64,000 bases of DNA from Burkholderiales bacterium (lineage in GTDB: Bacteria; Pseudomonadota; Gammaproteobacteria; Burkholderiales; Burkholderiaceae_C): the NCBI GenBank assembly GCA_025363275.1, contig JANYEE010000260.1, forward strand, positions 21,599 through 85,598. Direction: 5' to 3'. The translations under genes were made by a program, and so were the position numbers. How positions within the stretch are numbered: the stretch's first letter is position 1; each line of letters opens with the position of its first letter. Shown here piece by piece: positions 1 through 64,000 of this stretch. The notes below the pieces were generated by a model. It did no database searches. It saw nothing but the letters and a program-made list of their open reading frames with translations, and was not told where the DNA came from.

Positions 1-80
1 ATTACATAGCTATGGAACGTTGTAACTCATTTGTAAGAAACGGCCGCGTCGGCTGACCAAGTATCAACCTAGGAGACTTT

Positions 81-1088
81 ATGTTGATTAAATCGAATTT
101 GGATGGCTTTAGCCACTCTGTTCCCAGCGAAATTACTGATAAATCGGTTTACGAGGGGCGTAGGGATCTGCTTAAGCACATGGCAACTGGCATAGCAGGC
201 GCGGGACTTGCTGCGTGGGCGTCGCGCAGTGCGATGGCACAAGGGGCCGCGTGGGGCACACGGCCCGGCAAATCCACTGCGCTTAGTGGCACGGTCTCCA
301 AAGTGGACGGTGCTAACGCTGTCGACAAAGTCACGCCTTACAAAGACGCTAGTAGCTACAACAACTATTACGAGTTTGGCACGGATAAGAGTGATCCCGC
401 AGCGAACGCTCACACCTTGAAAACAACGCCCTGGACTGTTGAAATTGAGGGGCTGGTGAAGAAACCTGGAAAGTTGAATTTGGAAGAGTTGCTGAAACTT
501 AGCCCCATGGAAGAGAGGATTTACCGTCTTCGCTGCGTGGAGGGTTGGTCTATGGTGATTCCGTGGATGGGATACACCTTGGCCGACGTAATACGAAAGG
601 TGGAGCCTCTTGGTAGCGCTAAATTTGTTGAATTCGTAACTTTGGCTGACCCCAAAACCATGCCTTTTGTCGGATCTCGAGTTTTAGATTGGCCGTATGT
701 CGAAGGCTTGCGGATGGATGAAGCCATGCACCCCTTAACCCTACTTACCTTCGGCATGTATGGAGAAGTGTTGCCTAATCAAAGTGGAGCTCCCGTTCGG
801 TTAGTAGTGCCATGGAAATACGGTTTCAAGAGCGGTAAGAGTATTGTAAAAATTAGATTCACAGATAAACAACCTGGCACTGCGTGGAACAAGGCTGCGG
901 CAAATGAGTATGGGTTTTATTCCAACGTGAATCCCAATGTAGACCACCCTCGCTGGAGTCAGGCTACAGAGCGTCGGATTGGCGAAGACGGTTTATTTGC
1001 CAAAAAGCGCAAGACATCTATCTTCAATGGTTACGAAGCTCAAGTTGGGCAACTTTACGCTGGCATGGATTTGAAGAAGTTTTATTAG
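81..1088 (+). CDS. msrP: Protein-methionine-sulfoxide reductase catalytic subunit MsrP (YedY-like molybdopterin protein)
   Basis: 335-aa ORF with Tat-like N-terminus ([11 protein letters not shown]), motif [18 protein letters not shown] typical of YedY; followed by msrQ. Confidence 0.95.
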
Positions 1089-1092
1089 TTTT

Positions 1093-1707
1093 ATGCTGGC
1101 TACGCGTTTGAATGCGGCCCTTCGGCATTCGTTGGGCAAACCTGTTTGGTTTGTATTGGCGTTATCCCCACTGGTATGGCTGGTTTACGCAGCAATTTTG
1201 GATAAGCTGGGCGCAAATCCAGCAGAGGCACTCATCCGAGCCACCGGCGACTGGACACTGAGAATGCTTTGTATCGTGTTGGCTATTACCCCATTACGAG
1301 TTAGCGGGAGGCTGCAAAATATTGCCGGTTATCGCCGTATGGCAGGCTTGTTTGTCTATCTTTATGTGATGTTGCATTTGCTGTCTTACGCTTGGTTTGA
1401 CATGGGTCTCGACGTTGCAGATATCGGGAACGACATAGTTAAGCGACCTTTCATACTGGTTGGATTTTCGGCCTTTCTTTTACTCACACCCCTGGCGCTT
1501 ACATCCTTTAACCGAGCCATTCGCTTCTTAGGTGCCAAACGTTGGCAACAATTGCACAAATTGGTTTACTGTGTCGCCGTACTAGCGGTTTTACATTTTT
1601 TCTGGATGCGAGCGGGCAAGAATAATTTTGCCGAAGTTGCCGTTTATGCCGTTGTGTTGGCGTGCCTGTTAATGTGGCGGGTGTTGCGCCGCCACAGAGC
1701 GCGTTGA
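1093..1707 (+). CDS. msrQ: MsrQ (YedZ) heme-binding membrane subunit
   Basis: 204-aa multi-TM protein, GDWTLRMLCIVLAITPLR and HKLVYCVAVLAVLHFFWM motifs; directly after msrP. Confidence 0.93.
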   Translation: MLATRLNAALRHSLGKPVWFVLALSPLVWLVYAAILDKLGANPAEALIRATGDWTLRMLCIVLAITPLRVSGRLQNIAGYRRMAGLFVYLYVMLHLLSYAWFDMGLDVADIGNDIVKRPFILVGFSAFLLLTPLALTSFNRAIRFLGAKRWQQLHKLVYCVAVLAVLHFFWMRAGKNNFAEVAVYAVVLACLLMWRVLRRHRAR

Positions 1708-1911
1708 GTACTTGCTACCTAGGTTCCGGCTTCGACCTGTACCCCAAATAATTGGAGGGAACCAGCTATAGCTGGTAAGTGCATGTGAAGTCGTTATAGC
1801 TGAGCTCTTTGTGGGTAAATATAGGCTTCCAGTTTGACCGCAAGATGTTAGCAAACACGGTACCAAACAGATCACTGCGGTGAAGCGGCGGAATTTTCTA
1901 ACGAATAACAT
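1669..1911 (-). CDS. lptM: LptM (YifL)-like small lipoprotein
   Basis: Lipobox LLTSC followed by [10 protein letters not shown] typical of LptM; divergent to cyaY as usual; C-terminus runs into antisense msrQ. Confidence 0.7.
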
Positions 1912-1923
1912 TTTGAAATTGTA

Positions 1924-2253
1924 ATGACTGATCTTGAATTCATGGACAAGGCCGAGGCCGTTCTAAATGCCATAGAGGTTTGCTGTGATCGCATTAACGA
2001 CGAAACTGATGCCGATCTTGACAATCAGCGTACTGGCGGAATGGTGACGCTTACATTCCACAATCGCACACAGATCATTATCAATTTGCAGAAACCGCTG
2101 CGTGAGATATGGATGGCTGCAAAGTCTGGAGGCTACCACTATCGCTGGGTCAATGGAAGTTGGCAGGACACAAAAGAACAAGGAGAGCTTTTTTCTGCTC
2201 TTACAGTCAGCGCTAGCGCCCAAGCAGGCTTGGCGCTAGAGTTCACTGCATGA
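1924..2253 (+). CDS. cyaY: Iron donor protein CyaY (frataxin homolog)
   Basis: 109 aa; [43 protein letters not shown] frataxin signature. Confidence 0.95.
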
Positions 2254-4626
2254 TTAATTTTTAAACATATCTAGTATCTTGCGCTTTTCTTCAGGCGCAG
2301 TTACTGGCTCGTTGTTAGCCTCGCCTCTGTCCTCCAAGCCCAGACCAGAAACGCCCGCGCCTTTGCCGAACTCGTCGTAGTACCACTCACTTCCGATATG
2401 AACAATGCCCTCGGGCGCAATGAGCTCTTGTATCGCAACATTTTTCAGAGCAGTTTCCATAAAACTAATCCATACTGGCAAGCTCAACCCGCCCCCAGTT
2501 TCACGATCGCCAAGTTTCCGTGGTGTGTCATAGCCGATCCAAGTAACTGCGGTTAGTGTAGGGTGGAATCCCGCGAACCACGCATCCATCGAATCATTCG
2601 TTGTCCCCGTTTTTCCATAAATATCAGGGCGTTTAAGCGTCGCTTGAGCCCTCGCTGCAGTACCTGACCGAGTTACCTCTTGCAGCAAACTGGTCATCAA
2701 AAATGCATTTCGGGGTTCAATAGCTCGCTCGGCTTGCTCTAACTTCGGTTTAGGAGAGTTAACTAAAACCTTGCCACGCTGCTCAGTTACCTTTGAAACA
2801 AGCCAAGGATTAACCCTGTATCCGCCATTTGCAAAAACTGAATAGCCAGTTGCCATTTGCATGGGCGTTACCGACCCCGCCCCGAGTGCCATAGTTAGGT
2901 AAGCAGGATGTTTTTCCGCGTCAAAACCAAAACGTGTTATCCATTCTTGCGCATACAGTGGTCCGATAGAGCGAAGGATTTGGATAGAAATCATATTTTT
3001 GGATTTTGCAAGCCCTCTGCGCAGTGTCATTGGGCCCTCAAAGGTTCCGTCGTAGTTCTTTGGTTCCCAGGGCTGCCCGCCTGTCACACCTGCGTCGAAA
3101 AACAAAGGCGCATCGTTGATGACCGTGGCGGGCGTAAATCCCTTTTCTAGTGCTGCAGAGTAGATGAAGGGCTTGAAGCTCGAACCCGGCTGACGCCAAG
3201 CTTGTATTACGTGGTTGAATTTATTTTTTCCAAAATCAAACCCTCCTACCAATGCAACTATTGATCCGTCCCTTGGATCGATAGCAACAAATGCACCCTC
3301 CACTTCTGGGAGTTGCGTAATTTCCCAGGAACCTTTTATTGTCTTGGATACGCGAATAATAGCGCCGCGGCGAATTTTGATATTAGGAGGTGCTTTTTCG
3401 GAAAGACCGGACTGAGCGGGCTTGAGTCCGTCGCCAGTGATTTCTATGAGCTCCCCGTTTTGTCGGGTTGCCTTGATATGCTTTGTATCAACGTCAAGGA
3501 CTACTGCAGAGGCGACATCACCGTTATCCGGGTGTTCGTCTAACGCTTCTATGACCGCGTCCTCAAGTTCTAGTGGGTTGGACGGAAGTACGATGAATTT
3601 TTCTGGCCCACGATAGACCTGTCGACGTTCAAAATCCATGATCCCTTTGCGGAGCGCTTTGTAAGCAGCATCCTGATCTAAAGATCGTAAAGTTGTTTGT
3701 ACGTCAAGACCTCGTGTATACGTCTCATCGCCGTACTGGCTGTACATCAACTGACGCACCATTTCGGTGACGTATTCGGCATGCACTTGGTTGTAGGCAG
3801 GCCCAGTCTTTATCTTGAGCTCGAATGCCTTGGCTTCCTCTGCTTCCTTGTCCGATATATAGCCGTTCTCCAGCATCCGATCGATGATGTGCCGCTGGCG
3901 AATTCGCGCGCGCTTAGGGTTACTGATTGGATTGTAGGCAGATGGCGCCTTAGGCAATCCGGCGAGCATGGCAGCTTCCGCGATGTTGATGTCTTTCAAG
4001 GGCTTGCCAAAATAGGCCTCAGATGCCGCTGCAAATCCATAGGCTCTATTACCAAGAAATATCTGGTTCATATAGATTTCCAAAATTTGGTCCTTGCTCA
4101 GCAGGTGTTCCAATTTGAAGGTGAGTAAGATTTCGTAGATTTTCCGCGTGAAGGTCTTCTCAGAGCTCAGATACACATTGCGTGCAACTTGCATCGTAAT
4201 GGTGGAGGCTCCCTGGCTTTTCATCTTTCCAATATTGGCCAAGCCCGCGCGTGCCACTCCGAGGTAATCCACTCCACCGTGCTGGTAAAAGCGCGAATCT
4301 TCGATCGCGAGAACCGCATTGGTCATGATCTTCGGAATTTCGCCGATCGGCGTTAGGTTGCGTCTTTCTTCCCCGAACTCTCCTAGAAGATCCCCCTCAG
4401 CAGAGAAAATTCGTAACGGAAGTTTGGGACGATAGTCGGACAGATCTGAAATATCTGGCAAATTAGGGAACGCGACAGCCAGTGCTAGCCCGATTACCAT
4501 TAGCACCGTCAAAACACTAGCGGTAACAAGGCCCGCAATAGCAAGCGTCAGCCTCGCCAACCAATGCAAATCCGCAAAACGGAGATCGTTCAGTTTGGAA
4601 GTTTTGTCGGGTGGACTGTTGACCAT
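2254..4626 (-). CDS. mrcA: Penicillin-binding protein 1A (transglycosylase/transpeptidase)
   Basis: 790 aa; GT51 motif EDSRFYQHGGVDYLGVARA, transpeptidase QPGSSFKPF and KTGTTN motifs. Confidence 0.96.
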   Translation of the reverse strand: MVNSPPDKTSKLNDLRFADLHWLARLTLAIAGLVTASVLTVLMVIGLALAVAFPNLPDISDLSDYRPKLPLRIFSAEGDLLGEFGEERRNLTPIGEIPKIMTNAVLAIEDSRFYQHGGVDYLGVARAGLANIGKMKSQGASTITMQVARNVYLSSEKTFTRKIYEILLTFKLEHLLSKDQILEIYMNQIFLGNRAYGFAAASEAYFGKPLKDINIAEAAMLAGLPKAPSAYNPISNPKRARIRQRHIIDRMLENGYISDKEAEEAKAFELKIKTGPAYNQVHAEYVTEMVRQLMYSQYGDETYTRGLDVQTTLRSLDQDAAYKALRKGIMDFERRQVYRGPEKFIVLPSNPLELEDAVIEALDEHPDNGDVASAVVLDVDTKHIKATRQNGELIEITGDGLKPAQSGLSEKAPPNIKIRRGAIIRVSKTIKGSWEITQLPEVEGAFVAIDPRDGSIVALVGGFDFGKNKFNHVIQAWRQPGSSFKPFIYSAALEKGFTPATVINDAPLFFDAGVTGGQPWEPKNYDGTFEGPMTLRRGLAKSKNMISIQILRSIGPLYAQEWITRFGFDAEKHPAYLTMALGAGSVTPMQMATGYSVFANGGYRVNPWLVSKVTEQRGKVLVNSPKPKLEQAERAIEPRNAFLMTSLLQEVTRSGTAARAQATLKRPDIYGKTGTTNDSMDAWFAGFHPTLTAVTWIGYDTPRKLGDRETGGGLSLPVWISFMETALKNVAIQELIAPEGIVHIGSEWYYDEFGKGAGVSGLGLEDRGEANNEPVTAPEEKRKILDMFKN

Positions 4627-4895
4627 ATAGATGTTTTTGTTGGCAACCCGATATTATAAAAATTTAAGCCGCTGGAGATTGCACAGCCGTGCGACGCCAT
4701 TGTGAGGGCATACCGAGTACACCGGGCGGGGACTTAGCGCACGTCTCGACAATCGAATGCGAGCGTCTGCTTTTGGCAACGCTCGAAATTGTCAAAAAAT
4801 GAAAAAACCTTTGCGGGACAACATGCTTACTGATAGCATTCAAGTGATTTCTTAAGTCTGACTGGTCCGTTGCCAGTCTGTTTCAGGGGACAGTT

Positions 4896-5975
4896 TTGAT
4901 CGCATTGGGGTCTTTATTCAGTGGGCAGCCCGCACCTATGCTTGGGCTTGACATCAGTTCTTCCAGCGTAAAGCTGGTTGAATTGGGCCGTGATAAAGCC
5001 GGAAATCTTGTGTTGGAGCGGTGTGCAATCGAACCGCTAGAGCGCGGCTGGATTTCAGACGGCAACATCGAGAAATTTGACGAAGTCGCCGAGGCAGTAC
5101 GTCGCCTGGTCAAAAAGAGCGGTTCAAAAACCAAAAATGTGGCTATGGCGTTGCCACCTTCGGCAGTCATTACCAAAAAAATTATCCTGCCAGGTGGTAT
5201 GAATGATCAAGAGCTTGAGCAGCAGGTAGAGGCTGAAGCTAACCAGTACATTCCGTTTCCTTTGGACGAAGTGAGTCTGGATTTCTGTGTCATTGGTCCA
5301 AGCGTTACGTCCGCCGGAGATGTCGAAGTACTAATTGCAGCTTCGCGCCGTGAGAAAGTCCAGGACATACAAGGTTTGGCAGAGGCGGCAGGCTTGAAGC
5401 CGGTAGTCGTAGACGTAGAGTCTTATGCCTCCAGATTGGCAGCTGGGCGACTTATAGAAAACCTACCGAACAAGGGCGCAGGCTTAATTGTGGCTCTTTT
5501 TGAGGTGGGCGCGCTCACCACCAGTATGCAAGTGCTCCGTGACGACGAGGTTTTGTACGACCGAGATCAAGCTTTTGGCGGAGCTCAGTTGACTCAATTG
5601 ATAGTCCGGCAGTACGGCTTCTCCCAGGAAGAAGCCGAAAGTAAGAAAAGAAGCGGTGAATTGCCCGAAGATTACGATACGGCAGTTCTGAAGCCATTTA
5701 TCGAAACAATGGTCCAGGAATTGGGGCGTGCACTCCAGTTCTTCTTTACCAGCACTCCACACAACAAAGTTGATCACGTCATGTTGGCTGGAGGTTCCGC
5801 TGCGCTGCCGGGTCTAACTGCTGCGGTGACGCAGCACACGACGTTTCCTTGTACTTTGCTAAATCCATTTGACGGTATGGAAATTGGAAGCGGAGTTCGC
5901 TTGAAAAGAATGACGCGGGAAGCGCCGTCATATCTTACGTCTTGTGGACTAGCCTTGCGGAGGTTTTCGCAGTGA
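4896..5975 (+). CDS. pilM: Type IV pilus assembly protein PilM (TTG start)
   Basis: LGLDISSSSVKLVEL actin-like fold; first gene of pilMNOPQ; AGGGGA before TTG at 4896. Confidence 0.95.
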   Translation: MIALGSLFSGQPAPMLGLDISSSSVKLVELGRDKAGNLVLERCAIEPLERGWISDGNIEKFDEVAEAVRRLVKKSGSKTKNVAMALPPSAVITKKIILPGGMNDQELEQQVEAEANQYIPFPLDEVSLDFCVIGPSVTSAGDVEVLIAASRREKVQDIQGLAEAAGLKPVVVDVESYASRLAAGRLIENLPNKGAGLIVALFEVGALTTSMQVLRDDEVLYDRDQAFGGAQLTQLIVRQYGFSQEEAESKKRSGELPEDYDTAVLKPFIETMVQELGRALQFFFTSTPHNKVDHVMLAGGSAALPGLTAAVTQHTTFPCTLLNPFDGMEIGSGVRLKRMTREAPSYLTSCGLALRRFSQ

Positions 5976-6628
5976 TATTGATTAATCTACTTCCCCATCG
6001 GGAAGCAGCCCGAAAGCTGCGTAAGGAAATATTCAATATATCGTGGGGTGCCTCGGCATTACTCGGTGGCATCATCGCAGGTGTAGTTTTCTTATGGTAT
6101 CAAGCCTCAATTTCTGCTCAGCAAGACAATAACGCTCTCTTAGATACAGAAATAAAAAAGCTTGAAGCACAAATTAAAGATATTGTTGGTTTGGAATCTG
6201 AAATCGCAGCTCTAAGGGCGCGACAGCAAGCCGTCGAAGATTTGCAGTCAGATCGAAATTTGCCCGTTCATTTGCTTACAGAGATCGTTAACCAGTTACC
6301 AGATGGCGTGTATATTTCCAAGCTTATTCAGCAAGATCAAATCGTCACGCTGAATGGAACTGCCCAATCTAACGAGCGTGTCGCAGAGTTGTTCCGCAAC
6401 CTCGCTTCCAACACCCCTTGGTTTACAAAGCCAGAGTTGGTAGAGATCGTGTCAGGAACTGTAGCTCTGTCTCCAAAAGATCAGAAACGTGTTTCAAATT
6501 TTGTAATAAAAGTCCGCCTAGTGCGCGCAAGTGAGGCGGAAAAAGTAATTGCTAAAGAGCTCGGTGCCTCAGCTCCTGCTTTGGCCAGTTCGGGGCTAAG
6601 CGCAAATTCTCCGGCGGCTGGCAAATAA
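5972..6628 (+). CDS. pilN: Type IV pilus assembly protein PilN
   Basis: INLLPHREAARK motif; GTG start at 5972 overlaps the pilM stop (GTGA). Confidence 0.93.
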   Translation: MILINLLPHREAARKLRKEIFNISWGASALLGGIIAGVVFLWYQASISAQQDNNALLDTEIKKLEAQIKDIVGLESEIAALRARQQAVEDLQSDRNLPVHLLTEIVNQLPDGVYISKLIQQDQIVTLNGTAQSNERVAELFRNLASNTPWFTKPELVEIVSGTVALSPKDQKRVSNFVIKVRLVRASEAEKVIAKELGASAPALASSGLSANSPAAGK

Positions 6629-6646
6629 ATTCGGATTGCTACGCAC

Positions 6647-7318
6647 ATGTCAAAAAATAAGCTTCCAAAAGTAGATGTTGCTGAATTGCAGAGAAAAATA
6701 GTTGCGCAATTTAGTGATCTGGATCCAAAAAACCCGTTCATGTGGCCATCGGTGCCACGTTATTCTTTATTTATTGTTACGACCGTCGGAGTCGTCGTCG
6801 CTTTATGGTTCTTTTGGCTTAGTAGTTCGCAAGACGTTCTTGTTCAAGAGCAAGAAAAAGAAGTGAAACTTCGGGAAGACTACAAAGTCAAGCTTTCTAA
6901 GGCAGTGAATCTCGATGTGTTGAAGAAGCAGAGAGAGCAAGTCCAACAATACGTCACGCAATTGGAAAAACAACTTCCTAGCAAAGCAGAGATGGATGCC
7001 CTTTTGTCTGACATCAACCAAGCTGGCCTGGGAAGGAGCTTGCAATTTGATTTGTTTCGGCCTGGGCAAATCGCAGTAAAACAATATTATGCCGAACTGC
7101 CAATCGCTATTAAGGTAACCGGTCGCTATCACGACATTGGCTCCTTTGCTTCTGATATAGCTAACCTTTCACGGATTGTGACTCTAAATAATCTGAGTAT
7201 TTTGCCCAGGCAAGACAATACGTTGGCACTAGATACAACGGCAAAAACATTCCGTTATTTGGATTCTGATGAACAGGCCGCGCAAAACAAGTCGCCTCCA
7301 CCAGGGGCAAAAAAATGA
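6647..7318 (+). CDS. pilO: Type IV pilus assembly protein PilO
   Basis: 223 aa, one TM, FRPGQIAVKQYYAELPIAIKVTGRYHDIGSFASDIANLSRIVTL typical of PilO. Confidence 0.94.
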   Translation: MSKNKLPKVDVAELQRKIVAQFSDLDPKNPFMWPSVPRYSLFIVTTVGVVVALWFFWLSSSQDVLVQEQEKEVKLREDYKVKLSKAVNLDVLKKQREQVQQYVTQLEKQLPSKAEMDALLSDINQAGLGRSLQFDLFRPGQIAVKQYYAELPIAIKVTGRYHDIGSFASDIANLSRIVTLNNLSILPRQDNTLALDTTAKTFRYLDSDEQAAQNKSPPPGAKK

Positions 7319-7857
7319 AAGTTTTTATAGGCATAGTCATATTAATTGCACATTTCGTGCTGAGCGGTTGTAGTGGATCTAGTCAAGACGATCTGCGACA
7401 GTGGATCGTTGACGAGAGAAACCAGACTCGTCCGAAAGTTAACCCAATTCCTGCTCCGAAACAATTTAAGCCAGAAGCTTATGCAAATGGCGGTGAGGTG
7501 GAGCCATTTAGTAACCAAAAATTGACGCAAGCTTTAAAGCGAGATTCAGCGCAGGTTGCCTCGAATGCCGGTTTGGTGGCGCCTGAACTGGTTCGCCGCA
7601 AGGAGCCACTGGAAGCCTTTCCAATAGATGCGATGGCGCTAGTGGGCAGCGTAGTGAAAGCAGGTCAACCGATCGGACTCGTCAAGGTTGATGGGCTGTT
7701 GTACCAAGTCAGGATAGGTAACTATCTTGGGCAAAACTACGGTCGGGTTGTAAAAATTAGTGAAACTGAGGTCGTTCTGCGAGAGATCACACAAGACGCG
7801 GTGGGTGAGTGGATCGAGCGGATGATGACTTTGCAGCTGCAAGAGAGGGCTAAATGA
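7315..7857 (+). CDS. pilP: Type IV pilus lipoprotein PilP
   Basis: Lipobox LSGCSGSSQDDLRQW; order; ATGA overlap with pilO. Confidence 0.94.
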   Translation: MKVFIGIVILIAHFVLSGCSGSSQDDLRQWIVDERNQTRPKVNPIPAPKQFKPEAYANGGEVEPFSNQKLTQALKRDSAQVASNAGLVAPELVRRKEPLEAFPIDAMALVGSVVKAGQPIGLVKVDGLLYQVRIGNYLGQNYGRVVKISETEVVLREITQDAVGEWIERMMTLQLQERAK

Positions 7858-9986
7858 AAAATTTGAATTACATGGGTGTTACAAATATGCTTAACCGGGT
7901 ATTCATCTCCATTGCCCTTGGCGTATTGCCAATTTGTGTTTTTGCACAAAATGCTATCGAGGCAGTTACTGGCTCAGTTCAGGGCGGCGCCGAGGTTGTG
8001 AGAATTGACTTGTCCAGGGCGCTCCCTGCTTTACCTACGAGTTTTGCGATTCAGTCTCCTGCTCGCATTGCGTTAGATTTCCCCGGTGTTTCGAACACAA
8101 TGGGTCGAAGTAGCATCGATGTGAACCAGGGCAACCTGAAGTCCATTAGTGTGGTTCAGGCGGCAGACAGGACTAGGGTCGTACTGAATCTCAAACAGCC
8201 GGCGTCTTATCGGACAGAGATTCAAGGTAAATCCCTGATGGTTTTTCTGGATCAAGTTACTACTGCGGTGGCAAGTGTAGCGCCACCAGCAGTGTTTGCT
8301 GAGAACCGGAGTCGAGATTCCGCACCACTCAAAGACTTGGACTTTCGCCGGTCTACCGACGGCTCAGGGCGTGTCGTAGTCACGCTACCCAATAACCAAG
8401 TCGGCGTAGACATACGCCAACAGGGTCAAACTCTAATCGTCGAGTTTATGAAGTCAACGTTGCCCGAAGGACTGCGACGTAGACTTGACGTAGCTGACTT
8501 TGGTACACCGATCAAAACGGTAACCACTAGCCAATCGGGCGACCGTGTACGTATGGTGATTGAGCCAAGTGGCCTTTGGGAGCACAGTGCTTACCAAAGC
8601 GACGAGCAATTTGTTGTTGAGGTTAAAGAGATCAAAGTAGACCCACGAAAGCTGACTCAGGGAGCGGGCTACAACGGACAAAAGTTGTCCTTAAATTTCC
8701 AAAACATAGAGGTCCGGTCGCTGCTTCAGGTGATTGCCGACTTTACTAATTTCAATATTGTCACTTCGGATTCTGTTGTGGGGTCAGTGACTTTGCGGTT
8801 GCAAGATGTACCTTGGGATCAGGCTTTGGATATTATTTTGCAGGCAAAAGGGCTGGGTCTGCGAAAGTCTGGGAATGTACTTTGGGTAGCACCAAAGGAC
8901 GAAATTGCTGCGAAAGAGAAGCTGGATCTGGAATCTGTGGCTACCGTGCAGGGATTAGAAGCCGTCAGAACACAGTCTTTCCAAATAAATTATGCAAAAG
9001 CATCGGAGATTGCAGGGCAGTTAACAGCCGGCGGCAGCGGTGCTGGATCCGGCGCGAGAATCTTAAGTGCTCGCGGTAGCGTGATCTCGGAGCCTCGCAC
9101 GAATCAGTTGTTCGTAACAGATATTCCAAGCAAATTGGAGCAAGTGCAGCAACTGATCGTGAAGCTGGATATCGCCGTGCGTCAAGTGTTGATAGAGGCG
9201 CGTATCGTAGAGGCTAGTGATACTTTCGGTAAATCGCTTGGAGTCAAACTTGGCGGTACTGATCTTCGGGCCCAGAAAGGTGGTGATGGCGGTTACCAGT
9301 TGAATGGTAATGATAGGGTGGCATTTGGAACGAGCTACGGCAATGCGATTGCCTCGAGCGGCGCCGGGGGTGCAGTTGACACTTCTGGTTCGTTTGTGAA
9401 TCTGCCTGCTGTCGGACAGGGCGCGTACAACCCTGCGACCTTTGCGCTGTCTATCTTTAATGCTGGCGCTAACCGATTTTTGAACTTGGAAATCTCGGCG
9501 TTAGAGGCAGATGGCAAAGGTAAAGTCGTGTCGAGTCCGCGCGTTGTGACCGCGGATCAAGTAAAAGCACTCATTGAGCAAGGCACGGAGCTGCCGTATC
9601 AAGTAGCCTCGGCTAGTGGTGCTACATCTATCGCTTTTCGAAAGGCGAATTTAAAGCTGGAAGTTACTCCGCAAATTACCCCTGAGGGCAATATTATTTT
9701 GGACCTCGACGTGACGAAAGATTCAGTCGGGCAATCGACAGCCGCAGGCTTTGCAATCAATACAAAACATGTGAAAACTCAAGTATTGGTCGAAAACGGT
9801 GGAACGGTTGTTATAGGAGGTATTTTCGAGGAAACGACCAGTGATAATGAAACGAAGGTGCCTTTCTTAGGGGACTTGCCCGGCATAGGCAATCTTTTCA
9901 AAAGCAAAGGAAGAGTTTCCAATAAACAGGAAATGCTGATATTCATTACTCCCAAAATGATCGCCGATCGTTTGGGCGCCCGTTAG
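7854..9986 (+). CDS. pilQ: Type IV pilus secretin PilQ
   Basis: AMIN domains and secretin C-terminus (VVIGGIFEE...KVPFLGDLPGIGNLFKS); ATGA overlap with pilP. Confidence 0.96.
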   Translation: MKNLNYMGVTNMLNRVFISIALGVLPICVFAQNAIEAVTGSVQGGAEVVRIDLSRALPALPTSFAIQSPARIALDFPGVSNTMGRSSIDVNQGNLKSISVVQAADRTRVVLNLKQPASYRTEIQGKSLMVFLDQVTTAVASVAPPAVFAENRSRDSAPLKDLDFRRSTDGSGRVVVTLPNNQVGVDIRQQGQTLIVEFMKSTLPEGLRRRLDVADFGTPIKTVTTSQSGDRVRMVIEPSGLWEHSAYQSDEQFVVEVKEIKVDPRKLTQGAGYNGQKLSLNFQNIEVRSLLQVIADFTNFNIVTSDSVVGSVTLRLQDVPWDQALDIILQAKGLGLRKSGNVLWVAPKDEIAAKEKLDLESVATVQGLEAVRTQSFQINYAKASEIAGQLTAGGSGAGSGARILSARGSVISEPRTNQLFVTDIPSKLEQVQQLIVKLDIAVRQVLIEARIVEASDTFGKSLGVKLGGTDLRAQKGGDGGYQLNGNDRVAFGTSYGNAIASSGAGGAVDTSGSFVNLPAVGQGAYNPATFALSIFNAGANRFLNLEISALEADGKGKVVSSPRVVTADQVKALIEQGTELPYQVASASGATSIAFRKANLKLEVTPQITPEGNIILDLDVTKDSVGQSTAAGFAINTKHVKTQVLVENGGTVVIGGIFEETTSDNETKVPFLGDLPGIGNLFKSKGRVSNKQEMLIFITPKMIADRLGAR

Positions 9987-10017
9987 TCAGTTCGACTAGA
10001 CAACCACGAGTAAGACT

Positions 10018-12435
10018 ATGCGTCCTCTTCAAACATCAATTTCAATTTGCCTGATGGCATTACTCTCTGCTTGTGGCGGTGGTGGCGGAAATGCCAGCGC
10101 GCCAAATGGAACAACAGACGGAACCACTGGTAAGACGATTGCCACCCGCGTCTCAGTTGTCTTACAAAATGCATCGGGTGTTGCCGTCCAATCTGTTCCC
10201 GCGTCTGGCGGAGGACAGCTAGTTGCTACCTTGGTTGACTCAAATGGAGTAGCACTGGGTAGCCAAACACTCAAAATATCTGAAACGTCATCAAGTTTTT
10301 TATCTTTTCCAAACGGCTCTACTGTTACCACTGACGGCCGGGGTGTTGCTAGGGTCCAAGTTAACCGCAAATCTAGATTTGCGTTTGGAAACGGTGCAGT
10401 TACTCTTCAATTCGACGCGCCGACTTGCTCCACTTCTGCTGGCAACAACTGCTATGGTTCCAGTTTAGTAACAACTGATTTTCGTAGTAGCCCCCCAGCT
10501 TTGACTCTCAGTTTGTTAGACGCGGGTGTTCCTACCGACACCGTTTCTACTGCGGGCGTAACCGTCAAAGCAACTTTACTTTTTGAGGATGGGACTGCGG
10601 TTGGCAAGCAAACCATTGATTTTGCTGGAGATCTACTCAAGATCAATTTCGCTGATGGTGCCAATTCAGCACTTACAGATATCAATGGAACTGCGACTAA
10701 TAAGATAGCCAAAGCTAATGCATCGGCAAGTGGTGCCAGTCGTCTTAACGCTTCTGCAACGATCACAGGTACGGATAGCAATAACGTTCTGAGCACTACA
10801 GTCGTCACAGCAACGCCGTTAGACTTCAGTTTGGGGAAAGCTACCGGCGCAGCAGCGCTGACTCTGTCAAATTTGGATGTCGGAATTTCTAGTCTGCCTG
10901 CTTACGGTACTAGATCGATCACAGTGCAGGCTAACCTGGGAGGTGTCGTATCCCCTACACCAGTGAATGTTACTTTCTCTAGTAACTGCGGGCAAATATC
11001 GCCAAAAACGATTGCTTCCAATGCTGCAGGTATTGCCACTGTAAGTTTCTCCGCTACCGATGTGGTCGGCACTGCCCCTAGTACGCTCGGTTGCAGTGGA
11101 AAATCAGTGGAGATTTCGGCAAGCGCTGTTGGGGCGGATGTAGTACGAAAATCCTTGTCAGTGCTGGCGACTCCGGAAGGTAGCTTCGGTTTGGCTTTTA
11201 TAGTACCTGCGGATGCTACGAAGTCGCGGATTTATCTTGCAAATGCCGGTGGTCCCACGCAGACAACTATCCAGTTTCTGTTGACCAACGCGCAGGGAGA
11301 GGCTGTTCCATCGCGTGACATAAGGCTCACATTGAAGTCAACGAATACTGGAATTCCTAAGGCCACTTTTGGTTCTGCGGGAAACGTTGATCCGTTTGTA
11401 TTGACAACAGATTCGACAGGAAAAGTTTCTCTAGCTGTGTACTCAGGAACTGTTCCAACAAGCGTGATGATTAACGCTGCATTAGTCTCAAATACATCCA
11501 TTCAGACGGACTCGGCTGTCGTTGCTATAGCATCCGGTCGTCCCAGTCAGTCGAGTCTTAGTTTATCTCTAGGCAAATTTGCTATTCGTGGCTACGACTT
11601 TGATGGCGAGGAAACCACCGTTACATTGTCGATGGCGGATCGACAGGGAAATCCCGTGCCAGACGGAACTGCGATTAATTTCGTAACTGAGGGCGGATTG
11701 ATGGTTCCAGCAACCTGTGTAACTGGGGCGGTGCCAGGCGATTCTAGGTGCAGCGTTAAGATTCGTAGCCAGGGAGTCCGACCTGCTGATGGGCGAGTTT
11801 CCATCCTTGCTTATGCATCCGGAGAAGAGGATTTTGTTGATACAAACTTCAACAACGTCTACGATTGCGGTGAACCATTTACAGATTTGGGTACTGCTTT
11901 CCGGGCTAATTCTGCAACGAATAGCGGCGTGCCTGCCGGCGGCGCTTATGTTAGCGGAGCGTTTGTAGTACCGCGGAGCGCATCAGTGTCGGCCTGCGCG
12001 ACCGGAACAACACCTAGCCCAACAGCTGGTGATGGGGTTTGGGGCTCAGCGGATGTCAGACAACAAACAGTCATTGTTTTCTCTACCGACGATGTAAAAG
12101 CATCAGGTGCGTCGTGGGTGAGTGGGCCATCAACCCAATGGACCGGTAATGTCACTACGCAGTTGTCGGTTACTGTGTCTGATCTCAACAACAACAGTGT
12201 CCCAACCGGCTCCACAATCGCAGCCTCTGCGATTGACGCCACACCGAAGACACCGACGGATGGTGCAGCATTTGGTACCTGTACGTTGGTCGGGGTGTCA
12301 AACGATTCTGTTCCAAACAGTCTGGGGCCCTTGCAACTTGACGTTTCCTTGAAAGATTGCGTGTCCGGTGACCAAGTGAAGCTCACAGTGACGACGCCAT
12401 ACCTGACTAAATCTTTTGTGTTCACAGCTCCCTGA
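10018..12435 (+). CDS. Large putative lipoprotein with Ig-like (Big_1/invasin-type) repeats
   Basis: 805 aa; lipobox LLSACGGGGG; repeated TDSTGKVSLAVYSG/NAAGIATVSFSA-type Ig repeats; paired cysteines; DTNFNNVYDCGEPFTDLG acidic motif. Confidence 0.75.
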   Translation: MRPLQTSISICLMALLSACGGGGGNASAPNGTTDGTTGKTIATRVSVVLQNASGVAVQSVPASGGGQLVATLVDSNGVALGSQTLKISETSSSFLSFPNGSTVTTDGRGVARVQVNRKSRFAFGNGAVTLQFDAPTCSTSAGNNCYGSSLVTTDFRSSPPALTLSLLDAGVPTDTVSTAGVTVKATLLFEDGTAVGKQTIDFAGDLLKINFADGANSALTDINGTATNKIAKANASASGASRLNASATITGTDSNNVLSTTVVTATPLDFSLGKATGAAALTLSNLDVGISSLPAYGTRSITVQANLGGVVSPTPVNVTFSSNCGQISPKTIASNAAGIATVSFSATDVVGTAPSTLGCSGKSVEISASAVGADVVRKSLSVLATPEGSFGLAFIVPADATKSRIYLANAGGPTQTTIQFLLTNAQGEAVPSRDIRLTLKSTNTGIPKATFGSAGNVDPFVLTTDSTGKVSLAVYSGTVPTSVMINAALVSNTSIQTDSAVVAIASGRPSQSSLSLSLGKFAIRGYDFDGEETTVTLSMADRQGNPVPDGTAINFVTEGGLMVPATCVTGAVPGDSRCSVKIRSQGVRPADGRVSILAYASGEEDFVDTNFNNVYDCGEPFTDLGTAFRANSATNSGVPAGGAYVSGAFVVPRSASVSACATGTTPSPTAGDGVWGSADVRQQTVIVFSTDDVKASGASWVSGPSTQWTGNVTTQLSVTVSDLNNNSVPTGSTIAASAIDATPKTPTDGAAFGTCTLVGVSNDSVPNSLGPLQLDVSLKDCVSGDQVKLTVTTPYLTKSFVFTAP

Positions 12436-12454
12436 CCAATTTACCTGAGTTATT

Positions 12455-12979
12455 TTGATTGGTCTAATCGGCCTCCCGGGTTCTGGCAAATCCACTGTCG
12501 GTCGTCAATTGGCTCGTCGGCTTCAACTCCCCTTTTATGACTCCGACCGAGTCATAGAAGAGCGGTTGGGGTGCTCTATCAGAGACTTCTTCGCCCTTGA
12601 GGGCGAAGAGCGTTTTCGGGACGTAGAGACGTCCGTTATAGACGAGCTCACTCAGATTCCAAATGCTGTGCTCTCTACTGGGGGCGGGGCGGTACTTCAA
12701 TCCATGAACCGGAGTAATTTGCGTTCACGCGGGCATGTGATTTATTTGAAATCTGCGCCGGAGGAATTAGCCCGTAGGCTCAAACACGATATCCATCGCC
12801 CCTTGCTACAAGTCGATGATCCATTGAAGCGAATGCGTGACTTGTTTGCTGTGCGTGATCCGCTCTACCGCGAGACAGCGCACTTCATCATCGAAACTGG
12901 GCGACCGTCGGTTGCCACACTGGTCAATATGATTGTGATGCAATTGGAGTTGGCAGGCGTTGTTACGGCCCAGCCTTAG
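12455..12979 (+). CDS. aroK: Shikimate kinase
   Basis: [22 protein letters not shown] Walker [21 protein letters not shown]. Confidence 0.96.
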
Positions 12980-13008
12980 CCCAAGCGCATCCCATAAACT
13001 CCGGGGTT

Positions 13009-14118
13009 ATGCAATCCACTTTTCCCCCACAACGCGTCGATATTGACCTCGGTGACCGCAGCTATCCGATATGGGTGGGTACGGCACTGATCGACAACCC
13101 AGAAATATTGGCAGGTATCCCGAAGGGCAGCGCTGCCATGGTGGTTACCAATGCGACTGTGCAACCACTCTACGCACAAGAGCTATTGCACTGCCTGCGT
13201 GGACTTTACCGCCAAGTGCATTTGGTAACGCTGCCCGATGGTGAAGAGTTCAAGACTTGGCAAACTCTCAATCTCATTTTTGACGCGCTACTAACAAAGC
13301 AGTGCGATCGCAAAACGGTGCTGTTTGCCCTGGGTGGTGGGGTTGTGGGTGATATGACTGGGTTCGCAGCAGCCAGCTACATGCGCGGTGTGCCCTTTGT
13401 GCAGGTTCCAACCACGCTGCTGTCGCAAGTAGATTCTTCCGTTGGAGGTAAGACCGGTATTAATCATCCCCTGGGCAAAAATATGGTTGGCGCTTTCTAC
13501 CAGCCCCATCTGGTGCTGTGCGACTTGAAGACGCTGAGCACTTTACCGTCCCGTGAACTAAGCGCTGGTCTGGCTGAAGTCATCAAATATGGGCCGATTG
13601 CTGATCTTGCATTCCTGGGTTGGATCGAGGCCAATATCGATGCTTTGATAAAACGTGACGTCACTACATTGACCCACGCGGTGAAGCGGAGTTGTGAAAT
13701 CAAAGCCTGGGTTGTGAGTCAGGACGAACGGGAGTCAGGCGTACGGGCCATTCTCAATTTCGGTCACACCTTTGGCCACGCGATTGAAGCCGGTATGGGC
13801 TACGGCAACTGGCTGCATGGCGAAGCGGTGGGCTGCGGCATGGTGATGGCTGCACGTTTGTCTTTAGCTCTGGGCATGATGGACGCGGCTTATCTAGAGC
13901 GTCTTACCCGTCTGATCGCCAAGGCGGGTTTGCCTGTCATCGCTCCGATTCTGGACAAAGACGACAACGCAGGCCGCTATCTGGAATTAATGCGGGTTGA
14001 CAAAAAAGCCGAGGCTGGCGAAATCCGTTTTGTCGTGATCGATGGCAAAGGCAATGCGACCCTTCAAACGGCGCCGGATGCGCTAGTGCGCCAAGTCATC
14101 GCTGAGAGTTGTGTTTGA
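13009..14118 (+). CDS. aroB: 3-dehydroquinate synthase
   Basis: [45 protein letters not shown] motif. Confidence 0.97.
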
Positions 14119-14180
14119 TTTGCTATCAATTAAATAGCTGATTACGCAATTTCTACCTGGGCCACAGCCCCTTTTGATGC
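14119..14180 (+). repeat. Dispersed intergenic repeat, family 1, copy A
   Basis: tttgctatcaattaaatagctg...acctgggccacagccccttttgatgc; matches the reverse complement of the copy at 42223-42291. Confidence 0.6.
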
Positions 14181-15352
14181 CTATGTTGCTTGCTCCTTAT
14201 GCCTGTACCACCGACCAGTCGCGCGGCCGCCGAATCCCCGAACCCGATGCACCTACCCGCACGCCTTACCAGCGCGATCGAGATCGCATCGTGCATTCCA
14301 CCGCGTTTCGCAGGCTGGTGTACAAGACCCAAGTTTTTCTCAACCACGAAGGCGACCTGTTTCGTACGCGGCTGACGCATTCCCTGGAAGTGGCCCAACT
14401 CGGCCGTTCCATCGCGCGCTCTTTGCGTCTGGATGAAGATTTGGTGGAAGCTATCGCCCTGGCACATGACCTGGGGCACACTCCGTTCGGCCATGCCGGA
14501 CAAGACGCTCTCAACGATTGCATGCAGGCGTTTGGTGGCTTTGAGCACAACCTACAAAGTCTGCGCGTGGTGGACCAACTCGAAGAGCGCTACCCCCACT
14601 ACGACGGTCTCAATCTTACGTTTGAGACCCGCGAAGGTATCTTGAAGCACTGCTCAGAAACCCATGCGCGAGAGCTGGAGGTGCAAGAACCAGGAGGGGT
14701 AGGGCGCCGCTTCCTGGACCACGCACGGCCCAGCCTGGAAGCGCAACTCTGCAATCTGGCGGATGAGATCGCCTATAACGCCCACGATGTTGACGACGGC
14801 CTACGGTCTGGCCTGATTACTTGGGAGCAACTGCAGGCGGTTCCCTTGTTCTCGCGTTTTCTGAACATCGCTGTGGCTGAGTTTCCCGAGTTGGCTCGAC
14901 CGCAAAACCAGCGACGCTGGATATACGATGTCATCCGCCGCATGCTGAGCGCACAGGTATACGACGTGATCGAAACTAGCAGCGCGGCCATCGTGGTCGC
15001 AACTCCACAGTGTGTGGATGACGTACGCCGCACCGCGCCGCTGATTCGTTTCAGTGACAGCATGCGCCATGACTCATCGGTTTTGAAACGTTTTTTATTC
15101 CAAAACCTGTACCGCCACCCTCAGGTCATACAGACTACCGGACAGGCCAAGCAGGTGATTGCCGACCTCTTCAAAGCCTACATGGGTGTACCGTCTGAAT
15201 TGCCTGCAGCTTTCACCGCGCGCACCTTCAATGGCCTCACGGTCGATACTACCAAGCTTGCGCGTGTGGTGGCCGACTACATTGCCGGCATGACTGATCG
15301 CTTCGCGTCCCGCGAGCACGAGCGGCTCACGGGCCAGCGATTGCTGGCTTAG
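14177..15352 (+). CDS. dgt: Deoxyguanosinetriphosphate triphosphohydrolase-like protein (HD domain)
   Basis: HSTAFRRLVYKTQVF, THSLEVAQLGR, HDLGHTPFGHAG HD motifs; start codon uncertain (TTG 14174, ATG 14177 or ATG 14183). Confidence 0.93.
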   Translation: MPMLLAPYACTTDQSRGRRIPEPDAPTRTPYQRDRDRIVHSTAFRRLVYKTQVFLNHEGDLFRTRLTHSLEVAQLGRSIARSLRLDEDLVEAIALAHDLGHTPFGHAGQDALNDCMQAFGGFEHNLQSLRVVDQLEERYPHYDGLNLTFETREGILKHCSETHARELEVQEPGGVGRRFLDHARPSLEAQLCNLADEIAYNAHDVDDGLRSGLITWEQLQAVPLFSRFLNIAVAEFPELARPQNQRRWIYDVIRRMLSAQVYDVIETSSAAIVVATPQCVDDVRRTAPLIRFSDSMRHDSSVLKRFLFQNLYRHPQVIQTTGQAKQVIADLFKAYMGVPSELPAAFTARTFNGLTVDTTKLARVVADYIAGMTDRFASREHERLTGQRLLA

Positions 15353-15406
15353 TGGCACTTGAGATCGATAAAATCAGGCCATCAAAAACTGACGTGCCCT
15401 ACTACC

Positions 15407-16066
15407 GTGAGCTTCCTCAATCAACTCAAATTACAAGCCCATGCGTTGCAAACCCAAAAGGTGCACAACGCGGACGAGATCGTTGTCAATGCCCAGGCTA
15501 CTGAGCTGGCCTGCAAGACCGTGTGGCATTACCTCAATGAGCTATGCAAGCACCTCAACGTGCTGGCCCCTGCCGCGCCCGAATTTGCGCTGGACAAGAA
15601 CGCTGTTTGGCCTCCGATGAAGCTGGTGGACTTCCGGCTGGATGCGCGCAAAAAAATGCTGCGTGACCAGGAGGTGGTCGATACAATTTCTGTCGGCTGG
15701 CACATCTTGCCTTTGCACGGAGAGCCCCGCTTGGCCACGGTCGACGTGGACTTTGTGCCAGAGCTGGAGCGGGTGATGAAAAACCTGTCGGTCGGTGGCG
15801 TGAAGTTTGAGCGCAAGGACGTGGTGCAGCCAGACAAAAAGCCCAAACGCCTTATCCGCTTTGAATGCATGACCCAGGCTCGCGGTTTTGTGACCATCAC
15901 CGCGGACCACGACAACGCCCAGCTTAACTTCCGCCTAGCCAATACCTCAGGCTTTGGAGTCAAGAATGTGACCTGGCCCGCAGAGCGGATGCAATCCGAG
16001 TTCTTGGATGAATTGGCCAAACTCATCGTGGCCCAACCCAACCGCTTTGTTGTCGAACCCGCGTGA
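15407..16066 (+). CDS. Conserved hypothetical protein
   Basis: ORF 15359..16066 with likely GTG start at 15407 (VSFLNQLKLQAHALQTQ); 4-bp overlap with next CDS. Confidence 0.7.
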   Translation: MSFLNQLKLQAHALQTQKVHNADEIVVNAQATELACKTVWHYLNELCKHLNVLAPAAPEFALDKNAVWPPMKLVDFRLDARKKMLRDQEVVDTISVGWHILPLHGEPRLATVDVDFVPELERVMKNLSVGGVKFERKDVVQPDKKPKRLIRFECMTQARGFVTITADHDNAQLNFRLANTSGFGVKNVTWPAERMQSEFLDELAKLIVAQPNRFVVEPA

Positions 16067-16656
16067 TGGATGACGCTGCGGTTGTTACGTTCACGGTCCA
16101 ATGGCTGGAGCGGGCGGTCATCGGTTTGAACCTATGCCCCTTCGCCAAAGGCGTGCATGTCAAGGGCCAGATCCATTACGTGGTCACCACCGCCAGCACC
16201 CATGCCGATCTGCTTGAATCTCTCAAAAATGAGCTCAATGGGCTGCAGGCCCAGGAATCTATTGCCCGGGACACTACACTTTTAATAGCGCCCGTGGCGT
16301 TCCCGGATTTTCTGGACTTTCATGATTTCCTGCCTGACTGCGATCGGCTGCTGCGCCGCATGAAGCTTAATGGCGTTTTTCAGATTGCCAGCTTCCATCC
16401 GCAGTTCCAGTTTGCCGATACGGCGCCTGAGGACATCGCCAATTACACCAACCGCGCTCCGTTTCCCATCCTGCACCTTCTGCGTGAAGAAAGCATTGAC
16501 CGGGCTGTAGAGGCTTTTCCCGAGCCCGATGCTATTTTCGAGAAGAATATGCAAACGCTGCGAGACCTGGGTATCGACGGCTGGAACGCACTGGGCGTGC
16601 AAGCCCCAACGGGCGTGGGTGACATGCTCCCGCATGGCGAGAAGAAGGTTCTATGA
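16063..16656 (+). CDS. DUF1415 family protein
   Basis: TVQWLERAVIGLNLCPFAK motif typical of DUF1415. Confidence 0.85.
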   Translation: MMDDAAVVTFTVQWLERAVIGLNLCPFAKGVHVKGQIHYVVTTASTHADLLESLKNELNGLQAQESIARDTTLLIAPVAFPDFLDFHDFLPDCDRLLRRMKLNGVFQIASFHPQFQFADTAPEDIANYTNRAPFPILHLLREESIDRAVEAFPEPDAIFEKNMQTLRDLGIDGWNALGVQAPTGVGDMLPHGEKKVL

Positions 16657-17561
16657 AATCACCGACGGGCAAAGCGCCCAAACCTGGCCTACAAGTATCG
16701 CCCTTAGCCGATGAAATCCGCCCTGGCCAATCGCTGGAGCTGCTCAAAGAGCTGCACATCCTCACCCGCGAAGGCAAGCTCAACCAGGACTCCCGGCGCA
16801 AACTTAAGCAGGTCTACCATCTGGTGCAATTCATAGAAAAGCTGCTCAATGAGTTGCCCGCGCCAGCCAGCGGCACATTGACTTTGGCCGACCACGGCGC
16901 CGGTAAGTCCTATCTCGGTTTCATCCTTTACGATTTGTATTTCAAAGCGTTACAGCACAGCCATATCTACGGCGTGGAAACGCGCGCCGAGCTCGTCACC
17001 AAATCGCGCGAACTGGCCAAGCACCTGGGCTTCGAGCGCATGTCGTTCTTGAACCTGAGCGTCGCCGATTCAGCCGACTCCAAGGCCATGCCTGCGCAGG
17101 TGGATGTGATCACCGCATTGCACGCCTGTGACACGGCCACCGACGACGCCATTGCCTTTGGCTTGCAAAAAGGTGCTCAGGCTATGGTGTTAGTGCCCTG
17201 CTGCCAGGCCGAAATTGCCCGTAGCCTCAACGCCAACAAGGCTCTGTCTTTGGGCCGCACACCGCTGGCCGAACTGTGGCGTCATCCGTTGCATACCCGT
17301 GAGGTGGGTAGCCAGCTCACCAACGTATTGCGCTGCCTGTACCTGGAGGCCTGGGGCTACCACGTGACGGTAACTGAGCTGGTGGGCTGGGAGCACAGCA
17401 TGAAAAACGAGCTGATTCTGGCCCGCCACACTGGCCGCCAGTCCAGTCAACCCAAGCGGGCCGCGGCCCAGCGCTTGCGGGCTTTGTTACAAGAATTTGG
17501 CTTGTCGGAGCTGCTTAACACGCGCTTTACCTTGCCACATGACAACGAAACCTTAGACTGA
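16653..17561 (+). CDS. SAM-dependent methyltransferase
   Basis: LADHGAGKSYLGFILYDLY SAM-binding-like, ALHACDTATDDAIAFGL, VLVPCCQAE. Confidence 0.8.
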   Translation: MKSPTGKAPKPGLQVSPLADEIRPGQSLELLKELHILTREGKLNQDSRRKLKQVYHLVQFIEKLLNELPAPASGTLTLADHGAGKSYLGFILYDLYFKALQHSHIYGVETRAELVTKSRELAKHLGFERMSFLNLSVADSADSKAMPAQVDVITALHACDTATDDAIAFGLQKGAQAMVLVPCCQAEIARSLNANKALSLGRTPLAELWRHPLHTREVGSQLTNVLRCLYLEAWGYHVTVTELVGWEHSMKNELILARHTGRQSSQPKRAAAQRLRALLQEFGLSELLNTRFTLPHDNETLD

Positions 17562-17611
17562 TACGTTTAAGAGGCAGGGGTTAGCATGCCCACAAATTTA
17601 TGGAGTTAGCA

Positions 17612-18094
17612 ATGCAACGATTTTTGAGTTTGACTCTGTCTGCGGCTTTGGTTGCCACATTGGCCGCCTGCGCCAGCAGCAACCCCGACGTGATTTCACG
17701 CAGCGACGCACAGCGCATGTCTCTGGTCCAGGACGGTACGGTGCTCACGGTTCGCCCTGTCGTCGTTGACGGCAGCCAGTCCGGCGTGGGTGCAGCTGTT
17801 GGCGGCGTAGTGGGCGCCATTGGCGGCTATGGTGGCAGCGGTGTGAACCGAGAAGCACAAGTGCTAGGCGTCCTTGCGGGTGTAGCCGGTGCCGCGGCGG
17901 GCAACGCCATTGAGCGCATGAGTACCAAGGAAGATGCGCTGGAAATTTTGGTGCAACTTAAATCCGGTGATCGCCGCGCGATTGTTCAAGCCAAGGGCAC
18001 TGAAAACTTCAATCCAGGTGACCCCGTCATCATCGTGACTACCGGTGGCAAGGTGCGTGTTTCCAAAGCGCCTCCTATCATCCGGGCGCAATAA
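17612..18094 (+). CDS. Glycine-zipper 2TM outer membrane lipoprotein (SlyB-like)
   Basis: Lipobox LAACASSN; glycine-zipper GVGAAVGGVVGAIGGYGGSGVNREAQVLGVLAGVAGAAAGNAIE. Confidence 0.85.
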   Translation: MQRFLSLTLSAALVATLAACASSNPDVISRSDAQRMSLVQDGTVLTVRPVVVDGSQSGVGAAVGGVVGAIGGYGGSGVNREAQVLGVLAGVAGAAAGNAIERMSTKEDALEILVQLKSGDRRAIVQAKGTENFNPGDPVIIVTTGGKVRVSKAPPIIRAQ

Positions 18095-18110
18095 CTAGCT
18101 CCCAGCGTCT

Positions 18111-18140
18111 AAAAGCCGGTACCGCGAGGCTCCGGCTTTT
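18111..18140 (+). terminator. Rho-independent terminator of the SlyB-like gene
   Basis: aaaagccgg taccgcgaggct ccggctttt: perfect 9-bp stem ending in TTTT, 17 bp after the stop codon. Confidence 0.75.
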
Positions 18141-18160
18141 CTACTGCCCTTAAGGGGTAG

Positions 18161-18198
18161 TAATGGGGGTCGGTAATGGGGGTCGGATTCCAATTAAG
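18161..18198 (+). repeat. Candidate left-end recognition repeat of the RAYT element (13-bp tandem duplication plus ATTCCAATTAAG)
   Basis: TAATGGGGGTCGG repeated exactly twice, then ATTCCAATTAAG; similar motif GGGATTTGACCCCAATTAA on the right flank. Confidence 0.55.
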
Positions 18199-18227
18199 AT
18201 GTGACTTTATTATGTTTTGGCACGCCC

Positions 18228-18929
18228 ATGGCCCGACAACCCCGCCTCTCCCTGGCCGGTTACCCACATCACATCATCCAGCGCGGCAACAACCGGCAGG
18301 TGATTTTTATGGACGTGGCTGATCGCCAGTTTTTTTTGGATCTGCTGGAAGCGCATTCCAGGCAATTCGGTGTTGCCATCCATAGTTACGTGCTTATGGA
18401 TAACCATGTGCATTTGCTGGCAACGCCGGGCACGGCTGAGGCGCTGCCGGGCATGATGCAAGCGGTGGGGCGTCGTTACGTGCGTTACTTCAACGATCGC
18501 CACGGCCGAACGGGCACGCTCTGGGACGGACGCTACAAATCCACGCTGGTGCAGTCCGAGTCCTATTTACTAACGTGTATGGCCTACCTGGATTTGAACC
18601 CGGTACGCGCTGGCCTGGTTGCACAGCCGTCCGATTACGCATGGTCCAGTCATGGCCATTACACCGGCCAGCGCACCGACAAGCTCATCACACCACATCC
18701 TTTGGCTTGGGAGCTAGGCAATACTCCGTTTGCCCGCGAGGCCGCCTACGCCAGCTTGGTGCAGGGTGGCTTGGTGCGCAGCGAGCAGACTGCCATTACC
18801 GACTCGGCACTGTACGGCTGGGCTTTGGGTGATCCAGAGTTTGTCGCAAATCTGCAAAAGAAAACGCCACGCCGCTTGGTCAAGGGACAGGCAGGGCGAC
18901 CCAAAAGTACCCTGAAAATTAGAGAATAG
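18228..18929 (+). mobile_element. REP-associated tyrosine (Y1, IS200-like) transposase, RAYT
   Basis: MARQPRLSLAGYPHHIIQRGNNRQVIF, YVLMDNHVHLLATP (HUH), RYVRYFNDRHGRTGTLWDGRYKSTLV, MAYLDLNPVRAGLV. Confidence 0.92.
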
Positions 18930-19015
18930 TATCCCTGGCCCTTGTATTTATTACCTTCGGTGCTATGTATTTTGATGTGTCCCTAAATAAAATTATTGAT
19001 GAATTGATCTTATGT

Positions 19016-19047
19016 AATAGGGATTTGACCCCAATTAAAGTAATTGG
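19016..19047 (+). repeat. Candidate right-end recognition repeat of the RAYT element
   Basis: AATAGGGATTTGACCCCAATTAAAGTAATTGG; contains inverted repeat CCAATTA-AAG-TAATTGG (19031-19047). Confidence 0.45.
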
Positions 19048-19103
19048 CAAGCTTGTTGCATTGCAGTATTCTCTCGTTCCAATGCAATTTTCAGGAGAGC
19101 GCC

Positions 19104-22100
19104 ATGACTACGGCAGCCGAAATCAAACACCTCGTCGACCACGGTTTGTATTCCAACTCCCATGAGCACGACGCCTGCGGCGTGGGCTTTGTGGCCCATA
19201 TCCGAGGTGAGAAGAGCCACTCGATTGTCAAAAATGCGTTGAAGATCTTGGAGAACCTGGACCACCGGGGTGCAGTGGGTGCGGACAAGCTGATGGGCGA
19301 TGGTGCCGGCATCCTGATCCAACTACCCGACGCGTTGTACCGCGAAGAAATGGCCCGGGCTGGAACGGCCCCTGACGGCTCCGTGGGCGTGACATTGCCG
19401 CCCCCCGGCGAATACGGCGTTGGCATGATCTTCTTGCCCAAAGAGCACGCGTCCCGCCTGGCCTGCGAGCAGGAGATGGAGCGTGCCATCAAGGCTGAAG
19501 GGCAGGTGCTGCTGGGCTGGCGCGATGTGCCGGTCAATCGCGACATGCCTATGTCGCCCACCGTGCGCGAAAAAGAACCCATTCAGCGCCAAGTGTTCAT
19601 CGGCCGGGGTCAGGATGTGATCGTGCAGGACGCTCTGGAGCGTAAGCTCTACGTCATCCGCAAGACTGCCAGTGCGGCGATTCAGAACCTGCAACTCAAG
19701 CACAGCAAGGAATACTACGTTCCCAGCATGTCCAGCCGCACCATGGTCTACAAGGGCCTGCTGTTAGCCAATCAAGTGGGCGTGTACTTCAAGGATCTGG
19801 AGGACGAGCGTTGTGTGTCAGCCTTGGGCCTGGTACACCAGCGCTTCTCGACCAACACTTTCCCCGAGTGGCCGCTGGCCCACCCCTACCGCTACGTGGC
19901 GCACAACGGTGAGATCAACACCGTCAAAGGTAACTACAACTGGATGAAGGCGCGCGAAGGCGTGATGTCCTCGCCCGTTCTGGCGGCGGACTTGCAAAAG
20001 CTGTACCCCATTAGCTTCGCAGGCCAGTCCGACACCGCTACGTTTGACAACTGTCTGGAACTGCTGACCATGGCGGGCTACCCGCTGAGCCAGGCCGTGA
20101 TGATGATGATCCCCGAGCCTTGGGAGCAGCACACCACGATGGATTCGCGCCGCAAAGCTTTTTATGAATACCACGCCGCGATGATGGAACCCTGGGACGG
20201 CCCGGCCTCCATCGTGTTCACCGATGGTCGTCAGATCGGTGCCACGCTGGACCGCAATGGACTGCGCCCCTCCCGCTACTGCATCACCGATGACGACCTG
20301 GTCATCATGGGCTCGGAATCCGGCGTATTGCCCGTACCTGAGAACAGAATAGTGCGTAAATGGCGCTTGCAGCCGGGCAAGATGTTCCTGATTGATCTGG
20401 AACAAGGCCGCATGATTGACGATGAGGAGCTTAAAGCCAACCTCGCCAACAGCAAGCCCTACAAGCAGTGGATCGAGAACCTGCGCATCAAACTCGATGA
20501 TGTGACATTCTCCGACCGCCGTAAAGACGTGACGTTTGCTGCGGTGGTGGAAGGCGTAGAACCCAAGCGTATGACCGACAAAGTCAACCTGCTAGACCGC
20601 CAGCAGGCCTTTGGTTTCACACAAGAGGACTTGAAATTCCTGATCGCACCCATGGCGACCGCGGGCGAAGAAGCCATCGGCTCCATGGGCAACGACAGCC
20701 CGCTGGCTGTGCTCTCAGACAAAAACAAACCGCTGTACAACTACTTCAAGCAGTTGTTTGCCCAGGTGACCAATCCGCCGATCGACCCTATTCGCGAAGC
20801 CATCGTGATGTCGCTGGTGTCGTTTATCGGCCCCAAGCCCAATTTGCTCGACATTAACCAAGTCAACCCGCCGATGCGCCTGGAGGTGAGCCAGCCGGTG
20901 CTGAACTTTGCAGACATGGCCAAGCTGCGTAACATTGAGCAGCACACCCAGGGTAAGTTCCGCAGTTACACGTTGGACATCACCTACCCATTCGATTGGG
21001 GACACGAGGGGGTAGAAGCCAAGCTAGCATCGCTGTGTGCGGAAGCTGTAGACGCGATCAAGGGGGGTAAAAATATCCTGATCATCAGCGACCGCGGCTT
21101 GAACGCAACGCAGGTAGCCATTCCGGCATTGCTGGCCTTGAGTGCCATTCACCAACATCTTGTGGCTGAGGGCTTACGCACCACTGCAGGCTTGGTGGTG
21201 GAAACCGGTACTGCCCGTGAAGTACACCATTTTGCAGTGCTGGCAGGTTATGGTGCTGAAGCCGTGCACCCCTATCTGGCGCTGGAAACGCTGGCCCATA
21301 TTCACAAGGACTTGCCGGGTGATCTGAGCGCCGATAAGGCCATCTACAACTATGTGAAAGCCGTGGGCAAGGGCCTGTCCAAGATCATGTCCAAGATGGG
21401 CGTGAGCACCTACATGAGCTACTGCGGTGCCCAGTTGTTTGAGGCGATCGGCTTGTCCACCGAGACCGTCAACAAATACTTTACCGGCACGCCCAGCCGT
21501 GTCGAAGGCATCGGCGTTTTCGAGATTGCGGAGGAAGCTATTCGCATGCACAAGGGCGCTTTCAGCGCCGACCCGGTGCTGGCCAACGCGCTGGAAACTG
21601 GCGGTGAATACGCCTGGCGCGTGCGTGGCGAAGACCATATGTGGACGCCCGATGCAATCGCCAAGTTGCAGCACTCTACCCGTGCCAATAACTGGAACAC
21701 CTATAAGGAATACGCGCAGATCATTAACGATCAAAGCAAGCGTCATTTGACTTTACGCGGTCTGTTCGAGTTCAAAATTGACCCAGCCAAGGCCATACCT
21801 GTGGACGAAGTGGAGAGCGCCAAAGAGATCGTCAAACGCTTCGCCACCGGCGCCATGTCGCTGGGCTCCATCAGCACCGAAGCCCATGCTACGCTGGCTG
21901 TTGCCATGAACCGCATAGGCGGTAAAAGCAACACCGGTGAGGGCGGCGAGGACCCCGCACGTTATCGCCAAGAGCTCAAGGGCATCCCGATCAAGCAGGG
22001 TCAGACCATGGCCGACATCATTGGCCATGATGTGGTGGAAGTGGATATTCCATTGCTGCCGACCGACTCACTACGCTCCAAAATCAAGCAGGTCGCGTCC

Positions 22101-23918
22101 GGCCGTTTTGGTGTTACTGCTGAGTACCTGTCCAGCGCCGATCAGATCCAGATCAAAATGGCCCAGGGCGCCAAGCCGGGTGAGGGTGGTCAGCTCCCCG
22201 GTGGCAAGGTGTCCGAGTACATCGGTCGTTTGCGCCACTCTGTGCAGGGCGTTGGCCTGATTTCGCCTCCGCCACACCACGACATTTATTCGATCGAAGA
22301 TTTGGCGCAGCTGATTCACGATCTGAAGAACGTCGCACCGCACTCCGGTATCAGCGTCAAGCTGGTAGCCGAAATTGGTGTGGGCACAATTGCTGCCGGC
22401 GTTGCCAAGTGCAAGGCCGATCATGTGGTGATTGCCGGCCACGATGGTGGTACGGGCGCTTCACCCTGGTCGTCTATCAAGCATTGCGGCAGCCCGTGGG
22501 AAATCGGCTTGGCAGAAACACAGCAGACCCTGGTGCTGAACCGTCTACGCAGCCGCATCCGTGTGCAGGCAGATGGTCAGATGAAAACTGGCCGCGACGT
22601 TGCGATTGGTGCTCTGCTGGGCGCCGATGAATTCGGCTTCGCTACCGCACCGCTGGTGGTGGAGGGCTGCATCATGATGCGCAAGTGCCATCTGAACACC
22701 TGTCCGGTGGGTGTGGCTACGCAAGACCCACAGCTGCGCAAAAAATTCTCTGGCAAGCCGGAGCATGTCGTAAATTACTTCTTCTTCATCGCCGAAGAGG
22801 TACGCCAAATCATGGCCCAACTCGGTATCCGTAAGTTCGACGATCTGATTGGCCGCTCTGATTTACTGGACACCCGCAAGGGCATTGAGCATTGGAAGGC
22901 ACAGGGACTGGATTTCGGTCGTCTGTTTGCCCAGCCCCAAGTGCCAGCCGATGTGCCACGTTTTCAGACGCTGGAGCAGGACCACGGCCTGGAAAAAGCG
23001 CTGGACAATGTGTTGATCGCCAAGAGCCGCGCGGCTATCGACAAGGGCGAAAAAGTCCAGTTTATGGAAGCTGCCCGCAACGTCAATCGGTCCGTAGGAG
23101 CCATGCTCTCTGGCGCGGTTACCAAAGTGCACCCTGAGGGCTTGCCGGACAATACCATCCACATTCAGTTGGAGGGTACCGGTGGGCAATCGTTTGGCGC
23201 CTTCTTGTGCAAGGGAATCACGTTGTATTTGATTGGCGATGCCAACGACTACACCGGCAAAGGTTTGTCGGGCGGCCGTGTGGTGGTGCGCCCGAGCATT
23301 GATTTCCGCGGAGCAGCGATCAACAACACCATCGTCGGCAACACCGTGATGTACGGTGCCACTGCGGGGGAGGCCTTTTTCAGCGGCGTGGGTGGTGAGC
23401 GCTTTGCAGTACGTTTATCGGGCGCCACTGCAGTGATCGAGGGTACTGGTGACCACGGTTGCGAATACATGACGGGCGGTACGGTCGCTGTGTTGGGTAA
23501 AACGGGTCGTAACTTCGCAGCCGGTATGAGTGGCGGCATTGCCTATGTCTATGACGAAGACGGCCAGTTCGCCACGCGCTGCAACACCGCCATGGTCTCG
23601 ATGGAAAAAGTACTGACTACCCAGGAGCAGGAAGCACAAATCGACAAGGCCTTGTGGCACCGGGGTCAAAGCGACGAAGCCCAACTGCGCAAGTTGCTGG
23701 AAGAGCACAACCGCTGGACTGGCAGCAAGCGTGCCCGTGACCTGCTGGACCATTGGGATACCGCCCGCGCCAAATTCGTCAAGGTCTTCCCACTAGAGTA
23801 CAAACGTGCTTTGGGTGAGATTCATGCACGTAAAGTGGCTGTGGCCCAGGTAGAACCTGTCCGGGTAGCTCCTAAAAAGATAGCGTCCGAGAAAAAAGAC
23901 GGCGTACCCGCCAAGTAG
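19104..23918 (+). CDS. gltB: Glutamate synthase (NADPH) large subunit
   Basis: About 1604 aa; [18 protein letters not shown] Ntn amidotransferase, [31 protein letters not shown]; start moved to ATG 19104. Confidence 0.98.
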
Positions 23919-23987
23919 GTCCACCGCCAGCAGTCACTTCAAAGTTTGAAGGCCGACCCGGCGGTTGGCCCCGCAAAAGGATAAAAA

Positions 23988-25454
23988 ATGGGAAAAATCA
24001 CGGGATTCATGGAAATCGAGCGCATCGAAGAGGGCTACAAGCCCGTACCTGAGCGCTTGAAGAACTACAAAGAGTTTGTGGTGGGCTTGGACGATGCCCA
24101 GGCCAACAAGCAGGCAGCGCGCTGCATGGATTGCGGTACGCCGTTTTGCAACAACGGCTGCCCGGTAAATAACATCATTCCAGACTTCAATGATCTGGTG
24201 TATTCGAACAACTGGAAGGCGGCGATCGATACGCTGCACAGCACCAACAACTTCCCCGAATTCACTGGCCGCATCTGCCCCGCACCCTGCGAAGCAGCCT
24301 GTACGCTCAATGTGAACGACGAGGCTGTGGGCATCAAATCCATTGAGCACGCCATCATCGACCGCGCCTGGCATGAGGGTTGGGTCAAGCCCCAGCCCTC
24401 GCTGGTCAAGACCGGTAAAAAAGTGGCTGTAGTCGGCTCCGGCCCAGCCGGTATGGCCGCAGCCCAGCAACTGGCGCGTGTGGGCCATGACGTGACGTTG
24501 TTCGAGAAGAATGACCGCATCGGCGGCTTGCTGCGCTATGGCATTCCCGACTTCAAGATGGAGAAGACCCACATCGACCGCCGTGCCGAACAGCTGGTAG
24601 CCGAAGGCGTGACGATTCGCACCAGTGTGCTGATTGGCGAGATGCCCAAAGACTCCAAGGTCACCAACTGGGCCAAAGAAACCATCAGTGCCGCGCAGTT
24701 GCAAAAGGACTTCGACGCCGTGTTGCTGACGGGTGGATCTGAGCAGTCGCGCGACTTGCCCGTACCGGGTCGTGATCTGGACGGCATTCATTTCGCCATG
24801 GAATTCCTGCCCCAGCAGAACAAGGTAAATGCGGGTGACAAACTCAAAGGCCAGTTGCGCGCTGACGGTAAGCACGTCATCGTCATCGGCGGTGGCGACA
24901 CCGGTTCCGATTGCGTAGGCACCAGCAATCGCCACGGTGCGGTCAGCGTTACCCAGTTTGAGGTAATGCCAGAGCCCCCAGTGGAAGAAAACCGCCCGAT
25001 GACCTGGCCTTACTGGCCCTTGAAGCTGCGCACCAGCTCCAGCCACGAAGAAGGCTGCGAGCGTGTGTTCTCGATTTCCACCAAGGAATTCATAGGCGAA
25101 AAAGGGAAGGTCTCTGGCTTGAAGACCGTGCAGGTCGAGTTCAAAGACGGAAAACTGGTCGATGTGCCTGGTTCTGAGCAGGTGCTCAAGGCCGATCTAG
25201 TGCTGCTGGCCATGGGCTTTGTGAACCCGGTGGCAACCGTGCTGGAGGCTTTTGGTGTCGATAAAGACGCTCGTGGCAACGCCAAGGCCAACACCGACTT
25301 CACGGGAGGCTACGCTACCAACGTACCCAAGGTTTTTGCCGCTGGCGACATACGCCGTGGACAAAGCCTGGTGGTCTGGGCGATTCGGGAAGGGCGCCAG
25401 GCAGCCCGATCAGTGGATGAGTACCTAATGGGGGACAGTCAGTTGCCGCGCTAG
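23988..25454 (+). CDS. gltD: Glutamate synthase small subunit
   Basis: [49 protein letters not shown]; follows gltB. Confidence 0.98.
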
Positions 25455-25521
25455 GCGGAACCTAGGGTTTTCCAGAATCCCTTATGATTGGCAGGCCGGG
25501 CACCCTCCGGCTTTCCTATTT

Positions 25522-26364
25522 ATGGCGCCAAACACCAACTCATCTCTCGTAGAGCTACGCAACCTGACCTTTGGGTACGGCGAACGCATTATTTTGAATG
25601 ACGTATCGCTCTCGGTGCCGCGCGGCAAGGTAACGGCCTTGATGGGCGCATCCGGTGGCGGCAAGACCACGCTGTTGCGCCTTATTGGCGGCCAAAACCG
25701 GGCCCAATCGGGCCAGTTATTGTTTGACGGCCAGGACATAGCGGCCTTGGACCAAACCCAGTTGTACGCAGCCCGTCGGCGCATGGGTATGTTGTTTCAA
25801 TTTGGTGCACTTTTTGCGGACTTGAATGTTTTTGATAACGTGGCTTTCCCGCTGCGTGAGCACACCAGCCTGCCCGAGCTTCTCATTAATGATATCGTCT
25901 TGATGAAGCTCAATGCCGTTGGCCTGCGTGGCGCGCGGGACCTGATGCCCAGCGAGGTGTCTGGTGGCATGGCCCGGCGTATTGCGCTGGCACGGGCCAT
26001 TGCGCTCGACCCCGAGCTGATCATGTACGACGAGCCTTTCTCTGGCCTTGATCCCATATCTTTGGGCACATCGGCCCACTTGATTCGCCAGCTCAATGAC
26101 ACCATGGGTCTGACCAGTATTTTCATTTCACATGAGCTGGAGCAGACCTTTGCCATCGCAGACCACGTCATCATCCTGGCTAACGGGCGTATCGCCACCG
26201 AGGGTACCCCCGATGAAGTACGCAAAAGCACCGACCCATTGGTTTACCAGTACGTTAATGCGCTTGCGGATGGCCCAGTCAGATTTCACTACCCAGGAGC
26301 ACCCGTAGCCGAAGATTTTGGCCTGGCCCCTGGCGCCGCCACCCTCCAAGGAGTTGCCGCATGA
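25522..26364 (+). CDS. mlaF: Phospholipid ABC transporter ATP-binding protein MlaF
   Basis: Walker A GASGGGKTT, signature SGGMARRIALARAIALDPELIMYDEP; followed by mlaE. Confidence 0.95.
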   Translation: MAPNTNSSLVELRNLTFGYGERIILNDVSLSVPRGKVTALMGASGGGKTTLLRLIGGQNRAQSGQLLFDGQDIAALDQTQLYAARRRMGMLFQFGALFADLNVFDNVAFPLREHTSLPELLINDIVLMKLNAVGLRGARDLMPSEVSGGMARRIALARAIALDPELIMYDEPFSGLDPISLGTSAHLIRQLNDTMGLTSIFISHELEQTFAIADHVIILANGRIATEGTPDEVRKSTDPLVYQYVNALADGPVRFHYPGAPVAEDFGLAPGAATLQGVAA

Positions 26365-27143
26365 GCTGGTACCGTCCCGCAGACGTAGGTTTTGCGACCC
26401 GCACTCTATTGGCAGATTGGGGCTACGGCGCCCGTTTGTTTTTACGCTTGTTAGGCTCTTTCGGATCCAGCCTGCGCCGCTTTGGCTTGGTGCGTGACCA
26501 AATCCATTTCCTCGGCAATTACTCCTTGTCCATCATTGCGGTGTCGGGTTTGTTCGTTGGTTTCGTGTTTGGTCTGCAGGGCTACTACACCCTGCAACGC
26601 TACGGTTCGTCTGAGGCGTTGGGCCTGCTGGTGACTTTGAGTATGGTGCGCGAGCTCGGACCCGTCGTGACTGCCTTGTTGTTTGCGGGCCGCGCGGGCA
26701 CGTCATTGACTGCTGAGATTGGCCTGATGAAAGCCGGCGAGCAAATCAGCGTCATGGAAATGATGGCCGTCGATCCGATTCAGCGCGTACTGGCGCCTCG
26801 CTTCTGGGGTGGCGTGGTCGCCATGCCGTTATTGGCTGCTGTATTCAGCGCTATGGGCGTGATTGGAGGATGGGCGGTCGGTGTGGTGATGATTGGGGTC
26901 GACGCGGGTTCCTTTTGGAGTCAAATCCAGGGGGGGGTTGATGTCTGGAAAGACGTTGGTAATGGTGTCGCCAAGAGCGTGATTTTTGGGCTGGCGGTCA
27001 CTTTTGTGGCCTTGCTGCAAGGCTACAAGGCGCAACCCACGCCCGAAGGCGTTGCCAGCGCGACCACCCGTACGGTGGTGGTGGCTTCATTGACCGTGTT
27101 GGGTCTGGACTTCATCATGACTGCCATGATGTTTACTATTTAA
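26361..27143 (+). CDS. mlaE: Phospholipid ABC transporter permease MlaE
   Basis: ELGPVVTALLFAGRAGTSLTAEIGLMKAGEQISVMEMMAVDP MlaE signature. Confidence 0.96.
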   Translation: MSWYRPADVGFATRTLLADWGYGARLFLRLLGSFGSSLRRFGLVRDQIHFLGNYSLSIIAVSGLFVGFVFGLQGYYTLQRYGSSEALGLLVTLSMVRELGPVVTALLFAGRAGTSLTAEIGLMKAGEQISVMEMMAVDPIQRVLAPRFWGGVVAMPLLAAVFSAMGVIGGWAVGVVMIGVDAGSFWSQIQGGVDVWKDVGNGVAKSVIFGLAVTFVALLQGYKAQPTPEGVASATTRTVVVASLTVLGLDFIMTAMMFTI

Positions 27144-27150
27144 GGAGAGT

Positions 27151-27636
27151 GTGGTGCAACGCTCAAAAAATGATGTGTGGGTCGGCTTGTTTGTTTTACT
27201 GGGTGGCGCTGCCATCTTGTTTCTGGCGCTGCAGGCCGCCAACCTGTTATCGCTGAACTTCCAGCAGGCGTACAGCGTCAGCGCCAAGTTTGACAATATT
27301 GGTGGTCTGAAAGCAAAAGCTGCCGTGCGCAGTGGTGGTGTGTTGGTGGGCAGGGTGTCTTCCATCACCTTTGACGATAAGACATTCCAGGCCAAAGTCA
27401 GCTTGTCTCTGGAAAGCCGCTATGCGTTTCCCAAAGATAGTTCATTGAAAATTTTGACCAGCGGGCTGCTTGGCGAGCAATATATTGGCATTGAAGCCGG
27501 TGCCGATTCAGCTAATCTGGCGGCGGGCGATGTGGTTTCGTCCACGCAGTCGGCGGTAGTGCTGGAGAACCTGATCAGCCAGTTTTTGTACAGCCAGGCG
27601 GCAGATGCCAGTGCCTCCGACAAGGGTAAAAAATGA
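27151..27636 (+). CDS. mlaD: Outer membrane lipid asymmetry protein MlaD (MCE domain)
   Basis: VSAKFDNIGGLKAKAAVRSGGVLVGRVSSI MCE domain; GTG start. Confidence 0.95.
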   Translation: MVQRSKNDVWVGLFVLLGGAAILFLALQAANLLSLNFQQAYSVSAKFDNIGGLKAKAAVRSGGVLVGRVSSITFDDKTFQAKVSLSLESRYAFPKDSSLKILTSGLLGEQYIGIEAGADSANLAAGDVVSSTQSAVVLENLISQFLYSQAADASASDKGKK

Positions 27637-28346
27637 GTGTTTTGACGCGCGTATGTTTAGTGGCGGTCATGGTGCTGCTGCAGGCGTGCGCCACGGTTGC
27701 CAACCCAGATCGTCGCGATCCTCTAGAGTCCGTCAATCGCAGCATTTATGGGTTCAACGACGGTCTCGACACGGCCTTGGTCAAACCAGTCGCAACGGTT
27801 TACCGCGATGTGACACCAGACTGGTTCCGTGCTGGAGTGGGCAATTTTTTCAATAATATTGAAGATGTCTGGTCCACGGTGAACAATGTGCTGCAGGGCC
27901 GCGGTGAATACGCTATCGACAGTGCCAAGCGCGTTGCCGTGAACACCACCGTGGGTTTGTTGGGGACTTTTGATATTGCCAGCAAAATCGACATTGATAA
28001 ACACCCCGCCAACTTCGGCTTGACTTTGGGGCGTTGGGGCGTAGGACCTGGTCCTTATGTGGTGTTGCCTTTGATTGGCCCCACCACTTTGCGCGGCATT
28101 GTCGGCATGCCAGTCGACCGTCAGGGCAACTTGATAACCTATGTCGACGACGAGGGAACGCGGACCGGTGCAACGGCCTTGAATTTGATTAACTTGCGCG
28201 CAACTTATCTGCAGGCGGGTGACGTAGTGGATGGTGCTGCGCTGGATAAATACAGCTTCATCCGTGATGCCTACCTGCAGCGCGAACGTAACAAGGTGTT
28301 CGACGGGAACCCTCCCGAGGAAGATGAAGCGCCGCCCCCAAAGTGA
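27633..28346 (+). CDS. mlaA: Outer membrane lipoprotein MlaA (VacJ)
   Basis: DPLESVNRSIYGFNDGLDTALVKPVATVYRDVTPDWFRAGVGNFFNN VacJ signature. Confidence 0.95.
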   Translation: MSVLTRVCLVAVMVLLQACATVANPDRRDPLESVNRSIYGFNDGLDTALVKPVATVYRDVTPDWFRAGVGNFFNNIEDVWSTVNNVLQGRGEYAIDSAKRVAVNTTVGLLGTFDIASKIDIDKHPANFGLTLGRWGVGPGPYVVLPLIGPTTLRGIVGMPVDRQGNLITYVDDEGTRTGATALNLINLRATYLQAGDVVDGAALDKYSFIRDAYLQRERNKVFDGNPPEEDEAPPPK

Positions 28347-28401
28347 ATGTAGCCCAGGTGTCAGCGTCTGCTTAAGCTGATACGTTATGGGGGTGGTTTG
28401 A

Positions 28402-29061
28402 ATGAAACATAAAGAGGTAACTATGAAACGAAGTTTTCTGCGCCAATGTCTGGCAATGTTGGTCGTTGCCAGTAGCGTGGTGGGCATGCAATTTGCGCAC
28501 GCTGAGGACGAAGCGCCTGATGCGCTGATCAAGCGCCTGTCGGTGGATGTGCTCGATACCATCAAGGCTGACAAATCCATTCGCAATGGCGATTTGGCTA
28601 AAGTCATCACGCTGGTGGATACCCGCGTAATGCCTCATGTGGATTTTCAGCGTATGACCGCTTCGGCCGTAGGTCCAGCTTGGCGCCAGGCGACTCCTGA
28701 GCAGCAAAAACGCTTGCAAGAGGAATTTAAGATCTTGCTGGTTCGCAGCTACGCAGGTGCTTTGGGTCAAGTCTCTGACCAGAGTATTGCCATCAAGCCT
28801 ATGCGCTCTGCACCGGAAGACAAAGAGGTGATGGTTCGTACTGAGATCAAGGGCAAAGGCGACGCTATTCAACTAGATTACCGCCTGGAAAAAACTCCAG
28901 GCCAAGGCGCGGGTTGGAAGATTTACAACATCAACGTCTTGGGTGTCTGGTTGGTGGAAACTTACAAGACCCAGTTCGCACAAGAAATCAACTCCAAGGG
29001 ACTTGATGGCTTGATCAGCGCTTTGACCGAGCGCAACAAGACCAACGCCAAAAAGGCCTGA
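28402..29061 (+). CDS. mlaC: Phospholipid-binding periplasmic protein MlaC
   Basis: MTASAVGPAWRQATPEQQKRLQEEFKILLVRSYAGAL typical of MlaC/Ttg2D; alternative start 28423. Confidence 0.94.
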   Translation: MKHKEVTMKRSFLRQCLAMLVVASSVVGMQFAHAEDEAPDALIKRLSVDVLDTIKADKSIRNGDLAKVITLVDTRVMPHVDFQRMTASAVGPAWRQATPEQQKRLQEEFKILLVRSYAGALGQVSDQSIAIKPMRSAPEDKEVMVRTEIKGKGDAIQLDYRLEKTPGQGAGWKIYNINVLGVWLVETYKTQFAQEINSKGLDGLISALTERNKTNAKKA

Positions 29062-29062
29062 G

Positions 29063-29329
29063 ATGTTGAGCTTGCCGGCAGAGTTGACCCATGTTCAGGC
29101 CAACGCGTGCCTTGCACAGTTGGCTGCCGGGGTTAAGGCTGAAGGCGCCGTGGTGGCGCTCAATGCGGAACCCCTGCAGCGCTTTGATTCGTCTGCGTTG
29201 GCCGTGCTGCTGGAGTTTCAGCGCAGGTGTGCCAGCGTGGGCAAAACGGTATCGGTGCAGGGCTTGCCTCGGCAGCTGTTGGCGCTTGCCACTTTGTACG
29301 GTATTGAAGGCCTAATCCACAGCGCCTGA
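29063..29329 (+). CDS. mlaB: STAS domain protein MlaB
   Basis: 88 aa STAS protein after mlaC (RFDSSALAVLLEFQRRC). Confidence 0.88.
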   Translation: MLSLPAELTHVQANACLAQLAAGVKAEGAVVALNAEPLQRFDSSALAVLLEFQRRCASVGKTVSVQGLPRQLLALATLYGIEGLIHSA

Positions 29330-29377
29330 CAGCCTGCAAGCTCGACCCACTGTGGCCGCATAAAATAGCGGTATTCC

Positions 29378-30328
29378 ATGACCGCTATTTCTTTTAAATC
29401 AGTTTCTAAAGCCTACGCTTCAAACAAGGGCCCCAAGGGCTCAAGCTTTTTGGCGCTTGATGGCGTCAGTCTGGATATTGAAGAAGGCGAATTTTTCGGC
29501 TTGCTGGGGCCCAACGGCGCTGGCAAAACCACCATGATCAGCATTCTGGCGGGCCTGACGCGCCCCACCGGGGGCGCTGTCAGCGTGTTGGGCAGTGATG
29601 TGCAGCGCGACTTTGCCGATGCTCGCCGCAAACTCGGCGTGGTGCCTCAAGAGCTGGTCTTTGATCCTTTCTTTAACGTGCGTGAAATGCTGCGTATCCA
29701 GTCCGGCTACTTCGGTGTCAAAAACAATGACGCTTGGATTGATGAGCTGCTGGATAGTCTGGGCTTAACCGATAAGGCCGATGCCAATATGCGCCAGCTC
29801 TCCGGCGGTATGAAGCGCCGCGTGCTCGTGGCACAAGCTCTGGTGCATAAGCCGCCGGTCATCGTGCTGGACGAGCCTACTGCTGGTGTTGACGTAGAGC
29901 TCCGCCAAACACTGTGGGCCTTCATCGCCAAGCTCAACAAGCAAGGTCACACCGTTTTGCTGACCACCCACTACCTGGAAGAAGCTGAAGCGTTATGCGG
30001 CCGCATTGCGATGCTTAAGACGGGCCGTATCGTAGCGTTAGACAAAACCAGCGAACTGCTGAAAGCAGCCAGCAGCAATGTGCTGCGCTTCAAGATTGAT
30101 GGCGAACTGCCTGCCGCTTTGGCGCAGGGCGCGCGCGTCACCGGGCGCGTAGTGCAGTTCCCAGCGCATGACGCGCTTGAAGTGGAGAAATACCTGGCGG
30201 CTGTGCGCGAGGCCGGCTTATTGGCGCAAGACATCGAAATCCGTAAAGCTGACCTTGAGGATGTGTTCCTGGACGTGATGACGCAGCACAAAGATTCCGT
30301 GCATAGCGTGGGAGGAGCATCGAAATGA
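29378..30328 (+). CDS. ABC transporter ATP-binding protein (YadG-like)
   Basis: Walker A GPNGAGKTT, signature LSGGMKRRVLVAQALVHKPPVIVLDEPTAGVD. Confidence 0.9.
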   Translation: MTAISFKSVSKAYASNKGPKGSSFLALDGVSLDIEEGEFFGLLGPNGAGKTTMISILAGLTRPTGGAVSVLGSDVQRDFADARRKLGVVPQELVFDPFFNVREMLRIQSGYFGVKNNDAWIDELLDSLGLTDKADANMRQLSGGMKRRVLVAQALVHKPPVIVLDEPTAGVDVELRQTLWAFIAKLNKQGHTVLLTTHYLEEAEALCGRIAMLKTGRIVALDKTSELLKAASSNVLRFKIDGELPAALAQGARVTGRVVQFPAHDALEVEKYLAAVREAGLLAQDIEIRKADLEDVFLDVMTQHKDSVHSVGGASK

Positions 30329-31080
30329 ACGGATGGCAGACGCTTTTATACAAAGAAATCTGGCGCTTCTGGAAAGTCGCGTTTCAGACGATTGCCGGCC
30401 CCGTGCTGACGGCGATGCTCTACTTGCTGATCTTCGGTCACGCACTGGAGTCGCATGTGAAGGTGTACGACACGGTGAGCTACACCGCGTTCCTGGTACC
30501 AGGGTTGGCGATGATGAGCCTGCTGCAAAATTCTTTCGCCAACAGCTCGTCCTCTCTGATCATGAGTAAGGTGATGGGCAATCTGGTGTTCCTGTTGCTG
30601 ACGCCGCTGTCGTATCTTCACTGGTTTGTGGCTTACGTGGGCGCGTCGGTGGTGCGCGGCCTGGTTGTCGGTTTTGGCGTGTTTGTGGTGTCGGCACCTT
30701 TCACCGGTATGAGCTTTGTGGCTCCCGTCTGGATCGTGGTGTTTGCGGTCATGGGGGCGGCCCTGATGGGCATACTGGGTCTGATCGCTGGCCTGTGGGC
30801 CGAGAAGTTTGATCAGTTGGCCGCCTTCCAGAATTTCGTCGTGATGCCGATGACCTTCCTGAGTGGCGTGTTCTATTCCATCCATTCCTTGCCAGTGTTT
30901 TGGCAGGGCGTCAGCCACTTCAATCCCTTCTTTTACATGATCGATGGATTCCGTTTCGGCTTCTTTGGTGTCAGCGATGTCTCGCCCTGGTTGAGCCTCA
31001 GCGTAGTGGGCGCCACACTGGCTGTGGTCAGTGGTATCGCGCTGCACCTCCTACGCATCGGTTACAAAATCCGCAGCTAA
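30325..31080 (+). CDS. ABC-2 type transporter permease (YadH-like)
   Basis: Multi-TM ABC-2 permease; ATGA overlap with the ATPase gene. Confidence 0.9.
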   Translation: MNGWQTLLYKEIWRFWKVAFQTIAGPVLTAMLYLLIFGHALESHVKVYDTVSYTAFLVPGLAMMSLLQNSFANSSSSLIMSKVMGNLVFLLLTPLSYLHWFVAYVGASVVRGLVVGFGVFVVSAPFTGMSFVAPVWIVVFAVMGAALMGILGLIAGLWAEKFDQLAAFQNFVVMPMTFLSGVFYSIHSLPVFWQGVSHFNPFFYMIDGFRFGFFGVSDVSPWLSLSVVGATLAVVSGIALHLLRIGYKIRS

Positions 31081-31098
31081 TTTTTTGAATTGACCGAC

Positions 31099-31341
31099 AT
31101 GACTGCAGAACAGCTCCAAGCCCTCATCACCGCTGGTTTGCCTTGCCAGCATTGCGATCTGGAGGGTGATGGCCGCCACTGGTACGCCACTATCGTGTCC
31201 TCTGCGTTCGAAGGTAAACGCCTGATTCAGCGCCACCAGCAGGTCTACGCCACGCTGGGTAGCCGTATGCACACCGATGAAGTACACGCGCTGTCGATGA
31301 AGACTTTTACACCGACCGAGTGGGCCGCCAAAGCGACCTAA
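31099..31341 (+). CDS. ibaG: BolA family protein (IbaG/YrbA-like)
   Basis: DGRHWYATIVSSAFEGKRLIQRHQQVYATLG...HALSMKTFTPTEW; upstream of murA as usual. Confidence 0.88.
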   Translation: MTAEQLQALITAGLPCQHCDLEGDGRHWYATIVSSAFEGKRLIQRHQQVYATLGSRMHTDEVHALSMKTFTPTEWAAKAT

Positions 31342-31377
31342 TTCACGGAACCAAAATACCCAGATTCCAGGACAACT

Positions 31378-32643
31378 ATGGACAAACTACTCATTCGCGG
31401 CGGTCGCACCCTCAAGGGTGAAGTGCTGATTTCCGGTGCCAAAAACGCAGCCCTGCCCGAACTGTGCGCTACGCTGCTAAGCGCCGAGCCCGTCACGCTG
31501 CGCAATGTGCCACGTCTGCAAGATGTGTCTACCATGCTCAAGCTCATTCGCAATATGGGCGTGCAGGTAGACCAGCAGGCCGATGGCACCGTGTTGGTCA
31601 ACGCTGGCACTTTGAACAACCCCGAAGCGCCGTATGAGCTGGTGAAAACCATGCGCGCGTCGGTGTTGGCGCTAGGCCCTTTGCTGGCGCGCTTTGGTCA
31701 TGCCAAGGTGTCCTTGCCCGGTGGCTGCGCGATTGGCTCGCGCCCGGTGGACCAGCACTTGAAAGGCCTGGCGGCGATGGGTGCGGACATCGTGGTGGAA
31801 CACGGCTACATGGTTGCCAAGCTGGCTACGGGACTGAAGCGCCTGAAGGGCGCACGCATTACCACCGACATGGTGACCGTGACTGGCACCGAGAACTTCT
31901 TGATGGCCGCAGCGCTGGCCGATGGCGAAACCATTCTGGAAAACGCCGCCCAAGAGCCCGAGATCCCTGACTTGGCCGAGATGCTGATCAAAATGGGTGC
32001 CAAGATCGAGGGGCACGGCTCTAGCCGCATTCGCATTCAGGGCGTGGAAGCCCTGTATGGCGCCAACCACCAGGTGGTGGCCGACCGTATTGAAGCCGGT
32101 ACTTTCTTGTGCGCGGTGGCCGCTACGGGCGGTGATGTGGTGCTCAAGCACGGCCGCGCAGACCATCTCGACGCGGTCATTGAAAAGCTGAGTGAAGCGG
32201 GTGCGACGGTAACAGCGGTGGAGGGCGGAATTCGTGTGCAATCCAGTGGCCGCCTCAAAGCCCAGAGCTTTCGCACCACCGAATACCCTGGCTTCCCCAC
32301 CGACATGCAGGCCCAGTTTATGGCGCTCAACTGCATCTCGCACGGGCACAGCAAGGTCACGGAGACGATTTTTGAGAACCGTTTCATGCACGTGAATGAG
32401 CTAGTGCGTCTGGGTGCCAACATCCAGATCGACGGTAAGATTTCTGTCATCGAAGGTGTCGAGCGCCTGTCGGGTGCCACCGTGATGGCGACCGATCTGC
32501 GCGCCTCTGCGAGCCTGGTGATTGCAGGCCTGGTGGCTGAGGGAGAAACCGTGGTCGATCGCATTTACCACCTCGACCGTGGCTACGACCAGATGGAAGC
32601 CAAGCTGCGCGGCATCGGTGCGGACATCGAGCGAATCAAATGA
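31378..32643 (+). CDS. murA: UDP-N-acetylglucosamine 1-carboxyvinyltransferase
   Basis: [34 protein letters not shown]; 421 aa. Confidence 0.97.
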
Positions 32644-32728
32644 CGGCCCCCACGCTTGCTACTCCGTGTACGGCGCTACCCCCCGAGGAGGCCCTCACCC
32701 CTTGGGGCGGCCCTGCGGCGTTCACGCC
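32643..32728 (-). repeat. Dispersed intergenic repeat, family 2, copy A (murA/hisG spacer)
   Basis: ggcccccacgcttgctactccg...ctaccccccgaggaggcc...ccttggggcggcc; inverted relative resides at 36886-36933. Confidence 0.6.
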
Positions 32729-33388
32729 ATGAATGTTGAGACCATGATCACGCTCGCACTCTCCAAAGGCCGCATTTTTGAAGAAACCCTGCCGCTGTTG
32801 AAAGCGGCGGGCATTGAGGTGTTGGACGACCCGGAAAAGTCCCGCAAGCTGATTCTGGACACCAACTTGCCCGGCGTGCGAGTGCTGGTGGTGCGCGCGA
32901 CCGATGTACCGACCTACGTGCAATACGGGGGTGCTGATCTGGGCATTACGGGCAAAGACACGCTGCTGGAGCACGGTAGCCAGGGCCTATACCAGCCGCT
33001 GGATTTGCAAATCGCCAAGTGCCGCATCAGTGTGGCCGCGCGTGCAGACTTTGACTACGCTTCGGCTGTGAAGCAGGGCTCGCGCCTGAAGGTGGCCACC
33101 AAGTATGTGGCCATTGCCCGCGACTTCTTCGCCTCCAAAGGCGTGCACGTGGATCTGATCAAACTCTACGGCAGTATGGAACTGGCACCGTTGGTCGGCA
33201 TGGCGGACGCCATCGTTGATCTGGTGTCTACCGGCAACACGCTCAAGGCTAACAATCTGATTGAGGTGGAGCAGATTATGGAAATCAGCTCGCGCCTGGT
33301 GGTGAACCAGGCCGCGCTCAAACTCAAACGCGAACCCTTACGCCGAATCATTGATGCTTTTGCGCAGGCTACTGCCGCGCAGACTTAA
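32729..33388 (+). CDS. hisG: ATP phosphoribosyltransferase
   Basis: [25 protein letters not shown]; start moved to ATG 32729 (ORF-track N-terminus translates murA tail and repeat). Confidence 0.96.
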
Positions 33389-33390
33389 AG

Positions 33391-33463
33391 TTTTAATTGC
33401 TATGAAATTAGTAGCTGCTCCCGCACATCTATCAACGGCTAGCAGCCAATTTGAGGCTGAATT
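33391..33463 (+). repeat. Dispersed repeat, family 1, copy B, overlapping the hisD start
   Basis: aattgctatgaaattagtagctgctcccgc...ggctagcagccaatttgaggctgaatt; same core as copies A, C, D, E. Confidence 0.55.
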
Positions 33464-34718
33464 CAAAGCCCGCCTGCATTGGGCTGCCGACACCGATGCG
33501 TCCATTGAGACCAGCGTGGCGGCTATTTTGCAAGACGTGCAAGGGCGCGGCGATACAGCGGTGCTGGAGTACACCGCCCGCTGGGACCATGTGCAGGCCG
33601 CCACGGTGGCCGAGCTGGAGCTGACCCAGGCCGAACTCAAAGCCGCGTTTGACAGCATTCCCGCACAGCAGCGCATCGCCCTGGAAGCCGCGGCCAAACG
33701 TGTGCGCACCTACCACGAAGCGCAGAAAAAAGCCTCGGGCGAGAGCTGGAGTTACCGCGATGAAGACGGCACATTGCTGGGCCAGAAGGTTACGCCGCTA
33801 GACCGCGTCGGCATTTATGTGCCTGGTGGCAAGGCCGCCTATCCGTCGTCGGTGTTGATGAACGCCATACCCGCCCATGTGGCCGGCGTGGGTGAAATCA
33901 TCATGGTCGTGCCAACTCCCAGGGGTGAAAAGAACGCCCTGGTGTTGGCTGCCGCTTATGTGGCTGGCGTCACCCGCGCCTTCACCATTGGTGGTGCGCA
34001 GGCGGTGGCCGCGTTGGCCTATGGCACAGAGAGCATCCCTGCCGTGCACAAGATCACTGGCCCCGGCAATGCCTATGTGGCTGCTGCCAAGCGCCGCGTG
34101 TTCGGCACCGTGGGCATCGACATGATTGCCGGCCCAAGTGAGATTTTGGTGTTGGCCGACGGCACTACGCCGCCCGACTGGGTGGCCATGGACTTGTTCA
34201 GCCAAGCGGAACACGACGAACTGGCGCAGAGCATTCTGCTGTGCCCCGACGCCGCCTATATCGCCCAAGTGCAAGAGAGTATCAACCGCCTGCTGCCCGA
34301 CATGCCCCGCGCCGAGATCATTGCCAAAAGCCTGACCGACCGTGGCGCACTGATATTGACCCGCAGTATGCAAGAGGCCTGTGAGATCAGTAACCGCATT
34401 GCGCCGGAGCATTTGGAGGTGTCCAGTCAAGATCCGCATAAGTGGGAGCCCCTGCTCAAACACGCGGGCGCCATCTTCTTGGGTGCGTTCACCAGCGAAT
34501 CTTTAGGCGACTACTGCGCTGGCCCCAACCACGTGCTGCCCACCAGCGGCACGGCCCGCTTTAGCAGCCCGCTGGGTGTGTATGACTTCCAAAAGCGCAG
34601 TAGCCTGATTGAGGTGAGCGAGCAGGGCGCGCAGACGCTGGGCCAGATTGCCAGCGTGTTGGCCCATGGCGAAGGCCTGCAGGCCCACGCCAGAGCGGCC
34701 GAGATGCGACTCAAGTAA
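33402..34718 (+). CDS. hisD: Histidinol dehydrogenase
   Basis: [43 protein letters not shown] 33402 within a repeat-like sequence. Confidence 0.96.
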
Positions 34719-34795
34719 TCGCGTGGGTTAATCCCGCAGGACCAGCGCCGTTTGGCAAACGGCGTAAGAATGCAGGCGTTCACGAGACCAATGCC

Positions 34796-35182
34796 ATGCC
34801 CCAAATACACCGCCCCCTTTTTACTTTGAACGTGCTGCGCACTGCTGCGGCTACCGTAGCGCTTGGCCTGGCTTGCGGCGCCGCGTCGGCCATGACCCTG
34901 CGTCAAATGCGCGCGCTGGAAAAGTCGGACAAAAAGCAAGGCGAGAACTACATCAACTACTACTTGGTTGGCGCGATGGAGGGCGCACTCGAAGCGCACA
35001 CCCAGGCCGTTCGCAACGGCGCCAAACCCAGCATCTGCCTGAATGGTCGCCGTTTGGAGCCGCACATGGCGCGCAGCCTGTTTGACACGGAACTCCAACG
35101 CAATGAGGGCGTCTACGAAGCGGACATGTCGGTGCAACTGGTGTTGACCAATGCCTTGGTCGCGGTGTACGCCTGCCCATGA
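34796..35182 (+). CDS. Small secreted protein, architecture resembling the Rap1a/Tai family
   Basis: Signal peptide to ASA, INYYLVGAMEGALEAH, Cys in SICLNGRRLEP and C-terminal AVYACP. Confidence 0.55.
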   Translation: MPQIHRPLFTLNVLRTAAATVALGLACGAASAMTLRQMRALEKSDKKQGENYINYYLVGAMEGALEAHTQAVRNGAKPSICLNGRRLEPHMARSLFDTELQRNEGVYEADMSVQLVLTNALVAVYACP

Positions 35183-35195
35183 GCGCAACGAAGTG

Positions 35196-35266
35196 TTGGT
35201 GCTATAAAAATAATAGCAACACAGGTAATAAATTCAAGGGCCTCAGCCCGATTTGACTTCAGAAAT
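35196..35266 (+). repeat. Dispersed repeat, family 1, copy C
   Basis: gctataaaaataatagcaacacaggtaataaattcaagggcctcagcccgatttgacttca; aligns to reverse complement of copy D. Confidence 0.65.
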
Positions 35267-35407
35267 ATCCAAAATCGCTGAAAAATACCCCCAGAGCCTG
35301 CCGCTCAGCCCCGTCGGCAGGTTCTGATACGCGCGCGCAGCGCAGGGCGCGTGGATATTGGGGACAATCCTGCATAGCCGTCCTTTCACCTCCCAAGAGT
35401 CAGTCCC

Positions 35408-36607
35408 TTGCTCCAACTTGCCCCTTACAAAGCCCTGTTTTCTGACCGTGAACTCAAGCGCATCGTTTTATCCTCCATCCTGCCGCGCCTCCCCGCAGGT
35501 ATCAATGGGCTCTCGCTGACCCTGTTGGTGCAGTCGTTGTATGGCTCGTTTGCGGTCGGTGGCACGGTGAGTGCGGCCTATCTCATGGCGTTAGGGGTTG
35601 CATCACCCTTGCTCGGGCGCTTTGTGGACCAGCGCGGGCCACGCGCGGCCATGCTACCGTTTGGTATCGCCCACGCGCTCGCGCTGGCCTTGCTGGTGGC
35701 CGCTGCACTGTTGCGGGTATCGCCATCCTGGCTGATGGTGTTTGCGCTCTTGGCGGGGATGACGTTTCCCCCGGTATCCATGACGGTACGTGCCATGTGG
35801 CGCAAGTCCAAGTTGCCTGACCACACCAAGCAGTTGGGCTTCGCCTTGGAGGGCGTGATCATGGAATCCATCTTTGTGTGTGGCCCTTTGATCGTTAGCT
35901 TTTTCTTGCTATTCAACGCACCGGCCGTGGCTTTGCTATTTTCAGCCTGCGCCACGTTGGTGGGTATCGTGTTTTTTTCGCGCTCGGGTGCCCTGGAGCG
36001 CTGGGGCGACGTCGAACCCGCACAGCGCCATTGGTTGGGGCCACTCAGACTCCTGGGCGTGCGCCGGGCTTTGCTTGTCTCCATGCTGCTGGGCGCCAGT
36101 TTTGGGTTGCAAGAAATTGGCATGATGGCCGTGACTAAAGCGGCCGACAAGCAGGCTGCCGTGGGCTGGTTGTTTGCGGCGTATTCGGTACCGTCGGCTC
36201 TTGCCGGCTTGTTGTACGGCACGCGCCAGTTTGCCTGGCCTCTGAACCGCCAGATGGCGCTGGGGCATGTGTGGATCGCCGCTTTAAGTCTGCTGCTCAC
36301 CCAGGTGTCGTCACTCTGGGTGTTCGCCCTGGGTTGCGCCGTGTGCGGCATGGCCGTTGGGCCGGCGATTACTGCAAGCCAAATGCAGCTGGGTAAGTTG
36401 ACAACGGCCGAGTACACCACCGAAGCCTTCACCTGGAGCATGACGCTGTTCATGGTGGCATTGGGCGCCGCATTTGCCTGTGGCGGCTGGCTTGTGGACA
36501 CCTACGGTGTGGGTGCACCCATGTTCTGCGCCGCATGCACCGCGAGCCTGGGCGCGCTGATGTGCTTGCGCGTCCCGGAGATCTTTGCGCCCCAGACGGC
36601 CGCCTAG
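35408..36607 (+). CDS. MFS family transporter (TTG start)
   Basis: 399 aa, about 12 TM; RLPAGINGLSLTLLVQSLYGSFAVGGTVSAAYLMALGVASPLLGRFVDQRGPR. Confidence 0.85.
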   Translation: MLQLAPYKALFSDRELKRIVLSSILPRLPAGINGLSLTLLVQSLYGSFAVGGTVSAAYLMALGVASPLLGRFVDQRGPRAAMLPFGIAHALALALLVAAALLRVSPSWLMVFALLAGMTFPPVSMTVRAMWRKSKLPDHTKQLGFALEGVIMESIFVCGPLIVSFFLLFNAPAVALLFSACATLVGIVFFSRSGALERWGDVEPAQRHWLGPLRLLGVRRALLVSMLLGASFGLQEIGMMAVTKAADKQAAVGWLFAAYSVPSALAGLLYGTRQFAWPLNRQMALGHVWIAALSLLLTQVSSLWVFALGCAVCGMAVGPAITASQMQLGKLTTAEYTTEAFTWSMTLFMVALGAAFACGGWLVDTYGVGAPMFCAACTASLGALMCLRVPEIFAPQTAA

Positions 36608-36636
36608 CGGCTAGGACTCAAAGCTACCCCGGGAAA

Positions 36637-36671
36637 TTACACGAATTTCGTGTAACACGAAATTCGTGTAA
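36637..36671. promoter_or_regulatory. Putative operator of the RHH/PIN toxin-antitoxin module (35-bp palindrome)
   Basis: TTACACGAATTTCGTGT-A-ACACGAAATTCGTGTAA: perfect 17-bp arms, each half itself containing a 15-bp palindrome; ends 10 bp before the antitoxin ATG. Confidence 0.75.
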
Positions 36672-36681
36672 ACTACAAACC

Positions 36682-36903
36682 ATGAAAAACGTCACTATCA
36701 CCGTAGAAGACGCCACCCTGGAGTGGGTGCGCATCGAAGCGGCCAGACGCAACACCAGCGTGTCGCGCCTGGTGGGTGAGATGCTGACCGACAAAATGCA
36801 GTTTGACGATACCTATGCCCGAGCCCAGCGCGATTGGGTGGCGGATACCTCGTCGTTCAGTTCGGGAGGCAAGGCCTACCCGACACGTGGGGGCAGCGAA
36901 TGA
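36682..36903 (+). CDS. Ribbon-helix-helix (VapB-like) antitoxin
   Basis: MKNVTITVEDATLEWVRIEAARRNTSVSRLVGEMLTDKM CopG/RHH motif; ATG 36682; followed by PIN toxin. Confidence 0.85.
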   Translation: MKNVTITVEDATLEWVRIEAARRNTSVSRLVGEMLTDKMQFDDTYARAQRDWVADTSSFSSGGKAYPTRGGSE

Positions 36904-36933
36904 CGCGCAGCGAAGAGCGTGGGGGCCAAGGCG
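36886..36933 (+). repeat. Dispersed repeat, family 2, copy B, spanning the antitoxin 3' end and toxin leader
   Basis: cacgtgggggcagcgaatgacgcgcagcgaagagcgtgggggccaagg; inverted counterpart of the 32643-32728 repeat. Confidence 0.55.
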
Positions 36934-36936
36934 ACC

Positions 36937-37401
36937 ATGGCTAGCGCTTTGCCCGAGGCGGGTGCCATCGTCTTCGTTGACACCAGCGTTTTGCTGGCGG
37001 CCGACGACGCGCATGACGCCACCCAACAAACCCTCGTGCGTGCCTGGATGCAGGCGCTATGGCAGCACCGCGCCGGACGCGTTAGCACGCAGGTCCTCAA
37101 CGCCTACTACGTCGGCGCGACCCGCCACTTCTGTTTGCCCCAGGGCGATGCGCGCGCCAAGCTGCGCCGCATGCAGCTGTGGCAGCCCTGGCAAATTGAC
37201 CACCAGACGGTGGAGACCGCCTGGGGTGTCGAAGCCCGCTTTGGACTGCCGTATTGGGATGCGCTGATCGTCGCCTCCGCCGCCCAAAGCGGGGCCAGCC
37301 ATGTGCTATCGCTGGATTTGCAGCACCAACAGCAAATCGACGGCATCACTATCCTCAACCCCTTGCTGGCCACCCCGGGCGACCTAGGCCTTACCCCATG
37401 A
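36937..37401 (+). CDS. PIN-domain (VapC-like) toxin
   Basis: VFVDTSVLLAADD, VSTQVLNAYYV, LPYWDALIVASAAQSGASHVLSLDLQ: PIN acidic residues; stop TGA overlaps hisC ATG. Confidence 0.88.
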   Translation: MASALPEAGAIVFVDTSVLLAADDAHDATQQTLVRAWMQALWQHRAGRVSTQVLNAYYVGATRHFCLPQGDARAKLRRMQLWQPWQIDHQTVETAWGVEARFGLPYWDALIVASAAQSGASHVLSLDLQHQQQIDGITILNPLLATPGDLGLTP

Positions 37402-38549
37402 CTTCCACTCCCGATACCGACCCCAACGTCACCAGCCTGATCGCCCGCCGCATCCGCCAGGACGTGCAGTCCATGCACGCCTACGCGATTCAAGACAGCG
37501 TGGGAATGGTCAAGCTGGACGCGATGGAAAACCCGCACCGCCTGCCGCCCGAGCTGCAGGCCGAGTTGGGTGCGCGACTGGGTACCCTGGCGTTGAACCG
37601 CTATCCGGACGGCCGGGTGAATGATCTGCGCCGCGCACTGGCCGCCCACGCCGCCATGCCCGCGGGCTTTGACATCATGCTGGGCAATGGCTCGGATGAA
37701 CTGATTTCGCTTTTGGCCATGGCTTGCGACGTGCCCACCGTTCCCGGCCAAGCCAAACCCGCCGTGCTGGCCCCGGTGCCGGGTTTTGTGATGTACGCGA
37801 TGAGCGCCGCGCTGCAGGGGCTGGACTTTATTGGCGTGCCCCTGACGCCTAGCTTTGCACTAGACGTGCCCGCCATGGTGCAACGCATTGCGGACCAAAA
37901 GCCCGCCATCGTTTACCTGGCTTACCCTAACAACCCCACCGCCAATTTATGGGATGCGGGCGACATGGCCGAAGTGATTACAGCTGCACGCTCGGCTGGC
38001 AGCATTGTGGCCATTGACGAGGCTTACCAACCGTTTTCCAGCCGCACCTATCTGGATGTGATCCGCTCCGCTCCGGCCGAGAACAGCCATGTGCTGCTGA
38101 TGCGCACCATGAGCAAGTTTGGCCTGGCTGGTGTGCGCATCGGCTACATGATGGGTCCCGCCGCGCTGGTGCAGCAGGTCGACAAATTGCGCCCACCCTA
38201 CAACATTAGTGTGTTGAATTACGAATGCGCGCTGTTTGCGCTGGCCCACCAGGACGTGTTTGCCGCCCAGGCCGCCGACATCCGCGCCCAGCGCGCGCGC
38301 CTGCTGGCCACGTTGGGCGCGACGCCGGGGCTCACCGTGTTTGAGAGCGATGCCAACATGATTCTGGTGCGCATCGACGGTGAGGCCCCTGACCGCGCCC
38401 AAAAAGTCTTCGATGGCATGAAAGCCCGTGGTGTTCTGGTCAAGAACGTTTCTAAAATGCACCCACTGTTGGCGCATTGTTTGCGTTTGACCGTAGGCAC
38501 GGCCTCTGAAAACGACCACATGATTGTTGCCCTGCAAAATTCACTATGA
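37398..38549 (+). CDS. hisC: Histidinol-phosphate aminotransferase
   Basis: [44 protein letters not shown]; start moved to ATG 37398 (ATGA overlap). Confidence 0.95.
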
Positions 38550-39190
38550 CTACCAATTACCCTTTGACCGAGGTCCCCGATCCTCACAGCGCGGCCAACA
38601 CTGACCGTGTGGCTGAGGTGTCCCGCAACACCGCGGAAACCAAGATCCGCGTGCGCGTCAATCTGGACGGTACGGGCCAGGCGCGCCTGTCCACCGGCAT
38701 TGGTTTTTTTGACCACATGCTCGACCAGATCGCGCGCCACGGCCTGATTGACCTGGACATTGAAGCCGAAGGCGACCTGCACATTGACGGCCACCACACC
38801 GTGGAAGACGTGGGCATCACCCTGGGCCAGGCCTTTCACAAAGCGGTGGGCGACAAAAAGGGCATCCGCCGTTATGGCCACGCCTATGTGCCGCTGGATG
38901 AAGCGCTGTCCCGCGTGGTGATCGATTTTTCGGGCCGCCCTGGCTTGGTGATGGACGTGCCCTTCAAGAGCGGCATGATTGGCGCGTTTGACACGCAGCT
39001 GACCCACGAATTCTTCCAGGGCTTTGTGAACCACGCCTTTGTGACGCTGCACATCGACAACCTCAAGGGCGAAAACGCCCACCACCAGGCCGAGACCGTG
39101 TTCAAGGCCTTCGCGCGTGCGCTGCGCTTTGCGCTGGAGCGCGACCCGCGTGCGCTGGGTACGATTCCGTCGACCAAGGGGAGTTTGTAG
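38546..39190 (+). CDS. hisB: Imidazoleglycerol-phosphate dehydratase
   Basis: [33 protein letters not shown] overlap with hisC. Confidence 0.97.
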
Positions 39191-39220
39191 TTGTGAGCCT
39201 TCCCAACGCCATGTTCACCA

Positions 39221-39289
39221 GTTTTGAATCCAAATCGGCCTGGGGCCCTTGTAAATCCTGCCTGAGTAGCTATCAAATTAATAGCGACT
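39221..39289 (-). repeat. Dispersed repeat, family 1, copy D (reverse orientation)
   Basis: ttttgaatccaaatcggcctggggcccttgtaaatcctgcctgagtagctatcaaattaatagc. Confidence 0.65.
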
Positions 39290-39299
39290 GTCTGCCATC

Positions 39300-39956
39300 A
39301 TGAAAAAAGTAGCAGTCGTCGACTACGGTATGGGTAACCTGCGTTCGGTCACCCAGGCTGTGGTGCATGCCGCTGCAGGGTCGGATGTTGAGGTGGTCTG
39401 GGCCCGCACCCCGCAAGAGGTGATGGATGCCGAACGCGTGGTGCTGCCTGGCCAGGGCGGCATGCGCGATTGCATGCGCGAGCTGGTTGATTCCGACATG
39501 TTCGACGCCGTGATGCACGCCGCCGCGCACAAACCGCTGATGGGCGTGTGCGTAGGCATGCAAATGTTGCTGGACCACTCCGAGGAGCTGGACACCCCGT
39601 GCTTGGGCCTGATTCCTGGCGAAGTGGTCAAGTTTGACCTAGTCGGGCAAATTCAGCCTGACGGCAGCCGTTACAAAGTGCCCCAGATGGGTTGGAACCA
39701 GGTCTGGCAGGACACTACAAACGGTGCGCGCCACCCGGTCTGGGGCGAAGTGCCGGACGGTAGTTACTTCTACTTTGTGCACAGCTACTACACCCGACCG
39801 TCTGATGCGCGCCACAGCGCGGGCGTTACGGACTACGGACAACGCTTTTCCAGCGCAATAGCGCGCGATAATATTTTTGCGACGCAATTTCACCCCGAAA
39901 AAAGCGCCGTGCACGGTTTGGCCCTTTACCGCAACTTTTTGCACTGGAATCCCTGA
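39300..39956 (+). CDS. hisH: Imidazole glycerol phosphate synthase subunit HisH
   Basis: [35 protein letters not shown] glutaminase motifs. Confidence 0.97.
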
Positions 39957-40045
39957 GTTCCCCTTGCCGCATAAAAACGCCGCACGCCACACCACTTTGG
40001 CATTCTGATTTCTTCCGCCTTTTTTCCTCCACCCACTGAAGCACC

Positions 40046-40786
40046 ATGCTTTTAATTCCTGCGATCGATCTCAAAGACGGCCACTGCGTACGCCTCAAAC
40101 AAGGCGATATGGACCAATCCACCACCTTCGGCGAAGACCCTGCGGTCATGGCCCGGCGTTGGGTGGACCAGGGGGCAAGGCGTCTGCACTTGGTAGATCT
40201 GAACGGTGCGTTCGCCGGGCACCCCAAAAACGAGGCCGCGATCCGCAAGATCCTGAAGGAAGTGGGTAGCGAGATTGACGTGCAACTGGGCGGCGGCATC
40301 CGTGACCTGGACACCATCGAGCGCTACCTGGACGCCGGCTTGCGTTTTGTGATCATCGGTACGGCTGCTGTCAAGAACCCTGGCTTTTTGCAGGATGCCT
40401 GTACCGCATTTGGCGGCCACATCATCGTGGGCCTCGACGCACGCGATGGCAAGGTGGCCACCGACGGCTGGAGCAAGCTGACCCGCCACGATGTGATCGA
40501 CCTGGGCAAGAAGTTTGAAGACTACGGCGTCGAAGGCATCATCTACACCGACATCGGTCGCGACGGCATGCTCACTGGCATCAACATCGACGCTACCGTC
40601 AAGCTGGCGCAAGCCCTGACCATCCCCGTGATCGCTTCGGGTGGTTTGTCCAATATGGCTGACATCGAAGCCCTGTGCGAGGTGGAAAGCGAAGGCGTGG
40701 AAGGCGTGATCTGCGGACGTGCGATTTACAGCGGTGATCTGGACTTTCAAAAGGCGCAAGAACGCGCAGATGAATTGAATGGCTGA
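40046..40786 (+). CDS. hisA: Phosphoribosylformimino-5-aminoimidazole carboxamide ribotide isomerase
   Basis: [32 protein letters not shown]. Confidence 0.97.
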
Positions 40787-40818
40787 GCCTGAGAGGCTTA
40801 GACGGGTTTCCTCGTTAT

Positions 40819-40842
40819 ACTTGCACCATATTCTGTACAAGT
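40819..40842. promoter_or_regulatory. Putative YefM operator
   Basis: ACTTGCACcatattctGTACAAGT inverted repeat (7/8 match) including hexamer TGTACA, 18 bp before the yefM ATG. Confidence 0.6.
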
Positions 40843-40857
40843 CAAAAAGAGCCAGAT

Positions 40858-41112
40858 ATGAAAGTCGTCACCTACTCCGAAGCCCGCAGCGCCCTGAAAA
40901 CGGTGCTGGACCGCGTGCATGACGACGCCGATGTGACGGTTATCAGTCGCCGCGATGGAGCGGACGCAGTGGTTATGTCTTTGGATCATTACCAAAGCTT
41001 GATGGAAACCATGCATCTGCTGGGCACTCCGGCGAATGCAGCACATTTGGCTAAATCCATTGCGCAGCACAAAGCGGGCAAGCGCACCCGGCGCGCACTG
41101 ATTCAGGCCTGA
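40858..41112 (+). CDS. yefM: YefM/Phd-type antitoxin
   Basis: MKVVTYSEARSALKTVLDRVHDDADVTVISRRDGADAVVMSLDHYQSLMETMHLL. Confidence 0.92.
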   Translation: MKVVTYSEARSALKTVLDRVHDDADVTVISRRDGADAVVMSLDHYQSLMETMHLLGTPANAAHLAKSIAQHKAGKRTRRALIQA

Positions 41113-41394
41113 TTGGGCCGCTTCCGCGTGGCGCGCAGCATTCGTTTTACTCCTGCGGCGTGGGACGATTACTTGTACTGGCAGGGGCAAGACAAGAAAA
41201 CACTTCGCCGTATCAATACCCTGATCGAAGCAGCGGTGCGCGACCCATTTGCAGGTATCGGCAAACCAGAGCCTCTAATGGGCAACCTGTCGGGCTACTG
41301 GTCACGCCGCATCGATGAAACCCACCGATTGGTCTATTCCGTAGACGATTCTGATCTGGATGTGATTGCGTGTCGGGGACATTACGATGATTAA
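41113..41394 (+). CDS. yoeB: YoeB-type mRNA interferase toxin
   Basis: [69 protein letters not shown]...CRGHYDD; TTG 41113 or GTG 41128 start. Confidence 0.93.
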
Positions 41395-41441
41395 AGCAGT
41401 TCGCCGAATCCCGCTGTCAACACCCCTTCTACAATCGACGC

Positions 41442-42221
41442 ATGCTCGCTAAAAGAATCATTCCTTGCCTGGACGTGACCGGTGGCCGCGTTGTCAAGGG
41501 CGTTAACTTCACCCAGTTGCGAGACGCAGGGGACCCGGTAGAAATTGCTGCGCGCTACAACGAGCAGGGCGCCGACGAACTCACGTTTCTCGACATTACC
41601 GCCACCAGCGATGGGCGCGATTTGATTCTGCACATCATCGAAGCGGTGGCATCGCAAGTCTTCATCCCACTGACCGTGGGCGGAGGCGTGCGTACCGTGG
41701 ACGACGTGCGGCGCCTGTTGAACGCGGGTGCGGATAAAACCAGTTTCAACTCGGCAGCGATTGCGAATCCGCAGGTCATTGAAGACGCTTCACTCAAATA
41801 CGGCGCGCAGTGCATCGTGGTGGCCATTGACGCCAAACGCCGATCGGAAGAAGACGCCAAAGTGCGCGGTGCGGGTTGGGATGTTTACAGCCACGGTGGC
41901 CGTAAAAATACCGGCTTGGACGCCGTGGCCTGGGCGACCGAGATGGCTCGGCGCGGCGCCGGTGAGATTTTGCTGACCAGCATGGACCGGGACGGCACCA
42001 AGAGCGGTTTTGATTTGGCCCTGACCCGCGCGGTAGCTGATGCGGTCAGTGTGCCGGTGATTGCCAGTGGCGGCGTGGGCAACCTGGACCATCTGGCCGA
42101 TGGCGTGCAGCAGGGCGGGGCGGATGCGGTGCTCGCCGCCAGCATTTTCCATTACGGTGAGTACACCGTGGGCCAGGCCAAGGCGCGCATGGCCGAGCGC
42201 GGAATTCCAGTCAGAATTTGA
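41442..42221 (+). CDS. hisF: Imidazole glycerol phosphate synthase subunit HisF
   Basis: [34 protein letters not shown]. Confidence 0.97.
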
Positions 42222-42222
42222 G

Positions 42223-42291
42223 TTTTATAAGCCTTTTGGGCCTATGGCCCAGGTAAACGCTGCCTTGGCAGCTATTAAATATATAGCAAAT
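42223..42291 (-). repeat. Dispersed repeat, family 1, copy E (reverse orientation; hisF/hisI spacer)
   Basis: gttttataagccttttgggcctatggcccaggtaaacgctgccttggcagctattaaatatatagcaaa. Confidence 0.6.
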
Positions 42292-42727
42292 GCAAACCAC
42301 AACAACCCCACCCATGAGCTGGCTCAAACACATCCGCTGGGATTCCAAAGGCCTGGTGCCCGTCATTGCGCAGGAGCAGGGCAGCAACGACGTACTGATG
42401 TTCGCCTGGATGAACCGCGAAGCTCTGCAAAAGACTGTGGAGTTGGGCCGGGCCGTGTACTTTAGCCGCTCGCGCGACAAGCTTTGGTACAAGGGCGAAG
42501 AGTCGGGTCATGTGCAAACGGTGCACGAAATCCGCATGGATTGCGACAGCGATGTGCTGCTGCTCAAGGTGACCCAGTTGGGCCATGAGCCCGCGACACC
42601 GGGGTCGCCCTCACGGTCAATTGCCTGCCACACCGGCCGCCACAGCTGTTTTTTCAGCGTACTGGAGAATGGCGAGTGGAAATCGGTGGACCCGGTCTTG
42701 AAAGATCCCGAGTCCATCTATAAATAG
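42290..42727 (+). CDS. hisI: Phosphoribosyl-AMP cyclohydrolase
   Basis: [52 protein letters not shown]; start may be 42314 (MSWLKHIRW). Confidence 0.96.
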
Positions 42728-42805
42728 AACCTTGCGGGACAGATCTTCAGCTCTGTCCCCAACCGATTAAAAACCTTGCGGGACAGGTCTTCAGCTCTTT
42801 CTCCG
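42728..42805 (+). repeat. Two diverged tandem copies of a hairpin repeat between hisI and hisE
   Basis: aaccttgcgggacagatcttcagctctgtcccc and aaccttgcgggacaggtcttcagctctttctcc; first copy forms 8-bp stem GGGACAGA/TCTGTCCC (42736-42759). Confidence 0.75.
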
Positions 42806-42815
42806 AATGATCACA

Positions 42816-43187
42816 ATGCCTACTTCACAAGACTCCCTGGCCGCCCTTGCCGCCGTGATCGAAAGCCGCAAGGTTGCCAACGGTGGCGATCCGAACGCCA
42901 GCTATGTATCCCGCCTGCTGCACAAGGGGCCTGACGCCTTTTTGAAGAAAATTGGTGAAGAAGCGACCGAGGTAGTCATGGCCGCCAAAGATGCCGACCA
43001 CGGTGGTGACGCGACCAAGATCGTCTACGAAGTGGCCGATTTATGGTTCCACACCATGGTGGCGCTGGCGCACTACGGCCTGTCGCCCGCCGATGTGATT
43101 GCCGAGCTGGAGCGCCGTGTGGGCACCAGTGGTCTGGAAGAAAAAGCCCTGCGCAAGGCTCTTGCGCGTGAGGCAGAGTCCAAATGA
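42816..43187 (+). CDS. hisE: Phosphoribosyl-ATP pyrophosphohydrolase
   Basis: [52 protein letters not shown] 42816. Confidence 0.96.
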
Positions 43188-43197
43188 AAGAGCGCCC

Positions 43198-43596
43198 ATG
43201 ACCCAAGACTTTACGATCCCCAACGCCCCCGTTGAGGTCAGCCTGGAGCGTCTGCAGGCACTCAATTCGGTGGGTACTATTAGCTATGTGTTGCACCTGA
43301 TTGTGGCCATCGGAGCGATCATTCCCGGCGGCCAATTCGGCACGGTGCTGCTGTTGGCGGCGCTGATCCTAGACCTAGTCAAGCGCGATGATGCAGCGGG
43401 CACCTGGCATGCATCGCATTTCCGTTGGCGCATTCGCTCGGTTTTCATCGCCGGTGGCCTGTATTTGGTGACTTCGCCCCTGTTTTTGCTACTGTACATT
43501 CCCGGCATGATTGCCTGGGCGTTGATCTCGGTATGGTTTCTCTACCGCATCGTTAAAGGCTTGATTGCGATGAACAAAGGCCAGGTGGTCGCATGA
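43198..43596 (+). CDS. DUF4870-like membrane protein
   Basis: 133 aa with 3 TMs; start ATG 43198. Confidence 0.7.
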   Translation: MTQDFTIPNAPVEVSLERLQALNSVGTISYVLHLIVAIGAIIPGGQFGTVLLLAALILDLVKRDDAAGTWHASHFRWRIRSVFIAGGLYLVTSPLFLLLYIPGMIAWALISVWFLYRIVKGLIAMNKGQVVA

Positions 43597-43970
43597 GTAA
43601 CGAAAGCCCTGTGGCCCACGATCCGAATTGCCTGTTTTGCAAAATCGTCGCAAAACAGATTCCCTCCAAAACGGTGTACGAGGACGATTTGGTTTATGCG
43701 TTCCATGACATTAATCCTTGGGCACCCGTGCACTTTTTGATCGTGCCCAAAGCCCACATTGCCAGCATGGCTCATATAGGCACTGAGCACGCCGCGCTGA
43801 TGGGGCATATCATGGTGCTAATACCCAGGCTGGCCCTCCAAGAGGGTTGCAACCCTTACCCGGAAGGCGGCTACCGCCTGGTGACCAATACGGGTACAGA
43901 AGGCGGACAAGAATTCCACCACCTGCACTTTCATGTCATGGGCGGACCCCGCCCATGGTTGCGCGGCTAG
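43593..43970 (+). CDS. hinT: HIT family protein (HinT-like)
   Basis: CLFCKIVAKQIPSKTVYEDDLVYAFHDINPWAPVHFLIVPK and HHLHFHVMGG HIT motif. Confidence 0.94.
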   Translation: MSNESPVAHDPNCLFCKIVAKQIPSKTVYEDDLVYAFHDINPWAPVHFLIVPKAHIASMAHIGTEHAALMGHIMVLIPRLALQEGCNPYPEGGYRLVTNTGTEGGQEFHHLHFHVMGGPRPWLRG

Positions 43971-44018
43971 TCTGTCACACACGCCGACTAGAATTCAATA
44001 CATCGTTAGGAGAAACTC

Positions 44019-44258
44019 ATGGGATTGTCGACCACACACCTGATCATTTTTTTGGTCATTATTGTTGTTATTTTCGGAACTAAAAAGCTGCGCAACATCG
44101 GCTCCGACCTGGGTGGTGCTGTCAAGGGCTTCAAAGATGGGATGAAAGACGGTGCAGAAAAAACTGCAGATACCGTCGTTGCGCCCACACAGCAAGTGGG
44201 TACCACTGGCGCAGCGGTCAAAGACACCATTGATGTCGAGACCAAGTCCAAAGCTTGA
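44019..44258 (+). CDS. tatA: Sec-independent translocase TatA
   Basis: [38 protein letters not shown]. Confidence 0.95.
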
Positions 44259-44277
44259 TCTTGCTGGACGTGCGTAA

Positions 44278-44733
44278 TTGATTGATATTGGAGTCACCAA
44301 GCTCGCCGTCATCGGCGCTATTGCTTTGGTTGTGATTGGTCCAGAAAAGCTGCCTGGCTTGGCTAAAACGGTGGGCACTCTGTTGGGGCGGGCGCGCCGC
44401 TACGTCGCAGACGTCAAAGCCGAAGTCAATCGTTCTATGGAACTCGACGAGCTGAAAAAAATGCGCGATACGGTCGAGAACGCCGCGCGTGACGTTGAAC
44501 ATTCCATACAAACCAGCGCCAGTGATTTTGAACAATCCTGGGCACAAGCAACGGGTGCCGAAACGTTTGCGCCTGCGGATGAAGCGCCCCAATACAAACA
44601 CCCCGGTAAACACTGGCGCCTGAAGCAGGGCGCAGTGCCCCAGTGGTACAAGGCACGCACGGGTGTGCGCACCAAGGCGCTCTCAGGGGCTGCCCGGGTT
44701 GCCCGGTACCGCCCCCGAAATCTGAGCCCATGA
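44278..44733 (+). CDS. tatB: Sec-independent translocase TatB (TTG start)
   Basis: [43 protein letters not shown]. Confidence 0.95.
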
Positions 44734-45524
44734 CCGATCCTTTAAAACAAGACGATGAGTTGGCGGGCACTGAGCAGCCTTTTGTGCAGCACCTCTTTGA
44801 GTTGCGCGACAGGTTGTTGCGCTCGCTCTACGGCGTGGGCGCCATATTGATAGGGCTCTGGATTTATCCAGGCCCATCGAAGCTGTATGACCTGCTGGCT
44901 ATGCCTCTGGTGAAGGCGTTACCAGAGGGCTCACGCATGATTGCCGTGGGTGTGGTGTCGCCGTTTTTGGTACCTATTAAGGTGTCGGTGTTGGCGGCTG
45001 CGGCGCTGGCTTTGCCCTGGATCCTTTACCAAATCTGGGCTTTCGTGGCCCCGGGTTTGTACAAACACGAAAAGAAGCTGGTGCTGCCGTTGGTAGCCTC
45101 TAGTACCATTTTGTTCTACACCGGAGCGGCGTTCTGCTACTTTTTTGTGTTTGGCCAGGCTTTCCCTGCCATCCAGAAAATGGCTCCGATATCGGTGGCC
45201 GTCAGCCCGGATATCGAAGCCTATCTTGACTTTGTGATTACGATGTTTATCGCCTTTGGCGTAGCCTTTGAGGTGCCCATCGTCGTGGTCATACTGGCGC
45301 GCATGGGGATGGTTACTGTGACGCAGCTTAAGTCTTTTCGTACTTATTTTGTGGTGGGTGCCGCAGCAGTATCGGGCCTAGTTACACCGCCTGATCCAGT
45401 GTCCATGATCGCCTTGCTGATTCCCATGGTGCTGTTGTACGAGGTGGGTATTTGGTCTGCCCAAATATTTATCAAGCACACACAGGCTCCATCCGAAGAA
45501 ACCCCCTCAAGCAGCCAACCATAG
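44730..45524 (+). CDS. tatC: Sec-independent translocase TatC
   Basis: [18 protein letters not shown]; six TM; start moved to ATG 44730 (ATGA overlap). Confidence 0.96.
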
Positions 45525-45544
45525 ACGCGCTGCAAACAAGACCA

Positions 45545-46696
45545 CTATGGCGCTGGTTTCGGTTTAGGCCTCAGCCCCGGTGTGACCTCCACCGACACCG
45601 CTTTGTTCTTGCGCTCAATAGCGAATGGGGTGGCTGTGCCCGGCTTGAGTGCAGACACGGCAGCTAACAACTGGGTCACGCTAGAAACGGGTTTGCCAGC
45701 AATGGCCACAATGACGTCTCCGGGCCGAATGCCCGCTTGCGCCGCTGGACCGTTTTGCAAGACGCCAGTGATGATCACACCCACTTTGGTCTTCACTTCG
45801 AAGGTCTCGGCCAACTCGGCAGACAGGTCATTGGGTTCCACACCAATCCAGCCGCGGGTGACTTGACCGTCCTTGACGATACTCTCCAGCACTTGCTTGG
45901 CCGTGGACACCGGGATGGCAAAGCCAATGCCCATGCTGCCACCCGAGCGGGAATAAATTGCGGTGTTGATGCCCAGCAAATTACCTTGGGCATCAACCAG
46001 TGCACCGCCAGAGTTGCCGGGGTTGATGGCCGCGTCGGTCTGGATAAAGTTCTCAAACGTATTGATACCCAACTGGTTGCGCCCCAGTGCACTGACAATG
46101 CCCGAGGTGACGGTTTGACCGACCCCAAACGGGTTGCCGATGGCCAGAACTTGGTCACCCACCTGCAGACTATCCGAGTTGCCCAGCACAATGACGGGCA
46201 GGCGGTCGAGGTCGATTTTGACAATAGCCAGATCAGTGTCGGGGTCGGTGCCAATGACCTTGGCGCGCGTGCTGCGGCTGTCGTTCAGAAATACTTGGAT
46301 GTCATCCGCGCCTTCCACCACATGGTTATTGGTCAGGATGTAACCGCTGCTGCTGACAATGACGCCACTACCCATGCCGCCTTGGGGCTCATTGCCCTGG
46401 TCGCCATAAAAGAACTTGAACCAGGGGTCTCCTGCGTGCGGGTTCTTGCCCGCCGCCTTGCTGGTGGTGATGCTGACCACGGCGGCGGATGCCCTTTGAG
46501 CCGCACCGCGCAGACTTCCTGTGGGCACTTCCCCGCTTGGCAACGAAGGCGCTTCGATTAAGGAGATGGCGCCTGCCACCGAGGGTGCGTGCCCCAGCCA
46601 CTGGGGCTTGAGCGTAGCCACTACAAAGTAGCCAGCCAGTAAGACCGTGCAGGTTTGTGCAAACAGAAGCCAAAGTCGTTTCATAAAGGTGTCCAA
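45545..46696 (-). CDS. S1C trypsin-like serine protease with PDZ domain (DegQ/DegS-like)
   Basis: GSGVIVSSSGYILTNNHVVEGAD, QTDAAINPGNSGGALVDAQG, PDZ region. Confidence 0.94.
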   Translation of the reverse strand: MDTFMKRLWLLFAQTCTVLLAGYFVVATLKPQWLGHAPSVAGAISLIEAPSLPSGEVPTGSLRGAAQRASAAVVSITTSKAAGKNPHAGDPWFKFFYGDQGNEPQGGMGSGVIVSSSGYILTNNHVVEGADDIQVFLNDSRSTRAKVIGTDPDTDLAIVKIDLDRLPVIVLGNSDSLQVGDQVLAIGNPFGVGQTVTSGIVSALGRNQLGINTFENFIQTDAAINPGNSGGALVDAQGNLLGINTAIYSRSGGSMGIGFAIPVSTAKQVLESIVKDGQVTRGWIGVEPNDLSAELAETFEVKTKVGVIITGVLQNGPAAQAGIRPGDVIVAIAGKPVSSVTQLLAAVSALKPGTATPFAIERKNKAVSVEVTPGLRPKPKPAP

Positions 46697-46803
46697 AGCA
46701 AGTGCCCAGCATATGGGGCGTCACAGCGCAAATTGTAGGCCGCCACACTTCTTTTTTCGCGGGAGAATCCAAGGTCTGGGCGCTTAATGCTCGTATCTTC
46801 GCA

Positions 46804-47223
46804 ATGCCAACCACGCAAGTCATTCATATCCATACGCAGGCCCCCGCCAAACCGGTGGAGGGTGCACCCTGCAATGGCTGCGGAGTTTGTTGCCTGACGC
46901 AACCTTGCCCGCTGGGTATCGTACTGTCTGGTACACGCACCGGGGCGTGCACGGCATTGCGCTGGCGGGACGACACGTCACGCTACATCTGTGGCGCGCT
47001 GGCAGAGCCTTACGCTGTGGTGCAAAGCCGTTTGCCAAGGGGGCTGGCTTGGTTGACCCGACCCTTGTCAGCCGTGCTGCCCCGCCTGGCATACCGATGG
47101 ATCGCGGCGGGCATAGGCTGCGACAGCAGTCTGCAGCCGCTCGCCCCAGCGCCTGCATCCGTAGGCGACAATCCGCTAATTCCCTCGTCATCCAACCCAA
47201 AGCCTGCACTTCCCCATGATTGA
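46804..47223 (+). CDS. Cysteine-cluster protein (YkgJ-like, CNGCGVCC)
   Basis: GAPCNGCGVCCLTQPCPLG cluster; ATG 46804. Confidence 0.7.
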   Translation: MPTTQVIHIHTQAPAKPVEGAPCNGCGVCCLTQPCPLGIVLSGTRTGACTALRWRDDTSRYICGALAEPYAVVQSRLPRGLAWLTRPLSAVLPRLAYRWIAAGIGCDSSLQPLAPAPASVGDNPLIPSSSNPKPALPHD

Positions 47224-47974
47224 ACGCGATGCACTGAACCGTGTTTTGAACGAATTGCTGCAGCCAGAGCGCTTTAAGGACTATGGCCCCAACGGGCTGC
47301 AGGTAGAAGGTAAATCTGAGATTCGCAAAATAGTGTCTGGTGTGACTGCCAGTCTGGCGCTGATTGAGGTGGCCATTGCCGAGGGGGCGGATGCTATTCT
47401 GGTCCACCACGGTCTGTTTTGGCGGGGACAGGATGGCCGTATCACGGGTTGGATGCGCCAGCGTCTGGCCACACTGCTGGCGCACGACATCAATCTCTTC
47501 GCTTATCACCTGCCGCTGGATGCGCACCCCGAGCTGGGCAATAACGTCCAGCTGGGGCACCAACTGGGTCTGGAAGTGCAGGGACGGTTTGGCGAGCAAC
47601 AATTGGCGTGCTGGGGCGTGCCTAAAGATGGCGACGGCTTTACCAACGCGCATACGTTGGCGGACCATGTGCAAGGCGTGCTGAACCACCCCGTGGTGCT
47701 GGTTGGCCCGCACACTAAGCCGTTGCGGCGCATTGGCTGGTGCACCGGTGGCGCGCAAAGCTATTTTGAAGAGGCCATTGCAGCCGGGGTGGATGCTTTC
47801 ATTACCGGTGAAATCTCGGAGCCTCAGGCCCACTACGCCCGCGAATGCGGGGTGGCCTTTTTAGCCTGCGGCCACCATGCCACTGAGCGCTATGGCGCCC
47901 AGGCCGTAGCCGCCCACGTGGCGGTGCAGCAAGGCTTGGAGCATGTTTTCATCGATATTGATAATCCGGCCTGA
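47216..47974 (+). CDS. Nif3-like dinuclear metal center protein
   Basis: KDYGPNGLQVEG, VSGVTASLALIEVAIAEGADAILVHHGLFW, ACGHHATERYG. Confidence 0.93.
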   Translation: MIERDALNRVLNELLQPERFKDYGPNGLQVEGKSEIRKIVSGVTASLALIEVAIAEGADAILVHHGLFWRGQDGRITGWMRQRLATLLAHDINLFAYHLPLDAHPELGNNVQLGHQLGLEVQGRFGEQQLACWGVPKDGDGFTNAHTLADHVQGVLNHPVVLVGPHTKPLRRIGWCTGGAQSYFEEAIAAGVDAFITGEISEPQAHYARECGVAFLACGHHATERYGAQAVAAHVAVQQGLEHVFIDIDNPA

Positions 47975-47989
47975 CCCGACCCACCCGCC

Positions 47990-49060
47990 ATGACCTCACA
48001 GGCCACTGCAGATTTGAACCCGCTCGCCATCACTATGGGGGATGCGGCCGGCGTTGGCCCCGAAATCATAGCCAAAGCCTACCGGGACGACGCTGACGCA
48101 TTGCGAGGGTGCTTGGTAGTGGGTGATGTGGCAACCCTGCGACGCGCGGCCCAAGTAGTTGCTCCCGTGGGGTGTTTGCCGCTGCCGGTGGCCTGCATCA
48201 CCCATGCCATTGACGCGCTGCATCTGCCCCCACATTGCATTGCAGTGCTGCAACCGCGCGCGGATTTGGGCCTAATTCCTTGGGGGCAGGTGAGTGCTGC
48301 TGCCGGCGCCTTTGCGGGGGATTGCGTGGTGTGGGCAGCCCAGGCGGCATTAAATGGGTCTGTTAGCGCGATGGTCACTGCGCCTCTGCATAAGGAAGCT
48401 TTGCACGCTGCAGGTCTGCCTTTTTCGGCCTTTCCAGGGCATACCGAGCTATTGCAGTCGGAAGCTGCGCGATATTTGGGCGTCTCTGCGGCTGATTTGC
48501 CAGTTCGCATGATGTTGGCTAACACGGCGCTACGCACCGTGCTGGTCAGTATCCATTTGTCGCTGCGCGATGCGATTGCTGCCGTGACCTACGACAACAT
48601 TGTGGAAACCCTGCACATCACCCATGACGCACTGAGCCGTTTGCTGGGCCGCGCGCCGCGTATTGCAGTCGCCGGGCTGAACCCGCATGCGGGGGAGGGT
48701 GGTTTGTTCGGTCGGGAGGAGATTGAGCTGATCCAGCCCGCCATCTACGCCGCGCGCCAAAACGGGCAGGATGTGAGCGGTCCCTACGCTCCTGACACAG
48801 TTTTTATGCGCGCCAGGCAAAAAACATGGGGTGAACGGGAGTTTGACGTGGTGGTCGCGATGTACCACGACCAAGGTTTGATTCCAGTCAAGTACTTGGG
48901 GGTAGAGGACGGCGTAAACGTCACATTGGGATTGCCGCTGGTGCGTACCAGCCCCGACCATGGAACCGCTTTTGATATCGCCGGGACAGGCCGAGCCGAC
49001 CCACGCAGCCTTTTGCAGGCCATTCGTTTGGCTAGGGGCATGTCCCGCGCATTGAATTAG
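47990..49060 (+). CDS. pdxA: 4-hydroxythreonine-4-phosphate dehydrogenase
   Basis: LAITMGDAAGVGPEIIAKAY, FPGHTELLQ, VAGLNPHAGEGGLFGREE, YHDQGLIPVKYLG. Confidence 0.96.
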   Translation: MTSQATADLNPLAITMGDAAGVGPEIIAKAYRDDADALRGCLVVGDVATLRRAAQVVAPVGCLPLPVACITHAIDALHLPPHCIAVLQPRADLGLIPWGQVSAAAGAFAGDCVVWAAQAALNGSVSAMVTAPLHKEALHAAGLPFSAFPGHTELLQSEAARYLGVSAADLPVRMMLANTALRTVLVSIHLSLRDAIAAVTYDNIVETLHITHDALSRLLGRAPRIAVAGLNPHAGEGGLFGREEIELIQPAIYAARQNGQDVSGPYAPDTVFMRARQKTWGEREFDVVVAMYHDQGLIPVKYLGVEDGVNVTLGLPLVRTSPDHGTAFDIAGTGRADPRSLLQAIRLARGMSRALN

Positions 49061-49122
49061 TCTATCCCCGTCAGCTACAATTCGGGCTCGCCCCCTAGTA
49101 CCGCTGTTCATTGAGGATTCTC

Positions 49123-49737
49123 ATGAGTGAAACCCTTGTCGACACCCCCAAGATCGACTCCAGTAAACGAACCTGGATCATCACATCCGCCTGTGCAGGT
49201 GCCGTTGGCGCTGCGGCTACGGCCGTTCCTTTCGTCAGCACGTTCAATCCGTCCGAGCGCGCCAAGGCCGCCGGAGCTGCTGTCGAGGTGGATATTGGCG
49301 GTCTGAAACCCGGTGAAAAGATCACCGTGGAGTGGCGGGGTAAGCCCGTTTGGGTGGTTCGTCGCACGCCCGAGCAGTTAGCCGCTTTAACTGGCCTGAA
49401 GGGCGAGCTCGCTGATCCCGATTCCAATCGCAAGCCCGACGAGCTGACACCGAAATACGCCCGCAACGAGGGGCGCTCGATCAAGCCCGAGTATTTTGTG
49501 GCCGTAGGTATTTGCACCCACCTGGGTTGCTCCCCGTCGGATAAGTTCCAGCTCGGCGCTCAGCCTTCATTACCCGATGACTGGAAAGGTGGCTTCCTGT
49601 GTCCTTGTCACGGTTCTACGTTCGATATGGCTGGTCGTGTCTTCAAAAATAAGCCCGCACCGGACAACCTCGAAATACCGATGCATATGTACCTGTCCGA
49701 CAGCAAACTGCTGATCGGTGAAGACACAAAAGCCTGA
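49123..49737 (+). CDS. petA: Ubiquinol-cytochrome c reductase Rieske iron-sulfur subunit
   Basis: CTHLGCSP and CPCHGSTFDMAGRV Rieske motifs; ATG 49123. Confidence 0.97.
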   Translation: MSETLVDTPKIDSSKRTWIITSACAGAVGAAATAVPFVSTFNPSERAKAAGAAVEVDIGGLKPGEKITVEWRGKPVWVVRRTPEQLAALTGLKGELADPDSNRKPDELTPKYARNEGRSIKPEYFVAVGICTHLGCSPSDKFQLGAQPSLPDDWKGGFLCPCHGSTFDMAGRVFKNKPAPDNLEIPMHMYLSDSKLLIGEDTKA

Positions 49738-49748
49738 GGAATATAAAT

Positions 49749-51161
49749 ATGGCTGAATTCAAGGAAATATCTCCCAACGCGTCGGCGACCGAAAAAGTCA
49801 CCAACTGGTTTGAAAACCGCATTCCAACCGCCTTTGACGCCTACAAAGTGCATATGTCGGAGTACTACGCTCCGAAAAACTTTAATTTCTGGTACATATT
49901 TGGGTCTTTAGCCCTATTAGTGCTGGTGATACAGATCGTGACCGGTATTTTCCTGGTCATGCACTACAAGCCTGACGCCAGCCTGGCGTTTGCCTCGGTG
50001 GAATACATCATGCGTGATGTGCCCTGGGGCTGGTTGATTCGCTATATGCATTCAACAGGCGCTTCTGCCTTTTTTGTGGTGGTGTACCTGCACATGTTCC
50101 GTGGGTTGATTTATGGCAGTTACCGCAAGCCGCGTGAGCTGGTCTGGATCTTCGGTTGCGCTATTTTCCTGTGCCTGATGGCTGAAGCCTTTATGGGTTA
50201 TTTGTTGCCCTGGGGCCAGATGTCCTATTGGGGCGCGCAGGTGATCGTGAATCTGTTTGCTGCCATTCCTTTCGTTGGCCCTGATCTAGCGTTGCTGATC
50301 CGTGGTGACTATGTGGTGGGCGATGCCACGCTGAATCGCTTCTTCAGCTTCCACGTGATTGCGGTTCCACTGGTGCTGCTCGGCTTGGTGGTTGCGCACT
50401 TGCTGGCTTTGCACGATGTGGGTTCTAACAACCCCGACGGTGTTGAGATCAAGGGCCCCAATGCACCCCGCGATGCTGCCGGTCATCCTTTGGACGGTGT
50501 GCCATTTCACCCTTACTACACGGTGCACGATATTTTTGCTGTCAGCGTGTTCTTGATGGTGTTTACCGCCATCATCTTCTTCGCGCCTGAGGCTGGTGGT
50601 TACTTCCTGGAGTACAACAATTTCATACCGGCCGATCCACTGAAGACTCCGCTGCACATTGCACCTGTCTGGTACTTCACGCCGTATTACTCCATGTTGC
50701 GTGCCATCACCAGCGAGATGATGTATGCACTCATCGCCTGCGTGGTCGGGGGTGCAGCCTTGGGTATCTTCAAGTTCAAGATGCCAACGATCTTCAAGGG
50801 CGCGATTGTGGTCGTTGCCGCGGTGGTGGTGGCTGCCATGCTCAGCATCGATGCCAAGTTCTGGGGCGTTGTTACCATGGGTGGCGCAGTGATTATTTTG
50901 TTTTTCTTGCCTTGGTTAGATTACAGCCCTGTCAAGTCGATTCGTTACCGTCCTGATTGGCACAAGTACCTTTACGGGATCTTCGTGGTCAATTTTGTGA
51001 TCCTGGCTTACCTGGGTGTCCAGCCACCATCCGCTATCGGCGAGCGCGTATCGCAAGTGGGCACACTGTTTTACTTTGGCTTCTTCATTTTGATGCCTTG
51101 GTGGAGTCAAATTGGCGAAGCCAAACCGGTGCCTGCCCGCGTGACTTTTGCAGCCCACTGA
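49749..51161 (+). CDS. petB: Cytochrome b of the bc1 complex
   Basis: GYLLPWGQMSYWGAQVI and FHPYYTVHD; 470 aa. Confidence 0.97.
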   Translation: MAEFKEISPNASATEKVTNWFENRIPTAFDAYKVHMSEYYAPKNFNFWYIFGSLALLVLVIQIVTGIFLVMHYKPDASLAFASVEYIMRDVPWGWLIRYMHSTGASAFFVVVYLHMFRGLIYGSYRKPRELVWIFGCAIFLCLMAEAFMGYLLPWGQMSYWGAQVIVNLFAAIPFVGPDLALLIRGDYVVGDATLNRFFSFHVIAVPLVLLGLVVAHLLALHDVGSNNPDGVEIKGPNAPRDAAGHPLDGVPFHPYYTVHDIFAVSVFLMVFTAIIFFAPEAGGYFLEYNNFIPADPLKTPLHIAPVWYFTPYYSMLRAITSEMMYALIACVVGGAALGIFKFKMPTIFKGAIVVVAAVVVAAMLSIDAKFWGVVTMGGAVIILFFLPWLDYSPVKSIRYRPDWHKYLYGIFVVNFVILAYLGVQPPSAIGERVSQVGTLFYFGFFILMPWWSQIGEAKPVPARVTFAAH

Positions 51162-51177
51162 GTCGGAGATAACAAAG

Positions 51178-51936
51178 ATGAAAAAATGGATCTTTTCTTT
51201 GGTACTGGCCATGGGCTTGGCCACCGGTGCGCACGCAAACTCAGGTGGTATCGCCTGGGATAAAGCACCCAATAAAACCAATGACATGGCTGCATTGCAA
51301 AACGGCGCCAAGCTGTTTGTAAATTACTGCCTTAACTGCCATTCGGCAGCTTTCATGCGCTTTAACCGCCTGAAAGATATCGGTCTGACCGACCAGCAAA
51401 TCAAAGACAACTTGCTGTTTACGACAGAAAAAGTCGGTGAAACCATGAAGGCCGCGATTGATCCCAAGCAAGCCAAGGACTGGTTTGGCGGTAATCCACC
51501 CGACTTGACCGTGATTGCGCGTTCGCGCTCGGCGGCAGGACAAGGCACTGGTGCAGACTACATCTATACGTATCTGCGTACCTACTACGCGGACGACACT
51601 AAAGCGACTGGATGGAATAACTTGGCATTTCCCAATGTGGGTATGCCCCATGTGTTGTGGGAGCTGCAGGGTAAACGTAAACCGATCTACGAAATGGTAG
51701 AGGAGCACGGCCATGAAGTTGCAGTTGTCAAAGGTTGGGAACAAGTTACCCCCGGTACCATGACACCGCTGCAATACGACCAGGCCATTGGTGATCTGGT
51801 GGGCTATTTGCAGTGGATGGCCGAGCCGGCTCAAAATACCCGCGTGCGCATTGGTGTCTGGGTGTTGTTGTTCTTGTGTGTGATGACTCTATTTGCATGG
51901 CGCCTGAACGCGGCGTTTTGGAAAGACGTCAAATAA
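51178..51936 (+). CDS. petC: Cytochrome c1
   Basis: NYCLNCHSAAFMRFNRL heme c site; C-terminal TM; ATG 51178. Confidence 0.96.
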   Translation: MKKWIFSLVLAMGLATGAHANSGGIAWDKAPNKTNDMAALQNGAKLFVNYCLNCHSAAFMRFNRLKDIGLTDQQIKDNLLFTTEKVGETMKAAIDPKQAKDWFGGNPPDLTVIARSRSAAGQGTGADYIYTYLRTYYADDTKATGWNNLAFPNVGMPHVLWELQGKRKPIYEMVEEHGHEVAVVKGWEQVTPGTMTPLQYDQAIGDLVGYLQWMAEPAQNTRVRIGVWVLLFLCVMTLFAWRLNAAFWKDVK

Positions 51937-51983
51937 CACTACATCGGATGGTTGAGGGGGCGTAACTGCTCCCAAGCCAGTTC

Positions 51984-52016
51984 AGAGTGGGCTCGCAATA
52001 GCAGCCCACTCTTTTT
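51984..52016 (+). terminator. Rho-independent terminator after petC
   Basis: agagtgggct cgcaatagc agcccactct tttt: perfect 10-bp stem plus T tract. Confidence 0.85.
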
Positions 52017-52037
52017 AATTTTTAGGAGTCTCTAGCC

Positions 52038-52649
52038 ATGATGGTGCTGTATTCAGGAACAACCTGCCCTTTCTCTCACCGTTGCCGGTTCGTGTTGTTT
52101 GAGAAAGGCATGGATTTTGAGATCCGTGACGTAGACTTGTACAACAAGCCCGAAGACATCAATGTGATGAATCCCTACGGACAGGTGCCGATTCTGGTCG
52201 AGCGCGATCTGATCCTGTATGAGTCCAACATCATCAACGAGTACATTGACGAGCGCTTCCCGCATCCACAATTAATGCCCGGCGACCCAGTAGACCGCGC
52301 CCGAGTGCGCCTGTTCCTGTTGAACTTTGAGAAGGAACTGTTTGTTCACGTCTCAACTTTGGAAGCACGTTTGTCCAAGGGCAACGAAAAGGCACTGGAA
52401 AAGGCGCGCTCGCATATTCGTGACCGCTTGACCCAGTTGGCGCCCGTGTTTTTGAAGAATAAATACATGCTGGGTGAGAACTTCTCGATGTTGGACGTTG
52501 CGATTGCACCTTTGTTGTGGCGCTTGGACTACTACGGCATTGACCTAAGCAAGAATGCGGCACCACTGCTGAAATATGCAGAGCGCATCTTCTCTCGCCC
52601 TGCTTATATCGAGGCGCTGACACCGTCTGAGAAGGTGATGCGTAAGTAA
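52038..52649 (+). CDS. sspA: Stringent starvation protein A (GST fold)
   Basis: CPFSHRCRFVLFEKGMDFEIRDVDLYNKPEDINVMNPYGQVPILVERDLILYESNIINEYIDERFPHPQLMP. Confidence 0.95.
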   Translation: MMVLYSGTTCPFSHRCRFVLFEKGMDFEIRDVDLYNKPEDINVMNPYGQVPILVERDLILYESNIINEYIDERFPHPQLMPGDPVDRARVRLFLLNFEKELFVHVSTLEARLSKGNEKALEKARSHIRDRLTQLAPVFLKNKYMLGENFSMLDVAIAPLLWRLDYYGIDLSKNAAPLLKYAERIFSRPAYIEALTPSEKVMRK

Positions 52650-52665
52650 GCGTGTTCCGTTGCCT

Positions 52666-53151
52666 ATGATCGAAGCCAAAGATTCCAGTTCCACCCGCCC
52701 GTACTTAATTCGGGCCTTGTACGAATGGTGTACGGACAACGGTTACACCCCGTTTCTGGCGGTGTTGGTGAATGAAAGCGTACGCGTCCCGTTGGAGTTC
52801 GTCAAAGATGGCGAAATCGTATTGAACATCAGTTTTGATGCGACCAGCGCATTGAGTTTGGGCAATGAATTCATTGAATTCAAGGGCCGCTTTGGAGGTG
52901 TTGCACGAGACATCGTTATCCCGGTTGAGCGCGTGTTGGCGATCTACGCCCGTGAGAACGGACAAGGAATGGCGTTTCCCATGTTGGCCGCCTCCACGGC
53001 GACGGAAGATATGCCCCCAGTCACCCCGGTGAAAGCCTTGACCCCGATGGCGCCAGTGGCAGTGGTGACAGCGCCGATCGAAGATGGTGGTGGCACTCCC
53101 AGTCCCAAGCCAGGTGGTGGTAGCCGACCCGCCTTGACGCGTATTAAATAG
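52666..53151 (+). CDS. sspB: ClpXP protease specificity-enhancing factor SspB
   Basis: TRPYLIRALYEWCTDNGYTPFLAVLV; after sspA; ATG 52666. Confidence 0.95.
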   Translation: MIEAKDSSSTRPYLIRALYEWCTDNGYTPFLAVLVNESVRVPLEFVKDGEIVLNISFDATSALSLGNEFIEFKGRFGGVARDIVIPVERVLAIYARENGQGMAFPMLAASTATEDMPPVTPVKALTPMAPVAVVTAPIEDGGGTPSPKPGGGSRPALTRIK

Positions 53152-53208
53152 TGTTTATGCGCTGTCGAAGTCAAATTCGGCAGCTACATCGAGTAGAATG
53201 CAAGACGT

Positions 53209-53284
53209 GCCGCTTTAGCTCAGTTGGTAGAGCAACCGCCTTGTAAGCGGTAGGTCGTCAGTTCGAATCCGACAAGCGGCACCA
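53209..53284 (+). tRNA. tRNA-Thr (anticodon TGT)
   Basis: gccgctttagctcagttggtagagcaaccgccttgtaagcggtaggtcgtcagttcgaatccgacaagcggcacca; cloverleaf with loop CTTGTAA, encoded CCA. Confidence 0.97.
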
Positions 53285-53294
53285 TGTTTTAAGA

Positions 53295-53329
53295 AGCCTT
53301 TTGAGTCTCAGACCCAAAAGGCTTTTTTT
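53295..53329 (+). terminator. Rho-independent terminator after tRNA-Thr
   Basis: agccttttg agtctcagaccc caaaaggct ttttttc. Confidence 0.85.
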
Positions 53330-53386
53330 CGTCAGCAGATAGCCCCTCGGGGCTTTTATACACTGCGTTGGCCCAGGCCATTTGTT

Positions 53387-54706
53387 GTGACCCCCCCCAC
53401 ACCTCCACCACTCTCCAATCACCGCCCCCTTGCAGAGCGGATGCGGCCCCGTACGTTGGCGCAAGTGATTGGCCAGCAACACTTGCTGGGGTCCGGTATG
53501 GCTTTGCGACTGGCGTTCGAGTCGGGTCAACCCCACAGTTGTATTTTGTGGGGGCCACCCGGGGTGGGCAAAACGACCATCGCCCGCCTGATGGCCGACG
53601 CATTCGATGCGCAGTTCATCACCATCAGTGCGGTGTTGGGCGGGATTAAGGAAATTCGCGAGGCAGTCGAGCAGGCCATCCGCGTGCGCGATGGTTTGGA
53701 GCAGCGCCGCACCATCGTATTTGTGGATGAGGTCCATCGCTTTAACAAGAGCCAGCAGGACGCCTTTTTGCCGCATGTGGAAAGCGGCCTGTTCACCTTC
53801 ATCGGGGCAACAACGGAGAACCCATCGTTTGAAGTGAATTCGGCGCTTCTTTCGCGGGCTGCTGTCTACGTACTGCAGCCGCTCACCGAGGCAGATTTGA
53901 AGAAAATTGTTGTCATGGCCCAGGTGGAATCTACCTTACCAGCTATAGAAAGCATAGCAGTCGATCGGTTGGTGTCTTACGCCGATGGGGACGCACGCCG
54001 GCTCATTAACACGCTGGAAACCCTGGGCGTGGCGGCGCGCCAAGAGCAGCAGGCCGAGATTACGGACGCATGGCTGGTGCAGGTGTTGGGCGAGCGCATG
54101 CGGCGCTACGACAAAGCGGGGGATCAATTTTTTGACTCAATCAGCGCTTTGCACAAATCGGTGCGGGGCTCCGATCCGGATGCAGCACTGTATTGGTTGG
54201 TTCGCATGCTCGACGGCGGTGCCGAACCCAAATACATGGCTAGGCGCTTGATTCGTATGGCCAGTGAAGACATCGGTTTAGCCGACCCACGGGCTTTGCG
54301 TCTTGCACTAGATGCCGCCGACATCTACGAACGCTTGGGCACGCCTGAAGGGGAGCTGGCGCTGGCCGAATGTGTGATCTACCTGGCCATCGCGCCAAAG
54401 TCCAACGCCGTCTACAAGGCGTTCAATGCGGCCAAAGCGCTGGTTAAAAAGGATGGGTCACGCCCGGTGCCTATGCACTTGCGTAACGCCCCCACGCGCC
54501 TGATGAAGGACTTGAACTACGGCAAGGACTACCGCTACGCCCATGACGAGCAAGATGGCTTTGCGGCGGGTGAGACCTATTGGCCTGATGGCCTAGCAGC
54601 CCCAGCTTTCTACCAGCCGGTGGAGCGGGGCCTAGAGATTCGCATTGCCGAGAAGTTGCGCCAACTGCAGGCCTTGAACGAAGCAGCAAAGCTCAAGCAG
54701 GATTGA
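53387..54706 (+). CDS. rarA: Replication-associated recombination protein RarA/MgsA
   Basis: [68 protein letters not shown]. Confidence 0.95.
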
Positions 54707-54923
54707 GCCGCTGGGTCGCGCGCGCGCAAGGGTAAACCCCCAGCTTACACCCCGCCGCACCGTCGCAGTGCAGTTTCGTCTTCGTTACAATTCGCAGCGA
54801 CCGCGTATGGCACCAACCAACTTGGCGGGAATCTTGCATAGTGGATGGGGCACAGGTATTCAGCCGACCTCCTCGAAGTTTGATGCTGGCGCTGTCGCTG
54901 AAACAAAAAATCGGAGAAGCACC

Positions 54924-55853
54924 ATGGATATATTGATACAGCAGATCATTAACGGTCTGGTGTTGGGCAGCATGTACGCGCTGATTGCACTGGGTTACAC
55001 CATGGTCTACGGGATCATTAACCTCATCAATTTTGCCCATGGCGAAGTGATGATGGTGGGTGCTCTGACCAGTTGGACCATCATCGGACTCATGCAGGAG
55101 TCCATGCCCGGCACTCCAGGCTTCATTATTCTCATTCTTGCCTTGATCATCGCGTGCGTTGTGGCTGCGGCGCTCAACTTCGTGATCGAGAAAGTAGCTT
55201 ACCGCCCCTTGCGCAACAGTCCCAAATTAGCTCCGTTGATCACCGCGATCGGCATGTCGATCCTGCTGCAGTCCTTGGCCATGATCATCTGGAAGCCCAA
55301 CTACAAGTCTTATCCGACGCTATTGTCGAATACGCCGATCGACATTGCAGGAGCGGTCATCACACCGACGCAAGTCATGATTCTGGGCGTAACTGCTGCG
55401 TCCTTGGCGGTGTTAATGTGGCTGGTGAATTACACCAAGTTGGGGCGTGCCATGCGCGCTACCGCCGAGAACCCTCGCGTAGCCGGTTTGATGGGCGTGA
55501 AGCCGGACATGGTGATTTCCGCCACCTTCATCATCGGCGCCATCCTGGCTGCCATTGCTGGTGTGATGTACGCCTCCAACTACGGTACTGCCCAGCACGC
55601 CATGGGTTTTTTGCCTGGCTTGAAAGCTTTTACGGCGGCGGTGTTCGGCGGCATTGGTAACCTGGCAGGCGCTGTGGTCGGTGCCATTCTGCTCGGCCTG
55701 ATCGAATCCATTGGTGCAGGCTACATCGGAGCCCTGACCGGCGGTGTCCTGGGCAGCCATTACTCCGATATCTTTGCCTTTATTGTTTTGATCGTCGTGT
55801 TAACGCTGCGGCCCTCAGGTTTGCTGGGCGAACGTGTGGCCGATCGGGCTTGA
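54924..55853 (+). CDS. livH: Branched-chain amino acid ABC transporter permease LivH
   Basis: QQIINGLVLGSMYALIALGYTMVYGIINLINFAHGE; start moved to ATG 54924. Confidence 0.95.
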   Translation: MDILIQQIINGLVLGSMYALIALGYTMVYGIINLINFAHGEVMMVGALTSWTIIGLMQESMPGTPGFIILILALIIACVVAAALNFVIEKVAYRPLRNSPKLAPLITAIGMSILLQSLAMIIWKPNYKSYPTLLSNTPIDIAGAVITPTQVMILGVTAASLAVLMWLVNYTKLGRAMRATAENPRVAGLMGVKPDMVISATFIIGAILAAIAGVMYASNYGTAQHAMGFLPGLKAFTAAVFGGIGNLAGAVVGAILLGLIESIGAGYIGALTGGVLGSHYSDIFAFIVLIVVLTLRPSGLLGERVADRA

Positions 55854-55866
55854 GGAAGCAAACATT

Positions 55867-56952
55867 ATGAAATCACAACATCGACTCATTGCCATACTGG
55901 TTGCTGCCGCTGGCCTGCTCATCCTTCCATTGCTGCTACAAGGCTTCGGTAACGCCTGGGTTCGTATCGCTGACATGGCCCTCTTGTTTGTCCTACTGTC
56001 CTTGGGTTTGAATATCGTCGTGGGCTATGCCGGATTGCTCGACTTGGGCTACGTTGCCTTTTTTGCTATTGGTGCCTACATGTTCGGGCTGATGTCATCA
56101 CCCCATTTGACGCAAGCTTTCCCGGTTATCGCGGCCATGTTTCCCAGCGGTTTGCATACGCCCTTGTGGTTGGTGATACCGCTAGCCGCTGCGTTGGCGG
56201 GCATGTTCGGTATTCTGTTGGGAGCACCCACGCTGCGTTTGCGCGGCGATTACCTGGCCATCGTCACACTGGGCTTTGGCGAAATTATCCGTGTGTTCCT
56301 GAACAACCTGGACCACCCCGTCAACATCACCAATGGCCCCAAGGGCATCAACCAGATCGACTCCTTGCACTTCTTTGGCCTAGATTTGGGTAAGAAGGTT
56401 GTGGTGATGGGTTTTGAGGTGGCATCGGTGTCGCTGTACTACTACCTGTTCCTCGCCTTGGTGGTCGTCAGCGTGATCATTTGCCATCGCCTGGAGCTGT
56501 CCCGCGTAGGCCGTGCTTGGATGGCAATTCGGGAAGATGAAATTGCCGCCAAGGCCATGGGTATAAACACCCGCAATATGAAACTTTTGGCATTTGGAAT
56601 GGGCGCAACATTCGGTGGCGTTTCTGGTGCCATGTTTGCCGCTTTTCAGGGCTTTATCTCCCCTGAATCTTTCAGCCTTATGGAATCCGTAATGATCGTG
56701 GCTATGGTGGTGCTGGGCGGCGTGGGGCATTTGCCGGGGGTCATCCTAGGTGCGGTGCTGCTATCTGCTTTGCCTGAAGTTCTGCGCTATGTGGCCAGTC
56801 CGTTGCAGTCCATGACGGGTGGCCGTCTAGACGCATCCATCTTGCGTCAATTGTTGATTGCGCTAGCGATGATCAGTGTGATGCTGTTGCGTCCACGCGG
56901 TCTGTGGCCCTCGCGTGAGCACGGCAAATCTCTCACTAATGCCAAGACCTGA
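55867..56952 (+). CDS. livM: Branched-chain amino acid ABC transporter permease LivM
   Basis: LSLGLNIVVGYAGLLDLGYVAFFAIGAYM, LRLRGDYLAIVTLGFGEIIR. Confidence 0.95.
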   Translation: MKSQHRLIAILVAAAGLLILPLLLQGFGNAWVRIADMALLFVLLSLGLNIVVGYAGLLDLGYVAFFAIGAYMFGLMSSPHLTQAFPVIAAMFPSGLHTPLWLVIPLAAALAGMFGILLGAPTLRLRGDYLAIVTLGFGEIIRVFLNNLDHPVNITNGPKGINQIDSLHFFGLDLGKKVVVMGFEVASVSLYYYLFLALVVVSVIICHRLELSRVGRAWMAIREDEIAAKAMGINTRNMKLLAFGMGATFGGVSGAMFAAFQGFISPESFSLMESVMIVAMVVLGGVGHLPGVILGAVLLSALPEVLRYVASPLQSMTGGRLDASILRQLLIALAMISVMLLRPRGLWPSREHGKSLTNAKT

Positions 56953-56978
56953 AACTAAGCCAGCTGAATGGATTTTTT

Positions 56979-57749
56979 ATGACTGACCTAGTACTCAATG
57001 TTTCCGGCGTCTCTAAGCGGTTCGGTGGCTTGCAGGCCCTAAGTGATGTAGGCATCCAAATTAAACGCGGCCAGGTGTACGGCCTGATTGGTCCCAACGG
57101 CGCGGGTAAGACCACTTTCTTCAATGTGCTGACGGGTTTGTACACACCCGATAGCGGCAGTTTCGAGTTGGCTGGTAAGCCTTACCAACCCACTGCGGTC
57201 CATGCCGTGGCCAAGGCAGGTATTGCACGCACTTTCCAAAACATCCGTTTGTTCTCGGAAATGACGGCCCTAGAAAACGTGATGGTGGGGCGCCATATCC
57301 GTACCCACTCCGGTTTGCTGGGTGCGGTATTTCGGACCCCCGGTTTCAAAGCCGAAGAGGCCGCTATTGCGCAGCGCGCGCAGGAGTTGCTGGACTATGT
57401 GGGTATTGGCAAATTTGCCGACTACAAAGCCCGCACGCTCAGCTACGGTGACCAGCGACGCCTGGAGATTGCCCGTGCCTTAGCAACCGACCCGCAGCTC
57501 ATTGCGTTGGACGAACCTGCGGCGGGTATGAACGCCACCGAAAAGGTGATGTTGCGCGAGCTAATTGACCAGATCCGCAAAGACAATCGCACGATTCTGT
57601 TGATCGAACATGACGTGAAGCTGGTGATGGGCTTGTGCGACCGCGTGACCGTATTGGACTACGGCAAACAGATTGCCGAGGGCACGCCTGCGGATGTGCA
57701 GAGGAATGAAAAAGTGATCGAAGCCTATTTGGGCACGAGCGGACACTAA
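56979..57749 (+). CDS. livG: Branched-chain amino acid ABC transporter ATP-binding protein LivG
   Basis: GPNGAGKTTFFNVLTG, ARTFQNIRLF, LLIEHDVKLVMGLCDRVTVLDYG. Confidence 0.95.
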   Translation: MTDLVLNVSGVSKRFGGLQALSDVGIQIKRGQVYGLIGPNGAGKTTFFNVLTGLYTPDSGSFELAGKPYQPTAVHAVAKAGIARTFQNIRLFSEMTALENVMVGRHIRTHSGLLGAVFRTPGFKAEEAAIAQRAQELLDYVGIGKFADYKARTLSYGDQRRLEIARALATDPQLIALDEPAAGMNATEKVMLRELIDQIRKDNRTILLIEHDVKLVMGLCDRVTVLDYGKQIAEGTPADVQRNEKVIEAYLGTSGH

Positions 57750-57758
57750 GGAAACAGC

Positions 57759-58478
57759 ATGACAAGCAAGACTTTGCTCAAAGTAAGTAACCTCAAAGTG
57801 TCCTACGGCGGGATTCAGGCCGTTAAAGGCGTGGATTTCGAAGTGCACGAAGGCGAACTCGTGTCTTTGATCGGCTCCAACGGTGCCGGCAAGACGACCA
57901 CGATGAAGGCCATTACTGGCACGCTGGCTATCAATGCCGGCGACATCGAATACCTCGGCAAAAGTATCAAGGGCCAAGGCCCCTGGGATCTGGTCAAGCA
58001 AGGCCTGGCGATGGTGCCTGAAGGGCGTGGCGTGTTCACTCGCATGACCATCATCGAGAATTTGCAAATGGGTGCTTATATTCGAGATGACAAGGATGGT
58101 ATCGCCGCTGATATGGAAAAGATGTTCACCATCTTTCCGCGCCTGCGTGAGCGTAAGGACCAGTTGGCCGGCACCATGTCTGGCGGTGAACAGCAAATGC
58201 TGGCGATGGGGCGTGCGTTGATGAGCCGGCCCAAAGTCTTGTTATTGGATGAGCCTTCCATGGGTCTGTCACCCATCATGGTGGATAAAATTTTCGAGGT
58301 TGTGAAAGACGTATACGCCCAAGGTGTGACGGTCTTGTTGGTCGAGCAAAACGCCAGCCGCGCACTGTCCATTGCGAATCGCGGTTACGTGATGGAGTCC
58401 GGCATCGTGACGATGACAGGTGACGCCAAAGACATGCTGAACGATCCTAAGGTGCGCGCCGCTTACCTCGGCGAATAA
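57759..58478 (+). CDS. livF: Branched-chain amino acid ABC transporter ATP-binding protein LivF
   Basis: GSNGAGKTTTMKAITG, MSGGEQQMLAMGRALMSRPKVLLLDEPSMGLSP. Confidence 0.95.
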   Translation: MTSKTLLKVSNLKVSYGGIQAVKGVDFEVHEGELVSLIGSNGAGKTTTMKAITGTLAINAGDIEYLGKSIKGQGPWDLVKQGLAMVPEGRGVFTRMTIIENLQMGAYIRDDKDGIAADMEKMFTIFPRLRERKDQLAGTMSGGEQQMLAMGRALMSRPKVLLLDEPSMGLSPIMVDKIFEVVKDVYAQGVTVLLVEQNASRALSIANRGYVMESGIVTMTGDAKDMLNDPKVRAAYLGE

Positions 58479-58525
58479 AGTACTCAGAAATTTGCGGGTG
58501 CGCCATTCGCGCGCTGGGTTGTATT

Positions 58526-59380
58526 GTGACTATCTACGTTCTGGTATTGCTGTTTGTGACCTTGGTCTGGGGAGCAACGTTTCCGGTTCTCAAATTAGCA
58601 ACAGCCCAACTCTCCGGTCTTGAAGTCTCCACGCTGCGCTTTTTTATTGCTGCAGCGCTAATGCTGCCCTTTGCGGTACGCGCGCCCAAGCAGGCGTGGA
58701 GAGACGGTGGCGTTTTGGGCGTCATCGTGCTGGCGTCTTATGTGGCACAGGCCTATGGTTTGGAACACATTTCTTCCAACCGTAGTGCCTTTCTGACGAG
58801 TCTCAATGTGCTGATGGTTCCGCTGCTGGGCTTTGTGTTGGGCGCGCGGTTGGGCGGTCTTGTGTGGGTTGCAGCCGCTTTGGCCTGCACTGGTATTGGC
58901 TTGATGTCCTGGGAGGGCGGCGCCCACCTTTGGGCTGATTCGGCAACCATTTTTGGGGCGCTGGCCTATGCGGTGGACGTCATCATCCTATCCAAATGGG
59001 CGGGGCGCCACAAAGCCAAGCACTTGGCTGCGACACAGGTGATCTGGATGGCGGGTCTGGGTGGTGTGTGGATGCTGCTGGCCTCCATCGGCACGGATAG
59101 TCTGGCCACCTTGCCTGACCGGATTAGTGGGCCAGTGTTTGCGGGTCTAGCGTACTTGGGGGCAATCGCCACAGCGGGCATGCTCTTTTTGCAAGCTATT
59201 GCCCAGCGCCATGTCAGTGCAGACAAAGCCGCTTTGGTTTACGCCATGGAGCCTGTGTTCGCCGCCGTCTTTGCCTGGCTCTGGTTGAATGAAATGTTGA
59301 CGTTGCAGGCGTCCGTTGGAGCAGCCTTGGTTGTGCTTGCCGTGGTCATGAGCGAGTACCCGAGTCTTGAGCGCGCATGA
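58526..59380 (+). CDS. DMT/EamA family transporter
   Basis: About 10 TM, LVWGATFPVLKLA, ALVYAMEPVFAAVFAWLWLNE. Confidence 0.92.
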   Translation: MTIYVLVLLFVTLVWGATFPVLKLATAQLSGLEVSTLRFFIAAALMLPFAVRAPKQAWRDGGVLGVIVLASYVAQAYGLEHISSNRSAFLTSLNVLMVPLLGFVLGARLGGLVWVAAALACTGIGLMSWEGGAHLWADSATIFGALAYAVDVIILSKWAGRHKAKHLAATQVIWMAGLGGVWMLLASIGTDSLATLPDRISGPVFAGLAYLGAIATAGMLFLQAIAQRHVSADKAALVYAMEPVFAAVFAWLWLNEMLTLQASVGAALVVLAVVMSEYPSLERA

Positions 59381-59415
59381 GCTTAGCCTCATGCCTCACT
59401 TTGAGTGAGCCCGCT

Positions 59416-60468
59416 TCAGGGGTGGACCTTGTCCGCCTCTGACGTAAACGCATCCGCAAAGAATTCGTTGGCATCGAGTCCGCACTGCGCCACAAAGTCG
59501 GAGCGTGCGGATTCCACCACTATCGGAGCACCGCAGGCATAGACTTGATAGGTTCGCATGTCCGGGAAGTCTTGCATCACAGCACGGTGCACGAAGCCAG
59601 TGCGCCCTGACCAAGAACTAACTTCCTCAGCATCAGACACCACCGGGACGAAGCTGAGCGTCGGCATGGTGGTCAACTGCGTTTGGACCCAGTGTTGCAT
59701 GTACAAATCCGCGGGTTTGCGCGCGCCCCAATACAGCACTACCTCGCGCGTAGTGCCTTGGTGCTGCAGGTGCTCTATCAGGGCCTTGATGGGAGCAAAT
59801 CCGGTGCCAGATGCCAACAAGATGATGGGCTTGTCAGAGTCCTCGCGCAGAAAGAATGAGCCGAATGGCCCCTCAATGCGCAGTATTTCCTTTTCCTTCA
59901 TCGCGCCAAACACATGGTCGGTAAATTTGCCACCTGGCATGTGTCGTATGTGCAGCTCTAGCCCGGGCCCCAGGTTGGGCGCATTGGCCATTGAGTAACT
60001 GCGTCGCGCGCCATCTCGCAAAATGAACTCCACATATTGGCCGGCCCGGTAGGCAAACGTATCGTTGGCGGGCAGTTGCAGTTGAATCACCATCACATCG
60101 TCAGACGTTTTGCGCATGCTGCTCACGCGGGTAGGCATTTTCTTGATGGGCAGAGCACCTGCCTCGGTCACTTGGCGCGACTCCAACACCAGATCCGACT
60201 GGGGCTTGGCGCAGCAGGTCAATACATAGCCGCTGGCTTCCTCTTGCGGGCTCAGGGCCTTGATTTGGTGGTTGCCATGCGCCACAAAGCCGCTGAGGAG
60301 TTTGCATTTGCACGATCCGCAGGCACCGTCCTTGCAGCCATAGGGCAGGTTGATACCTTGGCGTATCCCTGCCATCAATATGGTCTCGCCATCTGCCACA
60401 TCGAAGCTGCGGCCGCTGGGTTCAACAGTCACAGTGGAGAGAGCTTGTACTTCAGCGGTAGCCATCAT
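59416..60468 (-). CDS. CDP-6-deoxy-delta-3,4-glucoseen reductase-like 2Fe-2S flavoprotein reductase
   Basis: CKDGACGSCKCKLLSG ferredoxin cluster; FAD/NAD-binding reductase (RRSYSMANAP, LLASGTGFAPIKALIE); start near 60468. Confidence 0.88.
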   Translation of the reverse strand: MMATAEVQALSTVTVEPSGRSFDVADGETILMAGIRQGINLPYGCKDGACGSCKCKLLSGFVAHGNHQIKALSPQEEASGYVLTCCAKPQSDLVLESRQVTEAGALPIKKMPTRVSSMRKTSDDVMVIQLQLPANDTFAYRAGQYVEFILRDGARRSYSMANAPNLGPGLELHIRHMPGGKFTDHVFGAMKEKEILRIEGPFGSFFLREDSDKPIILLASGTGFAPIKALIEHLQHQGTTREVVLYWGARKPADLYMQHWVQTQLTTMPTLSFVPVVSDAEEVSSWSGRTGFVHRAVMQDFPDMRTYQVYACGAPIVVESARSDFVAQCGLDANEFFADAFTSEADKVHP

Positions 60469-60509
60469 GGTTTTTAAGTATCCTTGGGGTCTATTCAATT
60501 TGTGAAGCA

Positions 60510-61454
60510 TTGATTTTGCCCTCAATCCAATCCCCGCTGGGCGCTCTTCCTGCACGCTTTCGCCGAACCCGCGTGCTCATCGTCGGATGTGGTGATGTTG
60601 GCTTGCGTGTCGCGCGTCAACTTACCAAGCGTGTTCGCGTGCTGGCACTGACCTCCAGCGCGCAGCGCATCCCTTCGTTGCGTGCGCAAGGGATCGTTCC
60701 GTTGCTGGGCAACTTGGATCAGATTGCAAGTTTGCGCCGCCTAGCAGGCCTTGGTCATCGGGTCATTCATCTGGCGCCCCCTGCGGCTATGGGCGGTGTG
60801 GACGCTCGCACCCGGTCGTTGCTCGCAGTCTTGCGCAGTCGTACGCTGCCCCGTACCTTGGTTTATGGCTCGACCAGTGGTGTTTACGGAGACTGCGGTG
60901 GGGGCCGGGTATCGGAATCGCATGTGTTGAACGCCCGTACCGCACGCGCGCTACGCAGGGTCGATGCTGAAACACGCGTGCGACATTGGGGCCAGTCTAG
61001 TTTGGCCGCTACCTGCATTCTGCGCATACCCGGCATTTACGCGCCCGACCGTGAGGGCGGTACGCCGCGCATGCGATTACTGAAAGGCCTGCCTGTTCTG
61101 AATGCGGATCAGGATGTGTTTACCAACCATATCCATGCCGATGATCTGGCCCAAGCCTGCGTCTTGGCCTTGTGGCGTGGTAAATCCCAGCGCGTCTACA
61201 ACGTCAACGATGACACTGATCTCAAAATGGGCGACTACTTTGATCTCGCCGCAGACTTATACGGGTTGACCAGACCACCACGCTTGAGCCGCGCAGAGGC
61301 GACAACCCAACTGTCTCCTATGCAAATGAGCTTTATGGGCGAGTCGCGCCGCTTGGTCAATTCTCGCGTCAAATGCGAACTAGGGCTGACGCTTCGCTAT
61401 CCCAATGTGCAAAGCGGACTGACCGAGACCGGCCGTATAACCAAGCGGGTTTAG
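60510..61454 (+). CDS. NAD-dependent epimerase/SDR family protein
   Basis: VLIVGCGDVGLRVARQL, LVYGSTSGVYGDCGG, FTNHIHADDLAQACVLAL; TTG start. Confidence 0.85.
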   Translation: MILPSIQSPLGALPARFRRTRVLIVGCGDVGLRVARQLTKRVRVLALTSSAQRIPSLRAQGIVPLLGNLDQIASLRRLAGLGHRVIHLAPPAAMGGVDARTRSLLAVLRSRTLPRTLVYGSTSGVYGDCGGGRVSESHVLNARTARALRRVDAETRVRHWGQSSLAATCILRIPGIYAPDREGGTPRMRLLKGLPVLNADQDVFTNHIHADDLAQACVLALWRGKSQRVYNVNDDTDLKMGDYFDLAADLYGLTRPPRLSRAEATTQLSPMQMSFMGESRRLVNSRVKCELGLTLRYPNVQSGLTETGRITKRV

Positions 61455-62998
61455 TGTTCCTCCAAGTCCGGATACTGATGGCGTAGCGCCCGGAAGGCGT
61501 CAAGGTTGGCCATCAGTAGTTCCACCAGATGGGGGTCGAACTGATTACCTGAACCGGCGTGGATGTGCTGTGCGACCTGCTCGTCAGACCATGCGCCTTT
61601 GTAGCTGCGCCTCGATCCAAGCGCATCAAAAACATCAATCAGTGCGGTGATGCGCCCAGAAATGGGTATATCTCCCCCTCGCAGGCCATTGGGGTACCCC
61701 GTGCCATCCCACTTTTCATGGTGGGTGATCGCAATTTCAGCCCCTAGCCTCATCAACGGCCGGTCTGACTTTTGCAGAATGTCCAAACCAAACTGCGCGT
61801 GCCTTTGCATCAGCTCCCACTCTTTAGCGTCCAGCTTTCCGGGCTTGTGCAGGATGGCATCGGGAATGGCCACTTTGCCGATGTCGTGTAGGGGTGATGC
61901 ATGTTTGATCAGCAGAATCTGGTCTTCTGGCAAACCGCACAGTCGGGCTAGCATTTCACTACCCAGAGCAACACGCTTTACGTGGGCACCGGTTTCTTTG
62001 CTTCGCGCTTCAACCGCATCGGCCAGGATGTAGACCAGTTCCTTTTGGGTTTCACGCAAGTCTTCTTGTAGATTGATGTTCTCGAAAGTGACGGCCACGC
62101 TCTGGGTGTAGATTTCAAGAAGCTGCCGATCGAGCTTTTCCAACGTGGATGCGTGGGTCACGTATAGCAAGTTGCTAGCCCCGCGGTTCCCAGCGTTGTA
62201 AACCACGTAGGCGTCGTCAAAATGCAAAGGCGCTTTGGCAGTGAGTACTTTTTGAAACCGCTGCGCCACCAAGGGCGGTAGATCGTCAAATTGGGTCCCC
62301 GTGCTGTATTTGACGTATGCGCCGGTCGCAGCCAGGGTACGAGAGGATTGGAGCCGGGCGTGGGTTGCAGGAAGTACCGTGCAATACAGCGCCGAAATAT
62401 CCAGATGCAGTAGAGAGGTTAATTGCTCCAGAACAGCGGTGGCAAAAAGGGTGAGTGACTCCGACGTTTGAACCTTTTCGGTGGCGCGCAGCACACGCGT
62501 GAGTCCGTCTCGTTGCTCTTCTATCACACACAAATCCCGGTAAGCCCGCAGCTTGCTGTAAAGCAGGGTCCGCAGCTTCTGGATGGTCATCTCGGTTTTT
62601 TCTTTGTAGTCGTCGATGTCGTAATCGCGAATAACCTGATCTTGCGGCGCCTGCCCGGGCTGGCCCGTGCGCATCACCAAGCGCGTGCGGTGATTTTCTA
62701 GGGTGTTGCGCACATAGCGCACCAAGTCCAAGCCGGCATGTTCGGTCTCCATGACCACGTCGACGATCGCCAGCGCGATGTCATCGCGACCCTCGAAAAT
62801 GACCTGGCCTTCCTTCGCGGAGTAGGCACTGAGCAATTCCAATTCTTGGCCTTGGAATTCGAAATTGCGAAGAGCCAACCGGGTGACGGTATGCACTTCC
62901 GTATCGTCGTCAACCATGAGCACGCACCAGCTTCTCTTGCCAAGCGGGTTGGCAACTGGGTTAGCTGGGGGCGCCTCGTCTGCAAAGAGCATTTCCAT
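61451..62998 (-). CDS. Response regulator with DUF3369 and HD-GYP domain
   Basis: VLMVDDDTEVHTVTRLAL receiver; ASPLHDIGKVAIPD and HHEKWDGTGYPNGLRGGDIPISGRI HD-GYP; start 62998. Confidence 0.92.
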   Translation of the reverse strand: MEMLFADEAPPANPVANPLGKRSWCVLMVDDDTEVHTVTRLALRNFEFQGQELELLSAYSAKEGQVIFEGRDDIALAIVDVVMETEHAGLDLVRYVRNTLENHRTRLVMRTGQPGQAPQDQVIRDYDIDDYKEKTEMTIQKLRTLLYSKLRAYRDLCVIEEQRDGLTRVLRATEKVQTSESLTLFATAVLEQLTSLLHLDISALYCTVLPATHARLQSSRTLAATGAYVKYSTGTQFDDLPPLVAQRFQKVLTAKAPLHFDDAYVVYNAGNRGASNLLYVTHASTLEKLDRQLLEIYTQSVAVTFENINLQEDLRETQKELVYILADAVEARSKETGAHVKRVALGSEMLARLCGLPEDQILLIKHASPLHDIGKVAIPDAILHKPGKLDAKEWELMQRHAQFGLDILQKSDRPLMRLGAEIAITHHEKWDGTGYPNGLRGGDIPISGRITALIDVFDALGSRRSYKGAWSDEQVAQHIHAGSGNQFDPHLVELLMANLDAFRALRHQYPDLEEH

Positions 62999-63057
62999 CA
63001 AGGTCTCCTGAGCAATACCGCGGGCACTGACCCAGCACCTCGGTCCAACGCAACATG

Positions 63058-63804
63058 TCAATGCATTGTGCCCTGATCCGAAAGCTCCGGTTGTGTGTAT
63101 GCAAGTAAAAGCAGTTTCCAAACGATCCAACTACATAGCAAGGTGATGGGGCAGGCCCACAACACATCACTCAGCCAGTGCGCTACATCGGCCATGCGGG
63201 CAAAGCCAATCAACAGACCCGCGGTGATGCCAGCTAGGGCCCACATGGCTTGGCGGCGACGATGAATCAGCATCAGACTCACGAAAAAAAATCCACACGC
63301 TACGTGGCCGCTGACAAACGAACAGTTGTTACTGCATTGGTCAGTAATGACTGCGGCGCGAGTGAATCGTTGTGTTCCGCCAAATTGTTCCACTTGGTAG
63401 GGCCGAGCGCGTTGCCAGTTGTCTTTGAAGACTAGATTGACAACAGCGCCAGGCCCCAACGCTGCTGCCAATGCCAGGAATGCCAGTGGCATACGCCATT
63501 GTTTGCCATGGCGGGTCACGCTAGTGAACAGCCATCCTGCGAACGCACCGAACACCATCCATCGGAAGGCGGTTGGAATCTGTGCGTTGATCCACACCAC
63601 CCAAGACCACTGCCCCGCATCGATCTGCGGTATTGCACCGACAAACAAGCCGGCTGTCACCAAATCAATACTTGGCCACACCGTTGGGATGCAGGCCAAG
63701 GCTAGGAATACTGCAAAGATGGTCCAAAAAAGCACAGGTGCTTTTGCGGGGCTTTTTGCGGGGCTGCTTGGGACTGCTACGTCAGATTGGGAAGTGGTTT
63801 GCAT
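63058..63804 (-). CDS. PAP2 superfamily phosphatase membrane protein
   Basis: KDNWQRARPYQVEQFGG and SNNCSFVSGHVACGFFF PAP2 motifs. Confidence 0.88.
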   Translation of the reverse strand: MQTTSQSDVAVPSSPAKSPAKAPVLFWTIFAVFLALACIPTVWPSIDLVTAGLFVGAIPQIDAGQWSWVVWINAQIPTAFRWMVFGAFAGWLFTSVTRHGKQWRMPLAFLALAAALGPGAVVNLVFKDNWQRARPYQVEQFGGTQRFTRAAVITDQCSNNCSFVSGHVACGFFFVSLMLIHRRRQAMWALAGITAGLLIGFARMADVAHWLSDVLWACPITLLCSWIVWKLLLLAYTQPELSDQGTMH

Positions 63805-63850
63805 TGGATCCTAGGATGCCATTGACGCTCAGATAAATCCAGCGCAAAGA

Positions 63851-63880
63851 AAAAGCCAGACAACTGCTGTTGTCTGGCTT
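63851..63880 (-). terminator. Rho-independent terminator after tRNA-Leu
   Basis: aaagccagacaac tgct gttgtctggcttt: 13-bp perfect stem; U tract on the minus strand. Confidence 0.9.
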
Positions 63881-63885
63881 TCAAT

Positions 63886-63971
63886 GTGGTGCCCGGGGCC
63901 GGAATCGAACCGGCACGCCTTGCGGCGCGGGATTTTGAGTCCCGTGCGTCTACCAATTCCACCACCCGGGC
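63886..63971 (-). tRNA. tRNA-Leu (anticodon CAA)
   Basis: Minus strand GCCCGGGTGGTGGAATTGGTAGACGCACGGGACTCAAAATCCCGCGCCGCAAGGCGTGCCGGTTCGATTCCGGCCCCGGGCACCA; long variable arm, loop CTCAAAA. Confidence 0.97.
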
Positions 63972-64000
63972 GACGCCAATACGTAAGCCCTGAATTATGG

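Follow-up and report, generated by a model that had tools for sequence, protein, structure and literature searches.

A two-site palindrome as the probable operator of a VapBC module resident in a his operon

Main finding

The palindrome at positions 36637-36671 of the window (the whole 64-kb stretch of DNA analysed in this work) is best read as the operator of the neighboring vapB(C) genes, a reading strongly supported by comparison of related loci. It is likely that the palindrome serves as the autoregulatory operator of a VapBC module residing in the his operon, and that through it VapBC sets the expression of the later his genes. Computation established the binding-site-like repeats themselves and their occurrence exclusively alongside vapB, how the promoter elements are spaced, that the module is linked to hisC, that catalytic acids of VapC have been lost and that this protein is under selection. 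An antitoxin operator as such is the expected kind of thing, the unusual part being its setting. The features referred to below are the following.

33399-36607, forward strand: upstream neighbors hisD, a Rap1a-like gene (34796-35182) and an MFS transporter gene (35408-36607), assigned from gene calls and families.
36637-36671, no strand: putative two-site operator, entire (perfect 17-1-17 palindrome, 35 bp), assigned from sequence and simulations.
36639-36653, no strand: putative operator site 1, ACACGAATTTCGTGT, from exact-site scans, kept in relatives.
36655-36669, no strand: putative operator site 2, ACACGAAATTCGTGT, in a 16-bp register with site 1, from exact-site scans, kept in relatives.
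36669-36674, forward strand: predicted -10 element TAAACT, its first base being the last base of site 2, from its position relative to the start codon across loci.
36682-36903, forward strand: vapB, 73-aa RHH-type antitoxin, from the strand MKNVTITV and a weak Pfam DUF6364 match below the cut-off.
36937-37401, forward strand: vapC, 154-aa PIN-domain protein with catalytic residues D-A-D-D, from Pfam, a structure model and fold matches.
37398-38549, forward strand: hisC, its start overlapping the vapC stop (ATGA), from open reading frames.
38546-42221, forward strand: hisB, hisH, hisA, yefM-yoeB (40858-41394) and hisF, downstream of the operator, from gene calls and families.

Architecture and rarity of the palindrome

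The palindrome reads TTACACGAATTTCGTGT-A-ACACGAAATTCGTGTAA, with both 17-nt arms fully complementary and a spacer of 1 nt, and each half contains a nested 15-bp palindrome (ACACGAAWTTCGTGT). The two 15-mers are separated by one base and thus form a pair 16 bp apart. Both the 35-bp palindrome with 17-bp arms and the 15-bp palindrome in each half had been proposed in the initial annotation and were borne out: among the near-spacerless perfect inverted repeats of the window this is the longest, and the longest arms found in 20 simulated sequences of 64 kb each (order-1 Markov, with the dinucleotide make-up of the window) were 8-11 bp, versus 17 bp in the palindrome. The accompanying proposal of two adjacent sites held as well, with the addition that arrays of three sites in the same 16-bp register also occur among the related loci.

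When up to three mismatches were allowed, the 15-mer had three matches in the window versus 1.3 expected, and the exact ones were the two sites of the palindrome, which are also the only exact copies in the 3.7-Mb genome. At two mismatches the genome-wide scan gave two extra single sites versus three for the reversed control. A genome-wide regulon for the 15-bp site was rejected, as further exact sites are absent from the genome.

Co-occurrence of the sites with vapB

In a sample of 200 genomes of the family, vapB is present in 63, with one full-strength copy per genome, and the tandem site, scanned for independently of the vapB search, is present in 59, in all of them at vapB. Such a distribution, with the site found in 59 of the 63 genomes having the antitoxin gene and in none of the 137 lacking it, is the one expected of an autoregulated operator; the reversed-pattern control gave no hits, and the other four vapB genomes carry weaker, degenerate versions of the site. 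A search with the PIN protein found 20 close loci, by name mostly from Rhodoferax, Curvibacter, Xenophilus and other Comamonadaceae, and one distant locus. The two sites in the 16-bp register precede vapB in every close locus having upstream DNA, while the DNA flanking them is mostly unrelated. Over 65 loci the information at the site positions is 1.4-2.0 bits, with the central base of each 15-mer free, and conservation is about 0.1 bit or less from about 7 bp upstream of site 1 outward.

VapBC relatives in other families of the order do not adjoin hisC, and ACAC-N7-GTGT pairs in the same register were found in eight loci of VapBC relatives outside the his locus. Taken together, the co-occurrence, the conservation and the recurrence of the same design at vapB homologues outside the his locus make VapB the likely ligand of the palindrome and give strong support to the earlier suggestion that the latter is the operator of an RHH antitoxin.

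The palindrome might instead be the site of an unrelated regulator of histidine biosynthesis, with the nearness of vapB being a coincidence of operon layout. Its location inside the his cluster, where it would affect hisC, suits this explanation; what makes it highly improbable is that no copy exists in the 137 family genomes lacking vapB (a hisC-like gene was found in 16 of the 16 checked) and that sites of the same design accompany vapB genes outside his operons. A role as an RNA element is equally improbable. The MFS transporter gene ends 29 bp before the palindrome, and in a read-through transcript from this gene the perfectly complementary arms would fold, possibly into a terminator or attenuator hairpin. 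Against this, there is no T-run, the repeat consists of two separate 15-bp dyads and not of one hairpin, the arms are fixed in their letters with no covariation, and the predicted transcription start is downstream of the repeat. The terminator or RNA element was rejected, as neither a terminator-like site nor an Rfam match was found and the sites behave as DNA dyads.

Promoter and predicted leaderless start

The vapB ATG (36682) is located 10 nt past the end of the palindrome, and no Shine-Dalgarno sequence was found in these 10 nt, in agreement with the initial annotation. The latter had also suggested a possible -10 element in 'TGTAAACT'; the predicted element is better read as TAAACT, and the extended -10 variant that this implied (TGn) was rejected because the TG of 'TGTAAACT' is out of register by one base. 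Transcription is predicted to start at about 36680-36682, that is, at the vapB ATG or 1-2 nt before it. No usable -35 element was found upstream of the predicted -10 in the window, and none is recognisable in the two-site promoter arrangement generally, which suggests a promoter that is weak or dependent on something else.

Two promoter arrangements are seen among the loci, and in both the palindromic sites overlap the module promoter (the predicted -10 in one, -35 and -10 in the other), so that both would be covered by bound protein. In the common arrangement, shared by the window and seen in 65 of the 80 loci in all, the first base of a TAnnnT hexamer coincides with the last base of site 2 or follows it directly, and 6-10 nt remain between the end of the hexamer and the start codon, most often 7, as in the window; a TAnnnT at that place ends within these limits in 68 of 70 loci. 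Loci with the later hexamer start usually also have the site shifted by one base away from the codon, so the distance between hexamer and codon is kept. With a -10 element at this distance the transcript would begin at the start codon or within a few bases of it. A Shine-Dalgarno core (GGAG, GAGG or AGGA) is found in 0 of the 65 loci. A -10 element near the start codon and a missing Shine-Dalgarno sequence are the marks of a leaderless mRNA, and the vapB mRNA is probably of this kind; the near-leaderless antitoxin mRNA suggested earlier thus gains support from the fixed distance and from the relatives. Leaderless transcripts of genes immediately preceded by a TA-rich motif are known from Burkholderia cenocepacia (PMC4603805).

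The second arrangement, found in 10 mostly three-site loci, consists of TTGACA over site 1, a distance of 17 bp and GAnnnT within the next site, whose sequence no longer matches the palindrome at this very place. The outgroup pair L095/L096 has TTGACA, 17 bp and TATACT at the corresponding positions. Three-site operators combined with TTGACA-17-GAnnnT are present in L035, L043, L055, L059, L063, L068, L078 and similar loci, sometimes together with a Shine-Dalgarno sequence. All four catalytic acids of VapC are kept in seven of nine three-site loci, which suggests that the operator type and the state of the toxin may be linked.

The his operon setting

In all 63 family loci with vapB, as well as in 17 of 17 named loci with complete data, hisC directly follows vapC, frequently with the 4-base overlap (-4) also seen in the window. 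In 13 family genomes without vapB, hisC is not accompanied by the sites; hisD abuts hisC in 10 of them. A greater frequency of split his operons in vapB-bearing genomes is no more than suggestive, since the other three of these 13 loci likewise had no hisD within the 1.5 kb covered. In four loci the gene just upstream of vapB is on the opposite strand, coding for an SBP_bac_3 (solute-binding) protein in L013 and L021, TIR-Mrr in L015 and T5orf172 in L017. In such loci the operator region would be the only ordinary promoter place for vapBC-hisC onward, unless there is a promoter inside vapBC. The vapB promoter is therefore probably the promoter of vapBC-hisCBHAF and the likely source of the hisC-operon transcripts, judging from gene order. 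In the window itself the genes before the palindrome point in the direction of vapB, and read-through from them could therefore reach hisC as well. The family-wide conserved vapBC-hisC arrangement, its probable promoter and the missing catalytic acid described below were all missed in the initial annotation.

That annotation had also suggested that bound protein could obstruct transcription from hisD into hisC. The corresponding explanation, which is compatible with the operator model, is that operator-bound VapBC mainly halts polymerase coming from hisD and the MFS gene and so insulates hisC, with no repression of a local promoter. The hisD match lies only some 50-170 bp from vapB in about 20 sampled genomes, and read-through would accordingly cross the sites. 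As the main role, however, a roadblock is rather unlikely, since in nearly every locus the promoter elements keep their register relative to the sites and the opposite-strand genes upstream in several genomes would leave little to block.

Enterobacterial his operons have an internal secondary promoter for the later his genes, in which no toxin-antitoxin operator is known to be involved. The literature searched, which took in few subscription journals, contained no account of a VapBC module within a his operon.

Several further observations were made in this region. A second toxin-antitoxin pair, YefM-YoeB, is located between hisA and hisF and occupies the same place only in L018 among the named loci. 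Most Rhodoferax-type loci, and Xenophilus L023 too, have the Rap1a-like small protein gene (below the Pfam cut-off) after hisD. The opposite-strand gene just upstream of vapB in L015 (L015:3568-4413) is a TIR-Mrr_cat fusion and a candidate defence gene. In L032, L064 and L065 the HisC encoded beside vapC is very divergent (with 4-6 changes per column on inner branches of the HisC tree), which suggests that hisC was replaced behind a retained vapBC.

VapB and VapC proteins

VapB begins with the strand MKNVTITV followed by a helix pattern typical of ribbon-helix-helix antitoxins, N3 and T5 being invariant. Among curated families only the sub-cut-off match to DUF6364 was found in Pfam and none in NCBIfam, and the basis for assigning VapB to the RHH type is therefore chiefly this sequence pattern; comparison with solved structures returned nothing convincing, and comparison with plasmids one distant match. 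The C-terminal Arg of VapB is conserved in most loci, and in Mycobacterium tuberculosis VapB11 such an Arg forms a salt bridge to the VapC active site (PMC6265470). At about 36889-36930, covering the end of vapB and the gap between vapB and vapC, there is a repeat-like stretch (GGGGGCAGCGAATGACGCGCAGCGAAGAGCGTGGGGGCCA), also present in L007 and L020, which alters the VapB C-terminus and has a single close copy in the genome.

Two features of a VapBC module are present, namely a gene coding for a PIN-domain toxin (Pfam PIN 5.7e-9, above the cut-off) and, ending 33 bp before it, an upstream antitoxin gene with a predicted DNA-binding fold. The third, a full set of conserved catalytic acids, is lacking in the window, where VapC has D-A-D-D. 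As the start of vapC, position 36937 is more likely than a GTG at 36919. The protein is predicted to adopt the PIN fold with a mean pLDDT of 92.7 and matches VapC structures and PcrIIC1; NCBIfam matches to sigma factors were discarded as being far below the cut-offs.

In the alignment of 80 his-linked loci, the canonical residues D, E, D, D are found at the catalytic positions in 21, Asp/Glu exchanges in 15, and a non-acidic residue at one or more of these positions in 44. The Glu is replaced by Ala in the window and in nearly all close Rhodoferax-type loci, which predicts loss of the nuclease activity of VapC. Changes between the all-acid and non-acidic states number at least 10-11 on the HisC tree, or 12-13 under strict identity, this being a single-gene tree whose support values come from a short search and which includes three rows with divergent HisC. 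In relatives outside the his locus the acids read as intact, so most of the changes are probably losses. In close pairs with altered sites dN/dS of vapC is mostly about 0.02-0.15, with one pair at 0.32; VapC is thus under strong purifying selection despite its altered catalytic acids.

Proposed mechanism

Under the preferred operator reading, dimers of VapB, either free or complexed with VapC, would sit side by side on both 15-bp sites in the 16-bp register, covering the spacer and the -10 region of the vapB promoter and so repressing it. If VapB or the complex were lost, perhaps in response to a signal, the promoter would fire, and the resulting leaderless transcript, starting at the vapB codon or within a few bases of it, would extend across vapB-vapC to hisC and the genes after it. 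VapBC would in this way determine the expression level of the second half of the histidine cluster. Purifying selection on a VapC that has lost a catalytic acid suggests that it may be kept as a partner or co-repressor of VapB, not as an RNase toxin. A resident his-operon regulator derived from a toxin-antitoxin module would be the most economical account of these data. A further-reaching version is plausible, though we put it forward only tentatively: VapBC may be, in this family, an inherited part of the his operon and its dedicated regulator, in which the RNase activity of VapC was repeatedly lost, VapC serving as a co-repressor or sensor partner and the operator being the main control point of hisC and the genes following it.

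Alternatively, the module could be an ordinary, self-serving VapBC whose operator controls vapBC only, with the his position guarding against deletion and the effects on hisC being incidental. The same operator design is found at VapBCs elsewhere, in other families and with intact acids; 21 of the 80 his-linked VapCs have all four acids, 11 of these 21 having the leaderless-type promoter; and VapB keeps the C-terminal Arg, at the position reaching the VapC active site in VapB11 (PMC6265470). A mobile addiction module, however, would predict neither an unvarying location ahead of hisC wherever the family genomes have vapB, nor a single copy per genome, nor non-acidic catalytic changes in 44 of 80 loci accompanied by continued purifying selection on VapC. 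On balance this explanation is unlikely, though clearly better placed than the roadblock; an addiction module that merely occupies a sheltered location may exist, in particular where a lineage retains all four acids.

Comparison with known systems

Among described systems, FitAB of Neisseria gonorrhoeae and VapBC11 and VapBC30 of M. tuberculosis share with the his-linked VapBC an RHH-like VapB encoded upstream of a PIN-domain VapC, palindromes over the promoter with autorepression expected, and the conserved C-terminal Arg of VapB. The his-linked VapBC differs from them in being fixed before hisC family-wide, in the repeated loss of its catalytic acids and in a promoter that is likely leaderless. 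VapBC2 of Rickettsia felis, whose structure was determined together with promoter DNA (3zvk), and the Shigella VapBC are similar in the fold of VapC, and their complexes bind operator DNA, but their VapB is of the SpoVT/AbrB type, not RHH (PMC4803016). The Acidovorax citrulli VapBC (Aave_0579/0580) comes from the same bacterial group, and its function as a toxin-antitoxin module has been demonstrated; it has a VapB with an AbrB-like domain, clusters with Xanthomonas proteins and does not occur in group I strains (PMC4701950). A link between it and the his-linked VapBC was rejected, as the antitoxin class differs.

The E. coli YefM-YoeB operator likewise has two palindromes at a fixed spacing, one of them over the -10 element, and the spacing matters for cooperative binding; it differs in the Phd/YefM fold of the antitoxin, the 12-bp spacing and the TGTACA core (PMC4803016). 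The best match of VapC among solved structures, in both sequence and fold, is PcrIIC1, the PIN-like partner of CbCas9 (8wmm), which by the entry title is a VapC-like protein in a non-toxin setting; it differs in acting with Cas9 and in having no link to a his operon.

Significance

The role of chromosomal toxin-antitoxin modules is a matter of long-standing dispute. The his-linked VapBC offers many natural replicates of one module in one place before hisC across the family, in which the operator has been kept almost letter for letter while the active site of the toxin was lost many times and the protein conserved. The arrangement would bear on the control of histidine synthesis in these bacteria, a role for which no report was found in the literature searched, and its many replicates make the idea of a module turned regulator directly testable in harmless environmental species.
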